Below, piece after piece: positions 1-64,000 of a DNA stretch of 64,000 nt. Source of the DNA: Bacteroidota bacterium (GTDB taxonomy: Bacteria; Bacteroidota; Bacteroidia; Flavobacteriales_E; Vicingaceae); the NCBI GenBank assembly GCA_013112545.1, contig JABFGJ010000003.1:124001-188000 (forward strand). The letters run 5' to 3'. Each line of letters opens with the position of its first letter. Positions within the stretch are counted from its first letter, which is position 1. A program made the position numbers and the translations under genes. The notes under the pieces are model-generated. The model did not search any database, was not told the origin of the DNA, and saw nothing but the letters and a program-made list of their open reading frames with translations.

Positions 1-1708
1 TTTGCAAATCGTTTTTATATTGCCCATAGGTTCTGCCTAGGTTCAAATAAAAAACCATTTCATTCGAATTGTATTTTAGCAAAGTTTGATATGCTTGGAT
101 TCTATAATCGATATCTTTTTCTTGTTCAAGTACAATTGCGCTATTTTTTAGTGTATTTCCATGATAAGGGTTTATTTGTAAAATACTGTAATAATAGGGC
201 ATTACGTTTTTGGCGCTTTTGGTTTTTTCCCATTGGGCATTTCCCATTAAAATAAGAGCATCTATGTATTCTGGATAAACAGTAATGGCTCTATTTAAAT
301 AGAAAATACTTTGCTCTAAGAGTTCGGCTTTTTCAGCCGGAGATTTAGCCAATGGCACTTTTTCTTCTAAAATGACACCGCCAGCCATGACATTACTTTT
401 TGCCCCATTGACCGAAATATTGGCGTCGTGAGTAGAAAGGGTATAATTGTTTTTCCATACTAAATTCCGTGTGATTGTTTTTGTAGAATACAGAATGCCA
501 ATAACAGCTAAGACTAAATAAATAGCCTGAGTGGATGCTTTTTGAGATTTAAAAAGCTTGGGCAAACCAAAGTATATTCCATAAGCTAAAACCAGTGAAA
601 AACCAACAGAAGAAACAAAAACAAATCGCTCATTCATAAAGGCTCCAATTGGAAAAATAAGGTTAGAAGCAATACTTAATGTGATAACAAAAAAGAAGAT
701 GGAGTAAGAAAACAGATTCTTTTTTAGAAAACCTTTAATGGCTACAAAAGCCAGAAATATATATGTGAGTATTGTCAATATAACTAAGCTATTAGACCAA
801 TTGACAATGGGAATGTGTTTGGGGTAATAATCGTAAGTTAAAGGATGTGGGAAAACTAGTAATTGTAAATACTTACCAAGCGTTAAAACGATGGTTGCAT
901 ATTTTTCTGAAGTGCTAGAATCCAGAAAAGGGTCGTTCATTAGGCTATCAGCAACATCGGAAATACCACCACCAACAACTTGATAACGAATGTAAAACCA
1001 AAGTAAACTAGCTGCAAATAAACTGAGATATGCAGGTAAAGCTTTTTTAAAAGAGTGTTCAGTAAAGAAATAGACAGTTAAAGGAATTATAGCTAGCCAA
1101 GTAATTGCATTTTCTTTAGAGAGTAAGGCCAAAAAGAAAATAATAAATGCGAGAATTAAATGTAGCGTTTTCTTCTGTTCAAGGTATTTTAAAACAAAAG
1201 CCAAAGCGAGTAATTCACCAATAAAAGCCATCATTTCGTCTAGTCCTTTGATGTTGGCAACTACTTCGGTATGAATGGGGTGGAAGAACCACAATAAACT
1301 GGCTAGCAGAGCAAAAGAAACCGAGGCGATAGGACTTTTATATTGCATTAATAGTTTTTGCAAAAGGAGAAACAAGAGAAATCCACATAAAATATAGGCC
1401 AAAACATTGCACAAATGACCAATAAAAGCACTTTCTCCAGCTAAGGCATATTGCACATTAAAAACCACCATGGATAAAGGGCGGTATCTACCACCAGAAA
1501 CGAGTTCTTTTTTGACTCCATAAAAGCCGACAAATTGATCATTGCTTAATTGCTCATAAATACCGTCAAATCCTTTTTTGGTAAATTGATTTTCGGTTAT
1601 AACAATAGCATCATCTAAGGTAAATTCATGATTTAAGGTATTGCCGTATAGCAAAAAACCCAACACTAGAAATAAAAAGAAATAGTTTAAATTTTGTTTT
1701 TGAAACAT
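1..1708 (-). CDS. Multi-pass membrane TPR protein, TMTC / GT-C glycosyltransferase-like (3' end outside window)
   Basis: An open frame reads from an ATG at 1708 to the left edge with no stop, giving about 569 residues, so the C-terminus is missing. It starts with a hydrophobic helix followed by an acidic loop with DD at about residues 32-33. An RYRPLS motif follows near residue 75, and about ten more hydrophobic segments come next. After about residue 430 the chain becomes soluble and helical, with tetratricopeptide-like spacing (A..Y..AL...G). An acidic first periplasmic loop plus TPRs is the layout of TMTC and related GT-C proteins, which use lipid-linked sugars. This suggests membrane-bound O-glycosylation or polysaccharide work, but substrate and activity are not visible. 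Confidence is good for the fold class and low for function. Confidence 0.72.
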   Translation of the reverse strand, partial: MFQKQNLNYFFLFLVLGFLLYGNTLNHEFTLDDAIVITENQFTKKGFDGIYEQLSNDQFVGFYGVKKELVSGGRYRPLSMVVFNVQYALAGESAFIGHLCNVLAYILCGFLLFLLLQKLLMQYKSPIASVSFALLASLLWFFHPIHTEVVANIKGLDEMMAFIGELLALAFVLKYLEQKKTLHLILAFIIFFLALLSKENAITWLAIIPLTVYFFTEHSFKKALPAYLSLFAASLLWFYIRYQVVGGGISDVADSLMNDPFLDSSTSEKYATIVLTLGKYLQLLVFPHPLTYDYYPKHIPIVNWSNSLVILTILTYIFLAFVAIKGFLKKNLFSYSIFFFVITLSIASNLIFPIGAFMNERFVFVSSVGFSLVLAYGIYFGLPKLFKSQKASTQAIYLVLAVIGILYSTKTITRNLVWKNNYTLSTHDANISVNGAKSNVMAGGVILEEKVPLAKSPAEKAELLEQSIFYLNRAITVYPEYIDALILMGNAQWEKTKSAKNVMPYYYSILQINPYHGNTLKNSAIVLEQEKDIDYRIQAYQTLLKYNSNEMVFYLNLGRTYGQYKNDLQ

Positions 1709-1875
1709 GTTAAAATTTGAAAGTCTAAATTATAGATTTATAAAAGATTATATAAAGAATCAAATTGGCTTTTTAGGTTTTTTAAAATAAAGATAATCTA
1801 ATCTGAAGGCTTGTTAATATAAAAAGTTCTGCTTTATTTTATCGCAAAAACAGGATTATCTGAAAACGTATAACT

Positions 1876-2802
1876 ATGCCTTTTGCTAAAACAATTTTAA
1901 TGATTCACCCCGAAAATTTTGGTTTCAATGTTGAGACGGCAAAAAGCAATGCATTTCAACAGCAATCGAAATTAAATGTGGATGAAATTCAAGCAAAAGC
2001 TAAGCTAGAATTTACCAATATGGCTAAAGTGCTAATGAATCACGGAGTAACAGTGCTTAGCTTTCAAGATACTGAAAATCCCATCAAACCAGATGCTATT
2101 TTTCCGAATAATTGGGTTAGTTTTCATGATGATGGGAAAGTGGTGTTGTATCCAATGGAGGCAAAAAATAGAAGATTAGAGCGCAGATTAGATATTATAG
2201 AAGCATTAAGTGAAGTTTATGAAGTAAAAGAAATCATTGACCTGAGCTATTTTGAGTCAGAAAATAAATTCTTAGAAGGTACAGGAAGCATGATTTTAGA
2301 TCGAGTGAATAAAATTGCTTATGCCTGCCTTTCTCCGAGAACTCACATAGAACCTTTTTTAGAATTTTGTAATAAACTAGGTTATAAGCCAGCATATTTT
2401 AATGCTGCAGACGAAAACAATAAGGCCATTTATCATACCAATGTGATGATGAGCGTTGGCGAATTTTTTGCTGTTGTTTGTCTAGATGCTATTCAGGACG
2501 CAAATCAACGGGAATACTTAGTTCGCATGCTTAAAAAGACACACCATACGGTGATTGATATTAGCATAAAGCAAATGAAGTCTTTTGCGGGAAATATTCT
2601 TCAAGTTAAAGGAAAAGATGCTTGTCTGATAATGTCAACAACGGCTTTTGATTGTTTAACAACAGATCAACTGGATGAAATTTCAGATTATGTAGAAATA
2701 ATTCCGATAGACATACCAACAATTGAGCAAATAGGCGGAGGGGGTGTGCGCTGTATGATGGCTGAAGTATTTTTAAGACTAAAAGAAGCAGCCAATAATT
2801 AG
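1876..2802 (+). CDS. ctlX: CtlX-type amidinotransferase / citrulline-utilisation hydrolase
   Basis: This 308-residue protein belongs to the arginine deiminase/amidinotransferase (pentein) superfamily. Visible landmarks are PDAIFPNNW (residues 72-80, substrate-binding Asp/Asn loop), FLEGTGSM (132-139), the catalytic-type histidine in YHTNVMM (H187), and the C-terminal nucleophile in GGGGVRCMMAE (C293). All core catalytic positions are present, so it should be active. CtlX family members are associated with hydrolysis of guanidino or ureido compounds such as citrulline or arginine derivatives in the cytoplasm. It stands alone, divergent from the left-edge membrane gene and convergent with the phosphatase at 2848. 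A weak promoter-like TTG-N21-TATTTTAT precedes it. The exact substrate cannot be read from the sequence. Confidence 0.85.
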   Translation: MPFAKTILMIHPENFGFNVETAKSNAFQQQSKLNVDEIQAKAKLEFTNMAKVLMNHGVTVLSFQDTENPIKPDAIFPNNWVSFHDDGKVVLYPMEAKNRRLERRLDIIEALSEVYEVKEIIDLSYFESENKFLEGTGSMILDRVNKIAYACLSPRTHIEPFLEFCNKLGYKPAYFNAADENNKAIYHTNVMMSVGEFFAVVCLDAIQDANQREYLVRMLKKTHHTVIDISIKQMKSFAGNILQVKGKDACLIMSTTAFDCLTTDQLDEISDYVEIIPIDIPTIEQIGGGGVRCMMAEVFLRLKEAANN

Positions 2803-2847
2803 TCAAAACAAGGTAAGATCACTGTCGCTTTCTTGATTTCATAAAGA

Positions 2848-3645
2848 TTATTGCATGTATTTTTTTAAAACACTAGCAATTTCTTGTTCCACATTGGTTG
2901 ATGTAGCAACAATTTCTTTACCAAACAACCAGTTTTGCTTTCCTTTAAAATCAAAAATTTTACCTCCAGCTTGTTTAACAATGAGAGCACCTGCAGCTAC
3001 ATCCCAAGCATTAAGGCTGTACTCAAAATAGGCATCAAAACGCCCACAAGCCACATAAGCTAAGTCAACAGCTGCTGAACCCATACGACGTACTCCCCTT
3101 GAGTTTTGAGCTAGAAATTTTAGACACTCAAAATAGGTATCTAACCGATCGAAATCGTAATAGGGAAAGCCCGTTGCTAATAAGGAGTCGGCTAGTTTTA
3201 AGTTTTTACTGACTGAAATTGAATTCCCATTTAAAAAGGCATTACTACCTTTCCATGCATAAAAACATTCGTCTTGGTTAACTTCATATACAACACCCAA
3301 TATGATTTCATCATTTTTTTGCAAGGCAATGCTGACAGAATAGACTGGAAGTGAATGAAGAAAATTTGTAGTTCCATCTAATGGGTCAATAATCCAGTTG
3401 TAAATTTCACCAACCTTATCGGATGTGCCTTCTTCAGCAATAAATCCAGATTCTGGTAATAATTGGGCTAAACGTTGGACTATCTTTTCTTCAGCTTGTT
3501 TGTCAACATAACTAACCAAAGAATTTAGCGATTTAGTTTCTATGTCTTGTTGCCTAACCTGCTTTACTTCGTTTTTAATAAAAGCACCAACTTCACGACT
3601 CAATTCGTTTACTTTCTCACAAAGAAGTTCTAAATCCATTGACAT
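2848..3645 (-). CDS. suhB: Inositol monophosphatase family protein
   Basis: A 265-residue Mg-dependent phosphatase of the IMPase/FIG superfamily. Motif EEG (E71-E72), the signature DPLDGTTNF (D87-F95) and the second signature NAWDVAAG (W214, D215) supply the metal ligands. Length matches the family. It hydrolyses inositol-1-phosphate or a similar sugar phosphate in the cytoplasm; in bacteria SuhB also affects rRNA transcription, which cannot be judged here. The start ATG at 3645 is followed by a second possible ATG two codons later. It begins one base after the lgt stop on the same strand, so the two genes are almost certainly cotranscribed. The symbol is by family resemblance only. Confidence 0.85.
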   Translation of the reverse strand: MSMDLELLCEKVNELSREVGAFIKNEVKQVRQQDIETKSLNSLVSYVDKQAEEKIVQRLAQLLPESGFIAEEGTSDKVGEIYNWIIDPLDGTTNFLHSLPVYSVSIALQKNDEIILGVVYEVNQDECFYAWKGSNAFLNGNSISVSKNLKLADSLLATGFPYYDFDRLDTYFECLKFLAQNSRGVRRMGSAAVDLAYVACGRFDAYFEYSLNAWDVAAGALIVKQAGGKIFDFKGKQNWLFGKEIVATSTNVEQEIASVLKKYMQ

Positions 3646-3646
3646 C

Positions 3647-4828
3647 TTAAGTTGTTTTAGGAATGAATTTTTCTTTGTTTTTGGTAAAGTAATAAATTCC
3701 TGCTAAACCAGTAACAAACATCAAAACAGCAATAATTTCTGCTTGTGTAGCACTTATTCCAAAAAAATGATAATCTGGGTTAATTCTAATTTTTTCGATA
3801 AAAAAACGTTCAACACCGTTAAGGGTCATATACAATGAGAAGATAAAACCTGGAATCATTATTCTTTTTCTCAAGGCCCAAAGTATTCCAAAAATAATGC
3901 TTGCCATTATGGTTTCATAAAACGGAGTAGGCCAAGCGTTACCTTCATATACGAAGGTCATTCCACTTTCAACAAAAGTTACAGGATTTCCTGGATAGCC
4001 CAAATCTCTGCCAAGTACATTACCAACATAATCATAAGCCCACATCCAATCTGGTAAAAAGCTCATCCATTCAGGTTTAGGTAAGGTGTTGGGCATTCCC
4101 CAATCGCCATCACCCGACAATTGGCAGCCAACTCTTCCCATAGCATAAGCAGCCATAAGCCCTGGCGCACAAGCATCTGCCACATGAATCCATGTTAAGC
4201 CGTTTTTAACAGCATAATAAAGCACAGAAATTCCGCCTATAATTAAGCCACCATAAATACTTAGTCCGCTAAATGATAATAAGGCATGAACCGGATCCGC
4301 CATTAATTCATCTAAGTTTTCGAGATTATGGAAAATTTTAGCACCTAAAATTCCAGATATCGCAGCAATCATGGTCATGTTTCCAACCAACTCAAATGGT
4401 CTTAATGTTTGCTTTATCAATTTTGGTTGGGCTAGTTTCGTTTTTTCTTTTTCTCTGTATTTAGAATATCCAAACCCAACAGCACCAATTAAACCACCTA
4501 AGAAATTACCCCTAGTTGATAAAATAAACCCTTGAGGATCAGAAACCATATCGCTATAGTTTAAGAAAATTTCCAATAATTTATAGCCAATTATAAATCC
4601 AATGAGTGCATTTCCAATTAATTCACTACTACTGGCCTTTTCGCCGATTTTAACTTCGATGGTTCTGGCTTTTAACCAGCCTAAAGCTTCTTTTCTTTTC
4701 AATTCTTTGGCAAAAAGATAAGCGGCAATTAAAAATGACAAGGCAACAAAAAAACCAAATGTGGGGAAGGGTAGTGGAATGTCAATGCCGAATAAATCTC
4801 TAAGCGCATCAGAAATTGTTGGATACAT
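3647..4828 (-). CDS. lgt: Prolipoprotein diacylglyceryl transferase
   Basis: Lgt transfers diacylglycerol from phosphatidylglycerol to the lipobox cysteine of prolipoproteins in the inner membrane, the first step of lipoprotein maturation. The 393-residue protein has about seven hydrophobic segments, a GLSIYGGLIIGG motif (188-199) matching the family GLSFHGG region, and the Lgt signature in Bacteroidota form, GRVGCQLSGDGDWG (231-244), with the usual N-x-x-N-x-E replaced by C-Q-x-S-x-D. It is longer than enterobacterial Lgt (about 290) because of extra loops at about 50-70 and 120-145. It lies one base upstream of suhB. Many lipoproteins encoded in this window (13595, 28933, 39588, 51944) are plausible substrates. 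Confidence 0.9.
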   Translation of the reverse strand: MYPTISDALRDLFGIDIPLPFPTFGFFVALSFLIAAYLFAKELKRKEALGWLKARTIEVKIGEKASSSELIGNALIGFIIGYKLLEIFLNYSDMVSDPQGFILSTRGNFLGGLIGAVGFGYSKYREKEKTKLAQPKLIKQTLRPFELVGNMTMIAAISGILGAKIFHNLENLDELMADPVHALLSFSGLSIYGGLIIGGISVLYYAVKNGLTWIHVADACAPGLMAAYAMGRVGCQLSGDGDWGMPNTLPKPEWMSFLPDWMWAYDYVGNVLGRDLGYPGNPVTFVESGMTFVYEGNAWPTPFYETIMASIIFGILWALRKRIMIPGFIFSLYMTLNGVERFFIEKIRINPDYHFFGISATQAEIIAVLMFVTGLAGIYYFTKNKEKFIPKTT

Positions 4829-4951
4829 AGAAGGGTATTTTATATGAGTGGCTAAATTAAAGAGAAAACAAGTAACTTTTAGGAAGAATCTTGTTAATTA
4901 AGAAGGAAATGGTAATCAGAAATTCAATTTAAATAAACGCTGAAAACAAAT

Positions 4952-4980
4952 AAAAAAGGCGGCTTTAAGCCGCCTTTTTT
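4952..4980 (-). terminator. Rho-independent terminator of gap
   Basis: A GC-rich hairpin with arms GGCGGCT (4958-4964) and AGCCGCC (4968-4974) is flanked by A6 and T6. Read on the minus strand it follows the gap stop codon by about 17 bases and ends in a U run. It separates gap from lgt-suhB. Confidence 0.88.
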
Positions 4981-4996
4981 ATTTGTTTTGATACGA

Positions 4997-6460
4997 TTAA
5001 TAGTAAATTAATCGTCTAACCTGAGCAACGTATTTTGCTAAGCGAATTACTTGTTTTGTATAACCAAACTCATTGTCATACCAAACATACAATACGATGT
5101 TCTTTTTATCTGTAGAAACAATTGTTGCTGGGCTATCATAAACAGAACAGCAAGTATTTCCAATGATATCGCTAGAAACAGTTTCTCCATTTGTAGAATA
5201 GAAAATTTGGTTTACTAATTCTCCTTCTAAAGCTGCTTTTCTTAAAATAGCATTAACTTCTTCAATTGAAGTTTCTTTCTTTACACTTAAGTTCATAATG
5301 GCCAAAGAACCGTTTGGTGTTGGAACCCTTACGGCATTAGCTGTTAACTTATCTTGTAAACTAGGGATAACCTTAGTAACAGCTTTACCAGCTCCAGTTT
5401 CTGTAATTACCATGTTGATAGCAGCAGAACGACCTCTTCTTGTTTTCTTGTGCATATTGTCCAATAGATTTTGGTCATTGGTATATGCATGCACAGTTTC
5501 AATGTGTCCTTTTTCAACACCTAAAGTGTCTTCTATTACTTTTAATACTGGTACAATTGCATTGGTTGTACAAGAAGCAGCAGAATATACATTTTCATTT
5601 TGTATATCTAAGTCTCTGTGATTTACACCATAAACGATATTCGGTACTTCTTTCCCAGGAGCTGTTAACAACACTTTGCTAACACCTTTGGATTTTAAAT
5701 GTCTTGATAAAGCTTCGCGATTGCTAAAAACGCCTGTATTGTCAATTACCATAGCGTTGTTAATACCGTATTGAGTATAATCAATTTCATCAGGTTGGTT
5801 GGCATTAATCATGTGAACAACTTGACCATTAATTGTCATTGTGCGGTTATCTGTGTCAACCGAAACAGTACCTTGAAATGCTCCGTGAACAGAGTCATTT
5901 CTTAATAATGAAGCTCTTTTTTCTAATGCATTGGCATCATCTCCACGAGTAACAATGGCTCTTAATCTCAATTGTTGCCCTTTTCCAGCTTGCTTAACTA
6001 ACTCACGAGCTGCTATTCTACCAATTCTACCAAAGCCGTATAATATTACATCTTTAGGTTCAATTGTTGCGTTTTTCACTCCAATAAAACCAGCCAATTT
6101 ATCAGTGATGAAGGCTGCTTTAGAGTCATAATGTTTTTGTTCTAATTTCCACTCATTAGCTAATTTGCCAATATCAATTTTAGACGGAGCTAAGTCTATT
6201 TTTAATAGCTCTTTAGCTAAATCTGCTGTATCATAAACACTAACAGTGCTGTTTGTGAAGTTTTGTGCATTGTTGTGTAGTCTCAACAATTCTGACACAC
6301 TTAAATCAACTAAATGATTTCTGAAAAGAACTAACTCAATGGAGTTGTTGTATAGCAATTGGCCTAATGTATTCATTAAGTCAACTGCTTTTTTTTCTTT
6401 GTCAACCCAACTGTTTAATTCTGATTCAAATTCTACAGGATTTTTCATTTCTGTACTCAT
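4997..6460 (-). CDS. gap: Glyceraldehyde-3-phosphate dehydrogenase, long N-terminally extended form
   Basis: A 487-residue GAPDH that oxidatively phosphorylates glyceraldehyde-3-phosphate in glycolysis, or the reverse in gluconeogenesis. The Rossmann motif GFGRIGR (142-148), catalytic ASCTTN (C297) and partner histidine in TVHAYT (H324) are intact. The core is about 345 residues, so roughly 135 helical residues precede the canonical start. The extension is charged and has no recognisable domain. Similar long GAPDHs are known in Bacteroidota, where they often coexist with a short isozyme. The gene is flanked by terminators on both sides and is therefore monocistronic. Whether it uses NAD or NADP, or runs mainly in one direction, is not resolved. 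Confidence 0.93.
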   Translation of the reverse strand: MSTEMKNPVEFESELNSWVDKEKKAVDLMNTLGQLLYNNSIELVLFRNHLVDLSVSELLRLHNNAQNFTNSTVSVYDTADLAKELLKIDLAPSKIDIGKLANEWKLEQKHYDSKAAFITDKLAGFIGVKNATIEPKDVILYGFGRIGRIAARELVKQAGKGQQLRLRAIVTRGDDANALEKRASLLRNDSVHGAFQGTVSVDTDNRTMTINGQVVHMINANQPDEIDYTQYGINNAMVIDNTGVFSNREALSRHLKSKGVSKVLLTAPGKEVPNIVYGVNHRDLDIQNENVYSAASCTTNAIVPVLKVIEDTLGVEKGHIETVHAYTNDQNLLDNMHKKTRRGRSAAINMVITETGAGKAVTKVIPSLQDKLTANAVRVPTPNGSLAIMNLSVKKETSIEEVNAILRKAALEGELVNQIFYSTNGETVSSDIIGNTCCSVYDSPATIVSTDKKNIVLYVWYDNEFGYTKQVIRLAKYVAQVRRLIYY

Positions 6461-6551
6461 TACAAATGCTTTAATTTAATATTAAGGAAGCGTTAATTTT
6501 TAAGGCTGCAAAAGTCGTGATTTTCTGTTGATTTAAAAAGATTTTTCATAC

Positions 6552-6587
6552 AAAAAGCCCTCTAAATTGAATTCAATTTAGAGGGCT
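6552..6587 (-). terminator. Rho-independent terminator of the Deg protease gene
   Basis: A perfect 32-base palindrome (6556-6587, arms of 16, starting AGCCCTCTAAATTGAA) is preceded on the plus strand by A5, which becomes the U run on the minus strand. It sits about 55 bases after the protease stop and before gap. The symmetric arms could stop transcription from either side. Confidence 0.85.
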
Positions 6588-6641
6588 CATTTCAAAAAAC
6601 TTTGAAGTAGCTTTTATTTAATACATTGTACTGAATTAACT

Positions 6642-8105
6642 CTACAAACCAAAAGCATAATATGCTTCTCGACCATTTTCATATCTGCCTTGTAATAAAA
6701 TACCTCCGGTTTTATTTTGCAAAATTGACACTAAATCTTCTATTGAATTAACTTGTTCATTTCCAATCTGAGTTATAATAAAGCCTTCACGAACTCCAGC
6801 AGATTTGAATTTACCAGGGTATAGTTCTTTAACTTTTACACCGCCTTTAATTTCTAAGTCTTTTAGCTCTTCTTTTTCAACTTCTTCTAACTTTACTCCA
6901 AGTTTTTTGAATAGTTGATTTTCAGAATCTTTAATAATCTTAGTGTTACCCTCAAAGTTTCTTAGCTGAACTTTCTTTTGTATCAAACTTCCATTTCTGT
7001 TAATGCTAACTTCAATTTCGTCTCCTGGTCTATACTCACCAACTTTTGCCTGTAATTCGTTTACAGAGTTTACTGCATGTTTATTTACATGGGTGATTAT
7101 GTCACCTTCTTTTAAACCTGCTTCTTTAGCTGATCCATTTTCAGCTAATCCATTAACATAAACTCCATTTCTGCTATTTATGTTTTTATCTTCAGCAATT
7201 TTATCATCAATGTTTTGAATATTTATTCCAATAAAAGCACGTTGTACATTGCCATATTCTATTATGTCGTCAACTACTTTTTTTACGATATTGGATGGTA
7301 TTGCAAATGAATAACCCGCAAACGAACCTGTATTGGATTTGATAGCCGCATTAATTCCGATAAGTTCACCATGAGTATTAACTAAAGCTCCACCGCTATT
7401 TCCTGGATTAACAGCAGCATCTGTTTGAATAAAAGATTCGATGGAATTTAATCCTGTAAAGGGATCGTTTTCTAATATGTTAATGTCTCGGCTTTTGGCA
7501 GAAACTATACCAGCTGTTACAGTGGAAGTCAAATTAAATGGATTGCCGACAGCTAGCACCCATTCTCCAATTCTTAAATCGTCAGAGTTGCCATAACCCA
7601 AATAGGGAAGCCCTTTTTCTTCAATCTTTAGTACTGCCAAATCTGTGGTAGGATCTGTTCCAACTAGCTGGGCTTTATAGGTTTTTTTATTGTTTAGCGT
7701 AACATTTATTATATCGGCGTTTTGAATAACATGATTGTTGGTAACCATATAACCATCCTCAGAGATGATTACGCCTGAGCCTGCCCCTTTTATCGGTTGA
7801 TTAAATTGTCTTTCAATGTTTCCATTGCCATATAAAAATTGTCTTAATGGGTCAAAAGCTTGTTGCCTGTATTCTACAGTTCCTTCTGTTTTAACATGAA
7901 CAACACCATTTACTGTTTTTTCTGCCGCAGTTATATAATCAATTCCCATGGCAGGTTCTACGGTCATTAAATTAACTAATTTGTTTTCAGCACTTGGTTC
8001 TTCCAACTTTATTGGAGTTGCTTTTTGTTCAAATGCTTTATAGATTCCTAAAGAAACAAAGCCGCCTAAAACGGCTATTGCTAAATTGCTTGCTATTCTT
8101 TTCAT
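6642..8105 (-). CDS. degP: Periplasmic Deg/HtrA serine protease with two PDZ domains
   Basis: A 487-residue envelope protease/chaperone that degrades misfolded periplasmic proteins. A single N-terminal hydrophobic segment (about 7-24) acts as signal or anchor. The trypsin-like domain carries the full triad: H125 in TNNHV, D155 in DPTTD and S237 in NPGNSGGA. PDZ1 covers about 285-375 and PDZ2 about 395-487, the DegP/DegQ layout. The region before H125 is rich in charged residues and Gln, like the LA loop of DegP. It is transcribed alone, with a TAAATTTG box about 40 bases upstream and its own terminator. The choice between the names DegP and DegQ is arbitrary here. Confidence 0.9.
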   Translation of the reverse strand: MKRIASNLAIAVLGGFVSLGIYKAFEQKATPIKLEEPSAENKLVNLMTVEPAMGIDYITAAEKTVNGVVHVKTEGTVEYRQQAFDPLRQFLYGNGNIERQFNQPIKGAGSGVIISEDGYMVTNNHVIQNADIINVTLNNKKTYKAQLVGTDPTTDLAVLKIEEKGLPYLGYGNSDDLRIGEWVLAVGNPFNLTSTVTAGIVSAKSRDINILENDPFTGLNSIESFIQTDAAVNPGNSGGALVNTHGELIGINAAIKSNTGSFAGYSFAIPSNIVKKVVDDIIEYGNVQRAFIGINIQNIDDKIAEDKNINSRNGVYVNGLAENGSAKEAGLKEGDIITHVNKHAVNSVNELQAKVGEYRPGDEIEVSINRNGSLIQKKVQLRNFEGNTKIIKDSENQLFKKLGVKLEEVEKEELKDLEIKGGVKVKELYPGKFKSAGVREGFIITQIGNEQVNSIEDLVSILQNKTGGILLQGRYENGREAYYAFGL

Positions 8106-8146
8106 ATCAATTAAATTTTAGGGTTTAACTTCGCCTATGTTTACAA

Positions 8147-8154
8147 CAAATTTA
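8147..8154 (-). promoter_or_regulatory. Candidate -7 box for the Deg protease gene
   Basis: On the minus strand this reads TAAATTTG, an exact match to the Bacteroidota -7 consensus TAnnTTTG. It would place the start site about 36 bases before the ATG at 8105. No TTG is found at the -33 spacing, so support is partial. Confidence 0.45.
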
Positions 8155-8236
8155 ACGTTGCATAAAAGGAAATGTTTAAGCTTTGCTGTTAAATAATGTT
8201 AAGCTATAAGTCAGTAATACAAAGGATTTGAGAAGT

Positions 8237-8998
8237 ATGGAGTTTTATAAATACCAAGGCACAGGAAATGATTTTATCATGATAGATGGCTTTCAAGAAA
8301 AGCGTGAAATCTCTATTTCTGAAGTTCGTGATTTATGCCACCGAAGATTTGGAATTGGGGCAGATGGTTTAATTATTTTAAAGAAACGCGATGGCTATGA
8401 TTTTGAAATGGATTATTTTAATGCCGATGGTTCAAAAAGTTTCTGTGGAAACGGAAGTCGATGCGCACAAGCCTTTGCCAATTTTTTGGGACTTATTAAA
8501 ACTGATTCTAAGTTTTATGCTATTGATGGAGCGCATCAAGGGAAGAAAATTGGAGAAGATTTCGGCACTTTGATGAGAGATGTTACTGAAGTTCAAGAGC
8601 TGGGATTAGATTATTTTTTAAATACCGGTTCGCCGCATTATGTGAAGTATGTAAATGATGTTGACTCGGTAGATGTAACTGCAGAAGGAAAAGCCATTCG
8701 ATATTCAGAACTATATAAGAAGGAAGGGACAAATGTAAATTTTGTAAGTATTCATGAAGGGTTTTTAAAAGTGAGAACCTACGAAAGAGGAGTAGAAGCT
8801 GAAACGCTTTCCTGCGGAACTGGCGTGACGGCTGTTGCAATTTCGTATTTGTATAAAACTGGATTAAAGAAAAATGAAATTGCAATAAAGACCAGTGGTG
8901 GGGATTTAAGAATATTATTGAATAGAAAATCAAAAACGAGTTTTCAAGACATTTGGCTTATTGGTCCTGCCGTAAAAGTTTTTAAAGGAAATGTTTAG
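8237..8998 (+). CDS. dapF: Diaminopimelate epimerase
   Basis: DapF interconverts LL- and meso-diaminopimelate in lysine and peptidoglycan synthesis, without cofactor, using two cysteines. With the ATG at 8237 the protein is 253 residues and starts MEFYKYQGTGNDF, the canonical family N-terminus; a TTG three codons earlier (8228) is open but unnecessary. Both active cysteines are present: C70 in FCGNGSRC and C193 in LSCGTGVTA. Other lys/dap genes are not in the window. Its stop codon (8996-8998) abuts the stop of the convergent OmpA gene (8999) with no intervening base, so the two mRNAs must overlap at their 3' ends. Confidence 0.93.
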   Translation: MEFYKYQGTGNDFIMIDGFQEKREISISEVRDLCHRRFGIGADGLIILKKRDGYDFEMDYFNADGSKSFCGNGSRCAQAFANFLGLIKTDSKFYAIDGAHQGKKIGEDFGTLMRDVTEVQELGLDYFLNTGSPHYVKYVNDVDSVDVTAEGKAIRYSELYKKEGTNVNFVSIHEGFLKVRTYERGVEAETLSCGTGVTAVAISYLYKTGLKKNEIAIKTSGGDLRILLNRKSKTSFQDIWLIGPAVKVFKGNV

Positions 8999-9790
8999 TT
9001 ATTTGCTAATTATTTTTATTTCAACTCTTCGATTTGCTTGTTGTTCAAATTCATTTTTTTCTTCTGGGAATAAAGGTTTTGAGCCTCCAAAACCTTCATA
9101 AGAAATGCGATTAGTGTCAATTCCTGCTGATACAAGTTGATTGTAAATTGATTTTGCTCTGCTTTGAGATAAGTTTCTAAGACCAGTTGATTTATCTAAA
9201 CCATCTTCATATCCTGCACTGCAACAAACATGACCTTCGATTTTTATTATTAAGCTTGGATTAGCTTTTAGAGTTTCAATTAATTCTTCAAGGGCTGGCA
9301 TTGACTCCTCTAATAGCAAACTATAACCACCTTCAAAAGATAATTTACTCATAATCAAGTTTTCCCCTAAGCTAACATTTTTGATTTGCGATGTTAAGCT
9401 CTCAAGTTTATCCTTCTTTTCTGCTTTCCAAATTAAGATTGTCGTTTTCCGATCTTTGGGATTTCCCCTTTCATTCTCTAGTTGTGCACTTTTTTCTCCA
9501 AGCCCTCTTGCTAAATTAATTTTAGAGGAATTCAAGCCCAAGTCAAGTAATGTTTTTTGTGCAAAGTCAGCACGTTGTTGACTTAAAGTTAAATTGAAAC
9601 TAGTAGAACCTAAATAATCGCAAGAGGAGTAAATTTTAACACTTTCCCATGTACTATCGATATGTATTTGTTGAATTTGAGCTTTATTAAGTTGATAGTT
9701 ATTTTTTTCATAAAAAAACACAAGGCTATCAGACTGAGCAAAAAGCAAACTAGAATAACAATAAAAAAGGACTACTAAAACAAGGCGCAT
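8999..9790 (-). CDS. Secreted protein with two OmpA-like domains
   Basis: A 263-residue protein with a signal peptide (about 1-18, ending LLFAQ). An OmpA-like segment is seen around residues 65-110 (SQQRADFAQKTLLDLG, GLGEKS) and a better-conserved OmpA C-terminal domain at about 150-260 (IEGHVCC, SRAKSIYNQLVSAGID, GFGGSKP, QQANRRVEI). OmpA domains bind peptidoglycan diaminopimelate, so a periplasmic anchoring role is likely. The loop GHVCCSAGYEDG carries a Cys pair unusual for the normally G-H-T-D motif. No beta-barrel is present. It is convergent with dapF, with directly abutting stop codons. Its specific partner is unknown. Confidence 0.8.
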   Translation of the reverse strand: MRLVLVVLFYCYSSLLFAQSDSLVFFYEKNNYQLNKAQIQQIHIDSTWESVKIYSSCDYLGSTSFNLTLSQQRADFAQKTLLDLGLNSSKINLARGLGEKSAQLENERGNPKDRKTTILIWKAEKKDKLESLTSQIKNVSLGENLIMSKLSFEGGYSLLLEESMPALEELIETLKANPSLIIKIEGHVCCSAGYEDGLDKSTGLRNLSQSRAKSIYNQLVSAGIDTNRISYEGFGGSKPLFPEEKNEFEQQANRRVEIKIISK

Positions 9791-9883
9791 ATAATTTTAC
9801 TTTTTATCAATGTAGAATATTCCCGTTTAAGTTTAATAATTAGCTTTTGCTTTAGCATAATTTGTCCCAATCTAGGATTTCTA

Positions 9884-10285
9884 TTATAAAAAACTACTTA
9901 ACCAGATAACAGCATCTTTCTCGTTTGTAAATAATTTAGTTGGGCGACAAGGCTTATTAATTTTTAAATAAAAATTTCCAATAAGTTTTTGTGATAAACG
10001 ATCAATGATAAAACTTTCAGCTATGCTGTATGGGTTTGAATCTTTTTTTGCCCAAAATTTTCGAACTGCATGGCTGGGTTGTGAAAATTCAGCGTGTCGA
10101 AATAGCATTGGGGCTTTTTTCCCATTCAGTATATTTCCAAAAGACTCTATTGCTTGTTTACAATCTTCTACAGTTTCTTCTCTTTTGTTAAAGGTATATA
10201 CATACAATATCCCATTAGCATTTAAGCTAATTTCATAAAGGTCTAGTTTAATCTTGCTGACCCAATTATTGTCGTTCATTTGCAT
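9884..10285 (-). CDS. Small soluble protein of unknown function (STAS/DUF7793-like)
   Basis: I prefer the ATG at 10285 (MQMNDNNWV, 133 residues); the frame is open further up to a TTG at 10345. The protein is mixed alpha/beta with no signal or membrane segment. Its features are an alternating hydrophobic strand (LYVYTFN), a helix (DCKQAIESFG), and a conserved-looking C-terminus in which a helix precedes QKLIGNFYLKINKP, a proline-rich turn and KLFTNEKDAVIWLSSF. This resembles small Bacteroidota STAS/SEC14-like proteins (DUF7793), which is a recollection of family pattern rather than a search result. It is transcribed away from the helicase side and its function is unknown. Confidence 0.6.
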   Translation of the reverse strand: MQMNDNNWVSKIKLDLYEISLNANGILYVYTFNKREETVEDCKQAIESFGNILNGKKAPMLFRHAEFSQPSHAVRKFWAKKDSNPYSIAESFIIDRLSQKLIGNFYLKINKPCRPTKLFTNEKDAVIWLSSFL

Positions 10286-10445
10286 AATTAATGACTCGGA
10301 AACATAAATACTAACATAGGCACAAACTGTTTTTGAAAGATTCAATTTGGTTAAAATTATAAAAAATAGACATAGCAGCCCAACGAGATTTAAAATAAAA
10401 ATCTCTTTCTTAGAATATTATAATAAATACTATGTGATAGTTAAC

Positions 10446-11564
10446 TTAAACAGCTCTTACTTGCTCTAATGAAATTCCTAATTTCTTTTGAAAAAAGCGC
10501 AATGATTTCAATTCTTTAGAATTGACTAAAGCTAAAGAATACCCTTCTTTCCCTGCTCTAGCTGTTCTTCCGCTTCTGTGCGTATAATATTCTTCGTGGT
10601 CGGGCATTTGATAATGTACCACATAAGCTAAATCAGGTATATCTAAACCTCTGGCTGCTAAGTCTGTCGCGACTAAAATTTGAAGTTTTTCGTTTTTAAA
10701 AGCACGCAATACTTTTTCACGCTCCAATTGCTTTAAATCTCCATGAATACCATCAGCAGGTATATTTTTTGAGGCAAGTTGCTTGGCCAATTTTTGTACA
10801 GCGCTTTTTGTTCTACAAAAAACAATGCCTCTTTCTTTTTTAGAAACTTTTAAAAATTGAATCAATAGCTTTAATTTCTCCTCTTCTTCACAAACTAAAA
10901 AGCGATGTTCAATTTTGCTGTTCACAACGTTTTTTCCATCAATTTGTATGCGATGTGCATCCGCCGAAAAATGAACATTTACCATATTTTTTATATCATG
11001 GGGTAGGGTAGCCGAAAACAACCATTTGCTTTTAGCTTCACTGACATAACTTAAAATTTCATCTAATTCGGCTTTGAAACCCATACTCAACATTTCGTCA
11101 CCTTCATCTAATATAATTGTCTTAACTGCGCTTAAATCCAAGGCTTTTCTTTTCAATAAGTCGATTAACCTACCTGGCGTAGCAACTAAAATGTGAGTTG
11201 GTCTTTTTAAACGATCTATTTGTCTGTCAATAGGTTCGCCTCCATAAACCGCTTCGGTAAATATTTTTTCAGTGTATTTCGTAAACTTAAATAATTGCTT
11301 AGCAACTTGCTGTCCCAACTCTCTAGTAGGACAAAGGATTAAACCTTGAATCATTTTGCTTTTTGGATTAACCTGCTGCAAAAGTGGAATACCATAAGCG
11401 GCTGTTTTTCCAGTTCCAGTTTGTGCTTGACCTACTAAATCAATATGGCCTGAAAGTAACAAGGGAATAACTTGTTCTTGAATTGGTGTAGGATTATTAA
11501 TTCCCAACTCGTTTAATCCTTTTATAATGTCTTGATTTACACCTAATTCCTCGAAGCTCGCCAT
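10446..11564 (-). CDS. DEAD-box RNA helicase with DEGD motif II
   Basis: An ATP-dependent RNA helicase of 372 residues from the ATG at 11564 (MASFEELG); the open frame extends six codons upstream to a TTG. The motifs are in order: Q motif PTPIQEQVIP, Walker A AQTGTGKT, PTRELG, TPGR, motif II as DEGD instead of DEAD, SAT, IVFCRTK, VATDLAARGLDIP and HRSGRTARAG. The C-terminus stops soon after the helicase core, so there is no basic tail or RNA-binding extension. Such short helicases act in ribosome assembly or mRNA turnover, often in the cold. The Ala-to-Gly change in motif II is discussed in the findings. Confidence 0.9.
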   Translation of the reverse strand: MASFEELGVNQDIIKGLNELGINNPTPIQEQVIPLLLSGHIDLVGQAQTGTGKTAAYGIPLLQQVNPKSKMIQGLILCPTRELGQQVAKQLFKFTKYTEKIFTEAVYGGEPIDRQIDRLKRPTHILVATPGRLIDLLKRKALDLSAVKTIILDEGDEMLSMGFKAELDEILSYVSEAKSKWLFSATLPHDIKNMVNVHFSADAHRIQIDGKNVVNSKIEHRFLVCEEEEKLKLLIQFLKVSKKERGIVFCRTKSAVQKLAKQLASKNIPADGIHGDLKQLEREKVLRAFKNEKLQILVATDLAARGLDIPDLAYVVHYQMPDHEEYYTHRSGRTARAGKEGYSLALVNSKELKSLRFFQKKLGISLEQVRAV

Positions 11565-11700
11565 GATAATATTTTTTGGCAAAAGTAGGTTTAATTGTTT
11601 TATTTCTTATGATGTGTATAAACAGTTTTTCCTAGCTCATTTCCATTTTTTTGGTATAAAACTTGGAAAGTTGGCAATCCATTTAAAGGGATAGAATCAT

Positions 11701-11708
11701 TAAATTTG
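11701..11708 (+). promoter_or_regulatory. Candidate -7 box of the ywqK-like/mnmA unit
   Basis: TAAATTTG matches TAnnTTTG exactly and ends seven bases before the ATG at 11716. The transcript would then have almost no 5' leader. No TTG lies at the usual -33 spacing. Confidence 0.5.
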
Positions 11709-11715
11709 CAGCCTT

Positions 11716-12510
11716 ATGAAAATCTTAAAATTATTTTTAGTCTTGCTGTTTGTTAGCCAACAATTTATGGTTAATTCACAAGAAATTAATAAACTAAATG
11801 CTCAAGGGCACAAGGAAGGAGAATGGAAGTCTTATTACTCTAGTGGGACTTTAAGGTATGAAGGTCAATTTGCTGATGACAAGCCTTTTGGGGTTTTTAA
11901 ATATTATTTTCAAACGGGGGAGTTAAAAACAGTATTAGAGCATTTAGCTGATGGAATGGTCAATGCCAAACATTACTATCAGAATGGAGAAATGATGGCT
12001 GAAGGTGCTTATAAAAACCAATTAAAGCAAGGCAAATGGATTACTTATGGAGCTAATAATTCCAAAGTAAATGAAGGAAATTATATTGGTGGTAAGAAAT
12101 TCGAAACCTGGAAAATTTATTATACCAATGGGCAAGTTGCTGAAGAAAAAAGCTATAAAGAGGATTTAGAAGTTGGGCCATTTAAAAAGTATTTCCTTAA
12201 TGGCAAATTAAAGCAAGAAGGGATATACGAAAATGGATATAAACAAGGAGAAACAACTTTTTATAACATTGATGGTTCTATAGAATTAAAGGGTAGTTAT
12301 TATAGAGATTCTCATGATGGAAAGTGGATATATTATAATGAAGATGGGAGTGTTTTAAGAGAAATAGAATACAAACACGGCAAAAGATTAACTCCATTGA
12401 TGGATGATGAAACACCTGAAGATATTGAGTTATTTAGAGATAAAGTTAAAGATGAACTTGAGTACGAAGATATGCAAGGCACAATAAAATATGACAAAAG
12501 TAGAAAATAA
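11716..12510 (+). CDS. Secreted YwqK/MORN-like repeat protein
   Basis: A 264-residue protein with a signal peptide (1-20, ending VNSQ). About eight repeats of roughly 23 residues follow, built on the pattern G-x-W/F-x-x-Y-Y-x-x-G-x-L/V-x-x-E-G-x-Y, typical of the YwqK-family/MORN repeat. Family members are often labelled toxin-antitoxin system antitoxin, but that name has little support for secreted Bacteroidota copies. Here the signal peptide points to the periplasm or cell surface. The C-terminal 45 residues are acidic and repeat-free. The last 20 bases overlap the start of mnmA in another frame, so translational coupling is likely. Its function is unknown. Confidence 0.78.
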   Translation: MKILKLFLVLLFVSQQFMVNSQEINKLNAQGHKEGEWKSYYSSGTLRYEGQFADDKPFGVFKYYFQTGELKTVLEHLADGMVNAKHYYQNGEMMAEGAYKNQLKQGKWITYGANNSKVNEGNYIGGKKFETWKIYYTNGQVAEEKSYKEDLEVGPFKKYFLNGKLKQEGIYENGYKQGETTFYNIDGSIELKGSYYRDSHDGKWIYYNEDGSVLREIEYKHGKRLTPLMDDETPEDIELFRDKVKDELEYEDMQGTIKYDKSRK

Positions 12511-13591
12511 AGGGAAGGTACTGGTGGCAATGAGTGGCGGGATTGACAGTTCTGTTTGCGCATTATTGTTACACGAAGAGGGTTATGAAGTCATTGGTGT
12601 GACCATGAAAACTTGGGATTATTCAAGCTCTGGCGGAAATCGAAAGTCAACAGGATGCTGTAGTTTGGATGATATCAATGACGCTAGAATTTTGGCTGTG
12701 AATTATGGCTTTCATCACATGATTATTGATATTAGAGAAGAGTTTGGAAATTACATCGTAGATAACTTTGTAGGCGAATATATGGCTGGTAGAACTCCAA
12801 ACCCTTGTGTATTATGCAACACACACATTAAATGGGATGCGCTACTTCGAAGAGCTGATCAATTGGGATGTGAGTTTATAGCAACAGGTCATTATGCCAA
12901 CGTGCGCTATGAAAATGGGCGATATGTTATCTCAAAAGGGAAAGACGAAAACAAGGATCAATCTTATGTTTTATGGGGATTAAGCCAAGAAGCATTAGCT
13001 AGAACTAAGTTTCCATTAGGCAAATTCACTAAACCTGAAATTCGAAAAATGGCCATGGATAGAGGGCATGAAGAATTATCTAAGAAGGGTGAGAGTTATG
13101 AAATTTGCTTTGTTCCCGACAATGATTATCGAGGCTTTTTGAAAAGAAAAGTTGATGGACTTGAAGAAAAGGTAAAAGGAGGCGACTTTATAGACATGCA
13201 AGGAAATATTTTAGGAAAGCATGAAGGTTATCCATTTTATACTATTGGACAGCGAAAAGGACTGGGAATTGCTTTAGGTGAACCAATGTATGTAATTCGA
13301 ATTAATCCTGAAAACAATACAGTGGTGTTAGGAATGAAAGATGATTTGAAAAAAACGAGTATGAAAGTTCGTAAACCAAATTTAGTGAAGTATGATAAAA
13401 TTCCTACAGATATAGATGTATTAACTAAGGTAAGGTATAAAGATGCAGGAGCAATGAGCCAGTTGAGTGTTAATGAAGCTGGCGATATAGTCGTTGATTT
13501 TATGATAGAAGTAAAAGGCATCGCACCTGGACAATCTGCTGTTTTTTATGATGGTAAAGATTTAATCGGTGGTGGATTTATAATTCAATAA
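12491..13591 (+). CDS. mnmA: tRNA-specific 2-thiouridylase MnmA
   Basis: MnmA adenylates and thiolates U34 of Lys, Glu and Gln tRNAs. The 366-residue protein has the PP-loop SGGIDSS (15-21), the catalytic cysteine in NPCVLC (C106, with C109) and the second catalytic cysteine in YEICFVPD (C206). GQRKGLG and the C-terminal beta-barrel are also present, and length is normal. It overlaps the secreted repeat protein by 20 bases and is followed after three bases by a lipoprotein gene. This places a tRNA modification enzyme inside a unit with two envelope proteins. No functional reason for the grouping is evident. Confidence 0.95.
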   Translation: MTKVENKGKVLVAMSGGIDSSVCALLLHEEGYEVIGVTMKTWDYSSSGGNRKSTGCCSLDDINDARILAVNYGFHHMIIDIREEFGNYIVDNFVGEYMAGRTPNPCVLCNTHIKWDALLRRADQLGCEFIATGHYANVRYENGRYVISKGKDENKDQSYVLWGLSQEALARTKFPLGKFTKPEIRKMAMDRGHEELSKKGESYEICFVPDNDYRGFLKRKVDGLEEKVKGGDFIDMQGNILGKHEGYPFYTIGQRKGLGIALGEPMYVIRINPENNTVVLGMKDDLKKTSMKVRKPNLVKYDKIPTDIDVLTKVRYKDAGAMSQLSVNEAGDIVVDFMIEVKGIAPGQSAVFYDGKDLIGGGFIIQ

Positions 13592-13594
13592 ACA

Positions 13595-14278
13595 TTGAGA
13601 AATAAGTTAGAAATAGCAATTGTCGGTATTATTTTGTTGATTTTTTCAGCTTGTTCTAAAGATTCAGACAAGGAAAGTGCTCAACCTAATTTTGGATATC
13701 AATATGCACCTTTGCATCTTGGTCAAGAATATACTTATGCCATTGATTCTATAGCTTATGATGACTTTACTGGTACAATTGATACCATTCGTTTTCAACG
13801 TAAATATATCACCGAATCTGTTTCAGCAGATTTAAGTGGACGTAACAGCTATCGAATAGCTGTTTACGAAAGAGCTTCTGATACCTTAGCTTGGCGAAAG
13901 ATTAGATTTGTATCGAAAGTGAAAACGAGAAGAACCATCGAATATTTGGAGAATAACCAAACAACGATACCCCTTATTTTTCCAGTTAAGGAACTAGATA
14001 CTTGGGATGCAAATGCTTTAAATGCTAGCAATGAATTTAGTTTTCGTTACAAGGAAGCGCATATTTCTTCTTTGATTAATGGTGTTTTTTACGATTCAAT
14101 AATTGTTGTAGAACAGCGAAATGAAGCTAATCTGATAGAAAAATATTTACAAGAAGAGAAATATGCTAGTCAGATTGGAATGGTTTATAAAAAGGATAAA
14201 GTCTTAAAAACTGAACTGAGCGGAACCATAAGGAATGGCTATGATAAAACCTACTATCTAGTGGAGTATAAACCTTAA
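13595..14278 (+). CDS. Predicted lipoprotein, TTG start
   Basis: A 227-residue protein opening with a lipoprotein signal (about 1-18, lipobox FSAC, then SKDSDKES). The start must be TTG at 13595. The frame is the same as mnmA, whose TAA is only one codon upstream, and no internal methionine occurs before the last quarter. The mature part is mostly beta-strand with Tyr-rich stretches (GYQYAPLHLGQEYTYAIDSI) and is reminiscent of Bacteroidota outer-membrane or periplasmic lipoproteins of unknown role. Its stop overlaps the stop of the convergent exporter gene by four bases. I do not recognise the family. The gene is real, given signal, coupling and codon use. Confidence 0.72.
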   Translation: MRNKLEIAIVGIILLIFSACSKDSDKESAQPNFGYQYAPLHLGQEYTYAIDSIAYDDFTGTIDTIRFQRKYITESVSADLSGRNSYRIAVYERASDTLAWRKIRFVSKVKTRRTIEYLENNQTTIPLIFPVKELDTWDANALNASNEFSFRYKEAHISSLINGVFYDSIIVVEQRNEANLIEKYLQEEKYASQIGMVYKKDKVLKTELSGTIRNGYDKTYYLVEYKP

Positions 14279-15000
14279 AATAGCCCGTTATACAACATCA
14301 TACTACCAGAAATAACCATAATGATCAAAACGCCTCTTCTAAAGTTAAGTTCACTCATTTGGTTCAATAATTTTTTCCCAATAATATTACCAACTATCGC
14401 ACCCAGGCCGATTACTAAACCCCAAACCCACAATTCTTGATTTAATACTCCCAAAAAAGCATAGGAACCAATTTGAGCAATACCTGCAATGAATGAATTC
14501 GCTGTTTTAGTTGCAATCATTTTTTCTTTAATCAAGCCCATATTTAGATAGAATGGATTTAAAACTGCACCAGTTGCACCAAAAAGCGTTGCAATTAAAC
14601 TTACTAGAAAACCCAAGGGGATGAAATATACTTTTTTCATTTTGAAGGAATATTTCTTTTTGCCCATTTTAAACTGAAAAGGGGTGCTTAATAAAAATAA
14701 TCCAAGAGCGATTTGTATCCAAGAGCTATTTAGTTGAATAAATATAAATCCTCCGACTATTGCTCCTAAAATTGCAGATGGTACATAAAACTTTACAATG
14801 TCCCATTGAATATCTTTCCAGAAAAGTATGATTCTAGCTGGACGGCCAATCATGTTTCCCAAATTTACAACAGGTGCAACCACTTGTGGACTAAGATAAA
14901 ATCCTACAATAGGTAGCATTATAATTGCACCACCACCGCCTGAAAGGGTACTGATAACGTACGCGATAACTCCTGCTAAAAAAAGGAGAATAAAAGTCAT
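14275..15000 (-). CDS. TauE/SafE family membrane exporter
   Basis: A 241-residue inner-membrane protein with about seven to eight hydrophobic segments. The GGGGAIIMLPIV motif after the first helix and the inverted-repeat half (GATGAVLNPFYL) are typical of TauE/SafE/YfcA proteins, which export or import sulfite, sulfonates or related organic anions. The substrate is not predictable. The start codon directly abuts the stop of the upstream DUF6090-like gene (15001), so they are cotranscribed. The C-terminal stop overlaps the convergent lipoprotein stop. Confidence 0.85.
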   Translation of the reverse strand: MTFILLFLAGVIAYVISTLSGGGGAIIMLPIVGFYLSPQVVAPVVNLGNMIGRPARIILFWKDIQWDIVKFYVPSAILGAIVGGFIFIQLNSSWIQIALGLFLLSTPFQFKMGKKKYSFKMKKVYFIPLGFLVSLIATLFGATGAVLNPFYLNMGLIKEKMIATKTANSFIAGIAQIGSYAFLGVLNQELWVWGLVIGLGAIVGNIIGKKLLNQMSELNFRRGVLIIMVISGSMMLYNGLF

Positions 15001-15726
15001 TTAATCTTTGGAAAGAGTTTCTAAATAGATATTAATTTCTTTCTGTAAATCACCTACAATTCTACTCGCTAAGGCATAGTTTTGGGCAAGAATAGATTTA
15101 TATAAAGCTCCTGATTTCACTAGGTTTTTGAAGTGATCGTCTTTTGATACCGTTTCAAATACTTTACCATTGAATGATTTTCCTGGAGGAGCATGCATAA
15201 AAGGTGCATTTGTTTCTAAGTAGGGTAGAGTCGTATTTAAGACAAAGTTTTTATCGATAAGTTCCCATTCGTTTATGGAATTGTATAGTTGGCTTCTAAT
15301 AATAGAATACTTGTTAATTAAATAATCAACGCCATTTGTATCGGTTAAATCTATAGATAAATCTGGATCATTTGTTAAGTTGATGTATGCTCTTTCTGAT
15401 GGTTTAAATGGCATATATGAAACAAAATAATCTAAATACATACTAATGCTGTCAATATGAAATCCTTTTTTGGGGAAAGTCAACATACTGTCATGACCTC
15501 TTTGAAGCTCTTTATAGGTTTTTTCAGAAAAATATAAATATAAAGAATCAGCTTTAAGATCTTGTTTGATTTCTGTAAGCAAAACGATTTTCTTTTCTTC
15601 TTTGTTTCTGTTTTCTCTCCATTCGTTTAGTAAAAAAGAAACCATAATACCAGCGATAATAATAACGAAATCGGCAAAAAGGCCAAAACGATTAGAACTG
15701 TTACTTCTACTCCGAAAAGAATTCAT
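15001..15726 (-). CDS. Membrane-anchored protein, DUF6090-like
   Basis: A 241-residue protein with one N-terminal membrane helix (about 16-36: FADFVIIIAGIMVSFLL) directly followed by NEWRENRNKEEKK, then a long helical, charged domain. A single helix ending in an N-E/N-W-R motif with following Lys/Glu helices is the pattern of the Bacteroidota DUF6090 family, of unknown function. The domain would face the periplasm if the short N-terminus stays inside. It abuts tauE without a gap. The assignment rests on pattern only. Confidence 0.62.
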   Translation of the reverse strand: MNSFRSRSNSSNRFGLFADFVIIIAGIMVSFLLNEWRENRNKEEKKIVLLTEIKQDLKADSLYLYFSEKTYKELQRGHDSMLTFPKKGFHIDSISMYLDYFVSYMPFKPSERAYINLTNDPDLSIDLTDTNGVDYLINKYSIIRSQLYNSINEWELIDKNFVLNTTLPYLETNAPFMHAPPGKSFNGKVFETVSKDDHFKNLVKSGALYKSILAQNYALASRIVGDLQKEINIYLETLSKD

Positions 15727-15736
15727 AATAATATAA

Positions 15737-17377
15737 TTAAGTTTGTATAACGCCTACATTATAAGGTTTTTCGATTGGTGCATTATTCGCTGCTTCAATT
15801 CCCATAGAAATCCATTTTCGAGTATCTAAAGGGTCAATAACATTATCAACCCAAAGCCTAGATGCTGCATAATAGGGAGAAGTTTGAGCATTGTATCGTT
15901 CGGTAATCTCTTTTAATAAGGCGTCCTGAGCTTCATCTGTAATTACTTCTCCTTTAGCTTTCAGTGTTGCAACTTTTATCTGCAATAAAGTTTTAGCCGC
16001 AGAGGCACCACTCATTACAGCAATGTTTGCAGTTGGCCATGCAACTATTAATCTTGGGTCATAAGCTTTTCCACACATAGCATAATTCCCTGCTCCATAG
16101 CTATTTCCCATAACAATGGTGAACTTTGGAACGACTGAATTGGCCATGGCGTTTACCATTTTTGCACCATCTTTTATGATTCCTCCATGTTCAGAATGCG
16201 ACCCAACCATAAAGCCAGTTACGTCTTGTAAAAAGACCAAAGGAATTTTCTTTTGGTTGCAATTCATAATAAATCTAGCGGCCTTATCAGCTGAATCAGA
16301 ATAAATTACTCCACCAAATCGGGCTTCACCTTTTTTAGTTTTTACTAATTTTCGCTGATTGGCTACAATTCCAACAGCCCAGCCATCGATTCTGGCATAT
16401 CCACAAACGATAGTCATTCCATGTAGCTCTTTGTATTCTTCAAATTCGCTATTATCTACTAGTGAGTTTATAATATCCTTAACATCATATTGATTTGTTC
16501 TGTTGTATGGAATTAAGCTATACAATCTTTTAGGGTCTCCTTGTGGTTTTTTAGCTTCTTTACGATTAAATCCTGCTTTATTTGCAGTACCAATCTTATC
16601 CATGATGTTGCGAATCGAAGTCAAGCAGTCTTGATCGTCTTTGCTTTTATAGTCGGTAACTCCTGATATTTCGCAATGTGTTGTTGCGCCACCAAGCGTT
16701 TCATTGTCGATGTTTTCACCTATAGCCGCTTTAACTAAATATGAACCAGCCAAAAAGATAGAACCAGTTTTATCAACTATTAAGGCTTCATCACTCATGA
16801 TGGGCAAGTAAGCTCCACCTGCAACACAACTGCCCATAACAGCAGCAATTTGTGAGATTCCCATTGATGACATTACTGCATTGTTTCTAAACATTCTACC
16901 AAAATGCTCCTTATCTGGAAAAATCTCATCTTGCATGGGTAAGAAAACACCAGCACTATCTACAAGGTATATGATTGGGAGTCTATTTTCTATAGAAATT
17001 TCTTGAGCTCGCAAATTCTTTTTTGCAGTTATAGGAAACCAAGCTCCAGCTTTTACAGTTGCATCATTGGCAACAATAATTGAAAGAGTTCCTGAAACAT
17101 ATCCAATTTTGACAACCACGCCACCAGATGGACAACCTCCATATTCTTCATACATTCCGTCGCCTGCAAAAGCTCCAATTTCTATTGAATCTGTTTTTTT
17201 ATCCAATAAAAAATCGATTCTTTCTCTAGCGGTTAATTTACCTTTTGCATGCTGCTTTTCAATTTTAGATTTTCCACCACCCAATGAAACTTGGTCGTAT
17301 CTTCTTTTTAAATCTGAAATTAATAAACGGATACTGTCGTCGTTTTTGCTTTCTTCTATGTTAATTTTCTTTGCCAT
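15737..17377 (-). CDS. Acyl-CoA carboxylase, carboxyltransferase (beta) subunit
   Basis: A 546-residue carboxyltransferase that moves CO2 from biotin to an acyl-CoA, most like the propionyl-CoA or methylcrotonyl-CoA type. Two crotonase-like halves are seen. The N-half has GGGKSKIEKQH, KLTARERIDFLLD, DATVKAGAWFP and GSCVAGGAYLP; the C-half has VFLQDVTGFMVG, GAKMVNA and GNSYGAGNYAMCG. The ATG at 17377 is preferred; a TTG at 17398 would overlap wbqC. No biotin carboxylase or biotin carrier gene is adjacent, so the alpha subunit must be elsewhere. It lies four bases after the wbqC stop and is probably in the wbqC-hldE-aspC transcript. Confidence 0.88.
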   Translation of the reverse strand: MAKKINIEESKNDDSIRLLISDLKRRYDQVSLGGGKSKIEKQHAKGKLTARERIDFLLDKKTDSIEIGAFAGDGMYEEYGGCPSGGVVVKIGYVSGTLSIIVANDATVKAGAWFPITAKKNLRAQEISIENRLPIIYLVDSAGVFLPMQDEIFPDKEHFGRMFRNNAVMSSMGISQIAAVMGSCVAGGAYLPIMSDEALIVDKTGSIFLAGSYLVKAAIGENIDNETLGGATTHCEISGVTDYKSKDDQDCLTSIRNIMDKIGTANKAGFNRKEAKKPQGDPKRLYSLIPYNRTNQYDVKDIINSLVDNSEFEEYKELHGMTIVCGYARIDGWAVGIVANQRKLVKTKKGEARFGGVIYSDSADKAARFIMNCNQKKIPLVFLQDVTGFMVGSHSEHGGIIKDGAKMVNAMANSVVPKFTIVMGNSYGAGNYAMCGKAYDPRLIVAWPTANIAVMSGASAAKTLLQIKVATLKAKGEVITDEAQDALLKEITERYNAQTSPYYAASRLWVDNVIDPLDTRKWISMGIEAANNAPIEKPYNVGVIQT

Positions 17378-17381
17378 TTCG

Positions 17382-17996
17382 CTATTTATTGATTTCAATT
17401 GAATTGATATAATCTAATGTTTTTGGTCCTAAATTAAAGAGCGCATCTAAAATACTCAAATTGGATAAAAATCCATATTTATCTTCAAATACTTGTATGT
17501 ATTTTGGAAAATTAAACGTTGCATTAAATGCTTGGTTTCTCGGATGCATTAAAATTCTCCAATCTGGATTAGTTGATTCGTATTTTTCGGTATAAGCAAA
17601 AGTGTATTGAAGCTTTATTATATCGGCGATTTTAAGTTGCAATTGGGTATTAAACTCCAAAAGTGAAGTCTGTGCTTTTGATTCATAAAAAGGTCTTAAC
17701 TCCATTTCATAATATTCGAAGTAGGGTGAAGTTCGATAGGCCGATTCGATTGATTTCCAGTGTATAGTTTGCCAATTTTCGTCATAAGAAATCAACACAT
17801 CTTCAATTTTAGTGTGATTTTTCCATTTTTGAAGTGGAATAGTCAAGCCTAAACTACCATTTGCTCCATAGATATAACATCTATTTCTATAGGTTTGCTT
17901 AGTAAAGTGAGCTTTACTTTCGATAAAATGATTTGGGTTTTCGCTTATTAATTTGAAATAAGAAACAGGACCCAAATAAGCACTGGGAAGTATCAT
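17382..17996 (-). CDS. WbqC family protein
   Basis: A 204-residue cytoplasmic protein of the WbqC family. It shows PSAYLGPVSYF near the start, NRCYIYGANG, LTIPLQK, and WKSIESAYRTSPYFEYY at about 95-110, with the family's characteristic aromatic tail. WbqC proteins occur in O-antigen/LPS gene clusters and their enzymatic role is not settled. Its start overlaps the stop of the heptose kinase gene by four bases (ATGA type), which fits a shared role in lipopolysaccharide sugar synthesis. Confidence 0.82.
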   Translation of the reverse strand: MILPSAYLGPVSYFKLISENPNHFIESKAHFTKQTYRNRCYIYGANGSLGLTIPLQKWKNHTKIEDVLISYDENWQTIHWKSIESAYRTSPYFEYYEMELRPFYESKAQTSLLEFNTQLQLKIADIIKLQYTFAYTEKYESTNPDWRILMHPRNQAFNATFNFPKYIQVFEDKYGFLSNLSILDALFNLGPKTLDYINSIEINK

Positions 17997-18997
17997 GGAG
18001 TCAAAATTTGTTTGGCTTCTTCCAAAAGTTTTTCCTTAACAATAGGTACTACGCCAACATTTTCGCAAACTAATCCACCTGCTAAATTGGATAATTCGGC
18101 AATAAGTTTAACATCTTGTTTAGCAGCCAAACAAAGAGATGCAACACTAATTACCGTGTCACCTGCTCCAGATACATCAGTAATGTCTCTGTGGTGTGCT
18201 TTTATTTGAACAGAGAATTTGTTGGATTTGACATAGATGCCGAGTTCAGAAAGTGTAAGTAATGTGATTTGATTATTTAATTGCCTTTCTAATTCTTGCA
18301 CAGTTTGTTCAAGTTCCGATTGATTTCTGTGGTTAAAATCTACTTTTAAACCTTCTTTTAATTCTTTTAAATTGGGTTTAAATAAACTTACATTTTTATA
18401 AGCCATAAAATTGACTTTTTTAGGGTCAACCGTTGTTGGTATGTTATTTTTAATGGCTAAGTCAACCACCTTTTGAATTAAGGACTTTGTAATTACCCCT
18501 TTATCATAATCTTCAAAAATAATTACATCAATATTTTGATTATTAATTATTTGCTCGATTAATAGATAGAAATCTTCTTGTTCTTTGTGATTAATCTCCT
18601 TAGTGTCTTCGGCATCTATTCGCAACATTTGATGACTGTTGCCTATAACCCTGGTTTTTTTTGTAGTTATTCTTGTACTAGACCTTAATATGCCTGTTTT
18701 AGATTGACCAGCATTTTCTAAAAGGTTTAAAAACTCATCACCTTCTTCATCGCTACCAATGACAGAACAAAGAATCGGATTAGCACCCATAGCTTGAATG
18801 TTTAAAGCTACATTAGCAGCTCCTCCCATTCTCGCTTCTCTTTTGTTTACAGAAACTATTGGTACTGGGGCTTCTGGCGAAATTCGATCTACTTTTCCCC
18901 AGTAATAGGCATCGACCATAACATCGCCGATGATTAATACATTCATATTATTAAATGAGCGAAATAACTCTTCTAACTGAGTTGTACTGTAGGTCAT
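17993..18997 (-). CDS. PfkB-family kinase, HldE-like D-glycero-beta-D-manno-heptose-7-phosphate kinase
   Basis: A 334-residue ribokinase-fold sugar kinase. Features are IGDVMVDAYYWG (23-34), RMGGAANVALN (56-66) and the anion-hole/catalytic DVSGAGDT (274-281, with D280 as base). These match the kinase half of HldE/RfaE, which makes heptose-1,7-bisphosphate for ADP-heptose of LPS. The nucleotidyltransferase half is absent, so this is the split kinase form and the adenylyltransferase should be encoded elsewhere. It overlaps wbqC by four bases and the aminotransferase by one base. Confidence 0.82.
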   Translation of the reverse strand: MTYSTTQLEELFRSFNNMNVLIIGDVMVDAYYWGKVDRISPEAPVPIVSVNKREARMGGAANVALNIQAMGANPILCSVIGSDEEGDEFLNLLENAGQSKTGILRSSTRITTKKTRVIGNSHQMLRIDAEDTKEINHKEQEDFYLLIEQIINNQNIDVIIFEDYDKGVITKSLIQKVVDLAIKNNIPTTVDPKKVNFMAYKNVSLFKPNLKELKEGLKVDFNHRNQSELEQTVQELERQLNNQITLLTLSELGIYVKSNKFSVQIKAHHRDITDVSGAGDTVISVASLCLAAKQDVKLIAELSNLAGGLVCENVGVVPIVKEKLLEEAKQILTP

Positions 18998-20190
18998 TAG
19001 TTTAAATCGTTTAATGCGCGTTCTATTCTATTCATGGCTTTTTCTAATACATCTAAAGAAGTAGCATATGAGAAACGGATGCAATTTGGACTTCCAAAAG
19101 CTTCACCTGTAACGATAGCAACCTGAGCTTCTTCTAATAGATACATGGATAAATCAGTTGCATTTTCGATGGTTTTACCTTGATGATTTTTACCAAAAAA
19201 TGCAGAAATATCTGGAAAAACATAAAAAGCTCCTTCAGGTGTATTGGTTTTGACTCCTTCAATTTGATTTAAACGACTTAAAACATAATCTCTTCGTTGG
19301 TGAAAAGCATCGCGCATTTCGAAAGTGACGCTAGGGTCTGCATTCATTGCAGCAACAACAGCTTTTTGAGTAATACTGCATGTGCCACTTGTAAATTGGC
19401 CTTGCATTTTATCACAAGCGGCGGCAATCCATTTTGGCGCGCCCATAAATCCCAATCTCCAACCAGTCATCGCAAAACCTTTAGAAACACCGTTTACAGT
19501 GATTACTTGCTCATAAATTTCTGGAAATTGAGCTAAGCTTTCATGTTTCCCTACAAAATTGATGTGCTCGTATATTTCGTCGGATAGCACATAAAAATCT
19601 TTCTTAGTAGCAATTACTTTTGCTAAAGCAGCTAATTCTGCTTTACTATATATAGAGCCTGTAGGATTACATGGGCTGCTATAAATCATCATTTTTGTTT
19701 TATCAGTGATGGCATTTTTTAACTGTTCAGCTGTTATTTTGAAGTCATTTTTTATCGTTGCTTCTACTATGACAGGTATTCCTTCTGCCATTTTAATAAT
19801 TTCAATATAACTGACCCAATATGGAGCAGGAACAATTACTTCATCGCCAGGATTAACTAAACTCAACACAGCATTGGCTATGGTTTGTTTAGCACCAGTG
19901 CTTACTACAATTTGGTTGATGTTGTAATCTATGTTATTATCTCTTTTAAATTTGAGGCTGATGGCTTCACGTAAATCTTGATAACCGGAAACTGGAGTGT
20001 ATTTTGTGAAATTATTGTCGATGGCTTTTTTTGCTGCATCGTTGATAAACATTGGAGTAGGGAAGTCTGGTTCACCTAAACTCAGGTTGATAATGTCTAT
20101 ACCTTGTTGTTGTAACTCTCTACTTCTTTGAGACATCGCAATGGTCTGCGATTCTGAAAGGTTTTCGATTCTATCTGAGGCTTTATGCAT
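18997..20190 (-). CDS. Class I/II PLP-dependent aminotransferase (aspartate aminotransferase-like)
   Basis: A 397-residue fold-type I transaminase. It shows LSLGEPDFPTP (37-47), YTPVSGYQDLR, NPTG (175-178), LSDEIY (D204) and the PLP lysine in SKGFAMTGWR (K237). The sequence is closest in style to subgroup Ib aspartate/prephenate aminotransferases that make aspartate or aromatic amino acids. The cytoplasmic enzyme's exact donor and acceptor are not clear. It is the first gene of a run with the heptose kinase, wbqC and carboxylase, and a TATATTTG box lies about 26 bases upstream. Confidence 0.88.
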   Translation of the reverse strand: MHKASDRIENLSESQTIAMSQRSRELQQQGIDIINLSLGEPDFPTPMFINDAAKKAIDNNFTKYTPVSGYQDLREAISLKFKRDNNIDYNINQIVVSTGAKQTIANAVLSLVNPGDEVIVPAPYWVSYIEIIKMAEGIPVIVEATIKNDFKITAEQLKNAITDKTKMMIYSSPCNPTGSIYSKAELAALAKVIATKKDFYVLSDEIYEHINFVGKHESLAQFPEIYEQVITVNGVSKGFAMTGWRLGFMGAPKWIAAACDKMQGQFTSGTCSITQKAVVAAMNADPSVTFEMRDAFHQRRDYVLSRLNQIEGVKTNTPEGAFYVFPDISAFFGKNHQGKTIENATDLSMYLLEEAQVAIVTGEAFGSPNCIRFSYATSLDVLEKAMNRIERALNDLN

Positions 20191-20215
20191 TCGAAATGGA
20201 ATATAAAATGAGGTG

Positions 20216-20223
20216 CAAATATA
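20216..20223 (-). promoter_or_regulatory. Candidate -7 box for the aminotransferase operon
   Basis: The minus strand reads TATATTTG followed by CACCTC, with the ATG 26 bases downstream of the box. It matches the TAnnTTTG consensus; the -33 element is not obvious. Confidence 0.5.
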
Positions 20224-20234
20224 ATTATACTAGT

Positions 20235-20888
20235 CTAGTCTTTGCCCTTCGACGGAAAAACGAAAACAAAACCGAATTTGAATGTATTTAATCCAAGATT
20301 GATCCCAACTTCCTCATACTTATTTTTAAAAATATCCTTTGTACCCGTAGGATTTCTATCGATTTCTTCAGTACCACTATAATAAAGTAGAGAGCTATAA
20401 GCTACCGTTATTGCAAATCGATTATTTACAAAATACATGAGTCCGGGTTGAAATTTAAACTCAATCTCTTTAATATCCCCTTTTAATCCAGAGTTCCCTT
20501 GATTACTATATTTTGACTCTCCCCATCCTCTTTTTAAGTTGGTGCTGACATTAAATTTTAACCTTTCTCTAATCGGAGATTGAAAGTTAAGGTAAAAGTT
20601 TATGAATTTTAAATTTGCTTCAAAGCGAGAATTAGAACCATTTAATACTCTGTAATTATTAATTTTTTGTAATCCTCCACCAAATCCAAGAACTACATTT
20701 TTACTAAGGTAAAAGCCAATTTCTGGATTGATTATCAAATTTGATTCATCTTCTTTATCAGAAAATGAATTTTTATTTGTTGAATTGTTATAGTTAAAGT
20801 TTCCACCAAATAAGACAGTTCCTTTCTGGTCTTGAGCTTGAATTGATAAGCCGATTATAATTAAAATTGCAAAGAAGTAATATTTCAT
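20235..20888 (-). CDS. Outer-membrane beta-barrel protein
   Basis: Taking the ATG at 20888 gives 217 residues with a clean signal peptide (MKYYFFAILIIIGLSIQAQ); the frame is open 26 codons further upstream. The mature chain has about eight to ten alternating amphipathic strands ending in aromatic residues (INPEIGFYLSKNVVLGFGGG, NRFAITVAYSSLLYY, VGINLGLNTFKFGFVFVF). This is typical of small Bacteroidota OMP_b-brl proteins. It probably forms a closed barrel without TonB features. It is followed by the aminotransferase promoter. No ligand can be inferred. Confidence 0.75.
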   Translation of the reverse strand: MKYYFFAILIIIGLSIQAQDQKGTVLFGGNFNYNNSTNKNSFSDKEDESNLIINPEIGFYLSKNVVLGFGGGLQKINNYRVLNGSNSRFEANLKFINFYLNFQSPIRERLKFNVSTNLKRGWGESKYSNQGNSGLKGDIKEIEFKFQPGLMYFVNNRFAITVAYSSLLYYSGTEEIDRNPTGTKDIFKNKYEEVGINLGLNTFKFGFVFVFPSKGKD

Positions 20889-20974
20889 AATTTTGGTTTT
20901 TGACAAATAAAGGGAATAATTCCTTTTAAAAATATTGTCAGCTTTAAAATAATTGGAATAAAACAAAAAAAAAT

Positions 20975-21496
20975 ATGGAAATCATCTTAGAAATTTTAAA
21001 ATACACTATACCTGCAATTATCGTTTTTGTTGGCGTTTATTTCATATTAAATAAATTTATGGAAGGTGAGCGCAGTAAAATGGAAATGACCTATCGCACT
21101 GGCAATTCTAAGATGATTACTCCTGTTAAATTACAAGCTTATGAGCGTATGATTTTATTTCTTGAACGTATTTCTTTAAGCAATTTGGTTATGCGAACTT
21201 ACAATGGGAAAATGTCAGCTAAAGAATTGCAAAATGCTTTATTAACAACCATTAGAAGTGAGTATGATCATAATGTCTCTCAGCAACTATATATTCCTAC
21301 TAAAACATGGGGTTTAATTAAATCATCAAGGGAGGAAAATGTGAAGGTAATTAATAGTTGTGCCGAACAATTAAAATCTGATGCAAGTGGATTAGAGTTA
21401 AGTCAGTTTTTGTTGGAAGTTGTTGGGAAAACCGAAAAAATGCCAACCGATGTTGCAATTGAGGCATTAAAAAACGAAGTAAATAGGACATTTTGA
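20975..21496 (+). CDS. DUF7935-like membrane-anchored protein
   Basis: A 173-residue protein with one N-terminal helix (about 8-27, YTIPAIIVFVGVYFILNKF) and a helical cytoplasmic domain. The stretch ITPVKLQAYERMILFLERIS and the later EYDHNVSQQLYI are strongly conserved-looking. I associate them with a Bacteroidota family of unknown function (DUF7935) from memory. Nothing enzymatic is apparent. It precedes the VIT1-like transporter by 64 bases on the same strand, and the two may be cotranscribed. Confidence 0.68.
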   Translation: MEIILEILKYTIPAIIVFVGVYFILNKFMEGERSKMEMTYRTGNSKMITPVKLQAYERMILFLERISLSNLVMRTYNGKMSAKELQNALLTTIRSEYDHNVSQQLYIPTKTWGLIKSSREENVKVINSCAEQLKSDASGLELSQFLLEVVGKTEKMPTDVAIEALKNEVNRTF

Positions 21497-21560
21497 TACA
21501 TAATGTATTTTTAAAGTTCGATTTTTTCAATTATTCGAAAAAGTTCTAAAATAGCAAATC

Positions 21561-22307
21561 ATGAACAAAAAACACCTTCAACATCACGAACATAAAATTC
21601 ACAACAAAGAAGGCTGGAAGGCTAAATGGGAAGATTATATAGGTGAGTTTGTTTATGGAGGTATTGATGGTAGTGTAACAACATTTGCTGTAGTAGCAGG
21701 TTCTGCGGGTGCTGGTTTAGATTCTTCAATAGTTATAATTTTAGGTTTTGCCAATTTAATTGCCGATGGCTTTGCCATGTCTGTAGGAAGTTATTTATCT
21801 AACAAATCGGAGCAGGAAAACTACGATAAACATAAAAGACTAGAATATTGGGAAGTAGATCATTTACCTGAGAAAGAACGGGAAGAGATTCGTGAAATAT
21901 ACGAAGCAAAAGGATTTGAAGGCGAATTGCTAGAGCAAGTTGTAGCTGTCATTACAGCAGATAAAGACCGTTGGGTTGATGTGATGATGAAAGAGGAATT
22001 AAATATGATGGAGTCTGAAAAATCCCCATTTGCAATGGGTGCAATGACTTTTTTTTCATTTATAATTGTTGGAATCATTCCTTTAATTGCATATATATGG
22101 GACTATTCTTCAGGTCAGAATAGTGCCAACTTGTTTAATATGAGCATAGTTTTAACTTCTTTCGCTTTTATTGGCATAGGTTGGCTAAAATCGTATGTTA
22201 CTCAAACAAAACGAATCAAGAGTATATTGGAAACGCTTTCTCTTGGAGCTGCTGCTGCAGTATTATCTTATTTTGTAGGAAATATTTTAGAGCGAATGAT
22301 CGGGTAG
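21561..22307 (+). CDS. VIT1/CCC1 family iron/manganese transporter
   Basis: A 248-residue membrane protein of the vacuolar iron transporter family. The first transmembrane pair contains GEFVYGGIDGSVTTFAVVAGSAGA, followed by NLIADGFAMSVGSYLS. A cytosolic helical domain rich in Glu (about 85-140: EREEIREIYEAKGFEGE, DVMMKEE) matches the metal-binding domain of VIT1, and three C-terminal helices complete the fold. It probably moves Fe(II) or Mn(II) out of the cytosol. The His-rich start (KHLQHHEHKIHNKEGW) may help bind metal. Its mRNA 3' region runs into the candidate antisense-oriented small RNA. Confidence 0.87.
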   Translation: MNKKHLQHHEHKIHNKEGWKAKWEDYIGEFVYGGIDGSVTTFAVVAGSAGAGLDSSIVIILGFANLIADGFAMSVGSYLSNKSEQENYDKHKRLEYWEVDHLPEKEREEIREIYEAKGFEGELLEQVVAVITADKDRWVDVMMKEELNMMESEKSPFAMGAMTFFSFIIVGIIPLIAYIWDYSSGQNSANLFNMSIVLTSFAFIGIGWLKSYVTQTKRIKSILETLSLGAAAAVLSYFVGNILERMIG

Positions 22308-22390
22308 TTTTCAAACTAGTTCGATGAATTGTTCCAAATGATCAATTTCCGAAATTTTGGTTTGGAAGATAGTCTATTAAAAATAAGCAC

Positions 22391-22430
22391 AAAAAAAAGT
22401 CCGTCGCGCCTCGGGAGAGGGCAACGGACT
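22391..22430 (-). terminator. Strong intrinsic terminator (minus strand)
   Basis: Read on the minus strand, AGTCCGTTGC pairs with GCGACGGACT (10 bp, one G-U). It encloses a small CCTC-TCCC-GAGG hairpin and is followed by U8 (22391-22398). This is the most stable hairpin in the window. Confidence 0.85.
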
Positions 22431-22468
22431 CCAACCAAACCAAACCAAAATATCACCTATCTTGATCT
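22391..22468 (-). ncRNA. Candidate small RNA of about 78 nt
   Basis: On the minus strand a complete transcription unit lies between two convergent genes. A TTG-N19-TAAATTTG promoter (22502-22473) is followed by about 40 nt of single-stranded U/G-rich leader with a repeated GGUUU motif, then a strong branched hairpin ending in U8. No ORF with a credible start is contained. The sequence is much more GC-rich (22399-22430) than the surroundings. It could alternatively be the long 3' trailer of the TPR gene at 22590. The 12-base segment ATTTTGGTTTGG of the leader is also present on the plus strand at 22354-22365, forming an inverted repeat around the hairpin. No known RNA family was recognised. 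Confidence 0.45.
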
Positions 22469-22472
22469 GGGA

Positions 22473-22502
22473 CAAATTTACACACACTTTTTAATTCTGC
22501 AA
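22473..22502 (-). promoter_or_regulatory. Bacteroidota -33/-7 promoter of the candidate small RNA
   Basis: The minus strand carries TTG (22502-22500), a 19-base spacer and TAAATTTG (22480-22473), matching both elements of the Bacteroidota consensus. The predicted start is near 22468. Confidence 0.6.
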
Positions 22503-22589
22503 GTGTTTTTGAGAAAAAAATTAAAAAAATTTTGATTTTTTTTTCAAGCAATTATAGTAGCTTGAAATATTGATAATTAGCAATAAAAG

Positions 22590-22907
22590 CTAATCCAGTT
22601 CTATAAGCCATAAAGCTTCTTCAAGCTCTCCTTTCGATTTGAAATCGTTTTTTTCGGTAGAAAGTTTTATACCATGAGCGTATATTTTTCTTGCCAAATC
22701 GAGTTTGTTGATTGTTTCGTATAGTTGTCCGAGCTTATAATATGCTCCTAAATAATCGGGATCTGATTCTATGAGTTTCTTAATTGTTTCAATTGCCTTT
22801 TTGGTATTGCCTGCTTTTTCGTATTCTAAGCCCAAGGCATAGGTTAAAAAACTGTCGCTTGGATCAGTCTTTAACATTTTTCTTATTTCATCAACTCTGT
22901 TCACCAT
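22590..22907 (-). CDS. Small TPR-repeat protein
   Basis: A 105-residue soluble protein made almost wholly of about three tetratricopeptide repeats. They appear as SFLTYALGLEYEKAGNTKKA, then YLGAYYKLGQLYETINKLD and LARKIYAHGIKL. TPRs mediate protein-protein contacts; no partner domain is attached. It lacks a signal peptide, so it should be cytoplasmic. It stands alone, with the candidate small RNA downstream on the same strand. Confidence 0.78.
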   Translation of the reverse strand: MVNRVDEIRKMLKTDPSDSFLTYALGLEYEKAGNTKKAIETIKKLIESDPDYLGAYYKLGQLYETINKLDLARKIYAHGIKLSTEKNDFKSKGELEEALWLIELD

Positions 22908-23049
22908 TTCTTGTTCAACTGCGAATATACGCTATTAGTTCTAATTTTAGAATGGACATAATAGATGAATGGCAGGTATAACATCTTTTTAATAATTAAA
23001 GAATTCAATTGAAGTATGGATTTTGATAAAATCGCATTGCTCATTCGAA

Positions 23050-23955
23050 TTACTCTCCCCAAGTTTCAATTTCTTTTGCTGACCATAATTGCGGGAAAAA
23101 CTTTCTTTGTTGGTATTTAGGATGTAAATATTTTTTCCATTCTGAGCCACCTGTTGCTGCTTTATTTTCTCCTTTTTTATCTAAATAATGCTGCGCTGTT
23201 TCTAAATGAACAATTGGCCACACAACATTATATAGTCGGTCTAATTCTTTAAACTTAGTTAATAATTCCTCTGAAGGTTTTTCCATACGATTGATTCTTT
23301 CTTCAATCGTATTGCCCTGAACCTTCTTAGCTAAAAGTATAAAACTTTCTAAGTATTTATCTTCAAATTGGGTTAATGTTAATGAACGTTTTCCAGTTTG
23401 ACGATTATATCCAGCATCTCGCCAATAGATGTGTTCGAAATAATCTTCTATACTCGGATTTGCTGGAAGTCGCTCTTTGCCTTTTGCATTGATTAAGTTA
23501 GATAATTGCGTGAAATAAATTTCAATTAACCTAAACTGAGCGCTTTGAAAACCACTTGCAGGGGCTAAAGTAGCTCTAAAGGTATTATAATCATCATAAT
23601 CCATTCCGTCTTTCATTACATCAAAAGAGCTAGTAAGAATTCCAGTGTAGCGGTTTATTCGATTAATCTTATTAATCAGAAAATCTTCAGTCCAAGTTTT
23701 ATTTTCGTGCATTTGCTTTACTTCGTGTAAAACCAATTTTAACATTAATTCAATCACTTGATGATACATGACAAAAATCTCTTCATCCTTATAGTTTGTT
23801 CTAGGCTTTTGCAGCGAAAGCAAAGTATCAACTTGTATATAATCCCAATAATTAATGGGTTTAGATTCTAATAAACCACTTAAATAAGTATCTGGGTTTT
23901 CGCCCAATTTCTCATATTTATCAACTATAGCTTGTATGATTTCTTCTCTTTTCAT
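23050..23955 (-). CDS. kynA: Tryptophan 2,3-dioxygenase
   Basis: A 301-residue haem enzyme that opens the indole ring of tryptophan to N-formylkynurenine, the first step of the kynurenine pathway. The catalytic-site histidine (H65 in MYHQVIELMLKL), the substrate-carboxylate arginine (R142 in SGFQSAQFRLIE), the proximal haem ligand (H250 in PIVHLETAQHYL) and the substrate loop ATGGS (about 268-272) are all present. Positions correspond to H55, R117 and H240 of the Xanthomonas enzyme. Other kynurenine genes are not in the window. It is followed upstream on the same strand by a truncated haemoglobin gene, but 119 bases separate them. Confidence 0.92.
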   Translation of the reverse strand: MKREEIIQAIVDKYEKLGENPDTYLSGLLESKPINYWDYIQVDTLLSLQKPRTNYKDEEIFVMYHQVIELMLKLVLHEVKQMHENKTWTEDFLINKINRINRYTGILTSSFDVMKDGMDYDDYNTFRATLAPASGFQSAQFRLIEIYFTQLSNLINAKGKERLPANPSIEDYFEHIYWRDAGYNRQTGKRSLTLTQFEDKYLESFILLAKKVQGNTIEERINRMEKPSEELLTKFKELDRLYNVVWPIVHLETAQHYLDKKGENKAATGGSEWKKYLHPKYQQRKFFPQLWSAKEIETWGE

Positions 23956-24074
23956 GATAGATGGATTTGCAGTATTTAATAATTTAAAATAGCCTTTAAT
24001 TGCAATTGCAATATAGCTAAATTGAGCTAATATTTAAATCGAATAATTAAGAATTAAAATAGGTTTGAATGGAA

Positions 24075-24464
24075 CTAGATTATTGGTTTTGCAGTACTGG
24101 TTTTATAATATTCTATTTTAAAGTGAAACATTTCAGCCATTTTTTTTGCTCTCCATTTGGCTTCAGTTGCTTTTTCGCCCTTAAAATTTTCATCAACAGT
24201 AGTATTAAAAAGTAATAACCATCGATCAAAGTGTTCTTTATTTACTGGCAACTTAGCATGTGGGTTAAATGGGCTGCCGCTATAAGCTCTAACTTCTAAC
24301 AAAATTGTTTGCCAGAATCCATACATTTTCTTAAGATGTGCCGGCCAATTTTCTTGAATGATTCCATTAAATATAGGTCCTAATAAGGTATCTTCTTGAA
24401 TTTTTCCATAGAAAGTATCAACCATAAGTTTGATGTTTTCATAGCTATCTAAATCTTTTTCCAT
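24075..24464 (-). CDS. Group III truncated haemoglobin
   Basis: A 129-residue 2-on-2 globin. The pattern F-Y-x-x-I at the B helix, PIFN, WPAHLKKMYGFWQTILL and the proximal histidine in KEHFDRWLLLF (H78) are typical of group III (P-type) truncated haemoglobins. These bind O2, NO or peroxide and are usually linked to nitrosative or microaerobic stress. The W-x-x-x-L E-helix pattern is preserved. No electron-transfer partner is adjacent. The only haem-linked neighbour is kynA. Confidence 0.87.
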   Translation of the reverse strand: MEKDLDSYENIKLMVDTFYGKIQEDTLLGPIFNGIIQENWPAHLKKMYGFWQTILLEVRAYSGSPFNPHAKLPVNKEHFDRWLLLFNTTVDENFKGEKATEAKWRAKKMAEMFHFKIEYYKTSTAKPII

Positions 24465-24680
24465 TTTCCAAATTTAATCATTGTAATAGAATTTTATATT
24501 ATCCTGAATTCCTATGTTCGTATCAATAGGTTTGATTTTGATGCTTGTTTATTTGTTTGATATTCAGAGAATAAATAAATTTTTTAAAAATGTAAATCAA
24601 TTGAAATATAGAATAATTTTACCGCGTTTATTCCCATATAGAGCAGTTTCTAATTGGTTAAAAATGAACATGATTAAAAA

Positions 24681-25268
24681 ATGATACATCCAAAAACTGA
24701 ATTGAAATTTATCAGCAAAGAAATAGGCTATGGCGTTGTTGCTACGGAGTTTATACCTGCTGGTACTATTACTTGGGCACTCGATAAATTAGATCGAGAG
24801 TTTAGCCTAATCGAGTTTCAATCTTTTGAACCTATTTATCAAAATATATTAGATTATTATACTTTTAGAAACAACAATGGCAACTTTGTTTTATGTTGGG
24901 ATAATGGAAAGTATGTGAATCACAGTTTTAATTCAAATTGTTTAACAACTGCTTATGATTTTGAAATTGCTATTCGCGATATACATGTTGGAGAACAATT
25001 AACAGATGATTATGGATATTTGAACATTTCTACACCATTTAGAGGAGTAGATGAAGGAACCAAAAGAAAAACGGTTTATCCAAACGATTTATTGAAGTAT
25101 TATAAAGTGTGGGATAGCAAATTATTAAAACCCTTTAAAAAGATTCCCTTATTAAATCAAGAACTTAGAGAACTTATAAAAGATGAAGTTTGGGAAGAAA
25201 TAGTTGCTGTTCAAAAAGGAGAGAAAGTGATGGAATCTATTTTGAAAAATCATTTTCCCGATAAGTAA
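24681..25268 (+). CDS. SET-domain protein (putative protein-lysine methyltransferase)
   Basis: A 195-residue protein with a minimal SET fold. The N-terminal strand-turn GYGVVATEFIPAGTI is followed by YVNHSFNSNC at about 75-84 (the eukaryotic counterpart is N-H-S-C-x-P-N). The ending VGEQLTDDYGYL supplies the catalytic-type tyrosine. This indicates S-adenosylmethionine-dependent lysine methylation, but bacterial SET substrates are mostly unknown. The usual post-SET cysteines are absent. It is a single gene with 200 bases of AT-rich upstream sequence. Confidence is high for the domain and low for a target. Confidence 0.75.
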   Translation: MIHPKTELKFISKEIGYGVVATEFIPAGTITWALDKLDREFSLIEFQSFEPIYQNILDYYTFRNNNGNFVLCWDNGKYVNHSFNSNCLTTAYDFEIAIRDIHVGEQLTDDYGYLNISTPFRGVDEGTKRKTVYPNDLLKYYKVWDSKLLKPFKKIPLLNQELRELIKDEVWEEIVAVQKGEKVMESILKNHFPDK

Positions 25269-25318
25269 GTATTAGGAATAAAGCCATTTTTTCTACCAGC
25301 TTATAAACAATCTAAGTT

Positions 25319-25326
25319 TACTTTTG
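25319..25326 (+). promoter_or_regulatory. Candidate -7 box for gpx-bshB1
   Basis: TACTTTTG fits TAnnTTTG and lies 20 bases before the ATG at 25346. No -33 TTG is seen. Confidence 0.4.
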
Positions 25327-25345
25327 TAGTAAATAAAACTCAGAC

Positions 25346-25888
25346 ATGAAAAAAACTATATTAATGAGTATTATATTGCTCTTTTCAGCAATTCATTTAA
25401 AAGCACAAAAGATGAACTTATACGATTTTAAAGTAAATGACATCGATGGAAATCCATTCGACTTGAAACAATTAAATGGCAAAAAGGTGCTGATAGTAAA
25501 TACAGCTTCAGAATGTGGCTTAACACCTCAGTATGAAATCCTAGAAGAAGTGTATCAAGAATATGGCGGAGATGAATTCCAAATAATTGGATTTCCTGCT
25601 AATAATTTTGGAGCGCAAGAGCCAGGCACTAACGAAGAAATAAAAGGATTTTGCCAAAAAAATTACGGAGTTAGTTTTACTATGATGGCTAAGATTTCTG
25701 TAAAAGGAGACGACATGCACGACTTATATCATTGGTTAACCGAAAAGAAAAAGAATGGAGTAGAAGATGCACCAGTTCAATGGAATTTTCAAAAATTTAT
25801 GATAGATGAACAAGGCAATTATTTGGGGCACATTGCTCCCCAAGAAAGTCCAGCCTGTGATAGCATAATTAATTGGATAAGAGAATAA
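25346..25888 (+). CDS. Glutathione peroxidase-family thiol peroxidase, exported
   Basis: A 180-residue GPx-fold peroxidase with a signal peptide (about 1-20, ending HLKAQ), so it acts outside the cytoplasm. It has the peroxidatic cysteine in NTASECGLTP (C57), partner residues Q91 (FGAQEPG) and W146/N147 (QWNFQKF), and a further cysteine C103 (GFCQKNYG). Bacterial Cys-type GPx enzymes usually use thioredoxin, not glutathione. The next gene, one base away, is bshB1 of bacillithiol synthesis, which hints at a thiol-redox unit. Compartment and electron donor remain inferred. Confidence 0.87.
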   Translation: MKKTILMSIILLFSAIHLKAQKMNLYDFKVNDIDGNPFDLKQLNGKKVLIVNTASECGLTPQYEILEEVYQEYGGDEFQIIGFPANNFGAQEPGTNEEIKGFCQKNYGVSFTMMAKISVKGDDMHDLYHWLTEKKKNGVEDAPVQWNFQKFMIDEQGNYLGHIAPQESPACDSIINWIRE

Positions 25889-25889
25889 G

Positions 25890-26606
25890 ATGAAACTTGA
25901 TATATTAGCCATAGGTGTTCACCCAGACGATGTAGAGCTGAGTTGTGCAGGAACAATTTTAAAAGAAATAGCAGCTGGGAAAAAGGTGGGTATTTTAGAT
26001 TTAACCCAAGGGGAATTGGGAACCAGAGGTTCAGCAACCTTAAGATTGAAAGAAGCAGCGAAATCTGCTAAAATTTTGGGTTTAACTAGCCGAGACAACC
26101 TAGGAATGAAAGATGGTTTTTTTAGCAACGATGAACAGCATCAAATTGCCATAATAGAAATACTGCGAAAATACCAGCCTGAAATTATTTTGGCAAATGC
26201 AATAGAAGACCGCCACCCAGACCACGGAAGAGCAGCTAAACTTATTGCTGATGCATGCTTTTATAGCGGTTTAAGACGGATAGAAAGCACTTTAGATGGT
26301 AAGAAACAATCAGCATGGCGACCAAAAGCAATTTATCACTACATTCAAGATTACTTCATAAAACCTGATTTGGTAGTTGATATTAGCCCTTATGTTGCAA
26401 CGAAGTTTAAAGCGATAAAAGCCTTCTCTTCTCAATTTTATGATCCAGAATCTAAAGAGCCAAAATCGCCCATATCTGTAGAAAACTTTGATGATTATTT
26501 AAATGGAAGAATGGTGCAAATGGGAAGATATATCGGAGCTGATTTTGGTGAAGGATTCACAGTTTCCAGACCAATTGGAGTGAATTCGATTATGGATTTG
26601 AGTTAG
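25890..26606 (+). CDS. bshB1: Bacillithiol biosynthesis deacetylase BshB1
   Basis: A 238-residue zinc N-deacetylase of the LmbE/PIG-L family. The metal motif HPDD (H11-D14) and the second site DRHPDHGR (H109, D111, H112) are intact. GELGTRGS and LRLKEAAKSAKILG are typical of BshB1. It removes acetate from GlcNAc-malate to give GlcN-malate, the acceptor for cysteine in bacillithiol. BshA and BshC are not in the window. The one-base gap to the peroxidase gene indicates an operon. Confidence 0.9.
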   Translation: MKLDILAIGVHPDDVELSCAGTILKEIAAGKKVGILDLTQGELGTRGSATLRLKEAAKSAKILGLTSRDNLGMKDGFFSNDEQHQIAIIEILRKYQPEIILANAIEDRHPDHGRAAKLIADACFYSGLRRIESTLDGKKQSAWRPKAIYHYIQDYFIKPDLVVDISPYVATKFKAIKAFSSQFYDPESKEPKSPISVENFDDYLNGRMVQMGRYIGADFGEGFTVSRPIGVNSIMDLS

Positions 26607-26800
26607 AATTAAATAATTCCAAACAGTTTAGATTTAAGGATATAGAATTTAATTTATTTTAGCACAAAATTAACAACCTATATTTCTAATTGCTCTAGTT
26701 GTAGTAAACCAAGTCATATAAAAAGGATTTTAAATTACAATTTGAAGTGTGAGAATGATTATAATCCAAATGTATTTATCTTAACATGTAGCTAACTTAT

Positions 26801-27691
26801 TTATTTAATAATTGGCTCTATATGAATATGAACATCTAAAATTTGAGGAATTTTTTCTTTAAGCTTATTTTTAACTTGATGCGCTATTTCATGACCAATT
26901 TCGACGCTTAATTTTCCATCCACCCATATATGCATATCAACATGATAAAAGGCTCCCATTTTTCTAGAATGACATTGTTCAACTTTAAAAACACCTTCCA
27001 CTTTATTGGTATGAGCAATAATATTCTCATTCAAATCTTTTGACATGTTTTCATCTAATAATTCTCCGCAAGCAGAACGTGCAATTTTTAAAGCATTATA
27101 GATAATAAAAATTGCGGCAAATAGTGCTGCCCAATCATCTGCAACCTCGTAACCTTTGCCGCCAAAAATGGCAATAGAGATTCCTATAAAAGCAGCAATA
27201 GAGGTTACGGCATCTGTTCGGTGATGTAAAGCATCAGCTTTTAATACTTCGCTATTCGTTTGTTTCGCTTTTCTTAAAACATAACGATACATTATCTCTT
27301 TGCTAATAATTACAAACAGCAAAATTAACAAAGTGAATGGTTTGGGTATTTTATGTGGATTTTGAATGTGCTCGATGCTTTCTTTTATAATTGCAAATGA
27401 AGCCACCAATAAAGCTAAAGATATAAACAATGCTGTTAATGCTTCAATCTTACCATGTCCATAAGGGTGGTTTTCATCAGCTGGTTTAGCTGACCACTTT
27501 AGCCCAACCAATAAAAGGGTAGAAGTAACCACGTCGGTTGCTGATTCTATAGCGTCGGCTATTAGAGCATAAGAATGGCCAATGATGCCTCCAATTAGTT
27601 TTAATACCCCTAAAAATGCGCTTAAAACTATACCAATTATGGTAGTTTTAATTCCTGTTTGCGAAGATTCTACAGGATTGTTCTGATTCAT
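26801..27691 (-). CDS. Cation diffusion facilitator exporter (CzcD-like)
   Basis: A 296-residue CDF transporter with six transmembrane helices and a C-terminal cytoplasmic metal-binding domain. Helix 2 has YALIADAIESATD (D46 and neighbouring E49/D53), HPYGHGK marks the loop after helix 2, and helix 5 has ALHHRTDAVTS (H156/H157, D160). These correspond to the Zn site A of YiiP (D45, D49, H153, D157). It exchanges Zn(II), or a related divalent ion, for protons from cytosol to periplasm, where CzcA-C could take it onward. It is the last gene of the efflux operon, 63 bases after czcB. Confidence 0.88.
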   Translation of the reverse strand: MNQNNPVESSQTGIKTTIIGIVLSAFLGVLKLIGGIIGHSYALIADAIESATDVVTSTLLLVGLKWSAKPADENHPYGHGKIEALTALFISLALLVASFAIIKESIEHIQNPHKIPKPFTLLILLFVIISKEIMYRYVLRKAKQTNSEVLKADALHHRTDAVTSIAAFIGISIAIFGGKGYEVADDWAALFAAIFIIYNALKIARSACGELLDENMSKDLNENIIAHTNKVEGVFKVEQCHSRKMGAFYHVDMHIWVDGKLSVEIGHEIAHQVKNKLKEKIPQILDVHIHIEPIIK

Positions 27692-27754
27692 TGTATGTTG
27701 TGAATAAACAGTTGAATTTTTTATTTTTAAAATATAATATTATGCAAATTCAAA

Positions 27755-28933
27755 CTAATGCCCATGTTCTACTTCTTCCTTCAAACGTTCAGCATTGATG
27801 TAATAGGCATTATTCCATGCTACTTTATAATTTTTAGGAATTTTGCTAAGGAAATGTATAGCTGTTCTTCCGTTAAACGTTTCTCCTAAAATAACTTCTA
27901 CAGCTTTGAAATTCCACAAGCTATCATTTACTTGTCGTGCTTCAAAAACGAAGTCTTTCCCATTGTCATGAACAATGGCATTTTCGGGTAGGGCATAACC
28001 TAAAGTGTCACCTGTTAAAATCCGACCTCTAACATACATGCCAGGCAATAACAAACCATTTTTATCTTCAATTTCTGCGTGAATATGTATTGCTTTTGGA
28101 TCTTGCTCAAAACTTTTTCCAACTGAATAAACAGAAGCTTCTAGTGTGTGCTTTATGGATTCTACTTGAAACTGTATTTTTTGACCTTGATGTATTTTAG
28201 CTATGTCCTTTTCAAATACCATAAAATCCGCATGAATGTGTTCTAAATTTACGATTTCAAACATGACTTTTTGCGGCGAAACATATTGACCTGTTTTGAC
28301 ATCTACCAATCTAATATAGCCTTCAATAGGAGACTTAACAGCCACCTTATCTATAATTTTTCCCTGTTCAACAAGACTTGTTGAAATCCCCAATAAATGC
28401 AGTTTTGCAGCCAATCCATTTGTGTTTGAAACCAGTGTGTTAAAGTCAGAATTTACTTGTTGAAGAATTTTGCCGGAACCAACTTTTTCATCGTACAAGC
28501 GCTGTTGGCGATTTAATTCTTGCCTAGCAAATTGCAATTCATTCCAACTTTTATTATACTCGATTTGCAATTGAATAATATCAGGATGGCTGATGTAAGC
28601 CAGGATTTCACCCTTTTCTACTTTATTGCCTTCAATAATTTCTATCGAGCTGATATTTGCTCCAATAATTGCCGTTACATTGGCTTCATTTTGTGGAGGA
28701 ACTTCTAATTGTCCATTCGTTTCTACATAATTCGAAATGTTTTGAATAGGAACGGTATCAACAATCATTTTTAGCGCATTAAATTGATCGCTGTTTAGTT
28801 GAACTAATTCTTCAGCGGGTTTATTTTCCGATTTTTCATCAAGATTGTGCGAATGATCATCAGGGTTTCCACAAGCTATAAGTCCAACAAGCAATGAGCT
28901 AGCGAAAAGAATTTTTATTATTAATGTTTTCAT
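27755..28933 (-). CDS. czcB: CzcB-type periplasmic adaptor lipoprotein
   Basis: A 392-residue membrane-fusion protein linking the RND pump to the outer-membrane channel. The lipobox GLIAC (C21) is followed by a His/Asp-rich stretch (DDHSHN), likely metal binding. A biotinyl-lipoyl-like hairpin domain (about 85-210: GANISSIEIIEGNKVEKGE, VKSPIEGYIRLVDVKTGQ) and beta-barrel segments follow. The C-terminus ends EVEHGH, again His-rich. It starts three bases after the CzcA-TolC stop. It should function with the fused permease/channel to export Zn, Co, Cd or Ni. Confidence 0.88.
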   Translation of the reverse strand: MKTLIIKILFASSLLVGLIACGNPDDHSHNLDEKSENKPAEELVQLNSDQFNALKMIVDTVPIQNISNYVETNGQLEVPPQNEANVTAIIGANISSIEIIEGNKVEKGEILAYISHPDIIQLQIEYNKSWNELQFARQELNRQQRLYDEKVGSGKILQQVNSDFNTLVSNTNGLAAKLHLLGISTSLVEQGKIIDKVAVKSPIEGYIRLVDVKTGQYVSPQKVMFEIVNLEHIHADFMVFEKDIAKIHQGQKIQFQVESIKHTLEASVYSVGKSFEQDPKAIHIHAEIEDKNGLLLPGMYVRGRILTGDTLGYALPENAIVHDNGKDFVFEARQVNDSLWNFKAVEVILGETFNGRTAIHFLSKIPKNYKVAWNNAYYINAERLKEEVEHGH

Positions 28934-28936
28934 AAT

Positions 28937-31900
28937 TTATTTATTTGATAAAAAATAATCTAATTGAAATTTACTTGTTTGATATGCTTCAAAACATAAC
29001 CAAGCGTCTTTTTCGATGCTTATAGCATCTTGGATTAACTGTAAAAATTGAAGAAAGTCAACTTCTCCTTCCCGAAAGGCAATGCTTGCTGCAAGCCTTT
29101 GTTCTTTAGCCAATTCTAAAGCTCCATTTTTATAGTATTTCCATGCCTCTTGCCATTTGATGTAGTTTTGTTTTGCTTGTTCAAAATCATTGTTAAGTTG
29201 CATCGAAACCTGATTCAAATGTTGTTCTGCAATGGAGCGTTCTATTTTTGCAGCTTGAAATTGACCTTTGGTTTTATTAAAAAATAAAGGAAGGTTTAAA
29301 CCAAATTGATACTGGTGAAAACCAGACTGACCAGCGATTTCTTGTGCGCCGTATTGTAAATTCAATTGAGGTAAATAGGCAGACTGAGCCACTTTAATGG
29401 ATTGCTCAGCTAGTCTTATTTTTTGATTTTCAATGCGAAGACTTGGATGATTCTCGAGATTATGCTCTGGGTTTAACAATATGATTTCATCGTCAATCTG
29501 AGTTGAAACCGTAAAAATTGAATCAGCAAGAAACCAAGAATTAAATTGCTCTAATGCCATTTGATAATCACTTAAAGCTACACGTTTTTCAAGACTTATC
29601 TTTTTAGCTTGATTGCTGGTTGAAAGATAAGTTAATCTTGAAATTGCTTCTGTTTCAAATTGGATATTTGCAGCGTGTTCTACTGTTTTAAAACTAGAAT
29701 CTAACTGAGTGTATAGCTCCAATAATTTCTTTTTAGAATAGAGTAAACCATAATCTTGCTTTACTTTAGCACTAAGTTGAATAGTTGAAAGTTCTAGATT
29801 CTCTTTTGCCAAGACAAGACGTTCGTTTTGCAGCTTAGATTTTGAAGAAAAACCAAACAAATCAATATTTTGCTGTTGTATTCCAATTATGGTTTTTACA
29901 CCTGAATTGTTAGAATTTAACTCTTCGCCAGCCGTATAAACTGAACTAGTACCAAAATCCCAACTAGTTTTTTTTAGGGCTTTTTGGCTATCTATTTCCA
30001 ATTGCTTGGCTTTAATCGCAGGATAATCATTTAATACCAGTTCAACAGCTTGCTCCAAGGTAATGGGAATTTCATTAGCTTTTGTTTGGGCTTTTGAATC
30101 TTGGAATTGGAAGAACATTATCCCAAAAAGCAGACTTGCAATAATTGCATTTGGATTTAAGGATAAGGAATGTTGTTTTTTTGTTTCTATCCAACGGTAT
30201 AAAATTGGAAGAACAAATAAGGTTAACAAAGTCGCTGTAATCATACCGCCAATAACAACGGTAGCTAAAGGTTGTTGTACTTCGGCACCAGCTGAGGAAG
30301 AAATGGCCATGGGTAGAAAACCCAAAATATCGGTTAAAGCTGTTAGCATAATGGGCCGAATTCTTCGTTTTGCACCCAATCGAATTCGTTCATTTATATT
30401 GTTTACGCCTTCTTCTTTTAACTCATTCCATGCACTAATAAGCACTAAACCATTTAAAACTGCAACACCAAATAATACGATAAAACCAACACCTGCCGAA
30501 ATACTAAAAGGCATGTCTCTAATCCAAAGGGAGAAAATACCTCCAATTGCTGCCAGTGGAATAGCAATGTATATCATTAAGGTTTGTTTTACTGATTTTA
30601 ATGCAAAAAAGATGAGCAGAAAGATTAAACCTAAAGCAAAAGGAACAACCAATTTTAAACGCTTGGTGGCGCGCTCTAGGTTTTCAAAAGCCCCTCCATA
30701 TCGTATGTAATAACCTGCGGGTAAAACCAATTGGGCCTCTAGTTTTTGTTGTATTTCTGAAACTAATGATTCGATATCTCTTCCTCTAACATTGATGCCA
30801 ACATAAGTTCTTCTGTTGGTATTGTCTCTGCTAATTTGCATAGGGCCTTCTTGATAGCTTATTTCTGCTAATTCTTTCAAAGGAACTTGATGTCCGTTTG
30901 GTAAATCGACAAACAGATTTTGAAGATTAGAAATGTTTTGACGGTGTTCATCTTCTAATCGAACAACTAAATCAAAGCGGCGTTCTCCTTCAAAAATAAC
31001 TCCTGCTTTTCCACCTGCAAAGGCTGTTTGAACCAATAGATTTAAATCTGAAATAGATACACCATATTGAGCCAATTTGCTCCTATTATATTTTACAGTC
31101 ATTTGAGGCAAACCAGTTGTAGCTTCTGCTTTCATGTCGCCAATTCCCCTTGTGCCAGCAATGATGTTACTTATTTCTTTGGCTTTAGCAGATAATACAT
31201 TGATGTCTTCGCCATACAGTTTTATAGCAATATCTTCACGTACACCTTCTAATAGCTCGTTAAATCGCATTTCTATGGGTTGTGTAAACTCATAATTCAC
31301 TCCAGGGATTTTGCTGAGCTCTTTTTTCATCATTTCAACCAATTCTTCTTTAGAGTTGGTGCTTGTCCATTCTGATTTTGGTGCTAATATGACTATAATG
31401 TCGGCCAAATCCATTGGCATAGGGTCAGTGGGCACTTCTGCAACTCCAATACGGCTAACAATTTTCTGGACTTCAGGAAAGTTTGCTTTTACAACTTGTT
31501 CAATTTTTGTTGTTGTTTCTATCATTTCCGATAAGGAACTTCCAGGTTGCAAAATGGCATGAAAGGCGATATCACCTTCATCTAATTGTGGAATAAATTC
31601 ACCACCTAATCGGCTAAAAGTGAAAAGCGCTAGACCGAGAAACACTAGAGCAAGGGCAACAATCCATTTCGCTTTAGATAAACTCTTAATCAGAATTTGC
31701 TCGTAAAAATTTTCAACTTTTTGTATGAATAAATCGCCCCAAGATTTTTTGTCGGATTTCGGAGCTCTTAAAAACCAAGCAGACATCATGGGAACATATG
31801 TCAAACAAAGTATCATTACACCAATCATGGCAAACATAAAAGTCAAAGCCATGGGCTGAAACATTTTGCCTTCTATGCCTTGTAGAGCAAGTATGGGTAT

Positions 31901-33280
31901 AAATACAATTAGAATAATCAATTGGCCAAAAAATGCCGAATTCATCATGCTGCTCGCAGATTTTTCAGCTACTTTATCTCGTAATTCTGGAGTGATTTTA
32001 TGCTTTTTCAGAAATTTTTCATTTAACATAAACACACTGCTTTCTACAATAATTACAGCTCCATCGATAATAATTCCAAAGTCGATTGCACCTAAACTCA
32101 TCAAGTTAGCCCACACATCAAAAACATACATAAGGATGAATGCAAATAAAAGTGAAAGTGGGATAGTGGACGCAACAATAAGACCTCCACGCCAATTTCC
32201 CAAAAGTAAAACCAGAATAAAAATGACAATTAAAGCACCCTCAATAAGGTTTTTACCAACCGTACTGGTTGTTTCAGCAATTAAGCTACTGCGTTCTAAT
32301 ACTGGTTCTATGTAAACCCCTTCAGGCAATGATTTTTGAATTTCAATCATTCGGGCTTTAACATTTTCAATTACTTCGTTTGAATTAGCTCCTTTCAGCA
32401 TCATGACAACTCCTCCTACTGATTCGCCTTCACCATCTTTAGTTACTGCTCCATATCTTACTGCAGAACCAATTTTTACACTTGCTATATCTTTTATCAG
32501 AATGGGGATGTCAAGTCCAGTTTCTATTGGCGTGTTTTCGATATCCTCAACACTACGAATAAGCCCTTCGCCACGTATAAAATTAGCTAGGTGATTTTTC
32601 TCTATATAAGCACCTCCAGTGTTTTGGTTATTGTTTTCTAAGGCTCGCATTAAGTCTGACATGTTCAAACCCATTGCTTTAAGTTTTTCAGGATTTACTG
32701 AAACTTCATATTGTTTGCTGTGGCCACCTATGGCATTTACTTCTACCACACCTTCAAGCATTGCCATTTGTCGGCTTACTATCCAGTCTTGAATTTCTCT
32801 TAAGTCCGTAGAAGAGTATTTCCCTTGATGAGCAGAATCGACGCTTAGAGCGTATTGATAAATTTCTCCTAAACCTGTACTAATGGGCCCCATAAAAGGG
32901 GTTCCAAAATTCTGTGGAATTACTTCTTTGACTTCATTTAGTTTTTCTGCTACCAATTGCCGAGGCAAATAAGTTTCTAGATCATCTTCAAAAACAATGG
33001 TAACTACAGAAAGTCCAAACCTAGAAATGGAACGAATTTCAATTACACCAGGTAAGTTAGCCATAGCTAATTCTACTGGATAAGTTACAAATTGCTCGAT
33101 GTCTTCTGTTCCCAAATTGGGAGCTTGGGTAATAACTTGCACTTGGTTGTTGGTGATGTCGGGTACAGCATCTATGGGTACTTTACTAGCACTCCATATA
33201 CCTCCAATTATTAGAGCAATGGTTAAAAGACCTACCAAAAATTTATTTTGAATAGACCATGAAATGATTCTATAAATCAT
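28937..33280 (-). CDS. czcA: CzcA heavy-metal RND permease fused to a TolC-family outer-membrane factor
   Basis: A 1447-residue protein. Residues 1 to about 1040 are a complete HME-RND permease (PIDAVPDITNNQVQV near the start, twelve membrane helices). Helix 4 carries DFGIIIDGAVIIVESSVF, the D-x5-D-G-A-x5-E pattern typical of Zn/Co/Cd/Ni pumps. About 1043-1063 is a hydrophobic segment ending SKAQ that looks like a retained signal peptide. From about 1070 to 1447 the sequence is TolC-like (EQAVELVLNDYPAIKAKQLE, NLQYGAQ, LNLPLFFNKTKGQFQAAK). Such CzcA-C fusions are known in Bacteroidota. If the segment is cut by signal peptidase, the two halves would separate after translation. It follows the DUF6660 gene. 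Confidence 0.92.
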   Translation of the reverse strand: MIYRIISWSIQNKFLVGLLTIALIIGGIWSASKVPIDAVPDITNNQVQVITQAPNLGTEDIEQFVTYPVELAMANLPGVIEIRSISRFGLSVVTIVFEDDLETYLPRQLVAEKLNEVKEVIPQNFGTPFMGPISTGLGEIYQYALSVDSAHQGKYSSTDLREIQDWIVSRQMAMLEGVVEVNAIGGHSKQYEVSVNPEKLKAMGLNMSDLMRALENNNQNTGGAYIEKNHLANFIRGEGLIRSVEDIENTPIETGLDIPILIKDIASVKIGSAVRYGAVTKDGEGESVGGVVMMLKGANSNEVIENVKARMIEIQKSLPEGVYIEPVLERSSLIAETTSTVGKNLIEGALIVIFILVLLLGNWRGGLIVASTIPLSLLFAFILMYVFDVWANLMSLGAIDFGIIIDGAVIIVESSVFMLNEKFLKKHKITPELRDKVAEKSASSMMNSAFFGQLIILIVFIPILALQGIEGKMFQPMALTFMFAMIGVMILCLTYVPMMSAWFLRAPKSDKKSWGDLFIQKVENFYEQILIKSLSKAKWIVALALVFLGLALFTFSRLGGEFIPQLDEGDIAFHAILQPGSSLSEMIETTTKIEQVVKANFPEVQKIVSRIGVAEVPTDPMPMDLADIIVILAPKSEWTSTNSKEELVEMMKKELSKIPGVNYEFTQPIEMRFNELLEGVREDIAIKLYGEDINVLSAKAKEISNIIAGTRGIGDMKAEATTGLPQMTVKYNRSKLAQYGVSISDLNLLVQTAFAGGKAGVIFEGERRFDLVVRLEDEHRQNISNLQNLFVDLPNGHQVPLKELAEISYQEGPMQISRDNTNRRTYVGINVRGRDIESLVSEIQQKLEAQLVLPAGYYIRYGGAFENLERATKRLKLVVPFALGLIFLLIFFALKSVKQTLMIYIAIPLAAIGGIFSLWIRDMPFSISAGVGFIVLFGVAVLNGLVLISAWNELKEEGVNNINERIRLGAKRRIRPIMLTALTDILGFLPMAISSSAGAEVQQPLATVVIGGMITATLLTLFVLPILYRWIETKKQHSLSLNPNAIIASLLFGIMFFQFQDSKAQTKANEIPITLEQAVELVLNDYPAIKAKQLEIDSQKALKKTSWDFGTSSVYTAGEELNSNNSGVKTIIGIQQQNIDLFGFSSKSKLQNERLVLAKENLELSTIQLSAKVKQDYGLLYSKKKLLELYTQLDSSFKTVEHAANIQFETEAISRLTYLSTSNQAKKISLEKRVALSDYQMALEQFNSWFLADSIFTVSTQIDDEIILLNPEHNLENHPSLRIENQKIRLAEQSIKVAQSAYLPQLNLQYGAQEIAGQSGFHQYQFGLNLPLFFNKTKGQFQAAKIERSIAEQHLNQVSMQLNNDFEQAKQNYIKWQEAWKYYKNGALELAKEQRLAASIAFREGEVDFLQFLQLIQDAISIEKDAWLCFEAYQTSKFQLDYFLSNK

Positions 33281-33428
33281 AATTAAATATTAATTTAAAA
33301 ATGTGTTTCTATGTGATTCATAAGATAGTCTAAGTGCTTATCAGTTAGTACTAAAGATAAGTTGTAAAAACCTGTCGGATTAGGAATTTGTTGAAATTAG
33401 ACTATAATATTTTCTCCTTCCGGATTCT

Positions 33429-33740
33429 TTAAGCGATAGCATAAAGAATTGGAGGCCTGAAAAGGGATTCGGCAAGCAAATGAGGGATATAATCTCTGTA
33501 GTTTGACACAGGTTTAAATGTTTGACTGATTTCTGAAAAAACTTGACCTTCAATTTGTATAGTAGCATGAACATGACAACAATTGCAATAGCAAAATGGT
33601 GCGCAATCATCAGCGGCGTGTTCATGGTTGTGAGCTTCACTGGAAACAGTGATTTCCGAGTGTGAATCATTTTTGTCTGCGCAGGGTAAGACTGACAAGC
33701 ATAGAAAAAAGACAGCTATTATTGAAGCAAATGCTTTCAT
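33429..33740 (-). CDS. Small secreted Cys/His-rich protein, DUF6660-like
   Basis: A 103-residue protein with a signal peptide (about 1-20, FLCLSVLPCAD). The centre (about 30-60) is packed with metal-type ligands: HNHEHAADD, then CAPFCYCNCCHVH. The C-terminal part has the pattern IPHLLAESLFRPPILYAIA, ending in a P-P-I-x motif. Such small proteins (DUF6660) sit at the head of metal-efflux operons in Bacteroidota. Sensing or buffering of periplasmic metal is plausible but unproven. It precedes the czc genes by 148 bases and has its own -7 box at the start codon. A longer overlapping frame at 33380-33670 is a shadow. Confidence 0.75.
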   Translation of the reverse strand: MKAFASIIAVFFLCLSVLPCADKNDSHSEITVSSEAHNHEHAADDCAPFCYCNCCHVHATIQIEGQVFSEISQTFKPVSNYRDYIPHLLAESLFRPPILYAIA

Positions 33741-33744
33741 AGAA

Positions 33745-33752
33745 CAAATATA
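33745..33752 (-). promoter_or_regulatory. -7 box at the head of the czc operon, apparently leaderless
   Basis: The minus strand reads TATATTTG, then four bases, then the ATG at 33740. With the usual box-to-start distance the RNA would begin at or next to the A of the start codon. No TTG at -33. Confidence 0.5.
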
Positions 33753-33973
33753 AAGATTCTGAAATGGGCTTGTAGCTTTTTGTTAAGATTTAAGGTTGAA
33801 AATCTGTTATTTGGAATGGTTTTAAATAAGAGAAATGATTTAAAAATTTGTAAGTACCAAGGTGTATTTTAATTTATAGTCAAGAAAATGAATTAATTAT
33901 TTTAGAACTTTAGATTTATGTTATATTTAAAGTCTATTAAAAACAGCATTTAGAAATTTATAAATTAAACATT

Positions 33974-36900
33974 ATGAGAATATTAGGGTTATTTTTTGCC
34001 TTATGCCTTATGGCAAAAACCGCCTATTCCCAAAATATTGGAGACACCATTGTGGTTCAAGGCTTTGAATACAAAAGCTCTACTCGAGATACGATAATTT
34101 CTTTTCCTACAAACCCAGCTATACGCTTTGAAAAGGTAATTATGAGATATGCCATGCGTTGCAAAAATGCACTGGTTTCCACTGGTTCTAATCGCAATTT
34201 AGGCTGTGGAGAATGGGATTATTCTTGTAACACTTATGTTGAAAATCCATCTATGGCAGATTCCATCATCAGTACTGTTAATCGATATCAAATAACACCA
34301 AATACCAACACGACTGGAATGTATAGTACGGTACCAACTTGGACAGCTCAACAAACTATACAAAATAGAGTGCTTTTAAATTCAATAATTACTGAAGATA
34401 CTGCATCCATTGGATTGTCGGCTAACACAGATACATCGTTTATAAATAGTAGAGCAGGAGGTGGAAAATCTTATGTTTTATATACAGCTGCCGAGTTATT
34501 AGCTGCTGGTTTAACCGCTGGCAATATCGATGCAATAAGCCTAAATTCTAACGCTTCAAATGTGCTTATTAAAAAATTTAGATTGAGTTTAAAACAAACT
34601 ACTTTAACAAACTTAGATCAAATAGATACCTCAATCTTTAATCATTTTCAAGAAGTTTATTTTCATGATTATAACTTCACAAATGGTTGGAATAGAATTC
34701 AATTTCATAATTCGTTTAATTGGGATGGGAGCTCTAATTTGATAATTGAAACAAATTACAAGGGCAATTCTAATAATAACCCATTAATATTGAGTAGCAC
34801 AGCTGGAATAAATACCATTACTTCATCTAATGATTTTGCATTGAATTTATTTCCAAACAACTATGTAGAAGCAAATAGTTATCAAGGAATTTCTGGAAAT
34901 AATGACAGAACTGTAACTGCGTGGATTAAAACTACTGGTTCAGGTGAAATAACTACTTGGGGAACAAATAACTCCACAGAAAAACAATCTTTTTGGGTTA
35001 ACGGCTCTGGAAAATTACGCTTAGAAATTAACGGTGCTTATGCCGTTGGAACTAAAGTAGTAAACGATGGTCAATGGCATCATGTAGGCTTTACTTTTTC
35101 TGGTTATAATATGTATAATGTCAAGTTTTATGTGGATGGTAAATGGGATTATAGCAGTTCGGTAAGCACCAAAGCAATGAACACACAACTGTCTTATCCT
35201 TTTCAAATTTCAAAAGGATTTCACAACCGTTATTTTAGTGGGCAAATGGACGATATTCGAGTATGGGACACTGCATTAAGCCAAACTGATATTAAACATT
35301 GGATGCATAGAAAACTATTTGCTAGCCATATAAATACAAGTAATGTACATCCTCAAATCTCACATTTAGATTTAGCTTACGAAATAAAAAATACCAATGC
35401 ATTAATTGAAGATATATCGACAAATTCAAATGACGCCTTATTTAATGTTGCGCCTAGTTTTAAATCATTTGAAGGAGTAGAGATATTCAAAAATTTTGAG
35501 TCAAATACTATGCGGCCTAATATCCGATTTATGCAAGGAACATATAATTTAACCATTAGCGCAGATACTTTATTGGACACAACTATTAATAGCCCATATA
35601 CTGTAATTGAGAATACGATTTACCCAAGACCTGGAACAACTAGTTCGGATAGTATTGGCAGCACATTGAGTAATTATTATGATCAGTACAATATCATTTT
35701 AGATGTAAACGGAAATCAGATTAGCCAAGCACTTTCTTCATCAGTTGTGAGCCTTCAAAACTTAGTTTTAGATTATTATCAAAGAAATCCTTCTAATGTA
35801 GAGATTATGTCATTTGTAACGCCTTATGGTATTGGTTTAGATTTAGGTGTTGATGGTAAAGCATGGTATTTTGATGTGACGGATTACTTGCCAGTTTTAC
35901 AAGGCAATCGTAGGTTGAGTATGACTAGAGGTGGGCAATGGCAAGAAGAGATGGACATTCAGTTTTTATTTATAGTAGGAACACCTCCTGCCGATGTAAA
36001 ACGTTTTCAGCAAATCTGGAAAGTTGATTCTAGAAACTATACTGACATTATAGCTAATAAATATTTTGCCCCAAGAAGTGTTCCTATAGATACTTCTGCG
36101 AGAATATTCAAAGTAAGATCGGCAATTACTGGACATGGTCAGCAAGGAGAGTTTATAGCAAGAAACCATTATATTGATATTAATAATGGCGCAAAAATTT
36201 ACAATAGAGCTGTTTGGAAAACTTGCTCAAAAAATCCTGTTTATCCACAAGGAGGAACTTGGATTTATGACCGAGCAGGTTGGTGTCCTGGAATGGCAAC
36301 AGATGTGGCAGAATACGATATTAGCAATTTTGTAAGTGGAGACAGTGTATTAATAGAATATGGAGTGTCAACTGCGAGTGGAGATTCGAGATATATTGTC
36401 AGCAATCAGCTGGTCAGTTATGGCAATCCAAATTTTACAAGCGATGCTAGAATAATAGAGATTAGTCGCCCAACAAATGATACGGAATTTGGCAGAAGAA
36501 ATCCTTCTTGCTATAACCCAATTGTGAGAATCCAGAATACTGGTTCTAATTTAATGACAGCTGCGAGCATTCAGATACAAGTTAATGGTGGTGCTCCAAT
36601 TACACACAATTGGACTGGTAGTTTAAATTTTATGGAATCCACTACAGTTTTAATTCCTGTTAGTCAGGCATTTTGGTCAACAGCTAGCGTAGGTTTAAAT
36701 ACTTTTAAAGCAACTATAATGAGTGTAAATGGTGGAGCAGACCAATATGCTTTTAACAATAGCATGCAAAGCAATTTTGAGATGCCAGATGATTTACCAT
36801 CCAGATTTTCAATTATCTTTAAAACTAATTTAGTGAATGAAACAAGTTATACTTTAAAAGATGAAAGTGGTACTTTACTTTTTCAGAAAAGTAACTTAGC

Positions 36901-37372
36901 TACCAATCACACTTATGTAGATACCTTTTTATATGCACCAGGTTGCTACCGATTAGATGTACTTGATGCAGGAAATGATGGCTTATCATTTTTTGCAAAT
37001 AATTCTGGAACTGGATACTTTAGAATTGCTGATGCAAATGGAACTATTCTCAAAAACTTCAATCCAGATTTTGGCGCAGGAATAGAGTACTATTTTACAG
37101 TAGGTAATACAACTGGCTTGAATGAACTTCATGAAGATATTGATTTAACCTTGTATCCTAATCCAACAAACAATGTAATATACTTAAAGTCAAGCCTTAA
37201 TATTACTTCATGGGAATTAACAAATAACCTTGGGCAAGCAGTTTTAAATGGTATCTTTGCAAATTCAAAAAACATCCATTCAATAGATGTTAACTCCGTT
37301 GAAACTGGAGTGTATTACCTAAAAATAGTTACAGAGAATAAAACAATAATTAAAAAAATCATAAAACAATAA
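33974..37372 (+). CDS. Secreted PNGase F-related protein with LamG insertion and T9SS type A sorting domain
   Basis: An 1132-residue secreted protein with a signal peptide at about 1-19 (ending AYSQ). Residues 78-82 read CGEWD, matching the CDEWD of PNGase F whose Asp is the main catalytic residue (D82 here). An insertion follows with a LamG/concanavalin-like domain at about 292-440. The PNGase F N-domain resumes at TPYGIG (about 616) and runs to FLFIVGTPP. The C-domain has ITGHGQQGEF (E726, equivalent to PNGase F E206) and the very well conserved DRAGWCPGMA (766-775). The last 75 residues form a type A sorting domain (LYPNPTNN, ending TIIKKIIKQ). It may deglycosylate N-glycoproteins or glycoamidated peptides, but PNGase F E118 appears replaced by Gly. 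It leads an operon with the SPFH gene. Confidence 0.82.
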   Translation: MRILGLFFALCLMAKTAYSQNIGDTIVVQGFEYKSSTRDTIISFPTNPAIRFEKVIMRYAMRCKNALVSTGSNRNLGCGEWDYSCNTYVENPSMADSIISTVNRYQITPNTNTTGMYSTVPTWTAQQTIQNRVLLNSIITEDTASIGLSANTDTSFINSRAGGGKSYVLYTAAELLAAGLTAGNIDAISLNSNASNVLIKKFRLSLKQTTLTNLDQIDTSIFNHFQEVYFHDYNFTNGWNRIQFHNSFNWDGSSNLIIETNYKGNSNNNPLILSSTAGINTITSSNDFALNLFPNNYVEANSYQGISGNNDRTVTAWIKTTGSGEITTWGTNNSTEKQSFWVNGSGKLRLEINGAYAVGTKVVNDGQWHHVGFTFSGYNMYNVKFYVDGKWDYSSSVSTKAMNTQLSYPFQISKGFHNRYFSGQMDDIRVWDTALSQTDIKHWMHRKLFASHINTSNVHPQISHLDLAYEIKNTNALIEDISTNSNDALFNVAPSFKSFEGVEIFKNFESNTMRPNIRFMQGTYNLTISADTLLDTTINSPYTVIENTIYPRPGTTSSDSIGSTLSNYYDQYNIILDVNGNQISQALSSSVVSLQNLVLDYYQRNPSNVEIMSFVTPYGIGLDLGVDGKAWYFDVTDYLPVLQGNRRLSMTRGGQWQEEMDIQFLFIVGTPPADVKRFQQIWKVDSRNYTDIIANKYFAPRSVPIDTSARIFKVRSAITGHGQQGEFIARNHYIDINNGAKIYNRAVWKTCSKNPVYPQGGTWIYDRAGWCPGMATDVAEYDISNFVSGDSVLIEYGVSTASGDSRYIVSNQLVSYGNPNFTSDARIIEISRPTNDTEFGRRNPSCYNPIVRIQNTGSNLMTAASIQIQVNGGAPITHNWTGSLNFMESTTVLIPVSQAFWSTASVGLNTFKATIMSVNGGADQYAFNNSMQSNFEMPDDLPSRFSIIFKTNLVNETSYTLKDESGTLLFQKSNLATNHTYVDTFLYAPGCYRLDVLDAGNDGLSFFANNSGTGYFRIADANGTILKNFNPDFGAGIEYYFTVGNTTGLNELHEDIDLTLYPNPTNNVIYLKSSLNITSWELTNNLGQAVLNGIFANSKNIHSIDVNSVETGVYYLKIVTENKTIIKKIIKQ

Positions 37373-37375
37373 ACT

Positions 37376-38215
37376 ATGAGTCAGTTCGAACAACCGTCAA
37401 TAGATCCTTCAAAGCTAAAACCTTATATATTTATAGGAGTAGCAATCGTTATTTTATTAATCTTCTTTTCCAAAACATTTGTAATTCTTCAACCTACAGA
37501 AAGAGCCGTAATCTTTAAAAAATATACTTCTGGATTAGATGTAGATGATGTAAAAGGAGAAGGATTAAACATTGTTGCACCGTGGAATGATGTAATTATT
37601 TTCCAAATTCAAGAGCAGCAAGTAGAGGAAACGATGGACGTTTTATCTAAAGATGGTTTATCAATTAGTTTAGATGTTTCATTGCGTTTTAGACCAGAGC
37701 CTGAGCAAATTGGATATTTATATCGAAAGTTTAGAACAGGTTATATCGAGAGTTTAATTCGCCCTGAGCTTAGATCTGCAGTTCGACAAATTATTGGTCA
37801 ATATACACCAGAAGAACTTTATGCTACTAAAAGACAGGAAATAGAAACGAAGATTGAGATGAAGACTAGAGAAATCTTAGAAACAAATAATATTCAGTTG
37901 AAAGCATTGTTATTTCGTTCTATAAAACTGCCTTTAACTATTAAGAACTCGATAGAAGCTAAGTTAGCAGCTGATCAAGAAGCTCAGAAATATACCTACC
38001 TTATTGAAAAGGAAAAGAAAGAAGCAGAGCGTAGAAAAATTGATGCAGAAGGTAAAGCAGAAGCCAATAAAATTTTGAGCGCGAGTATTACCGATAATAT
38101 TTTGAGAGAAAAAGGAATTTCAGCTACAGAAGAATTAGCAAAATCGAGCAATTCTAAAATCATTGTGATTGGAGGAGGTGGAGATGGATTGCCGATTATT
38201 CTTAATGGCAACTAA
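37376..38215 (+). CDS. SPFH/prohibitin-family membrane protein
   Basis: A 279-residue protein with one N-terminal membrane helix (about 15-34, YIFIGVAIVILLIFFSKTF) and a prohibitin/band-7 domain (QPTERAVIFKKYTSG, LSISLDVSLRFRPEPEQIGYLYRKF). A long coiled-coil runs from about 155 to 250 (KREIETKIEMKTREILE, EKEKKEAERRKIDAEGKAEANK). SPFH proteins assemble into large membrane cages that hold or protect other membrane proteins such as FtsH. It starts three bases after the PNGase F-like gene and ends five bases before the OmpA gene. The C-terminus is glycine-rich (IGGGGDG). Confidence 0.87.
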   Translation: MSQFEQPSIDPSKLKPYIFIGVAIVILLIFFSKTFVILQPTERAVIFKKYTSGLDVDDVKGEGLNIVAPWNDVIIFQIQEQQVEETMDVLSKDGLSISLDVSLRFRPEPEQIGYLYRKFRTGYIESLIRPELRSAVRQIIGQYTPEELYATKRQEIETKIEMKTREILETNNIQLKALLFRSIKLPLTIKNSIEAKLAADQEAQKYTYLIEKEKKEAERRKIDAEGKAEANKILSASITDNILREKGISATEELAKSSNSKIIVIGGGGDGLPIILNGN

Positions 38216-38220
38216 ACTTT

Positions 38221-39462
38221 ATGTTCCGCTTTACGTTTATAATTTTGTCCTTTTGTGTTTTTTTTAATGCAAAAGGACAATTAATGATAGACACATCCTA
38301 TAGCCCTTATGAATTGGTTTCAAAGGTTTTACTAGGAGATAAAAGTGATTTGTTTATTGAAAATGTTCAATTTACTGGTAAGAAATTTTCAATAGCAAAA
38401 TTTAAGAATCCATATCCAACAGAATTAATTGATGAAGGCATTATTTTATCTACGGGTAATACTTTTGATGCAAGAGGACCAAATCAAGCTGTAAATACTG
38501 GGGTTCGATCTTATGGTGGAGGCGATCAAGATTTACAAGCAATTGCTACAGGAGTAGTTACAGATGCTGCAGTTTTAGAATTTGACTTACTTGCTTTACG
38601 CGATAGTATTGCGTTTGAATATGTTTTTGCCTCTGAAGAGTACCCAGAATATGTGGACAAAGGAGTAAATGATATTTTTGGTTTTTTTATCAAAGAAATA
38701 GGTGGTAGAGGAATTCGACCATTGAACATAGCCCGTCTGCCCAATCAACAAACCGTTGTAAGTATAGATAATGTTAATCATCGGGTAAATGAAGAGTACT
38801 TCTTACGGTCAGATTTTTTAGAAGCTCATACTGTTGAATTTTGGGAAAAAAACAGAAGCTTAATGATACGAGCACAAGTTTTTGAATTTGACGGTTTTAC
38901 AACGCTGTTAAAAGCTACGATGCTATTGAGTAAGGGAAAAAAATACCATCTAAAAATAGCCATAGCCGATGTAGGAGATCGTTTTTATGATTCAGCAGTT
39001 TTTTTAAAGGCCAAATCCATGAAAGCGGCAGGTAATCGAATTCCTCAAGCCGATTCAATTGTAGCTGATTACATAGCGACTTCTGTTCCTGAAATTGAAA
39101 ATTTAACAAGTCCTTCAAGTGGCAGTATCAACTTTTCGATGATGTTACATTTTAATAACAATGAAGCTAAAATCCTTGAGGATTCTTTTGTTGAATTGAA
39201 GAATTTAGTCAAACTACTTGAAAGCCACAATGACTTACAATTAGAAATTATCGGACATACGGATAATGTCGGTAGTCAAGAAGCCAATCAAGAATTGTCG
39301 GAGAAAAGGGCAGAAGCTGTAAAAAATTATTTGCTTTTAAATAATATTGAACCAAATAGAATTCGTGCATCGGGACGCGGAGAATCACTGCCTATTGCCA
39401 ATAATGAATTGGAAGATGGACGCTTTAAAAATAGGCGTGTAGCTTTTGAGTTGAAGTATTAA
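38221..39462 (+). CDS. Choice-of-anchor L domain protein with C-terminal OmpA domain
   Basis: A 413-residue exported protein with a signal peptide of about 19 residues ending AKGQ. Residues about 25-260 are a choice-of-anchor L domain: GIILSTGNTFDARGPN, AAVLEFDLLALRDSIAFEYV, FASEEYPEY and NDIFGFFI. This domain is seen in Bacteroidota surface proteins with varied anchors. Residues about 300-413 form an OmpA peptidoglycan-binding domain (EIIGHTDNVGS, LSEKRAEAVKNYLL, GRGESLP, NRRVAFEL). The combination suggests a surface or periplasmic domain tethered to peptidoglycan instead of a T9SS or lipid anchor. It is the third gene of the PNGase F-SPFH unit. Confidence 0.85.
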   Translation: MFRFTFIILSFCVFFNAKGQLMIDTSYSPYELVSKVLLGDKSDLFIENVQFTGKKFSIAKFKNPYPTELIDEGIILSTGNTFDARGPNQAVNTGVRSYGGGDQDLQAIATGVVTDAAVLEFDLLALRDSIAFEYVFASEEYPEYVDKGVNDIFGFFIKEIGGRGIRPLNIARLPNQQTVVSIDNVNHRVNEEYFLRSDFLEAHTVEFWEKNRSLMIRAQVFEFDGFTTLLKATMLLSKGKKYHLKIAIADVGDRFYDSAVFLKAKSMKAAGNRIPQADSIVADYIATSVPEIENLTSPSSGSINFSMMLHFNNNEAKILEDSFVELKNLVKLLESHNDLQLEIIGHTDNVGSQEANQELSEKRAEAVKNYLLLNNIEPNRIRASGRGESLPIANNELEDGRFKNRRVAFELKY

Positions 39463-39587
39463 GTTTAACTTTTTAGTAAACCCAAATAGTTTGGTTTTAA
39501 AATCTCAGCTTTCGTATATTTATTTGTTGGAATCTAGATTTTAAGCGAAAATTAAAAGAGTAAGCCTAAATTAGAAAAGGAATTAAA

Positions 39588-40667
39588 TTGAATTCATCGA
39601 TTAATAAAAACAAGTTTATACAACTATTACTGGCAATGTTCTTTTTTGTTACTTCATGTGAAGGACAATCTAAGGAATATAATAAAGAAACAAACACAAG
39701 TTTTCAGGATAATATCAAGGAAAAGCCATTGAGTTATAAAGACCCATTATTCTTTATTGACGGGCAATTGTGTCAGCATTTGCGCAAAATATTTCAAGAC
39801 AGCAAAGGTAAGCTTTGGTTTGGCACTAATGTGTATGACCTTATGCTTTACAATGGAGATTCTTTAGTTTTTATTACAAAAAATGACGGCTTTAGCGGTG
39901 GTAGAGTTACAGGTATAGTAGAAGATGATGAAGGTAATATTTGGTTTGCAACAGGCTTTGGGTTAAATAAGTATGATGGAAAGTCATTTACCTTTTTTGG
40001 CCTTGCGGATGGATTGCTAAATGCTGAAATCTGGAGTTTGATTATAGATTCTAAAGGAATATTTTGGATTGGACACAATGAGGGTTTGACTAGGTTCGAT
40101 GGTAAGGAATTTAAAAACATCTCAATTCCAAAGCCTCAAGTGAAAGAACCAAATACGGTTTATGCTGCAAATAGAATTACTGGTATTGTAGAAGACAAGG
40201 AAGGCAACATCTGGTTGGGTACAGATGGTTTTGGAATATGTAAATATGATGGTAAAAATTTCACTCATTATACAAGTGAAAATGGTTTAGCAGACAATTC
40301 AATTTATGAACTCAAAATGGATACTAAAGGCCATTTATGGATTGGTACATTTTGGGGCGGACTTAGTGTATTTGATGGAGAAAAATTCAATAATTACACG
40401 AAAGATGGTATTGTCGAGGGTGTTGAGGTTTGTGCTTTTTTTGAAGATAACAATGGTGATCTTTGGTTTGGAGTTGAGAACAATGGAGTATATAAATACG
40501 ATGGCCACAATTTCACTCATTTCTATAAAGAATCGGGATTGAATGGCTCTATATTAAGTATTTATAAAGACAAAGAAAACCGTTTCTGGTTTGGAGGTTG
40601 GGGTGGACTTTTTCGCTTTGATGGCAACACCTTCACAAGTGTAAGTAAAGATGGGCCATGGGAATAA
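39588..40667 (+). CDS. Two-component-regulator-propeller lipoprotein, seven blades, TTG start
   Basis: A 359-residue protein starting at TTG 39588. An in-frame TAG lies 13 bases upstream, and the first ATG would remove part of the signal. The lipoprotein signal ends VTSC. Seven repeats follow with the signature D-x-x-G-x-x-W-F/I-G-T: KLWFGTN, NIWFATG, FWIGHN, NIWLGTD, LWIGTF, LWFGVE and FWFGGW. They make a complete seven-bladed beta-propeller like the periplasmic sensor half of hybrid two-component systems. No kinase or transcription domain is attached, so this is an isolated ligand-sensing or binding propeller held in the envelope. Its ligand is unknown. Confidence 0.82.
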   Translation: MNSSINKNKFIQLLLAMFFFVTSCEGQSKEYNKETNTSFQDNIKEKPLSYKDPLFFIDGQLCQHLRKIFQDSKGKLWFGTNVYDLMLYNGDSLVFITKNDGFSGGRVTGIVEDDEGNIWFATGFGLNKYDGKSFTFFGLADGLLNAEIWSLIIDSKGIFWIGHNEGLTRFDGKEFKNISIPKPQVKEPNTVYAANRITGIVEDKEGNIWLGTDGFGICKYDGKNFTHYTSENGLADNSIYELKMDTKGHLWIGTFWGGLSVFDGEKFNNYTKDGIVEGVEVCAFFEDNNGDLWFGVENNGVYKYDGHNFTHFYKESGLNGSILSIYKDKENRFWFGGWGGLFRFDGNTFTSVSKDGPWE

Positions 40668-40771
40668 GAAATGAATCTAGATTTCTGCCAAAATAATTAG
40701 CTAACAATTAAATAGCTAACTTTACTAGATATCTACCAATTAAAATCTTTTTTGAATTAAACCTTAATATC

Positions 40772-41068
40772 ATGTCAAAAGTAAGTTCACCGGCAGTAAA
40801 GCTCATAGAAGAGGGAGATGAGCTAATCGTTAAACAAATGAAAGCTGATGCTGGTCAGCTATTGCCAAAACATAAAGCCTCTGATGAATCGGTAATTGTA
40901 ATTTGTGAGGGTAAATGCATCATGAAATTTCCCGAGACAGAGCATTTATTAGAAGAAGGGGAAAGTATAATTATTCCAACAAATGTTTGGCATCAAATTC
41001 TAGTCAAGCAAGAATTTAGAGCTCTACACATCATGCCAAAAGGCATACAATTTGAATTTACAAATTGA
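40772..41068 (+). CDS. Small cupin-domain protein
   Basis: A 98-residue single-domain cupin. Motif 1 is degenerate (LLPKHKASDESVIVICEGKC) and motif 2 is LEEGESIIIPTNVWHQIL, keeping the G-P-x-x-x-x-H pattern. A lone metal histidine pair (H44 region and H80 region) might bind metal, but the canonical E and second H of motif 1 are not clear. It may be a binding protein or a non-enzymatic sensor. It stands alone between the propeller and SDR genes. Confidence 0.75.
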   Translation: MSKVSSPAVKLIEEGDELIVKQMKADAGQLLPKHKASDESVIVICEGKCIMKFPETEHLLEEGESIIIPTNVWHQILVKQEFRALHIMPKGIQFEFTN

Positions 41069-41283
41069 GTTAATTAATAATTTTTTTGAAGTCTTGCTAA
41101 TTGCTAATTTCATTTGGCAAGAACCATGGTTAAGCACATTTTTATTGCTTTAAACTCAAGATTTTATTTGTAAAATACTATAAAATATAAGTGCTGCTAT
41201 AATATAAAACCACAGTTTACATTTAAAATTATGTTTAGTTTTAATAGTGTATAATACTAGCTGTTTAAATTGCATAATCGAAA

Positions 41284-42732
41284 ATGAGAATCTTACTTAC
41301 AGGTGCATCTGGTTATATTGGTAAACGGCTTTTATCTGTATTGGTTGATAAGGGGCATGAAGTCATTTGTTGTGTGAGAGATGTTGATCGATTTACTCCT
41401 CCAAATTCGTTAAAATCAAAAATTAAAATTGTTGAAGTTGACTTATTAGACGAAGTTTCTTTAGAAAATATCCCAAAAGATATAGATGGTGCTTTTTACT
41501 TAGTTCACTCTATGACAACTTCATCTGATTATAGGTTATTAGAATTAGAATCAGCTAAGAATTTTAGAAATGCGATTAGTAAAACGAATGTGCAACATGT
41601 TGTTTACCTCAGTGGAATAGTCAATGAATCCAACTTGTCTGAACATTTAGCTTCTAGAAAAAATGTCGAGTTAGAATTGAGTCTGGGGAACTATAATTTT
41701 ACTGCATTAAGGGCTGGTATTATTATTGGCTCGGGAAGCGCTTCATTTGAAATTATGAGAGATTTAATTGAGAAAATCCCTATAATGATTACACCTAAAT
41801 GGCTCAATACCAAATGCCAACCAATAGGTATTTCTGATGTGATTATGTTCCTTTCTGAAACCATTTTTAATCCAAAGACATTGAATAAAAATTTTGATAT
41901 CGGAGGTTTAGATATTTTATCTTACAAGGAAATGCTTATAGAATTAGGGCGAAAAAGAAATCTAAAACGCTACATCTATACTGTTCCAGTAATGACTCCA
42001 AAGCTCTCTACTTACTTGTTGTATTTTGTAACTTCTACATCTTATAAACTAGCAGTTGCTCTTGTGAATAGTATGAAAATAGAAGTGATATGCAGAGATA
42101 ATGAAATCAACAGCATCTTGGGAATTGAGCCAATAAGCTACAGGGAGGCTTTAGATAGAGCTTTTAGTAAGATAGAGCGAAATGAAGTTGTTTCTAGTTG
42201 GAAGGATGCCTTTGTCAGCAGTGGCTTCAATTCTTATATTTCTGATTTTATAAACGTACCGACTTATGGTTGCTTCCATGATATAAGGGAAGAAACAGTT
42301 ACTAATCGAGAGGAATGTATTGAAAAGATTTGGAGCATCGGCGGTGAAAATGGCTGGTATTATGGGAACTGGCTATGGCGATTTAGAGGATTTATTGATA
42401 AATTCAATGGTGGGGTTGGATTGAGAAGAGGGCGAACTTCTGAGAATTCTTTAAATGCCGGAGATGCATTGGATTTTTGGAGGGTATTGTATGCAGATAA
42501 AAATGAAGGGCGTTTACTTTTATTTGCCGAAATGAAATTGCCAGGTGAAGCTTGGTTAGAATTCAGAATAGTAGATGATAAATTAATACAAACAGCCACT
42601 TTTAGACCATTAGGTTTGAAAGGAAGATTGTATTGGTATTCTGTTTTGGTTTTTCATGGATTTATTTTCAAAGGCATGATACAGTATTTAACTCAGGTCA
42701 ATAACATTCAAACCGGAACAACAAAACCATAA
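41284..42732 (+). CDS. SDR-family NAD(P)-binding protein with DUF2867 domain
   Basis: A 482-residue two-domain protein. The N-terminal atypical SDR domain (about 1-300) opens with TGASGYIGKRL (6-16) and DIDGAFYLVHSM, as in NAD(P)H-binding YwnB/NmrA-like proteins. The C-terminal part (about 330-475) is DUF2867-like (IRVWSIGGENGWYYGNWLW-type region, GDALDFWRVL, EMKLPGEAWLEF, FRPLGLKGRLYWY). These fused proteins are widespread, cytoplasmic and possibly membrane associated, with unknown substrates. The closing hydrophobic helix (WYSVLVFHGFIFKGM) suggests lipid or membrane contact. It is transcribed alone. Confidence 0.82.
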   Translation: MRILLTGASGYIGKRLLSVLVDKGHEVICCVRDVDRFTPPNSLKSKIKIVEVDLLDEVSLENIPKDIDGAFYLVHSMTTSSDYRLLELESAKNFRNAISKTNVQHVVYLSGIVNESNLSEHLASRKNVELELSLGNYNFTALRAGIIIGSGSASFEIMRDLIEKIPIMITPKWLNTKCQPIGISDVIMFLSETIFNPKTLNKNFDIGGLDILSYKEMLIELGRKRNLKRYIYTVPVMTPKLSTYLLYFVTSTSYKLAVALVNSMKIEVICRDNEINSILGIEPISYREALDRAFSKIERNEVVSSWKDAFVSSGFNSYISDFINVPTYGCFHDIREETVTNREECIEKIWSIGGENGWYYGNWLWRFRGFIDKFNGGVGLRRGRTSENSLNAGDALDFWRVLYADKNEGRLLLFAEMKLPGEAWLEFRIVDDKLIQTATFRPLGLKGRLYWYSVLVFHGFIFKGMIQYLTQVNNIQTGTTKP

Positions 42733-42859
42733 TTCCTAAACTAGTTGTTCAACTAAAATTAGCTTACTAGCTGATTGGCTAATCCAAAATAAATAATCCT
42801 ATTGATTAGAATCAACTGAATACTTGACAGTGCTCAAGTTTAAACAATTGTATCTCAAC

Positions 42860-42867
42860 TATTTTTG
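42860..42867 (+). promoter_or_regulatory. Candidate -7 box of the porin gene
   Basis: TATTTTTG fits TAnnTTTG, followed by CG and a 25-base leader to the ATG at 42893. A TTT lies 18 bases upstream as a weak -33. Confidence 0.45.
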
Positions 42868-42892
42868 CGATATAATCCTATAAAACAATAAA

Positions 42893-43543
42893 ATGAAACT
42901 CAAAAAAGCAATTGCATTAATTACAATCATTGGAAGTTTAATTCCATTAAGTATAAAAGCACAAGAAAGTAAAGTAGGAGTAAAAGGGGGATTGAATTTT
43001 TCAAACTTTTACAACAAGGAAGTTGATGACCAAGATATAAGAACTGGTATTCAAGCTGGTTTGTTTTTCAAAGCTGCATTAACAGATTTTGTATCTATAC
43101 AGCCTGAATTAATATATACCAATAAAGGTTCTACAACCAAGTACGATAACTTTATTACAGGTGAAGGAGAGTTATCTCAAAAGCTTGATTATATAGAGCT
43201 TCCAGTTCTATTGCTTGTTAATTTGAACGAAAACTTAAACATTCACGCTGGACCATATTTTGCTTATTTATTAAAAGCAAGTATTGATAACAAGTCTGAG
43301 AATTCGAATTTTAATTTTGTAGAAGACTTAAATGAAGGTGATTTCGAGCGAGTGGATTATGGGCTTTCAGTAGGTGTAGGGTTTGAATTTGAAGTCCTGA
43401 ATTTTGGTTTGCGTTATGATTATGGATTGAAAGAGATTGGCAAGGATCAGCGATTCACAACAAATGGAAGCGAATATTCTTCTAATGCCTTTAAGAATTC
43501 AAGAAATTCGACTTTCTCGGTTTATTTAGGTCTTGGTTTCTAA
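42893..43543 (+). CDS. PorT-family outer-membrane beta-barrel protein
   Basis: A 216-residue protein with a signal peptide (about 1-23, ending IKAQ). The mature part shows strand pairs typical of OMP_b-brl_2/PorT-like porins: VGVKGGLNFSNFYN, TGIQAGLFFKAAL, FVSIQPELIYTNKG, DYIELPVLLLVNLNENLNIHAGPYFAYLLKA, and the closing strand FSVYLGLGF with terminal Phe. It should form an eight-stranded barrel in the outer membrane. Its cargo is unknown. Confidence 0.82.
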   Translation: MKLKKAIALITIIGSLIPLSIKAQESKVGVKGGLNFSNFYNKEVDDQDIRTGIQAGLFFKAALTDFVSIQPELIYTNKGSTTKYDNFITGEGELSQKLDYIELPVLLLVNLNENLNIHAGPYFAYLLKASIDNKSENSNFNFVEDLNEGDFERVDYGLSVGVGFEFEVLNFGLRYDYGLKEIGKDQRFTTNGSEYSSNAFKNSRNSTFSVYLGLGF

Positions 43544-43664
43544 ACTGAATCAGTTTGATTTTTAAATGTTAAAGAATCCATAGTACTTATGAATTGAATA
43601 TACCATTCATCAATTCAAATACATTTTATTTTACTACTTATACAAATTGCCATAATTTCGCAAG

Positions 43665-44477
43665 ATGGAAAAACGAGAATTTCAAGGCAATTTGCACAAA
43701 ATGAAAACCACATTTGAGTCGCCAGTAAAATATGAATTGATATTAAATGAAGATGTGATTAACATGACAAAACTTGTGGGCACTTCAATTAAAATGAGCT
43801 TTACAGGGCAGATTAATTGCGTTAACTGTGGTCGATTAACAAGCAAATCATTTGCCCAAGGTTTTTGTTTTCCATGCTTTAGAGATGCGCCACAAAATGC
43901 AGAATGTATTATTCGCCCAGAGCTATGTGAAGCGCATTTAGGAAAAGGCAGAGACCCTGAATGGGAGGAGAAAAATCACAATCAACCTCATGTCGTTTAT
44001 TTGGCCGTCTCATCTGGAATAAAAGTTGGCGTAACACGTGAAACCCAAGTTCCTTATCGTTGGATAGACCAAGGAGCATCGAAAGCGATAAAAATAGCAG
44101 AAACTGAAAACCGATATCAGGCGGGTATGATTGAAGTAGCTTTAAAGGAATTTGCTTCTGATAAAACACCTTGGCAAAAGATGTTAAAAAATGAAGTTGC
44201 AACAAGTATAGACATAATTGAAACAAAAGATTTACTCATCGAAAAACTAGATGATGAATGGCAAGAGTTTGCAAGTGACGACGATGAAATTATAGAAATA
44301 GACTATCCAGCAATTCGTTTTCCACATAAAGTGAAAAGCCACAATTTGGACAAAACTCCAATTTTAGAGGGGAAGTTAGAAGCCATAAAAGGGCAATACC
44401 TCATTTTTGAAGGCGGAATTGTAATTAATATCCGAAAATACGGCGGCTACTTCGTGAGCTTAGAAGTAGAAGCTTAA
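43665..44477 (+). CDS. DUF2797 protein with zinc ribbon
   Basis: A 270-residue soluble protein. A four-cysteine zinc site is made by CVNC (C52, C55) and CFPC (C68, C71). Downstream, HVVYLAVSSGIKVGVTRETQVPYRWIDQGAS resembles the start of a GIY-YIG-type fold, as reported for DUF2797-like proteins. A start at M13 is also possible. The family is common in Bacteroidota and Actinobacteria but has no established role; nucleic-acid binding is a guess from the zinc ribbon and GIY-YIG resemblance. It converges with the DinB gene. Confidence 0.75.
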   Translation: MEKREFQGNLHKMKTTFESPVKYELILNEDVINMTKLVGTSIKMSFTGQINCVNCGRLTSKSFAQGFCFPCFRDAPQNAECIIRPELCEAHLGKGRDPEWEEKNHNQPHVVYLAVSSGIKVGVTRETQVPYRWIDQGASKAIKIAETENRYQAGMIEVALKEFASDKTPWQKMLKNEVATSIDIIETKDLLIEKLDDEWQEFASDDDEIIEIDYPAIRFPHKVKSHNLDKTPILEGKLEAIKGQYLIFEGGIVINIRKYGGYFVSLEVEA

Positions 44478-44519
44478 ACTGTAAACTTAAATTCGGAAAT
44501 ACTTAAGGATTCAGAACGC

Positions 44520-45056
44520 CTATAAATTATTTTTTATTTGCACAAAATGCCTTTGATTGTGAGCAATCAAAAACTGAAACGCGTCAGCAAGATTTAATTT
44601 AATAAGTGGGATAGTTAATTTACAAGTACTAGACTTTATGTGTTTGTTTTTTGAACTTTCTAAAAGCCGTATTGTTTCAGAATTTAATTCTATAAATCGT
44701 TGTATAACAGAGATGTTGAGCACTTTGCCTATCGGGTTTTTAGACTTAAATGTTTTCATTTTTTTAATTCCTGCTTCCTTTGGTTCCATCATTTCAATGA
44801 AATAATTGCCCATAAAACTTCTTTTTAAATCTACATTCGAATTTAAACTATCAGCTTTTTTAAGCACTTGATTAAATTCTTGATTGTAAAATTCAATGTA
44901 ATAATTAACATGCTCTACAATTTCTAGAATCGTCCATTTTTCTGAGCTAGGTCGATGAGTTAATTGACTTAATTCTAGTTTTTGAAGTTTTAATGCTTCC
45001 ACTTCAAGAGCTTTACTCTTAGCAATGAGCTGTTCTATTAAATCGGATTGTTTCAT
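44520..45056 (-). CDS. DinB-family protein
   Basis: A 178-residue four-helix DinB/YfiT-like protein. The three metal-type histidines are visible: WTILEIVEHVNYY (first His at about 46-50) and the C-terminal HNQRHFVQI (two His near 167-170). These enzymes bind Ni or Zn and include thiol-dependent S-transferases. In a bacillithiol-making organism such as this one (BshB1 is encoded in the window), a bacillithiol transferase role is possible but unproven. Fifty bases separate it from the Crp/Fnr regulator upstream. Confidence 0.75.
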   Translation of the reverse strand: MKQSDLIEQLIAKSKALEVEALKLQKLELSQLTHRPSSEKWTILEIVEHVNYYIEFYNQEFNQVLKKADSLNSNVDLKRSFMGNYFIEMMEPKEAGIKKMKTFKSKNPIGKVLNISVIQRFIELNSETIRLLESSKNKHIKSSTCKLTIPLIKLNLADAFQFLIAHNQRHFVQIKNNL

Positions 45057-45105
45057 TTTTTTTTACAAAGGTGGATATTCAAGATGTAATTAATCTTGAT
45101 TCAAA

Positions 45106-45627
45106 TCAAGAATTCAACAAGCGACTTAGTGTTTCTGCACTCATTCTTAAATAGGATGCAATGTATTTATGGGGAATTTCTTGAAAAACTTGAGGGCTCC
45201 TTTTTCGAATACGTTCTATTCGGTCTGAAGGAGATTGAGTTAATAGATCTATTTCTCGATGATAAAAACTAGTAACAAGCTCAACCAGCATTTGATTATA
45301 AAGGATTAATCTCGATTTTTCTGCTTCTATATAAGTTTCTAATTCTTTTTTTCTAATCCGAAGCAAGCTACATTTACGAATTGCCTGTATGGATAATTCA
45401 GAAGCTTCACCTGAAAAGTAGGCGGGTATTGAGGCTACTATAGAGCCTTTATAAGCAAAACGAATGGTTAACTCTTCTTCGTTTATGAATGTATATGCTC
45501 TTAATGCACCGCTAATTACATAATAAAAATACCGCTCTTTATCTCCTTGTTTTAATAGAAATTCGTTTCGTTTTAAATTAATCTTCTCCCAATTAATTTC
45601 ATTGTTTTGGATTAAAGATTTTATCAT
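45106..45627 (-). CDS. Crp/Fnr-type transcription regulator
   Basis: A 173-residue regulator. The cyclic-nucleotide-binding-like barrel (about 15-105: FLLKQGDKERYFYYVISGALRAY, with a G-x-I-x-A turn) lacks the R-S/T cAMP pocket of Crp. The C-terminal winged helix has HKYIASYLRMSAETLSRLL as recognition helix. It is somewhat short because the C-terminal wing is trimmed. It is likely a cytoplasmic activator responding to an unknown signal. It lies 11 bases after ispH on the same strand, so it is probably in one transcript. Confidence 0.8.
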   Translation of the reverse strand: MIKSLIQNNEINWEKINLKRNEFLLKQGDKERYFYYVISGALRAYTFINEEELTIRFAYKGSIVASIPAYFSGEASELSIQAIRKCSLLRIRKKELETYIEAEKSRLILYNQMLVELVTSFYHREIDLLTQSPSDRIERIRKRSPQVFQEIPHKYIASYLRMSAETLSRLLNS

Positions 45628-45638
45628 GATTAGATTTA

Positions 45639-46862
45639 TTACGAAACAAGTTCTTGCATCACCATCTCTTTGCTTTTGGTGTTTTTATAAAAACTTAGCA
45701 AACGATCTAACACTTGATCAACTATAGCGTCGGGGCAAGAAGCACCTGAAGTTAAAATGATACGCAAGGGCGTTTTATTGGGTAAGAAATTCGCTGTTTC
45801 TCGCATTTTTTGATGGTGGTAATCAAAATGGCGAATTAAATTTTGATTTACGATTTCATTAGAATCGGAAATGAAATAGGTAGGGAGTTTTTCTTCACAC
45901 AATTCAACCAAATGAGATGTGTTAGAACTGTTATAACCACCTACAACTATAGCCAAATCAGCTTCTGTTTCCAACAATCCATAAGTTGCTTGTTGATTGT
46001 CATTAGTTGCATAACAGAGCGTATCTCTAGTATCGGCAAAATGATTTTTAATGTTCTGATTGCCTTTTTCTTGAAGCATTATTTTTTTAAAATAATCGGC
46101 AATTGCTTGTGTTTCTGAAGCCAACATAGTCGTTTGGTTGACTACACCAACTTTTTGTAAATCTATTTCTGGCTTAAAGCCTTTGGAAACCCGATTACCA
46201 AACTCATGTTCAAATTCGGAGTAAGGTTTTTCGCCAAGAATGTATTTTCCCAACTCAACAGCCTCATCCATATTTTTGATGACGATAGAGCTTGCATTGG
46301 AAGTGCTGTGCGAAAAAGTTGCTCTTGTTTCTTCGTGATTGGGTTTGCCATGTATGATAACAGCGTAACCATCAGCACCTAATTTATCTGACTGTTTCCA
46401 AACTTTTGTTACAAAAGGACAGGTCGTGTCGTATTTTTCAATCTCTATCCCTTTGGATTTTAAAATATTTTCAATTTCTATGGTTGTGCCAAATGCAGGA
46501 ATCAAAATAATATCCTCAGGTGTTAACTCATCCCAAGCAATAAATTGTTTGCCTTCGGTATTCATAATAAACTGAATTCCCATTTTCTGTAAATCGGAAT
46601 TAACTGCAGGATTGTGAATCATTTGACTTAACAAAAATATTCGTTTTCCAGGATTTTCTTCAACAGCTCGATAGGCTCTTTCTATTGCATTTTCTACGCC
46701 ATAGCAAAAACCAAAATGACGAGCAATGATTATTTGAATAGGGCCGAAATCAATAATAGTAGGAGAGAAGTCCTTTTTTCTGGGGTCGCTTATTTTCTTA
46801 TTGTTCTTAATTAAACTGATAAAAGAACTTCTATATGTAGTCGGAATGTCAAATGATTTCAT
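45639..46862 (-). CDS. ispH: 4-hydroxy-3-methylbut-2-enyl diphosphate reductase, long form
   Basis: IspH reduces HMBPP to IPP and DMAPP, the last step of the MEP isoprenoid pathway, with a 4Fe-4S cluster. The three cluster cysteines are in GFCYGVENAI (C53), DTTCPFVTKVW (C148) and TSGASCPDAIVDQVLDR (near residue 375). At 407 residues it is the longer variant found in Bacteroidota and cyanobacteria, with an N-terminal 45-residue extension and an insertion near 260. All active residues (H-x-E-T after C148: HGKPNHEETRAT) are present. It is divergent from rpsA. Confidence 0.9.
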   Translation of the reverse strand: MKSFDIPTTYRSSFISLIKNNKKISDPRKKDFSPTIIDFGPIQIIIARHFGFCYGVENAIERAYRAVEENPGKRIFLLSQMIHNPAVNSDLQKMGIQFIMNTEGKQFIAWDELTPEDIILIPAFGTTIEIENILKSKGIEIEKYDTTCPFVTKVWKQSDKLGADGYAVIIHGKPNHEETRATFSHSTSNASSIVIKNMDEAVELGKYILGEKPYSEFEHEFGNRVSKGFKPEIDLQKVGVVNQTTMLASETQAIADYFKKIMLQEKGNQNIKNHFADTRDTLCYATNDNQQATYGLLETEADLAIVVGGYNSSNTSHLVELCEEKLPTYFISDSNEIVNQNLIRHFDYHHQKMRETANFLPNKTPLRIILTSGASCPDAIVDQVLDRLLSFYKNTKSKEMVMQELVS

Positions 46863-47072
46863 ATTTTAAAATCCCCTTGTTTTATAATTTTATATACTCA
46901 ATAAAAACAGTCGTTTTTGTTGATTGTTTTTTTGTCATGGCGATGAACAAAGCTATTCACTTATAATTAATTGTTGTTCATTTTTTAAAGCCTCAAAAAT
47001 AAGCATTGAAACACAAGAAATACTGCCAAAAAAATAATCAAAAAGCACATAACTTTATTAATTGGTTTTTAG

Positions 47073-47080
47073 TATATTTG
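47073..47080 (+). promoter_or_regulatory. rpsA: Promoter -7 box of rpsA
   Basis: The 321-base gap between ispH and rpsA (46863-47183) holds no credible gene. TATATTTG followed by CGCC is an exact -7 consensus, placing the RNA start near 47086 and giving a leader of about 98 bases. This leader could host autoregulation by S1, but no obvious long hairpin is seen. The opposite strand has a TAGCTTTG box at 46948-46955 that could serve ispH. Confidence 0.6.
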
Positions 47081-47183
47081 CGCCCTCATTTTGAGAAGCC
47101 CAATCATCGATTTATTGGGAAATTAATAATCACTTTCGTTTATAAAATCGAGTTTGAAACGAAATACAAAACAAAAGTCATTC

Positions 47184-49277
47184 ATGGCTGAATCTAAAGA
47201 CAAAGCTGCTGAAGCAGCAGAACAAAAAGCAGAAACCTCTGCAAACACAGCTGAAAATACTGCAGCTGAAACAAAAACAACTACTTCTAAAGAAACAAAA
47301 GAGCCAGTTGCTAAAGAAGCAAAAGCTGAAAAAGCTAAGCCTGCAAAAGCAAAAAAAGAGCGAGTAGCTCCTAAAAAAGGTGAAGTTGATACCGCTACGG
47401 TAGAAGCAGATCAAATTTCTGATGAAGAGCCTGTTGTAGCTCATGAAAAAGTTGCTCCAAAAACTAAAGAAGAACGAAAGCAAGAGCTAGAGCAATTTAG
47501 AACTGATTTCGATTGGGACGCTATTGGAAAGTACGACGATAAATATGCTGCTGACACTCAGAAAGAAATGGAAGAGATGTATGGTGATACTTTAATGTCT
47601 ATTACAGAACAAGATGTATTAGATGGAGAAGTTGTAAGCATTACTTCTAGAGAGGTTGTAGTAAATATCGGGTACAAATCTGATGGAGTAATCACAAAAT
47701 CTGAATTAAGATATAGACCAGATTTAGCTGTTGGCGACAAAGTGGAAGTTTTCATTGAAAGCCAAGAAGATAAAAATGGTCAATTAATTTTATCTCACAA
47801 AAAAGCAAGAGCTTTAAGAGCTTGGGATAGAGTAAATGATGCATTGAATTCTCAAGAAATCATTAAAGGTCACGTAAAATGTAGAACTAAAGGTGGTTTA
47901 ATCGTTGATGTATTTGGAATTGAAGCGTTCTTGCCAGGTTCTCAAATAGATGTTAAACCAATTAGAGATTACGATATATACGTTGATAAAACAATGGAAT
48001 TCAAAGTGGTGAAAATCAACAAAGAATTCAAAAACGTTGTAGTATCTCATAAAGCGCTTATCGAAGCAGAACTTGAAGTACAGAAAAAAGAGATTATTTC
48101 TCAATTAGAGAAAGGACAAGTATTGGAAGGAACTGTTAAAAACATTACTTCTTACGGTGTCTTTATCGACTTAGGTGGTGTTGACGGTTTAGTTCACATT
48201 ACTGATCTTTCTTGGGGTAGAGTAAACCACCCAGAAGAAGTGGTTACTTTAGATGAGAAAGTAAAAGTTGTAATTCTTGATTTTGATGATGAAAAGAAAA
48301 GAATTGCTTTAGGTATGAAGCAGTTAGAAGGTCATCCTTGGGAGAAATTAGACGAGAAATTACAAGTTGGAGATAAAGTAAGCGGAAAAGTTGTAGTTGT
48401 TGCAGATTACGGTGCTTTCGTTGAAATTCAACCAGGAGTAGAAGGATTAATTCACGTTTCTGAAATATCTTGGTCTAACCACTTACAACCTGCACAAGCA
48501 TTTTTTAAAGTTGGTGATACCGTTGACGCAGAAATATTGACATTAGACCGCGAAGAGCGTAAGATGTCTTTAGGTGTTAAACAATTGTCTAACGATCCAT
48601 GGGAAGGTGTTGAAACTAAATTCCCAGTTGAATCTAAGCATTCTGGTAAAGTAACCAATATCTCTGATTTTGGAGTCTTTGTTGAGTTAGAAGATGGAGT
48701 TGACGGTTTAGTTCATATTTCTGACTTATCATGGTCTAAGAAAATTAACCATCCAAAAGAAATTACCGCAGTAGGTGAAAAAATGGATGTTATTATTTTA
48801 GAAATTGACAAAGAAAACAGAAGATTAAGCCTTGGATACAAGCAATTAGAAGAAAATCCATGGGAAACTTTCGAAACAATTTTTGAAGTAGGAAGTATTC
48901 ACAAAGGAACTGTTTCTGAAGTTAATGCTAAAGGTGCAACAGTAATTATGCCTTACGGTGTTGAAGCATTCGCTACGAAAAGAAATCTAGCTAAAGAAGA
49001 TGGTAAATCCATTGAAAAAGACGAAGAAGCTGATTTCAAAGTAATGGAATTCAACAAAAATGCTAAGAAAATTACAGTTTCTCATACTCAAATTCACAAA
49101 GAATTAGAGGAAGAAGAAAACAATGCAAAACGTAAGCAAGTTAAAGCAAATCAAAGTGCAACTGCAAAAGCTATTAAAACAATGAATGACAAACAAGAGA
49201 AAACGACTCTTGGTGATTTAGATGCTTTAGCAAGTTTGAAAGATTCGCTAGAAAAAGACGAAAAGAAGAAAAAATAA
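47184..49277 (+). CDS. rpsA: 30S ribosomal protein S1, six S1 domains
   Basis: With the ATG at 47184 (MAESKDKAAEAAEQK) the protein has 697 residues; a start ten codons upstream is open but less likely. The first 95 residues are a low-complexity Ala/Glu/Lys tail. Six S1 (OB-fold) domains follow, opening LDGEVVSITSREVVVNIG, IKGHVKCRTKGGLIVDV, LEGTVKNITSYGVFIDLGG, VSGKVVVVADYGAFVEI, HSGKVTNISDFGVFVEL and HKGTVSEVNAKGATVIM. S1 unwinds mRNA on the 30S subunit; where SD pairing is rare, as in Bacteroidota, it is expected to be central for initiation. A strong terminator follows. Confidence 0.95.
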   Translation: MAESKDKAAEAAEQKAETSANTAENTAAETKTTTSKETKEPVAKEAKAEKAKPAKAKKERVAPKKGEVDTATVEADQISDEEPVVAHEKVAPKTKEERKQELEQFRTDFDWDAIGKYDDKYAADTQKEMEEMYGDTLMSITEQDVLDGEVVSITSREVVVNIGYKSDGVITKSELRYRPDLAVGDKVEVFIESQEDKNGQLILSHKKARALRAWDRVNDALNSQEIIKGHVKCRTKGGLIVDVFGIEAFLPGSQIDVKPIRDYDIYVDKTMEFKVVKINKEFKNVVVSHKALIEAELEVQKKEIISQLEKGQVLEGTVKNITSYGVFIDLGGVDGLVHITDLSWGRVNHPEEVVTLDEKVKVVILDFDDEKKRIALGMKQLEGHPWEKLDEKLQVGDKVSGKVVVVADYGAFVEIQPGVEGLIHVSEISWSNHLQPAQAFFKVGDTVDAEILTLDREERKMSLGVKQLSNDPWEGVETKFPVESKHSGKVTNISDFGVFVELEDGVDGLVHISDLSWSKKINHPKEITAVGEKMDVIILEIDKENRRLSLGYKQLEENPWETFETIFEVGSIHKGTVSEVNAKGATVIMPYGVEAFATKRNLAKEDGKSIEKDEEADFKVMEFNKNAKKITVSHTQIHKELEEEENNAKRKQVKANQSATAKAIKTMNDKQEKTTLGDLDALASLKDSLEKDEKKKK

Positions 49278-49301
49278 TCTTCTTGTCCGATAAATAGGAA
49301 A

Positions 49302-49327
49302 GGGGCGCAAATTGCGCCCCTTTTTTT
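49302..49327 (+). terminator. Rho-independent terminator of rpsA
   Basis: Arms GGGGCGCAA (49302-49310) and TTGCGCCCC (49312-49320) are followed by T7. It lies 25 bases after the rpsA stop. Confidence 0.92.
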
Positions 49328-49434
49328 ATGCCTCGTATTTTCTTGACTATACATAATTGTATCTTTTAAAAAAATCAACAATTACCTATATGTATAAATT
49401 CGATACTATTATATTTTGAAGAAGTAAATCTTAA

Positions 49435-49890
49435 TTACTTAAATATTGCAAACACTAAGCTTGAAACAATGATTATAGCATATAAACCTAAAGCGAGAAT
49501 GGTATAGATTCCCCAAAATTTAAAAACTGATTTAAGTTTACTAAATCCTTCATCTATATTGACAGTTTCGTTTTTTAATAAGCCATTTTTCATTTTATTG
49601 GCAAATTGGTAGAGATAATAACTTGGAAAAAAATAGATAAGGGCTATAATAAGGTAAACTATTAATAAAATCGTAGAATATAAGCGGCTTGGCATTGAAA
49701 ATGGTGAACTAAATGGGTTTTCGCTGTATTGGTTTGAAACTTGATCTAATGCAAAGTAAGCAAACCCGACAAAAACTCCAGCTATCAGTATAATTCCTAT
49801 AAAAATAAAACTGAGTATTGCTAGAAAATTAGCCCATCTGCTCGTTTCTAAAAGGTGTTTTTTTGATATTTCGCTGATATTTGTTTCCAT
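49435..49890 (-). CDS. DUF5362-like membrane protein
   Basis: A 151-residue inner-membrane protein with about three hydrophobic segments (ILSFIFIGIILIAGVFVGFAY, STILLIVYLIIALIYFFPSYYLY, FWGIYTILALGLYAIIIV). The N-terminus ISKKHLLETSRWANFLAIL and the middle YQFANKMKNGL match what I recall for the Bacteroidota DUF5362 family, whose role is unknown. It follows the DUF1569 gene by 11 bases on the same strand. Confidence 0.7.
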   Translation of the reverse strand: METNISEISKKHLLETSRWANFLAILSFIFIGIILIAGVFVGFAYFALDQVSNQYSENPFSSPFSMPSRLYSTILLIVYLIIALIYFFPSYYLYQFANKMKNGLLKNETVNIDEGFSKLKSVFKFWGIYTILALGLYAIIIVSSLVFAIFK

Positions 49891-49901
49891 TTGATTTTAA
49901 A

Positions 49902-50360
49902 TTAGCTTAGTAGTATGTCTTCAATGATTTTTATATGATGCTGAGTATGAAGCACCAAAAACTCATGAGTTTGTTTTTTGTTGAGTATTCCAAATATGGG
50001 ATGCTTAAAGTTAGCATTTTTATGAATAGTTAAAGATGATTGAATTAAGTCCTTTGCTTCAATCATTAATTTATTGATTTCTTCTACACTAGCCGATTCT
50101 TTTTGATTAACTGACGAAGGGGCTCTTACTTTTCCTCTGGGAAATTTTCCCAATAAAAAAATATAGATTCTTTTGAAGTTAAAATTTGGTTTATATTCAT
50201 CTGGACTTGATTTTTTTAAAGCCTTACACACTTCGATTATAACCATTAAGCTATGGTAAATGTGCCAAGAGATTGGTGCATTTGAAATACTAATGTTTAA
50301 TTGCTTTTCACTTGCTTTATAGCTTTCTAATCTTAGAATTTGCTTATCTATTTCCTGCAT
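49902..50360 (-). CDS. DUF1569 (DinB-superfamily) protein
   Basis: A 152-residue helical protein with WHIYHSLMVIIEVCKALKKS at about 32-50 and the C-terminal FLVLHTQHHIKIIEDIL. The histidines (WHIYH and HTQHH) are placed like those of DinB-fold metal proteins. The middle KFPRGKVRAPSSV is typical of DUF1569. The function is unknown. It precedes the membrane gene at 49435 and lies 29 bases downstream of the oxidoreductase gene. Confidence 0.75.
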   Translation of the reverse strand: MQEIDKQILRLESYKASEKQLNISISNAPISWHIYHSLMVIIEVCKALKKSSPDEYKPNFNFKRIYIFLLGKFPRGKVRAPSSVNQKESASVEEINKLMIEAKDLIQSSLTIHKNANFKHPIFGILNKKQTHEFLVLHTQHHIKIIEDILLS

Positions 50361-50388
50361 GTGTTAAATATAAGCTATTTTAAAAAAT

Positions 50389-51351
50389 TTAATCCGCAGC
50401 AATTTGAATGATAACATTGCCTGTTTTTTGTCCTGTTAAAACATATTCATATGCTTTAGAAATATCTTCTAGCGGATAAGTTCGATCTATAACTGGATTG
50501 AATTCCTTGCTTTTTAACTTGTTAATTATGTATGGCAGTGTTTTCGACTTGCTTAGTGGTATTGGAAAAATAACTTTTTTATTAGAAAAGGAAGTTAATA
50601 TTGGGTAAAATACATTTTGTGCATAAGGACCAAGTTCTGAAGAAATGTAAATGCCATTGTCAGTGAGAATTTTTTTACATTTTCCAAAAGTGCTTTTGCC
50701 GACTGTATCAAAAATAAAATCAAACTTTTCATGAGTATCCGTAAAATCTTTATGAGTATAGTCAACTATTTTACTGGCTCCTAAAGATTGAATTAAGGCA
50801 ATGTTATTCGTATTACAGGTTGCAGTAATGCTTACCCCTTTTTGTTTTGCAAATTGCAAAAGGGCAGATCCAATAGCACCTGTAGCACCGTTGATTAAAA
50901 TTTTTTGCCCTGCTTTAATTTGAGTTTTGTAAATAAAGGCATAAGCATAAAAGGCACCTTCTAAACTAGCAACCGCTTGAGCGTAAGTTAAATTATTTGG
51001 AATGCAATACAAATCAATAGGGTCAGCTACACAATATTCAGCTTGAGATTCAGAACCTGAATCTGTAAATCCAAAAACTCGATCTCCAATTGGTAAGTCA
51101 TTTACATCATTTCCTATAGAAATTATTTCTCCTGCAAAGTCAGTCCCGATTATAATTTTTTTGGGTTTAAATAAACCTAAAAAAAATCTCATTATGAAAG
51201 GCTTTGCACTAAGGTTCGCGCAATCTGTTCTATTTACAGTAGTTGCGTGAACTTTAATTAAAACTTGATTTTGATTTGGAATTGGTCGTTCAATTTCTTC
51301 AATCGTTATGTGTTTTGGATCTCCGTATTTTCTTCTAATGGCAGCTTTCAT
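50389..51351 (-). CDS. NAD(P)-dependent MDR-family oxidoreductase
   Basis: A 320-residue medium-chain dehydrogenase/reductase. The GroES-like half has VHATTVNRTDCANLS and IIGTDFAGEIISIG. The Rossmann half has AGQKILINGATGAIGSALLQFAKQKG (about 143-168). The catalytic zinc cysteine of alcohol dehydrogenases and the structural zinc lobe are missing, so it belongs to the zinc-free quinone oxidoreductase/enoyl reductase group, using NADPH. The substrate is unknown. It is followed by DUF1569 and membrane genes and probably shares their transcript. Confidence 0.82.
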   Translation of the reverse strand: MKAAIRRKYGDPKHITIEEIERPIPNQNQVLIKVHATTVNRTDCANLSAKPFIMRFFLGLFKPKKIIIGTDFAGEIISIGNDVNDLPIGDRVFGFTDSGSESQAEYCVADPIDLYCIPNNLTYAQAVASLEGAFYAYAFIYKTQIKAGQKILINGATGAIGSALLQFAKQKGVSITATCNTNNIALIQSLGASKIVDYTHKDFTDTHEKFDFIFDTVGKSTFGKCKKILTDNGIYISSELGPYAQNVFYPILTSFSNKKVIFPIPLSKSKTLPYIINKLKSKEFNPVIDRTYPLEDISKAYEYVLTGQKTGNVIIQIAAD

Positions 51352-51419
51352 TTATACACGAACTTCAAGCTTGCAAAATAAAAAATTAATCAAACCTATT
51401 CAACTTAATTTTTGAATGA

Positions 51420-51944
51420 TTAATTGATGACCTCTGTAACACGTCCACACCTTAGCATTTTATCTCCAAAATAAGGATTAAACACTTTCTCTTCATCGCT
51501 AATCCAATAGGCGCCTTGATCGTCAAATGCCATTGGGCAGAATTGTTGATAAATGCTAAGTTCCGTATCTATCGTTTTTGCTATTGAATAGATGTTGTGT
51601 GAAAGTCCTTCAAAATAAATTCGTTGCTGTTTTACATTTTTACTTTTTGAAATTAAATTTACTTCATGAAATAGCTTTTCAAGCAGTTGATTTTCATTTA
51701 ATTCAAAGTCAAACAAAAGCCCTTCAGCAGCAGAAGCTGCTGCTGAAGGATTAGAGTTGACTAAAGCATCTTTTATTTTAAGATATCCAGTTATGATTTG
51801 TTCAGCTTCTAACTTATTGAGACCTGATTTTTCAATTTCTAGCTCATTTATACTATTTTCTTCTGCAATATAATTGCTATCAAGTTTAGTTTCATGACAA
51901 GCAAACAAGACAAATGCAAGACTAAAAGTTATAATTGTTTTCAT
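51420..51944 (-). CDS. DUF3347 lipoprotein, last gene of the copper operon
   Basis: With the ATG at 51944 the protein is 174 residues and starts with a lipoprotein signal (lipobox LFAC at about 14-17); the frame is open 35 codons further but overlaps the previous gene. The mature domain repeats the C-terminal domain of CusB. Both have a helical region with YLKIKDALV and FEL-type helices, then CPMA, G-x-Y/N-W-x-S-x-E, and NPYFG-x-x-M-L-x-C-G. The Cys, Met and His content is typical of periplasmic copper binding. It likely receives or buffers Cu(I) for the pump. It follows the HMA protein by 13 bases. Confidence 0.82.
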   Translation of the reverse strand: MKTIITFSLAFVLFACHETKLDSNYIAEENSINELEIEKSGLNKLEAEQIITGYLKIKDALVNSNPSAAASAAEGLLFDFELNENQLLEKLFHEVNLISKSKNVKQQRIYFEGLSHNIYSIAKTIDTELSIYQQFCPMAFDDQGAYWISDEEKVFNPYFGDKMLRCGRVTEVIN

Positions 51945-51957
51945 ACTATAAATGGTA

Positions 51958-52344
51958 TTATTTCTTTTCTGGCCTATCGTATTGGCAACACCCTGGCAAT
52001 TTGCTATAAGTTTCTTCAGTTGATCTGTATTCTTCTGTATCATAGCCAACTAAAGCAATTTTCTTTTTGATTTCATCAAGAGAGATTTTGCTTTCATCAA
52101 AATTAACTTCCATTTGTTTTGTATCTTTATTCCAAACAGCTGAATTGATGCCTTTTTCACCCTTTAAAGCACCTTCAATCGTTTTTTTGCACATACCACA
52201 ATTGCCATATACTTTAAAACTTTCTACTGTTGAGTCATTTTGAACTATAGTGCTTTTTATTGCATTAGTATTGCTGGCGAATAGTTGACTTCCACCTAAT
52301 ATTAAACTAGTTATCAATGTTATTTGTATTGCTTTCTTTTTCAT
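51958..52344 (-). CDS. Exported HMA-domain metallochaperone
   Basis: A 128-residue protein with a signal peptide (about 1-23) and a heavy-metal-associated ferredoxin-like domain (about 38-108). The metal loop reads YGNCGMCKKTIEGAL (C-x-x-C with Met between). The fold continues with INSAVWNKDTKQMEVNFDESKISLDEIKKKI. The tail has a second Cys pair in LPGCCQYDRPEKK. Periplasmic copper delivery to CusB or to the DUF3347 protein is the likely role. It follows the 41-residue membrane protein by 22 bases. Confidence 0.85.
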   Translation of the reverse strand: MKKKAIQITLITSLILGGSQLFASNTNAIKSTIVQNDSTVESFKVYGNCGMCKKTIEGALKGEKGINSAVWNKDTKQMEVNFDESKISLDEIKKKIALVGYDTEEYRSTEETYSKLPGCCQYDRPEKK

Positions 52345-52366
52345 AATTGTTATTGAATTAATTGAT

Positions 52367-52492
52367 TTATAAATTTAAAATTTGAATGATTAAAATTATT
52401 ATAAATAGCAGAATGGCAGTCCCATAAAATATTCTGGAAGCCCAAACTTTATACTTTGATCTGTTATCTTCGTACTTACAGCAGTCTTTCAT
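52367..52492 (-). CDS. 41-residue membrane protein in the cus operon
   Basis: A small frame from ATG 52492 to TAA 52367 encodes 41 residues. An N-terminal cytoplasmic-type stretch (MKDCCKYEDNRSKYKVW) has a Cys pair and net positive charge, and is followed by a single membrane helix (about 21-41, rich in Ile and Leu). The start overlaps the cusB stop by four bases (ATGA), a classic coupling arrangement, and the gene lies within a convincing operon. This supports it as real despite its size. The Cys-Cys at positions 4-5 could bind copper. I know no named family for it. Confidence 0.62.
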   Translation of the reverse strand: MKDCCKYEDNRSKYKVWASRIFYGTAILLFIIILIIQILNL

Positions 52493-54261
52493 TTTGATTC
52501 TTTTTTTATTTCTCCACAGTTAAGCATTGAACTTCCAAAATAAGGATTCATTATTTCTTTTTCTTTACTCAGCCAATTCGCTCCTTTATTGTTGTTAGCC
52601 ATTGGGCAATGTTGAATGTAAATGGGATAATTCATCGGCTGAAAAGTTCCGTTCATGCCAATCATCGTTTTTGAAACGCTGACAAAGGAATTTCGAATAT
52701 GTTCAATATCCTTGGCTTCATTTAGTCCAGACCTTAGTTCTTGATTGAAGTTCATCCAAACTTGGTGCGCTTCATCTTTAAATAACTTCATGTCAACTGT
52801 TTTTATAGATTTCTTAAAGTCAATGATTGCTTGATTTGCTGCCAATAAATTGTCCTCAGCCAAGGCATCTTTAAGCTTGAAATAGTTTTCATAAATTGGA
52901 ATTAAAGCCGTTTTAGCTGGAGTATTTAATACGGTCTGTTCACTTTCCATTTCTTTAGAATCATCCATTATCATGCTTCCACCTTCTTGTCCGTGATTGT
53001 GTCCCGTATTCATTTTTCCACCTTCTGGATTCATCATACTACGTTTTCCTGCCAACTGAGCTGCAGCATCAATGCTAAAAGTTCCATTAACTGCAATTTC
53101 ATCTCCTTCTGACAAACCGTTTTTAATAATATATGATTCTCCAAGCGAAACACCTAAATCAACCTCTCGCATCAGGAAATGTAAGCCACTTACTGATGAT
53201 GTTTTTACATATACTACTGAGCGTTCACCAGTCCACATAACCGCAGATTTGGGCACTATAATGGCATTTTCATTTAATTGTAAATTACTTTCAATAGTTG
53301 CAGTAACCAACATTTCAGGTTTTAATTTCAAATTGGAATTGTCAATTTCAATTCTTGCTTTAGCAACCCTTGTTTTCGGATTTATAATTGGGTCAATGAA
53401 ATTTATTTTACCTGTAAATGTTTCATTCACAAATGCCTTTATTTCAAAGTTTACTTGATCACCTTTATTTATCCAAGCCAAGTCTCGCTCATAAATATCT
53501 AACAATACCCATAGTTTTGATAAGTCTGCCACTTCATAAAAGATTTCACCTTGTTTGATATAGTCACCTCTTTTCGCCTTAATTTGAGTAACAAAGCCAT
53601 TTAAGTCTGACAGAACTGGAAATTGATCTATTATTTTACCTGACCTAATTAGTTCATTAATTTGATCTTCAGTTAACTTCCAATTTTTGAGTTTTTCTTT
53701 TGAGGCTCTTAATAATTCAGGCTGTGAATCGCTATTTTTCAACGCAATAAAAAGCTCTTCCTGAGCAGTCACTAATTCAGGAGAGTATAATGCTGCAACT
53801 ACTTGTCCTTTTTTTACACTTTCACCTGTATAGTTTATAATTAGTTGTTCTATTCTTCCAGAGATATGAGACGTTTGAGCATATGTTGCTCGTTCATCAG
53901 GTGCAATTTTTCCTGTTAGCCTTATATGCTTAATAGCGCTTCCCTTACTTACTATAGCTGTTTGAATATTGGCTAATTGCATTGCTGTCGGCGACATTCT
54001 AATCGCATCAGGGCTTTCCTCATAATCTTGATTTACAGAAATAGGAATTAAATCCATCCCACAAATCGGACAATCTCCAGGTTCATTTTTTCTAATTTGT
54101 GGATGCATGGAGCAAGTCCATATTTCGTCATTTGATTCTTCATGTAAATGGGTTGATTCTTCCTTCATCGCATCATTTGAAGATGGTTTTATCAACCAAC
54201 CAATCAAACCTCCGACAAATAATGTCAGGGTAATCAATATCAATTTATTTTTCATAATCAT
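52489..54261 (-). CDS. cusB: CusB-type periplasmic adaptor with N-terminal metal-binding and C-terminal DUF3347 domains
   Basis: A 590-residue membrane-fusion protein. An anchoring helix (about 5-24) is followed by the heavy-metal-binding domain IWTCSMHPQIRKNEPGDC (C50, M52, H53, C64, C67) ending CGMDLIPI. The adaptor core with lipoyl hairpin covers about 95-420. A Met/His/Gly linker (MNPEGGKMNTGHNHGQEGG) leads to a C-terminal DUF3347 domain (about 455-590: IQHCPMA, NPYFGSSMLNCGE). It passes Cu(I)/Ag(I) to CusA and docks CusC. Alternative ATG at 54255. Its stop overlaps the 41-residue gene, and a heptamer array fills the gap before it. Confidence 0.9.
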   Translation of the reverse strand: MIMKNKLILITLTLFVGGLIGWLIKPSSNDAMKEESTHLHEESNDEIWTCSMHPQIRKNEPGDCPICGMDLIPISVNQDYEESPDAIRMSPTAMQLANIQTAIVSKGSAIKHIRLTGKIAPDERATYAQTSHISGRIEQLIINYTGESVKKGQVVAALYSPELVTAQEELFIALKNSDSQPELLRASKEKLKNWKLTEDQINELIRSGKIIDQFPVLSDLNGFVTQIKAKRGDYIKQGEIFYEVADLSKLWVLLDIYERDLAWINKGDQVNFEIKAFVNETFTGKINFIDPIINPKTRVAKARIEIDNSNLKLKPEMLVTATIESNLQLNENAIIVPKSAVMWTGERSVVYVKTSSVSGLHFLMREVDLGVSLGESYIIKNGLSEGDEIAVNGTFSIDAAAQLAGKRSMMNPEGGKMNTGHNHGQEGGSMIMDDSKEMESEQTVLNTPAKTALIPIYENYFKLKDALAEDNLLAANQAIIDFKKSIKTVDMKLFKDEAHQVWMNFNQELRSGLNEAKDIEHIRNSFVSVSKTMIGMNGTFQPMNYPIYIQHCPMANNNKGANWLSKEKEIMNPYFGSSMLNCGEIKKESK

Positions 54262-54267
54262 ATTTTT

Positions 54268-54302
54268 TATCTAACCTCTAATCTCTAACCTCCAGGATCT
54301 AA
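54268..54302. repeat. Heptamer array 1 (cusC/cusB gap)
   Basis: Five in-phase heptamers read on the plus strand TATCTAA, CCTCTAA, TCTCTAA, CCTCCAG, GATCTAA. The last contains the cusC stop (54299-54301, TAG on the minus strand), and the array reaches to six bases before the cusB ATG. It therefore makes up nearly the whole intergenic region. Confidence 0.8.
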
Positions 54303-55630
54303 CCCCCAAAAGTTAAGTACTCTATTTCAGCCAAAGCCACTTGATAGTTTTTTTCAGCAGTTGCTTTGGACATTTGATATTTTAGTAACTGTTGTTGCAT
54401 CCGTAGAACCTCCTCAAATTCCTTAGTAGAATTACTATAGGAAGCATAAAGAAGTTGAATTAATTGTTTCGTTTTTGTAATTTGAGAATTATACAATAGA
54501 ATTAATTCAGTTGATTTATTTAGTTGAAAAGCTGCGTTTTCATAATTGCTTATCAAATCGTTTTCAACAGCTTCTTTTCGATATTCTATCGCTTTCTGAT
54601 TAAGTTGAGATTCTGTTATTGCAGCTTTGTATTTCTTTCTATAAATGGGAAGACTGACCGATATCATAGGCATAAATAAATCATTTCCACTTTTTGGCAT
54701 CGACATGTCTGTACGTTTTCCAATAATGGTATAATCTAAACCAACCCCAAACTGAGGAAGGGCATTCTTTTTAGCTAGCTTTTCACTTTCTAGCAAAGCA
54801 TTTTTCTGAATCTCTAATGATTGAATCATCGGATTTTCTACGAATAGGCTATCTCTTCGGTAATTTATTCCAATTAAAGGGCTGCTGATGGTATCAGGTG
54901 TTTCAATTGAGAATGTATCTGATCGATTTAATAACTGGTTAAATCTGACTGCTAAGGGCCTAAGTTGATCATTTAAAATTTTTAACTCAATCTTAGCATC
55001 TTCAATCATGATATCTACCCGAATTACATCAGCCAAAGCACCTCGATTGTTTTCGTAAGCTGATAGCGCCAATCGTTTATAAGTTTGTAATATTTGTAAG
55101 TTATCTTCTAAAAGTGCAAACTGCTTTTTATATTCATAAATAGGGTAGTAGGCTTTGTTTACTTCCCAAATAAGCTTATTTCTTTCATTTATAAATGTTT
55201 GATATTTCGCTTCAGCCAAATAAGTAGCAATGTTAGCCTTAGACTTAAGGGTCCCAAACCATGGGAAAGTTTGTGTTAAAGAAAGCTTAGCTCGTTGTGC
55301 ACCTACTTTTTTCTCAATAGGACTAATAAAATAACCAAACGATAATCGAGGATCCTCTAGTGCTTTTACTTGATTGACTTGTTGTAATGCAACTTCAAAC
55401 TCTGTGTAGGTAGCCTTTAAACTTGGATTGTTTTCTGCTGCAATCGTTATGTAATTGTCTAGTGGCTTTTGTGCATAAGTAGGCTTTGACGTAATGATTG
55501 AAATTAGGATTATTACTATACAAGAAATTAGAAGTTGGAAGCTAGATTGAATAGAGCTTCCCCAAAAAATACTTTTTTTAATCAACTTACTTAAAACATT
55601 TAATTTTCTTTTTTTGTCCATTTTTTTCAT
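54299..55630 (-). CDS. cusC: TolC-family outer-membrane channel (CusC-type)
   Basis: From the ATG at 55630 the protein has 443 residues; a TTG at 55651 is open but lies at the edge of the repeat array. An unusually long basic N-terminal region (about 30 residues, with many Lys) precedes the signal helix (LLISCIVIILISIITS, ending YAQ). The mature protein shows TolC helices: ENNPSLKATYTEFEVALQQVNQVKALEDPRLSFGY-type region, VPTFPWFG-type turn (LSLTQTFPWFG) and an inner repeat (NPMIQSLEIQKNALLESEK). It forms the outer-membrane outlet for CusBA. It is separated from both neighbours by heptamer arrays. Confidence 0.85.
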   Translation of the reverse strand: MKKMDKKRKLNVLSKLIKKSIFWGSSIQSSFQLLISCIVIILISIITSKPTYAQKPLDNYITIAAENNPSLKATYTEFEVALQQVNQVKALEDPRLSFGYFISPIEKKVGAQRAKLSLTQTFPWFGTLKSKANIATYLAEAKYQTFINERNKLIWEVNKAYYPIYEYKKQFALLEDNLQILQTYKRLALSAYENNRGALADVIRVDIMIEDAKIELKILNDQLRPLAVRFNQLLNRSDTFSIETPDTISSPLIGINYRRDSLFVENPMIQSLEIQKNALLESEKLAKKNALPQFGVGLDYTIIGKRTDMSMPKSGNDLFMPMISVSLPIYRKKYKAAITESQLNQKAIEYRKEAVENDLISNYENAAFQLNKSTELILLYNSQITKTKQLIQLLYASYSNSTKEFEEVLRMQQQLLKYQMSKATAEKNYQVALAEIEYLTFGG

Positions 55631-55651
55631 ACTAAAATAAATTTTCTTCAA

Positions 55652-55756
55652 CTTCTAACTTCTAACTTCTAACTTCTAACTTCTAACTTCTAACTTCTAA
55701 CTTCTAACCTCTAACCTCTAACCTCTAACCTCTAACCTCTAACCTCCAACACCTAA
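55652..55756. repeat. Heptamer array 2 (four-helix-bundle gene/cusC gap)
   Basis: Fifteen consecutive heptamers read on the plus strand as eight CTTCTAA (55652-55707), five CCTCTAA (55708-55742), CCTCCAA and CACCTAA. Two homogenised blocks are separated by a single T/C difference, as expected for slippage expansion. The unit contains TAA on the plus strand and TAG on the minus strand, and a period of seven puts stops in all six frames. The last heptamer contains the TAG (55753-55755) of the restored four-helix-bundle frame. Confidence 0.93.
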
Positions 55757-55802
55757 CTACCGAAACTCGTCCAATTTTGATGTAGCTTATTCAACATTTT
55801 AC

Positions 55803-56120
55803 CTATTTGCTCCAACTCTGAAGTCTTTTTTTATGAACCTTTTCATCGATATACTTGCATTCTAAAGCAAAGTCAATCCAAGTTTGAGATTCAGCACAAG
55901 AACCTAATGAGTGCACTAGATGCTGTTTGAATACACTTTCATAATTTCTTTTTGCCCAACCTTCAGTTATATTTGCGCTTATCGACCTTGAAGAACGAGT
56001 AATCTGACTTGTCAAAGAATAAATTTCTTCTTTCGGAAATTTTCTTGTCATCCAAAAAATATCCATCGCCACCTTAAATGACTTCTTATAAACTTCTAAA
56101 TCTTTATATGACTTAATCAT
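55803..56120 (-). CDS. Four-helix-bundle protein (S23/IVP family), frameshifted near the C-terminus
   Basis: The open frame is 105 residues: IKSYKDLEVYKKSFKVAMDIF, RKFPKEEIYSLTSQITRSSRSISANITEG, HLVHSLGSCAESQTWIDFAL. These mark the four-helix-bundle family first described from 23S rRNA intervening sequences, whose members are usually 115-130 residues. After VHKK the reading frame changes at an A7 run (minus strand, complement of 55825-55831). Adding one A restores KTSELEQIGKMLNKLHQNW and TSFGS with a stop at 55753, total 122 residues, a normal family ending. So the gene carries a one-base deletion or a sequencing error. It lies between cusA and cusC, flanked by heptamer arrays. Its function is unknown. 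Confidence 0.8.
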   Translation of the reverse strand: MIKSYKDLEVYKKSFKVAMDIFWMTRKFPKEEIYSLTSQITRSSRSISANITEGWAKRNYESVFKQHLVHSLGSCAESQTWIDFALECKYIDEKVHKKRLQSWSK

Positions 56121-56143
56121 AACTTTTTATTTAATGTATATAT

Positions 56144-56192
56144 AATCCAACCTCTAACCTCCAATATCCAACTTCCAACCTCCAACATCTAA
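56144..56192. repeat. Heptamer array 3 (cusA/four-helix-bundle gap)
   Basis: Seven in-phase heptamers read on the plus strand AATCCAA, CCTCTAA, CCTCCAA, TATCCAA, CTTCCAA, CCTCCAA, CATCTAA. The last contains the cusA stop (56189-56191). Units are more diverged than in array 2, and the array ends 23 bases before the four-helix-bundle ATG. Confidence 0.8.
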
Positions 56193-59100
56193 ACACCCAA
56201 CTTCTTCTCCTCTCTCCAACTGTATAGCACAGGCGTAATAAAGTAAGTAATGGCCGCTACTATCATTCCTCCAAAAGCAGGGATAGCCATTGGAATCATA
56301 ATGTCAGCACCTCTTCCGGTTGAAGTCAAAACAGGTAAAAGTGCTATAATGGTGGTTGCAGTGGTCATGATAGCCGGCTTGATTCGTTTTAAACCAGCTT
56401 CTCGAACTGCAGCTCTTATTTCGCCAATACTTTTGGTTTTATTTCTTGCCATACTTTGGTCCAAGTATGTTCCGATAAGTACGCCATCATCAGTAGCAAT
56501 TCCAAAAAGTGCAATAAAACCCACCCAAACCGCAACGCTTAAATTGATGGTATGTACTTGAAAGAGGTCTCTCATATTCGTTCCTAAAAAAGAAAAGTCT
56601 AAAAACCAATGTTGGCCATAAAACCAAAGCATTATAAAAGCTCCACTAAAAGCCATTGTTATTCCAGCAAAAATCATAAGTGAAGTGGTGATGGATCTAA
56701 ATTGAAAATATAAAATCAAGAATATGATGACCAATACCAAAGGAACAATGATAGATAATCTTTTTTCAGCTCTGATTTGATTTTCATAGCTTCCTGAGAA
56801 GTTAAAACTGACTCCAGCAGGTACAACCAATTCACCATTTTTAATTTTTTGTTGAATTGCCATCTGTGCATCTTCAACTACTTCAACTTCTGCAAAGCCA
56901 TCTCTTTTGTCCAATAAAACATAACCTACCAAAAATGTGTTCTCACTTTTAATCATTTGTGGGCCTTGTAAATATTCTAAATCAACCAAATCGCCCAAAG
57001 GAATTTGAACACCTAATGGAGTTTCAACAAGAATGTTTTTCAACTTACTTGGGTCATCTCTTAATTCTCGTGGATAACGCACCCTTACTGGGAAGCGCTC
57101 TCTTCCTTCTACAGTAGAGGTAATTTGCATGCCACCAATTGCAACCTCAATGGTTTGCTGAACATCTTCAATGCTTAAACCAAAACGAGCAATTGCATCT
57201 CTATTTATATTTAAATGGATATAGGGTTTCCCTACAATTCGATCGGCAAAAACCGCCTCCTTTTTAACAGAAGGAACTTCCTTTAATATGTTCTCTAATT
57301 GCTGTCCAAAGTCTTCGATAGTTTTAAGGTCCGGTCCAAATACTTTGATTCCCATGGGAGCTCTCATGCCAGTTTGCAACATCACCAATCGAGTCTCAAT
57401 TGGTTGTAGCTTAGGTGCTGAAGTAACTCCAGGTATTTTTGTTACTTTAATAATTTCATCCCAAATATCATCAGGAGATTGAATTTCAGCTCTCCAATTT
57501 CGATAATAACTACCATCTTCATCTACTATTAAGTAATCTACAATTGAACCAAGGTTAATGTTAGGTATCTCTTGCGTCTTAAATTGGAAATCAGAGGTTA
57601 GACGGAATGTGTCTTTATCATTCGCAACCCAATTCTTATTCTTATCCAATTTCCAACTTGCTATATTCAGCAGAAAATTTCCATCCCCATCTACTTTAAA
57701 ACGCTGGCGATGTCCTTTTTCATTTACTTCATATTCTGGTTTGTAATTGATAATGTTTTCATACATGGAGATAGGCGCAGGGTCAAGCGCAGACTCAACT
57801 CTTCCCATCTTCCCCACAGCTAAATCCACTTCAGGAATATTGGCTAACAACATATCCAATTGTTGAATCACTTGTTTGTTCTGTTGCACTCCAGCGTGAG
57901 GCATTGATGTGGGCATCAATAAAAAACTACCCTCATCTAGAGAGGGCATAAATTCTTTGCCAATTCCCGGAAAAGTCTCTTCTGCAGCCATCCAAGTTGA
58001 TGATTCTCTAATTTTCCAACCGACCTTTTCTGAGGAAGTAGCTACAATTCCAAAAACTCGATTGAAACCCAACCACGCCATTGCAGCAAATAAAATAATG
58101 ACTATTGGAATGCTAAGGAATTTCTTTTTATTGGCTAAACACCAATCTAAAATATTGACGTAATTTCTTTCTAATAAAACAAAAAGACCAAGAATAAGCG
58201 CAAGTAGAAGGGTAACAAAGGCGAAATTACTAGCTAAAGATTTGCTTGCTCCCAAAGGCATCCAATAATCAGCAAGAATCCAGGTCACAGAAAATAGGGC
58301 TATAATTACTGCAGCATTATCAATGAACCAATTTTTGTATGTGCCATATTCTTTCAAAAACCAAATTGCACCAAAAGCCAGAAGCGTAAAACCTCCCCAA
58401 GGTGAAACGAAGATTGCAATGAATAAGCCTCCAACAATCAACAAAGTATTAAAGATGATTCCTTTTTTATTTTTATTGATTTTAATTCCAAAAAACCAGT
58501 GAGCAAATGATGGTAGAATAAATAATGCAACAATTAAGGCCGCTAGTAAGGCAAAAGTTTTGGTAAAAGCCAAAGGGCGGAAAAGTTTTCCTTCAGCGGC
58601 TTGCATGGTAAATACAGGAACGAAACTAACAATAGTTGTAGCCACTGCTGTAACAATTGCAGAACTTACTTCTGCAGAACCTTTGTATATGGTGTCAATC
58701 AGCTTTTGTGTTTTGGGCGCTTCCTTTATATGTTGAATTATATTTTCAGAAAGGACAATCCCGAGATCGACCATCGTTCCAATTGCAATAGCAATTCCTG
58801 AAAGTGCCACAATATTTGCATCTACATGAAAGTATCGCATAGCAATAAAAACCATCAATACTGAAATAGGCAATAAACTTGAAATGAGAATTGATGCCCT
58901 TAAATTGAGCACCATTACAATAACGACTAATATGGTAATCAATATCTCTAAAGAAAGGGCTTCTTCTAACGTTCCAATGGTTTCATTGATTAGTTGTGTT
59001 CTATCGTAGAAAGGAACGATGGTTAATTGACTGACTACACCATTTGCTAATGTTTTTTTCGGTAATCCTGAGGCTATTTCGTTCGCTTTTTCCTTTACAT

Positions 59101-60055
59101 TATTTATAACTGCTAAAGGATTTGAGCCATATCTTGCAACCACAACTCCACCAACTACTTCAGCTCCGTCTTTATCCAATAAACCTCTACGGCTGGCAGG
59201 ACCCAAACTCACTACTCCAATGTCTTTTATGGTGATGGGTACATTATCGGAAACAGTAACTACTGCCTTTTCAATGTCTTCGATAGATTTGATGTATCCC
59301 AAACCTCGCACTAAATATTCTGCTTGGTTGATTTCGATTGTTTTAGCACCAACATCACGATTAGACATTTTAACTGCATTCATCACTTTGCTGAGTGGAA
59401 TACCGTAGGTTTGCAGGGCATTTGGATCAACATCTATTTGATATTCCTGAACAAAACCTCCTATGGAAGCCACTTCTGAAACTCCCTCAACAGCACTTAA
59501 TCCGTATTTAACGTAGAAATCTTGAACGGTTCTGATTTCATGTAAATCCCATCCTCCAGTAGGCTTATTATTGCTATCTCTTCCCTCTAAGGTGTACCAA
59601 AATACTTGCCCCAAAGCTGTAGCATCAGGGCCTAAAGCAGGCTGAACATCTTGTGGTAATAGGCCGGAAGGCAAGGAGTTTAGTTTCTCTAAAATTCTTG
59701 ATCGTGACCAATAAAATTCAGTTTTCTCATCGAAAATGATGTAGATACTCGACACCCCAAAAATGGATGAGCTCCGTATAGATTTTACCCCCGGAATTCC
59801 TAGCAAAGCGGTGGTGAGCGGGTAGGTGATTTGGTCTTCAATGTCTTGAGGCGATCTTCCCATCCATTCGGTAAATACGATTTGTTGGTTTTCTCCAATA
59901 TCTGGAATAGCATCAACTGGCACTGGGTCAGAAGGAAGGAAATTTGTTTTCCAGCCAAATGGTGCAGTTACAATTCCCCAGGCAACAATTAGGAGAATAA
60001 TTAGAACGGTTACTAGCTTGTTTTCAAGAAAGTACCTAATTAATTTATTAAGCAT
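56189..60055 (-). CDS. cusA: CusA-type copper/silver RND permease, enlarged
   Basis: A 1288-residue proton-driven pump. The N-terminus PVPVDAIPDIGENQQIVF and helix 4 motif SGIAIAIGTMVDLGIVLSEN are the Cu(I)/Ag(I)-type HME-RND signature, unlike the DFG-x-x-x-DGA motif of the CzcA at 28937. It is about 240 residues longer than E. coli CusA. Roughly 525-625 adds about four hydrophobic segments, and a second insertion of about 100 residues follows NIINYKPEYEVNEK in the periplasmic part, with DGDG and DEDG loops. A Met-rich export path (MPSLDEGSFLLMPTSMPH) is present. It pumps periplasmic or cytosolic Cu(I) out with CusB and CusC. Confidence 0.9.
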   Translation of the reverse strand: MLNKLIRYFLENKLVTVLIILLIVAWGIVTAPFGWKTNFLPSDPVPVDAIPDIGENQQIVFTEWMGRSPQDIEDQITYPLTTALLGIPGVKSIRSSSIFGVSSIYIIFDEKTEFYWSRSRILEKLNSLPSGLLPQDVQPALGPDATALGQVFWYTLEGRDSNNKPTGGWDLHEIRTVQDFYVKYGLSAVEGVSEVASIGGFVQEYQIDVDPNALQTYGIPLSKVMNAVKMSNRDVGAKTIEINQAEYLVRGLGYIKSIEDIEKAVVTVSDNVPITIKDIGVVSLGPASRRGLLDKDGAEVVGGVVVARYGSNPLAVINNVKEKANEIASGLPKKTLANGVVSQLTIVPFYDRTQLINETIGTLEEALSLEILITILVVIVMVLNLRASILISSLLPISVLMVFIAMRYFHVDANIVALSGIAIAIGTMVDLGIVLSENIIQHIKEAPKTQKLIDTIYKGSAEVSSAIVTAVATTIVSFVPVFTMQAAEGKLFRPLAFTKTFALLAALIVALFILPSFAHWFFGIKINKNKKGIIFNTLLIVGGLFIAIFVSPWGGFTLLAFGAIWFLKEYGTYKNWFIDNAAVIIALFSVTWILADYWMPLGASKSLASNFAFVTLLLALILGLFVLLERNYVNILDWCLANKKKFLSIPIVIILFAAMAWLGFNRVFGIVATSSEKVGWKIRESSTWMAAEETFPGIGKEFMPSLDEGSFLLMPTSMPHAGVQQNKQVIQQLDMLLANIPEVDLAVGKMGRVESALDPAPISMYENIINYKPEYEVNEKGHRQRFKVDGDGNFLLNIASWKLDKNKNWVANDKDTFRLTSDFQFKTQEIPNINLGSIVDYLIVDEDGSYYRNWRAEIQSPDDIWDEIIKVTKIPGVTSAPKLQPIETRLVMLQTGMRAPMGIKVFGPDLKTIEDFGQQLENILKEVPSVKKEAVFADRIVGKPYIHLNINRDAIARFGLSIEDVQQTIEVAIGGMQITSTVEGRERFPVRVRYPRELRDDPSKLKNILVETPLGVQIPLGDLVDLEYLQGPQMIKSENTFLVGYVLLDKRDGFAEVEVVEDAQMAIQQKIKNGELVVPAGVSFNFSGSYENQIRAEKRLSIIVPLVLVIIFLILYFQFRSITTSLMIFAGITMAFSGAFIMLWFYGQHWFLDFSFLGTNMRDLFQVHTINLSVAVWVGFIALFGIATDDGVLIGTYLDQSMARNKTKSIGEIRAAVREAGLKRIKPAIMTTATTIIALLPVLTSTGRGADIMIPMAIPAFGGMIVAAITYFITPVLYSWREEKKLGV

Positions 60056-60142
60056 ATCAATAGATTATAATAATGAACAATGATTGTTCTTAGCTTTTGG
60101 AAAGCTTCACTTCTCTGCAAAATAGCAAAGTGTCTATTGATT

Positions 60143-60562
60143 CTATAAACGGAAAATTTGAAAAAGAATTTGAGAATTACCCTTGATTAATGGAGGAGGA
60201 GGGATTTGATAATCAGCAACACTTACCTTTTCTAAAGTAAGTAAGCCAGATTCAATCAGTGTATATAACTGTATGAAATCAATTTGATTATTTGAGATGT
60301 TGTTTTTCTGATTAAAATTGTCATTTACTTGAATGACTTGTGATTGATCTTTGCAACACGATTGTTTCGAAAATTGGTCGTGGTGTTTGGTAGCTTCACA
60401 AGTTGATGATCCCACTGACTCCATTCCACAGCTTAAATTTGCTTTTGCTAATGAAATTGAACTTTCAGATATAAATCCTCCACAAAAATGCACAGATACT
60501 GCAAAGCCCACTTGGCTGCTTAACAGTATTAAAGAAAGAAATAGTGCCATTATTTTTTTCAT
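60143..60562 (-). CDS. HYC_CC_PP family small exported protein
   Basis: From the ATG at 60562 the protein has 139 residues; a frame 31 codons longer is open but overlaps the promoter box. A signal peptide (1-21) is followed by the family's three marks: V-H-F-C-G-G (H25, C27; the family name has H-Y-C), SCCKD in the middle, and PPPPLIKG near the C-terminus. Further Cys residues (SCGMES, STCEATKHH) suit copper binding. These proteins are typical neighbours of copper genes in Bacteroidota. Chaperone or sensor roles are inferred. It sits between copA and cusA. Confidence 0.82.
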   Translation of the reverse strand: MKKIMALFLSLILLSSQVGFAVSVHFCGGFISESSISLAKANLSCGMESVGSSTCEATKHHDQFSKQSCCKDQSQVIQVNDNFNQKNNISNNQIDFIQLYTLIESGLLTLEKVSVADYQIPPPPLIKGNSQILFQIFRL

Positions 60563-60567
60563 TGCAT

Positions 60568-60575
60568 CAAATTTA
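60568..60575 (-). promoter_or_regulatory. -7 box before the HYC_CC_PP gene, apparently leaderless
   Basis: The minus strand reads TAAATTTG, five bases, then ATG at 60562. It would be an internal promoter of the copper operon just upstream of cusA. No clear -33 element. Confidence 0.48.
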
Positions 60576-60678
60576 CTAATTATTGAGTGAATCGATTTTA
60601 TAGTATTCTGCCAATAATTTATAATATTTTTTCTAAAACTTATCCAAAGTTTCAAACTTTGGATAAGTTAGCATTGCT

Positions 60679-63177
60679 CTAAATTTCAACCGACCGCAAC
60701 CTCAAAGAGTTTACAATTACTGAAACCGAACTAAAACTCATAGCTAATGCAGCTATCATAGGAGAAAGTAACAATCCAAATACTGGAAATAAAACACCAG
60801 CCGCAACTGGAATTCCCAACGTATTATAAGCCATAGCAAAAAATAAGTTTTGTTTGATATTTTTCATTACCGCATCACTCAAGTTTCGCGCTTTTACAAT
60901 TCCGTGCAAATCGCCTTTTACCAATGTAATCATGGCACTTTCGATGGCTACGTCAGTTCCAGTTCCCATGGCAATTCCAACATCACTCTTTGCCAAAGCA
61001 GGAGCATCGTTAATGCCATCGCCAGCCATGGCGACTACTTTTCCGGCAAGTTGCAACTTTTCGACTTCCTTCAACTTATCTTCGGGCAACATGCCTGCTT
61101 GAAAACTTTCTAAGTTTAATTCCTTTGCCACAGCTTGTGCCGTGTCGTGATTGTCACCAGTCATCATAATTACTGCAATTCCTTTTTCTTGCAAAGCTTT
61201 AATGGCTTTAGCACTCGTTGCTTTTATTTTGTCGCCTATCACCACAAAACCTGCAACTTCACCGTCAATTGATAAATAGGAAACGGTTTTACCTTGCTTT
61301 TGAAAAACCTTGGCTTCACTTTCCATTTCAGTATTTAAGTTGGCATTTGCGTGAAGCATCATTTTGGCATTTCCCAGACTTACTTTTTTATCCTTTACTT
61401 TTCCTTCTACACCTTTTCCCGTTACCGCACTAAATTCTTCCGCTTTAAGAATTTCAGCACCCTGTTCTTTACCGTACTTTACCGTTGCTTCAGCTAGTGG
61501 GTGCTCACTCATAGCATTCAATGAAACAATGTATTGAAGTACTTCTTTTTCAGAAATTTGGCTTCCAAATGCACCAACTTTTTCAACCGTAGGCTTGCCT
61601 TCAGTTATTGTTCCAGTTTTATCTACAATTAGCGTATCCACTTTGTCCATTTTTTCCAAAGCTTCGGCATTTTTTATCAATACTCCATTTTGAGCACCCT
61701 TACCAACGCCAACCATAATGGACATTGGAGTAGCTAAACCCAAAGCACAAGGGCAAGCAATAATGAGCACAGCAATGGCATTTACAAATGCATACACATA
61801 AACTGGTTCAGGGCCAAAAATAGCCCAAACAATAAAAGTTAAAACAGAAATAAGCACCACAATGGGTACAAAATAACTAGAAACAGTATCGGCTAAATTT
61901 TGGATGGGTGCACGGCTGCGACTTGCATCATTCACCATGTGAATAATTTGAGACAATAAAGTGTCTGAGCCCACTTTTTCGGCTTTCATTAAAAATGATT
62001 GATTGCCGTTAATCGTTCCGCTATTCACTTTATCGTTTTCACTTTTATTTACTGGAATTGGCTCACCGGTAATCATCGATTCATCCACCGTAGTGCTGCC
62101 TTCGGTAATCACACCATCCACCGGGATTTTATCACCAGGCTTCACTCGTAGTATGTCGTTTAGCCCAATCTCATCTATGGAAACTTTTTCTTCCACACCA
62201 TCTTTCACTCGAATGGCTTTATTGGGAGCTAGTTTCAATAATTCTTTTATGGCAGAATTGGTTTTACTGTGAGCTCTAGCTTCCAGTAGCTGCCCCAATA
62301 GTACTAGCGTAAGAATAACAGTTGCTGCCTCAAAATAAACGTGAACTGCTCCCGATTCTGTTTTAAACTGATCGGGGAAAAAATCAGGAAATAACATTCC
62401 AAATATACTAAATAACCAGGCTGCACCTGCGCCAATACCAATTAAGGTAAACATATTAAGGTTCCATGTTTTGATGCTTTTGTAGGCACGTTCAAAGAAC
62501 ATCCAAGTCGCATAAAATACCACAGGGATGGAAAGTCCAAATTGAATCCAGTTCCAATACTTCTGCTCCAACAAGGAATAGAGTGGATTATTGTGAATCA
62601 TTTCACTCATAGCAACCAAGAATATGGGTAAGGTAAACGCAACAGCAATCCAAAACTTTCGCAGCAGTTTTTTGTAGGTTTTTTCTTCAGAGGAAAGGTC
62701 CGCTTTTATGGGCACTAAGTCCATTCCACAGATTGGACAAGCTCCTGATTTGTCTTTAACAATTTCAGGATGCATGGGGCAAGTCCATTTCTCTTGATGG
62801 ATGGAATTGAGGTTTTGCTCTTCTACTAAATCCATTCCGCAAACTGGACAGTCACCAGCTTTGTCGTATGTTTTGTCGCCTTCGCAGTGCATGGGGCAAT
62901 AGAAGGTTCCATTTCCATTAACTTTCGGTTTGTCTTTTTTCTTTTCAGTAGAGTGGGGCTGTTCACCATGATTGTGAATGCTATAATTGCCACCATCATT
63001 TTTTAAAGCTTCTTGAAACTTTTCAATGGGAATATGTACATCCATTTCAATGCTAGCTTCGGCTTTTTCTAAATTTACAGCAGCAGAAGAAACTCCTTCT
63101 ACATTTGAAAGTATGCTTTCTACATGACTTCTACAACCATTGCAGGTCATTCCGTGTATGCTATATGTGTGTATCAT
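60679..63177 (-). CDS. copA: Copper-transporting P-type ATPase CopA
   Basis: An 832-residue P1B-type ATPase exporting Cu(I) to the periplasm. An N-terminal HMA domain (GMTCNGC, C12 and C15) is followed by two heavy-metal-binding domains (YCPMHCEGDK to PVCGMDLVEE and WTCPMHPEIVK to PICGMDLVPI). The CPC metal site IACPCALGLATP lies near residue 475, phosphorylation motif DKTGT near 520, HP motif SEHPLAEA, then MTGDNHDTA and GDGINDAPAL. The N-terminal array of three metal modules is richer than in E. coli CopA. It lies 117 bases downstream of the AraC gene; the intervening sequence holds three direct repeats. Confidence 0.95.
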   Translation of the reverse strand: MIHTYSIHGMTCNGCRSHVESILSNVEGVSSAAVNLEKAEASIEMDVHIPIEKFQEALKNDGGNYSIHNHGEQPHSTEKKKDKPKVNGNGTFYCPMHCEGDKTYDKAGDCPVCGMDLVEEQNLNSIHQEKWTCPMHPEIVKDKSGACPICGMDLVPIKADLSSEEKTYKKLLRKFWIAVAFTLPIFLVAMSEMIHNNPLYSLLEQKYWNWIQFGLSIPVVFYATWMFFERAYKSIKTWNLNMFTLIGIGAGAAWLFSIFGMLFPDFFPDQFKTESGAVHVYFEAATVILTLVLLGQLLEARAHSKTNSAIKELLKLAPNKAIRVKDGVEEKVSIDEIGLNDILRVKPGDKIPVDGVITEGSTTVDESMITGEPIPVNKSENDKVNSGTINGNQSFLMKAEKVGSDTLLSQIIHMVNDASRSRAPIQNLADTVSSYFVPIVVLISVLTFIVWAIFGPEPVYVYAFVNAIAVLIIACPCALGLATPMSIMVGVGKGAQNGVLIKNAEALEKMDKVDTLIVDKTGTITEGKPTVEKVGAFGSQISEKEVLQYIVSLNAMSEHPLAEATVKYGKEQGAEILKAEEFSAVTGKGVEGKVKDKKVSLGNAKMMLHANANLNTEMESEAKVFQKQGKTVSYLSIDGEVAGFVVIGDKIKATSAKAIKALQEKGIAVIMMTGDNHDTAQAVAKELNLESFQAGMLPEDKLKEVEKLQLAGKVVAMAGDGINDAPALAKSDVGIAMGTGTDVAIESAMITLVKGDLHGIVKARNLSDAVMKNIKQNLFFAMAYNTLGIPVAAGVLFPVFGLLLSPMIAALAMSFSSVSVIVNSLRLRSVEI

Positions 63178-63223
63178 GCTGCTAAGTTCGGTTTAAGAAA
63201 TTACAAACTACTTATACTATTTT

Positions 63224-63250
63224 GATAAGAGTTTATAAGATTATATAAGA
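63224..63250. repeat. Three 10-bp-spaced direct repeats upstream of copA
   Basis: GATAAGA (63224-63230), TATAAGA (63234-63240) and TATAAGA (63244-63250) recur at exactly 10-base intervals, one helical turn. They lie 47-73 bases before the copA ATG. The neighbouring gene encodes an AraC regulator, whose class typically binds direct repeats. Confidence 0.45.
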
Positions 63251-63294
63251 TAGCTTAATTTTTATTATGAAACATCAGCTTTATCTAAGAAGTC

Positions 63295-63861
63295 TTATAT
63301 GTTGTCAAGGTGTTGAAAATTATAATGCTCTAATTTTTTAAACTCTGATGGGGTCATTCCTGTCTCTTTTTTAAACTGGGTAGAGAGATAGGCAGAGCTG
63401 CTGTATTTCATTTCAAAAGCAATTTCTTCTATTGTTTTTTCATCGTTGAATAGCAGTTTTTTAATTTTTTCTATCTTTTGTTTGGTGATGTATCGTTCAA
63501 TAGTGTTTTTTTCAATTTCCGAAAACAAACGACTCAAATAATTATATGGGTGTTTTGTTTTTTCTGCTAGATAATCAGAATAGTTAATCTTTAAATCATC
63601 TTTATTGTAATGAATTTGCTGAATGATTAAGTTTTTTATCTGTGCGATTAATACAGCATTATCCGATTCAAGTAATTCAAAACCCACTTTGTTTAAAGCC
63701 AATTCCAGTTCTCTTTTTTTAGTTGGAGATAGTTCACCGTTCATGCTAACTTTTCCTAATTCTACCGATGAAAATGGAATGTTTAAGTCTTCTAAAATAG
63801 TTTGCACCGACATAATACATCGAGGACAAACCATACTTTTTATGTGAATTTGATGTTTCAT
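63295..63861 (-). CDS. AraC-family regulator with N-terminal metal-binding (HMA-like) domain
   Basis: The ATG at 63861 gives 188 residues and starts one base after the preceding gene's stop; a longer start at 63891 would overlap it. The N-terminus HIKSMVCPRCIMSVQTIL (C12, C15) looks like an HMA metal loop with its first helix, and the next 60 residues fit the rest of that fold. The C-terminal AraC double helix-turn-helix covers about 90-185 (YLSRLFSEIEKNTIERYI, KTIEEIAFEMKYSSSAYLSTQFKKETGMTPSEFKK). This suggests a cytoplasmic Cu(I)-responsive activator of the downstream copA-cus genes. Confidence 0.85.
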   Translation of the reverse strand: MKHQIHIKSMVCPRCIMSVQTILEDLNIPFSSVELGKVSMNGELSPTKKRELELALNKVGFELLESDNAVLIAQIKNLIIQQIHYNKDDLKINYSDYLAEKTKHPYNYLSRLFSEIEKNTIERYITKQKIEKIKKLLFNDEKTIEEIAFEMKYSSSAYLSTQFKKETGMTPSEFKKLEHYNFQHLDNI

Positions 63862-63862
63862 A

Positions 63863-64000
63863 CTAATCTTTCTTTTTCCATCTATGGTCATTCACAAACT
63901 CATGGTCTGTTAAACTAATTAAAAAGGCTCTTAGTTCACTTTTCTCGGCTTCAGTTAGGTTTAAAGGCTTTACTAAATTGCTTTTATTGCGGTGGTTCTC
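63863..64000 (-). CDS. C-terminus of a cytochrome-c-peroxidase-like protein (5' end outside window)
   Basis: The last 45 residues are visible, ending at TAG 63863. PLNLTEAEKSELRAFLISLTD followed by HEFVND is typical of the C-terminus of dihaem cytochrome-c peroxidase/MauG-type proteins, where the last helix of a c-type haem domain has this E-K-x-x-L-x-A-F-L pattern. The haem motifs would be upstream, outside the window, so the assignment is tentative. It immediately precedes the AraC gene on the same strand. Confidence 0.5.
   Translation of the reverse strand, partial: ENHRNKSNLVKPLNLTEAEKSELRAFLISLTDHEFVNDHRWKKKD

Follow-up and report, generated by a model that had tools for sequence, protein, structure and literature searches.

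A candidate small RNA with an invariant GU-rich block in one clade of flavobacteria

Does the gap between two convergent genes of a Vicingaceae genome encode an RNA of its own, and what might such an RNA do? The gap lies in a 64,000-nt stretch of contig JABFGJ010000003.1, here called the window, between genes for a small TPR protein and a VIT1-family transporter. Its minus strand carries, in order, a promoter string, a leader of about 37 nt, a GC-rich hairpin, and T8. This arrangement agrees with the original prediction of a small-RNA gene with promoter and terminator at 22391-22502, beginning with TTG-N19-TAAATTTG. On balance, the evidence leans towards a clade-specific intergenic small RNA (sRNA) of about 78 nt with its own promoter and a GU-rich candidate seed. 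The presence of the RNA in relatives, its fold, terminator covariation, invariance of the block, synteny, clade restriction, and a promoter-like block upstream support this reading. The coordinates of the features are collected in Table 1.

Table 1. Features of the locus and its neighbors in window coordinates
Feature	Position	Strand	Basis or remark
Predicted small RNA, ~78 nt	22391..22468	-	Fold (z -6.3) and homologues
5' hairpin	22440..22470	-	Predicted folds; sequence varies between genera
Intrinsic terminator hairpin, GGAGUCCGUUGC..GCGACGGAC	22396..22432	-	Fold; covariation in relatives
Terminator U8 tract (T8 in DNA)	22391..22398	-	Sequence
Invariant block UUGGUUUGGUUGG, candidate seed	22431..22443	-	Identical in 11/11 genomes
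Predicted -33 element TTG, Bacteroidota sigma-A type promoter	22500..22502	-	Sequence; pattern count
Predicted -7 element TAAATTTG (consensus TAnnTTTG)	22473..22480	-	Sequence; consensus from PMC9723704
Promoter region, at the place of the relatives' conserved block (TnT - AACA - N16 - TGT); AAC absent	22473..22502	-	Comparison with 10 relatives
TPR protein gene, 105 aa, upstream neighbor of the RNA in 11/11 genomes	22590..22907	-	
VIT1-family (iron/manganese type) transporter gene, convergent	21561..22307	+	Neighbor in window genome only

Homologues and predicted fold

A blastn search of 41 genomes (the RNA's own and 40 relatives) recovered the conserved core in other genera. With up to two mismatches allowed, a 20-nt core was found in 11 of the 46 genomes of the family, representing 6 of its 16 genera; ten of these genomes had no mismatch and one had a single mismatch. 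The order comprises the same 46 genomes. A covariance model retrieved the same 11 of 46 genomes at 65-82 bits, and since it was built from those 11 and matches them by construction, the informative part of this result is the gap to the next best match at about 26 bits. The hairpin is thus conserved in related genomes, as the check proposed with the original prediction was to show, and the RNA is not the orphan that it had been called. It is restricted to one flavobacterial clade.

Beyond the family, the picture was one of weak similarity. Across 395 sampled genomes of the class, the covariance model matched 4 family members and 17 other genomes, the latter at about 27-35 bits. Sixteen of these loci were read: several are GU-rich stretches that precede unrelated terminators, and the others are plain terminators or gene sequence. 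Given the very many terminators in each genome, the 17 matches were regarded as chance, by judgment rather than by a calculated rate, and were not accepted as homologues. The same argument led us to drop one locus from the first blastn search (L014 in genome G029). GGTTTGG-like GU-rich stretches stand before terminators at seven loci from other families (L080, L083, L085, L087, L089, L091, and L094), probably by chance. The exact core occurred in 10 stretches of a named genome collection, nine of which are contigs of Bacteroidota metagenome-assembled genomes already found (seven titled Flavobacteriales, one Vicingaceae, and one Bacteroidia). An exact-core match in Calothrix has no terminator and was rejected as chance. 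No Rfam family reached its gathering score in the window, and the small-RNA literature searched for Vicingaceae and Flavobacteriales held no description of this RNA. As far as Rfam and those literature searches extend, it is undescribed so far.

Placing the -7 box at positions -12 to -5, after Flavobacterium psychrophilum (PMC9723704), predicts a start at A22468. The RNA would then be 78 nt long, in keeping with the length of about 78 nt proposed originally. The segment 22392-22470 (79 nt) folds at -39.2 kcal/mol versus a mean of -19.4 for shuffled sequences (z = -6.3), and none of 200 shuffles equaled it. Of the very stable branched hairpin with U8 that had been described, the stability and the U tract were confirmed but the branching was not: the predicted terminator is one hairpin of 16 bp, interrupted by a single bulged C and closed by the loop UCCC. 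A terminator hairpin with a U tract, as expected of an intergenic sRNA, is in place. Its stem is conserved as structure, with 99.1% of 110 cells paired and two-sided compensatory changes in 3 of its 10 pairs; at most 1 of 500 shuffles was as good by these measures.

The leader is rich in U and G, as had been noted, but is predicted to be mostly paired. It forms a 13-bp 5' hairpin in the fold from 22470 (two pairs fewer from 22468), in which CCAGAUCAAGAUA pairs with UAUUUUGGUUUGG and UUUGGUU alone stays single-stranded in the window. In a number of genomes, including that of the window, the predicted fold has the beginning of the invariant block paired with the 5' arm. Across the 11 genomes, the z score of the 5' hairpin ran from -5.2 to +0.8, with four genomes at p <=0.01, no structure in G059, and none that was significant in G014. 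Most of the genomes have the 5' hairpin, but since its sequence differs between genera and the range of z is wide, its conservation is only partly shown.

Promoter-like block and neighboring genes

On the minus strand of the window, TTG is followed by a 19-nt spacer and TAAATTTG. The pattern TTG-N19..21-TAnnTTTG was seen 4 times in the window versus 7.3 expected under a first-order Markov model. Being no rarer than chance, the string is weak evidence by itself and takes its weight from its position just upstream of the hairpin pair. A generic sigma-70 scan of the window did not have this promoter among its listed sites.

The relatives display a different arrangement. AAC-N17-GT(C/A) is found 46-56 nt upstream of the invariant block in 10 of the 11 genomes and is missing in the window; its background frequency is 76 of 3256 60-nt windows (2.3%). 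When six representatives were anchored on this pattern, 10 of 48 columns were invariant versus at most 3 in 20000 random placements, a count that takes in the anchor columns and includes two representatives of the same genus. Common motifs of ECF sigma factors have AAC at -35 and CGT at -10 (PMC3933326, citing Staron 2009), and in F. psychrophilum a CGT-box motif ascribed to ECF sigma factors precedes T9SS genes and the sRNA Rfp11 (PMC9723704). The strict pattern revealed no ECF-type regulon: it matched 20 sites (control, 18), of which 6 belong to this RNA and 14 lie elsewhere, mostly inside genes. The spacing control AAC-N19-GTC gave 13 sites versus 24. In addition, TAGATTGT is present in some relatives and agrees with the TAnnTTGY motif of PMC9723704. 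Since this fit exists in some relatives and the strict pattern gave no regulon, we leave the sigma factor undecided; the upstream block is conserved and promoter-like, a candidate for either sigma type. The promoter has apparently been rewired, with the relatives keeping AAC-N17-GT(C/A) and the window lineage having TTG and TAAATTTG, which match the sigma-A consensus.

The closeness of the RNA to the TPR gene also fits another reading, in which the RNA belongs to the TPR mRNA as a conserved element of its 3' UTR. The TPR transcript would then be terminated by the hairpin pair, there would be no separate promoter, and the GU stretch would either be a protein-binding site or be set free as a 3'-UTR-derived sRNA. 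We hold this to be possible, if unlikely. It is consistent with the TPR gene lying upstream in every genome that has the RNA, with 75-83 nt between its stop and the RNA in seven of them (146 nt in the window and 177, 209, and 808 nt in the others), and with the TPR gene being found in 14 of the 46 genomes (E up to 1e-10) and the RNA only within those 14. However, the promoter-like block directly upstream of the RNA is conserved in 10 of 11 genomes, and a predicted sigma-A type promoter stands in the window. In genome G007, the upstream block has remained with the RNA despite the gap of 808 nt, which favors an independent unit, and in G018 a terminator-like hairpin lies between the TPR gene and the RNA. 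Furthermore, three g10 genomes have the TPR gene with no such RNA behind it. In the TPR tree, these three are on the other side of a fully supported branch (100/100) from the 11 RNA-bearing genomes. A single gain in the clade is the simplest history.

Several other features of the neighborhood were observed. At the G007 locus (L036), there are about 600 nt more between the TPR stop and the RNA than in G018 of the same genus, and no open reading frame of at least 60 aa is listed between the TPR gene and the RNA. In the loci compared, which span 3 kb or, in nine cases, 8 kb, MiaA was upstream in 10 of 11 genomes and absent there in the window, where the miaA-TPR pair of the 10 relatives is broken (22590-23955). 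In the same loci, the VIT1 gene and a tryptophan dioxygenase-like gene were neighbors in the window only (1 of 11). The latter, upstream of the window's TPR gene, resembles tryptophan 2,3-dioxygenase by a partial match to a Pfam model.

The invariant block and its possible targets

Thirteen nucleotides, TTGGTTTGGTTGG, are identical in all 11 genomes. Among seven representatives, mean identity was 0.96 in the 13-nt interval at +4 of the block and 0.25-0.44 in most surrounding intervals, and the 5' arm, the terminator loop, and the flanks have diverged to background identity. Inspection of the 11 sequences revealed no conserved peptide over the block; start codons and frames differ between genomes, and the shifting frames rule out a coding leader peptide. 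Since the 13 nt are unchanged while loops and arms drift, a base-pairing seed is the most economical reading. In the sRNA model that we favor, the RNA would be transcribed as a separate molecule from its own promoter just behind the small TPR gene and ended by the intrinsic terminator, with relatives similar in size. The variable 5' hairpin and the conserved terminator stem would flank the GU-rich UUGGUUUGGUUGG, which could pair in trans with CA-rich mRNA segments, and this pairing may change the translation or stability of the targets.

With up to one mismatch, CCAACCAAACCAA had 188 sites in the 11 genomes versus 107 for the reversed control. Eighty sites were classified: 41 run antisense to genes and 26 fall within genes in the sense orientation, leaving 12 that are intergenic and 1 near a start. 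These 80 comprise all sites in G000, G002, G021, and G011 except the RNA's own, together with 11 of 14 in G014, so that five of the 11 genomes were covered; 17 further loci, partly overlapping the 80, were examined. Additional exact copies of the seed's complement were for the most part antisense to genes. Given the antisense share of the classified sites, the excess stems largely from sites whose GU strand is the coding one. The near-exact complement sites (80 of 188 classified, plus the 17 partly overlapping loci) yielded no conserved target, and a near-exact search would miss targets that a short seed binds with G-U pairs.

CA-rich, CCAACCAAACCAA-like stretches were observed directly upstream of unrelated intrinsic terminators, around position 801, at loci L180 and L196 (G021) and L199 and L200 (G011). 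They are exact or near-exact complements of the GU block and come from two g12 genomes of one genus. None of the classified sites from G000, G002, or G014 had such a stretch before another terminator, and we take the four loci as no more than a lead.

In enterobacteria, GcvB carries a G/U-rich single-stranded linker between hairpins, which is used for mRNA pairing. The RNA described here likewise has a G/U-rich linker between hairpins, and no sequence relation is claimed. A more far-reaching proposal is that it acts as a GcvB-like global sRNA, with the GU-rich seed beside the terminator pairing with CA-rich stretches in many mRNAs, including some that lie immediately before other genes' terminators. 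An envelope-stress (ECF) sigma factor would switch it on in most of the clade, and in the window lineage it would have been rewired to the housekeeping one. We consider this distinctly unlikely.

That the hairpin is no more than an inherited terminator, lacking any regulatory role, seems quite improbable. A terminator is expected behind an operon and the genomes are related, but 13 nt have stayed unchanged where the loop, the 5' arm, and the flanks have not, and the element is absent from the g10 genomes that have the TPR gene. It is highly improbable that the GU-rich stretch GGUUUGGUUUGGUUGG folds into a two-layer RNA G-quadruplex with a role in tuning termination or in protein binding. Four GG runs, separated by loops of 2-3 nt, are present in 6 of the 11 sequences, but the five g12 genomes have no more than three. 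The U loops, moreover, have changed as little as the G runs, and a quadruplex would not require this.

We give next to no credence to the antisense regulation of the VIT1 3' trailer put forward in the original prediction, and the iron link that came with it is unsupported, since the VIT1 neighbor and the inverted repeat are unique to the window and identical segments cannot pair. If a VIT1 transcript read on beyond 22391, it would be complementary to the RNA, and the 12-nt segment ATTTTGGTTTGG does recur on the plus strand at 22354-22365, as claimed; its letters are the same in the RNA leader, however, so that the two RNAs share this segment and are not complementary in it. The 12-nt inverted repeat would at most let a read-through of either strand fold back on itself, and it is missing from the other 10 genomes, with a longest match there of 5-7 nt.

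Comparison with known systems

In the literature consulted, base-pairing sRNAs of this phylum are few, and most are from Bacteroides. Bacteroides and its relatives are without such usual RNA chaperones as Hfq (PMC12119571). A 13-nt candidate seed in uncultured flavobacteria offers a defined sequence to seek in metatranscriptomes, and the candidate RNA may serve as a test case for a seed that is kept while its promoter is rewired.

Rfp11 and Rfp18 of F. psychrophilum (PMC9723704) are likewise flavobacterial and strongly folded, a comparison made by description only; Rfp11 has a putative ECF-sigma promoter. MasB (BTnc201, RF04177) of Bacteroides thetaiotaomicron is likewise intergenic, about 100 nt long, and ends in a terminator, and it acts on the mRNA of a TPR protein (PMC10994844). 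The RNA described here differs in that the TPR start is not favored for pairing by its linker in any of the 11 genomes, ranking 12 to 137 of 298 windows. The RF04177 model scored 22.9 bits in the window versus a gathering score of 105 and, with E values up to 3 allowed, was unlisted in every one of the 11 homologous loci.

The sRNAs FopS and GibS of Bacteroides (PMC11697453) are, like the candidate RNA, intergenic RNAs of Bacteroidota; their conserved single-stranded seed precedes an intrinsic terminator, as the candidate seed does here. FopS forms a family of 14 copies and carries the seed at the 5' end, whereas the candidate RNA is single-copy and has a 5' hairpin; the promoter of FopS is of the sigma-A type, as predicted in the window (PMC11697453).

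What the first reader, a model, noticed from the sequence alone, without database searches (positions are those of the whole stretch)
33974..37372. PNGase F-like enzyme with its N-terminal domain split by a LamG-containing insertion
CGEWD (D82) and TPYGIG (about 616) belong to the same small PNGase F N-domain, yet about 530 residues including a LamG domain lie between them. D82 and E726 match PNGase F D60 and E206, and DRAGWCPGMA is identical in both. The E118 position reads Gly in a GGQW stretch. This may be a glycan-targeted amidase with altered specificity, or a binding protein with lost activity.
Basis: partly seen in the sequence, partly recalled or inferred. Interest (0 to 1): 0.62.

Follow-up and report, generated by a model that had tools for sequence, protein, structure and literature searches.

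The report
PNGase F-like enzyme with nested LamG
This gene encodes a secreted bacterial enzyme of the family that cuts sugar chains off proteins, with a long arm carrying a LamG-type domain built into one loop of its catalytic fold; its catalytic residues are kept in every relative examined, so it is most likely a working, widespread but uncharacterised enzyme and not a dead binding protein.

Summary
One 1132-aa ORF carries a PNGase F fold whose N-domain is interrupted after CGEWD (residues 78-82) and resumes just before TPYGIG (616). A 57-homologue profile matches PNGase F in two stretches (PNGF 6-74 and 77-303). In the AlphaFold2 model the two halves superpose on PNGase F residues 4-306 (Z 25.0, 2.9 A). 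The insert is a doll within a doll: the PNGase hairpin grew into a ~132-residue arm, which relatives have alone, and ~390 residues (beta-sandwich plus LamG) sit inside that arm. The long form is widespread in Bacteroidota with a near-constant insert (521-546 aa). One relative deep inside the clade has no insert yet keeps the active site. D82, E726, H721, R767 and W770 are invariant in all 76 homologues aligned, which argues against lost activity. Gly at the E118 position has a published meaning: in PNGase F-II and Bacteroides group-2 PNGases it makes room for core alpha-1,3-fucose. So this is probably an active T9SS-secreted PNGase, plausibly open to plant, algal or invertebrate-type N-glycans, with a LamG module for adhesion or targeting. 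It is a new architectural variant of a known enzyme family. Activity, specificity and LamG ligand are untested.

The parts
33974..37372 (+). whole gene, 1132 aa, PNGase F-like protein with nested insertion
33974..34030 (+). predicted signal peptide, residues 1-19 (by inspection)
   Evidence: sequence; hydrophobic N-terminus, no tool run
34031..34219 (+). PNGase F N-domain, first part (residues 20-82), ends with CGEWD; D82 = D60 at 34217-34219
34220..34354 (+). ascending part of the beta arm (residues about 83-127), homologous to arm positions 1-45 of the 132-residue-arm relatives
   Evidence: hhalign E 1e-7; long strands in model
34355..35533 (+). accessory cassette inside the arm (residues about 128-520): beta-sandwich plus LamG
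34856..35296 (+). LamG / pentraxin-like domain, residues 295-441 (the structural match extends it to about residue 506)
   Evidence: Z about 17-19 to pentraxins and PAPP-A
35534..35791 (+). descending part of the beta arm (residues about 521-606)
   Evidence: hhalign E 1.3e-16
35792..36034 (+). PNGase F N-domain, second part (residues 607-687): TPYGIG; Gly654 (35933-35935) at the E118 position; Q657-E658 (35942-35947), invariant in long forms
36035..36433 (+). PNGase F C-domain (residues 688-820): H721 (36134-36136), E726 = E206 (36149-36151), R767 (36272-36274), W770 (36281-36283)
36434..37138 (+). predicted C-terminal beta domains (residues 821-1055), shared with insert-free relatives
   Evidence: alignments reach residue about 1130 in short forms
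37151..37369 (+). T9SS type A sorting domain (residues 1060-1132)

Best explanation
A T9SS-secreted, catalytically competent PNGase of the PNGase F superfamily. Shown by sequence and predicted model: the two halves of the N-domain and the C-domain form one PNGase F double jelly roll, interrupted in one hairpin by a beta arm that itself carries a sandwich + LamG cassette. Inferred: D82 and E726, with H721, Y83, W81, R767 and W770, bind the core GlcNAc of an N-glycan and hydrolyse the glycan-Asn amide as in PNGase F and Ngly2. Gly654 in place of E118 leaves space at core C3, so core alpha-1,3-fucosylated (plant, algal, invertebrate) glycans may be accepted; Q657-E658, invariant in the long forms, may replace part of E118's contact. 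The arm lifts the LamG away from the core, where it would bind a glycan, matrix or cell surface and hold the enzyme near its substrate. The LamG is not needed for the fold.
For: Profile match to PNGase F in two collinear stretches. AF2 model pLDDT 87.7; PNGase F residues 4-306 superpose with model residues 4-801, 271 aligned, Z 25.0, 2.9 A; Ngly2 Z 23.8, PNGF-II Z 22.4. 271 aligned exceeds the 232 residues of PNGF 75-306, so at least 39 residues of the D60 half are aligned in the same superposition. D60/H191/E206/R248/W251 equivalents invariant in 76 of 76 homologues of four insert classes. Ngly2 needs D421 and E555 (PMC12753239). Six diverse PNGase F-superfamily enzymes are active with the aromatic-D-aromatic/positive and His+Glu pattern found here, and the E118 side is variable (PMC12381499). 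Gly at E118 makes the alpha-1,3-fucose pocket in PNGF-II (PMC9522356). Natural deletion: L083 (insert 21 aa, inside the long clade) keeps the active site and its model matches PNGase F at Z 24.5-24.7. Long-form genomes carry GH92 alpha-mannosidases more often: 29/44 vs 29/105, odds ratio 5.1; 7.3 outside the window's family (kinship not corrected further).
Against: No activity data for any member of this clade that I could identify. The window's own genome (100% complete) has no GH92, GH18, GH125 or SusD and no GH20 above cut-off, so the released glycan has no obvious further use there; the gene stands among metal efflux, SPFH and OmpA genes. The aromatic at the W120 position is not conserved. 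The model's pTM is 0.57, so LamG placement is unknown, and no coordinates were available to measure D82-E726 directly.
Confidence: 0.75

Rival explanations
1. An amidase of the same fold that acts on a different glycoconjugate (for example bacterial or algal glycoprotein, or small glycosylasparagines) rather than eukaryotic N-glycans; the missing E118 and the variable W120 position reflect loss of chitobiose recognition.
For: E118 Gly in 39/40 long forms, W120 position Q/W/N/F; own genome lacks N-glycan breakdown genes; orphan gene.
Against: The residues that hold the first GlcNAc (W81, D82, Y83, H721, E726) are those of active PNGases (PMC12381499); E118 is equally Gly in PNGase F-II, which cleaves N-glycans (PMC9522356); family-wide association with GH92.
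Confidence: 0.15
2. A catalytically dead, glycan-binding protein: the PNGase fold is a lectin-like scaffold and LamG the second binding module.
For: E118 lost; large accessory cassette; many LamG proteins are adhesins (general knowledge).
Against: D60, E206, H191, R248, W251 equivalents invariant in 76/76 homologues including all 40 long forms, which would not be expected without catalysis; Ngly2 is active without a Glu in the aligned E118 stretch (PMC12753239).
Confidence: 0.07
3. Annotation or assembly artefact: two genes, or a LamG joined into one genome by misassembly.
For: None found.
Against: Same architecture with a 521-546 aa insert in 40 genes aligned here and in 73 loci of a second collection that partly overlaps them; open reading frame without stops.
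Confidence: 0.01

Closest known systems
PNGase F (Elizabethkingia meningoseptica; 1PGS, 1PNF)
   Same: Whole double jelly-roll fold (Z 25.0), D60/E206/R248/W251 and DRAGWCPGMA.
   Different: No insert in the N-domain hairpin; Trp191 instead of His721; Arg61 instead of Tyr83; Glu118 instead of Gly654; no T9SS tail or LamG in the aligned PDB chain.
Zebrafish Ngly2, acid PNGase (9LWG; PMC12753239)
   Same: PNGase F fold (Z 23.8), essential Asp421/Glu555, His at the W191 position (H546), no Glu in the E118 stretch.
   Different: Uninterrupted PNGase domain at the C-terminus, preceded by thioredoxin-like and PA domains; His422 where the window has Tyr83.
PNGase F-II and Bacteroides group-2 PNGases (4R4X, 7ZGN; PMC9522356)
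   Same: PNGase F fold (Z about 22), Gly at the E118 position.
   Different: N-terminal bowl-like domain instead of an inserted arm; their compensating Glu lies elsewhere in sequence (E418/E419 in the paper).
PNGaseL and PNGaseDo (Flavobacterium akiainvivens, Draconibacterium orientale; PMC12381499)
   Same: Bacteroidota, T9SS-secreted, beta accessory modules, aromatic-D-aromatic/positive and His+Glu pattern; most genes of that study are orphans.
   Different: The paper describes accessory modules N- or C-terminal to the catalytic module and mentions no LamG or inserted module; their sequences were not held, so their exact relation to this clade is not tested.
Tandem LamG + PNGase proteins of related genomes (L094, L106)
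   Same: LamG and PNGase F domain in one protein, with a T9SS-type tail (above cut-off in L106, just below in L094).
   Different: LamG lies N-terminal in tandem and the PNGase hairpin is short (20 aa); a separate combination in a different part of the tree.

Membership tests
PNGase F superfamily (PF09112/PF09113, IPR015197) | N-glycanase_C domain above the curated cut-off | tested here: met
   50.4 bits vs 25 cut-off; 41/41 long forms match PF09113 at E <= 0.01
PNGase F superfamily (PF09112/PF09113, IPR015197) | N-terminal jelly roll with the D60 motif | tested here: met
   Pfam PF09112 itself is not hit, as expected for a split domain, but the profile matches PNGF 6-74 plus 77-303 and the model covers 4-306
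PNGase F superfamily (PF09112/PF09113, IPR015197) | Catalytic Asp60 and Glu206 | tested here: met
   D82 and E726; invariant in 76/76 homologues
PNGase F superfamily (PF09112/PF09113, IPR015197) | Double eight-stranded jelly-roll fold | tested here: met
   predicted model, Z 25.0 to 1PGS
PNGase F superfamily (PF09112/PF09113, IPR015197) | Release of N-glycans from glycopeptides (EC 3.5.1.52) | not testable with these tools
   needs an enzyme assay
PNGase F type I specificity group | Glu (or Asp) at position 118 that blocks core alpha-1,3-fucose | tested here: not met
   Gly654 in the window; Gly in 39/40 long forms
PNGase F type II (core-fucose) group | Gly at the E118 position | tested here: met
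   PMC9522356
PNGase F type II (core-fucose) group | N-terminal bowl-like domain | tested here: not met
   mature protein starts directly with the PNGase N-domain
T9SS cargo, type A sorting domain | C-terminal sorting domain above cut-off | tested here: met
   PF18962 44.1 vs 27 bits; TIGR04183 50 vs 23 bits

The most novel reading that the evidence does not exclude
A previously undescribed PNGase subfamily in which a nested beta arm plus LamG cassette acts in cis to select or hold the glycoprotein substrate (for example algal or invertebrate matrix), giving a substrate-guided glycoamidase open to core alpha-1,3-fucose; the arm hairpin would be a hot spot where Bacteroidota gained and lost modules without harming catalysis.
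Probability: 0.35. Interest if true: 0.55.

Novelty: new variant of a known kind. Interest (0 to 1): 0.42.

Why it matters
PNGases are the standard tools for N-glycan release, and enzymes that accept core alpha-1,3-fucose are sought after. This clade is large, widespread in Bacteroidota and, as far as the papers held here show, uncharacterised; the Pfam model of the catalytic N-domain does not detect it because the domain is split. The set of insert sizes (20-26, 53, about 132, about 530 aa) at one hairpin, including a natural loss, gives a ready comparison of what an accessory module does for such an enzyme.

Tried and rejected
Dead binding protein: rejected as main explanation because all catalytic positions are invariant. 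Misassembly: rejected by many homologous loci. Conserved operon partner: none found; the window's neighbours (cation efflux, RND pump, SPFH, OmpA) gave only a handful of weak scattered hits near 80 relatives. T9SS-secreted GH92 partner: ten GH92 loci were read and their C-termini, by eye, do not look like T9SS tails, so that idea was dropped. Literature searches for a LamG-inserted PNGase found nothing relevant; the Tetrahymena LamG paper uses PNGase F only as a reagent. No atomic coordinates are returned by the structure tool, so the D82-E726 distance and the position of LamG relative to the active site could not be measured. Foldseek alone aligned only part of PNGase F (241 columns); the second aligner was needed for the split half.

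Full report
Observation. The ORF at 33974-37372 (+) encodes 1132 residues. Pfam finds Laminin_G_3 at 295-441, N-glycanase_C at 688-805 and a T9SS tail at 1060-1130. A direct comparison with PNGase F chains aligns D82 with D60, E726 with E206, and DRAGWCPGMA letter for letter.

The split. An alignment of 57 homologues from whole genomes (A2) searched against PDB sequences matches PNGase F twice: profile 12-79 to PNGF 6-74 (i-E 8.4e-5) and 582-794 to PNGF 77-303 (9.7e-39). Residues three apart in PNGase F become about 500 apart here. AlphaFold2 on A2 gave pLDDT 87.7, pTM 0.57. VIA-align put PNGase F 4-306 on model residues 4-801 with 271 residues, 2.9 A, Z 25.0, then Ngly2 (Z 23.8), PNGF-II (22.4) and Bacteroides PNGases. 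Because PNGF 75-306 has only 232 residues, at least 39 of the 271 lie in the D60 half, so both halves are placed together in one superposition. D82 and E726 should therefore sit as D60 and E206 do; the distance itself was not measured.

What the insert is. Between CxEWD and TPY, homologues have 20-26, 53, about 113-132 or 521-546 residues. The 132-residue arm of the third class aligns to both ends of the long insert: its positions 1-46 to the first 46 and 39-132 to the last about 95 (hhalign E 1e-7 and 1.3e-16). So the arm was itself interrupted by about 390 residues holding a beta-sandwich and LamG. LamG is found by Pfam in 38 of 41 long members and N-glycanase_C in all 41. The model's LamG resembles pentraxins and the PAPP-A LamG (Z about 17-19).

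History. On a tree of the core without the insert, all 40 long forms, the two 53-residue forms and L083 (21 residues) form one clade (SH-aLRT 99), marked by a Q-E pair behind the shortened E118 loop. L083 lies several supported branches inside the long forms, so it most simply lost the insert. It keeps the active site, and its own model (pLDDT 87.2) matches PNGase F over 282-287 residues at Z 24.5-24.7. The insert is thus dispensable for the fold and, by conservation, probably for the chemistry. The quick tree has long branches outside the clade, so the order of the arm's gains and losses there is unsure. LamG also occurs in tandem, N-terminal to an uninterrupted PNGase domain, in L094 and L106, placed elsewhere in the tree.

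Active site. Equivalents of W59, D60, His (PNGF W191), E206, R248 and W251 are invariant in 76/76 homologues. A 2025 study of six PNGase F-superfamily enzymes, all active on some substrate, describes an aromatic-D-aromatic/positive motif and a His+Glu pair as the conserved core, PNGase F being the exception with Trp for His; [quoted passage not shown]), and that is where E118 acts (PMC9522356; established structure work on PNGase F). Ngly2 loses all activity when D421 or E555 is mutated (PMC12753239). In PNGF-II and Bacteroides group-2 enzymes E118 is Gly, making room for core alpha-1,3-fucose, with another Glu taking over its role (PMC9522356). The window protein has this Gly, and a Q657-E658 pair invariant in the long forms in a shortened loop that may serve as substitute; this last step is inference.

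Setting. A scan of species genomes found at least 569 relatives; of the best 80, 78 are assigned to Bacteroidota, one to Fidelibacterota (a MAG) and one is unassigned. Neighbouring genes are not conserved. In 149 genomes, long-form carriers have GH92 more often (29/44 vs 29/105, p 1.8e-5; outside the window's family 19/24 vs 27/79, p 1.3e-4); the genomes are related, so p-values are optimistic. The window's own genome lacks GH92, GH18, GH125 and SusD and has no GH20 over cut-off, but has S8 peptidases. There, deglycosylation may serve proteolysis of glycoproteins rather than sugar use; this is speculation.

Verdict. It is a widespread architectural variant of a known enzyme family. Fold and split: about 0.95. 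Catalytic competence on N-glycans: about 0.75. Tolerance of core alpha-1,3-fucose: about 0.5. LamG as a targeting module: likely by analogy, untested.

Noticed in passing
window 28937-33280 (-): A single 1447-aa ORF fuses an RND heavy-metal pump (ACR_tran 5-1031) with an outer membrane efflux protein (OEP, best stretch 1273-1424), next to a CusB-like adaptor and a cation efflux protein.
   Followed up: partly
L094 and L106 (genomes G128, G011): Proteins in related genomes carry LamG N-terminal to an uninterrupted PNGase F domain: a second, separate LamG-PNGase combination.
   Followed up: partly
L095, L098-L102: Other PNGase F-like proteins in related genomes with a short hairpin, W-D-R motif, Asp at the E118 position and long N-terminal regions.
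   Followed up: no
G000 (the window's genome): No GH92, GH18, GH125 or SusD hits in a 100% complete genome that encodes this PNGase-like protein.
   Followed up: partly
L191-L200: GH92 proteins of ten relatives are about 975-1025 aa with a conserved C-terminal extension ending in a '...DEI.I' strand, larger than the roughly 750-aa GH92s also seen.
   Followed up: no
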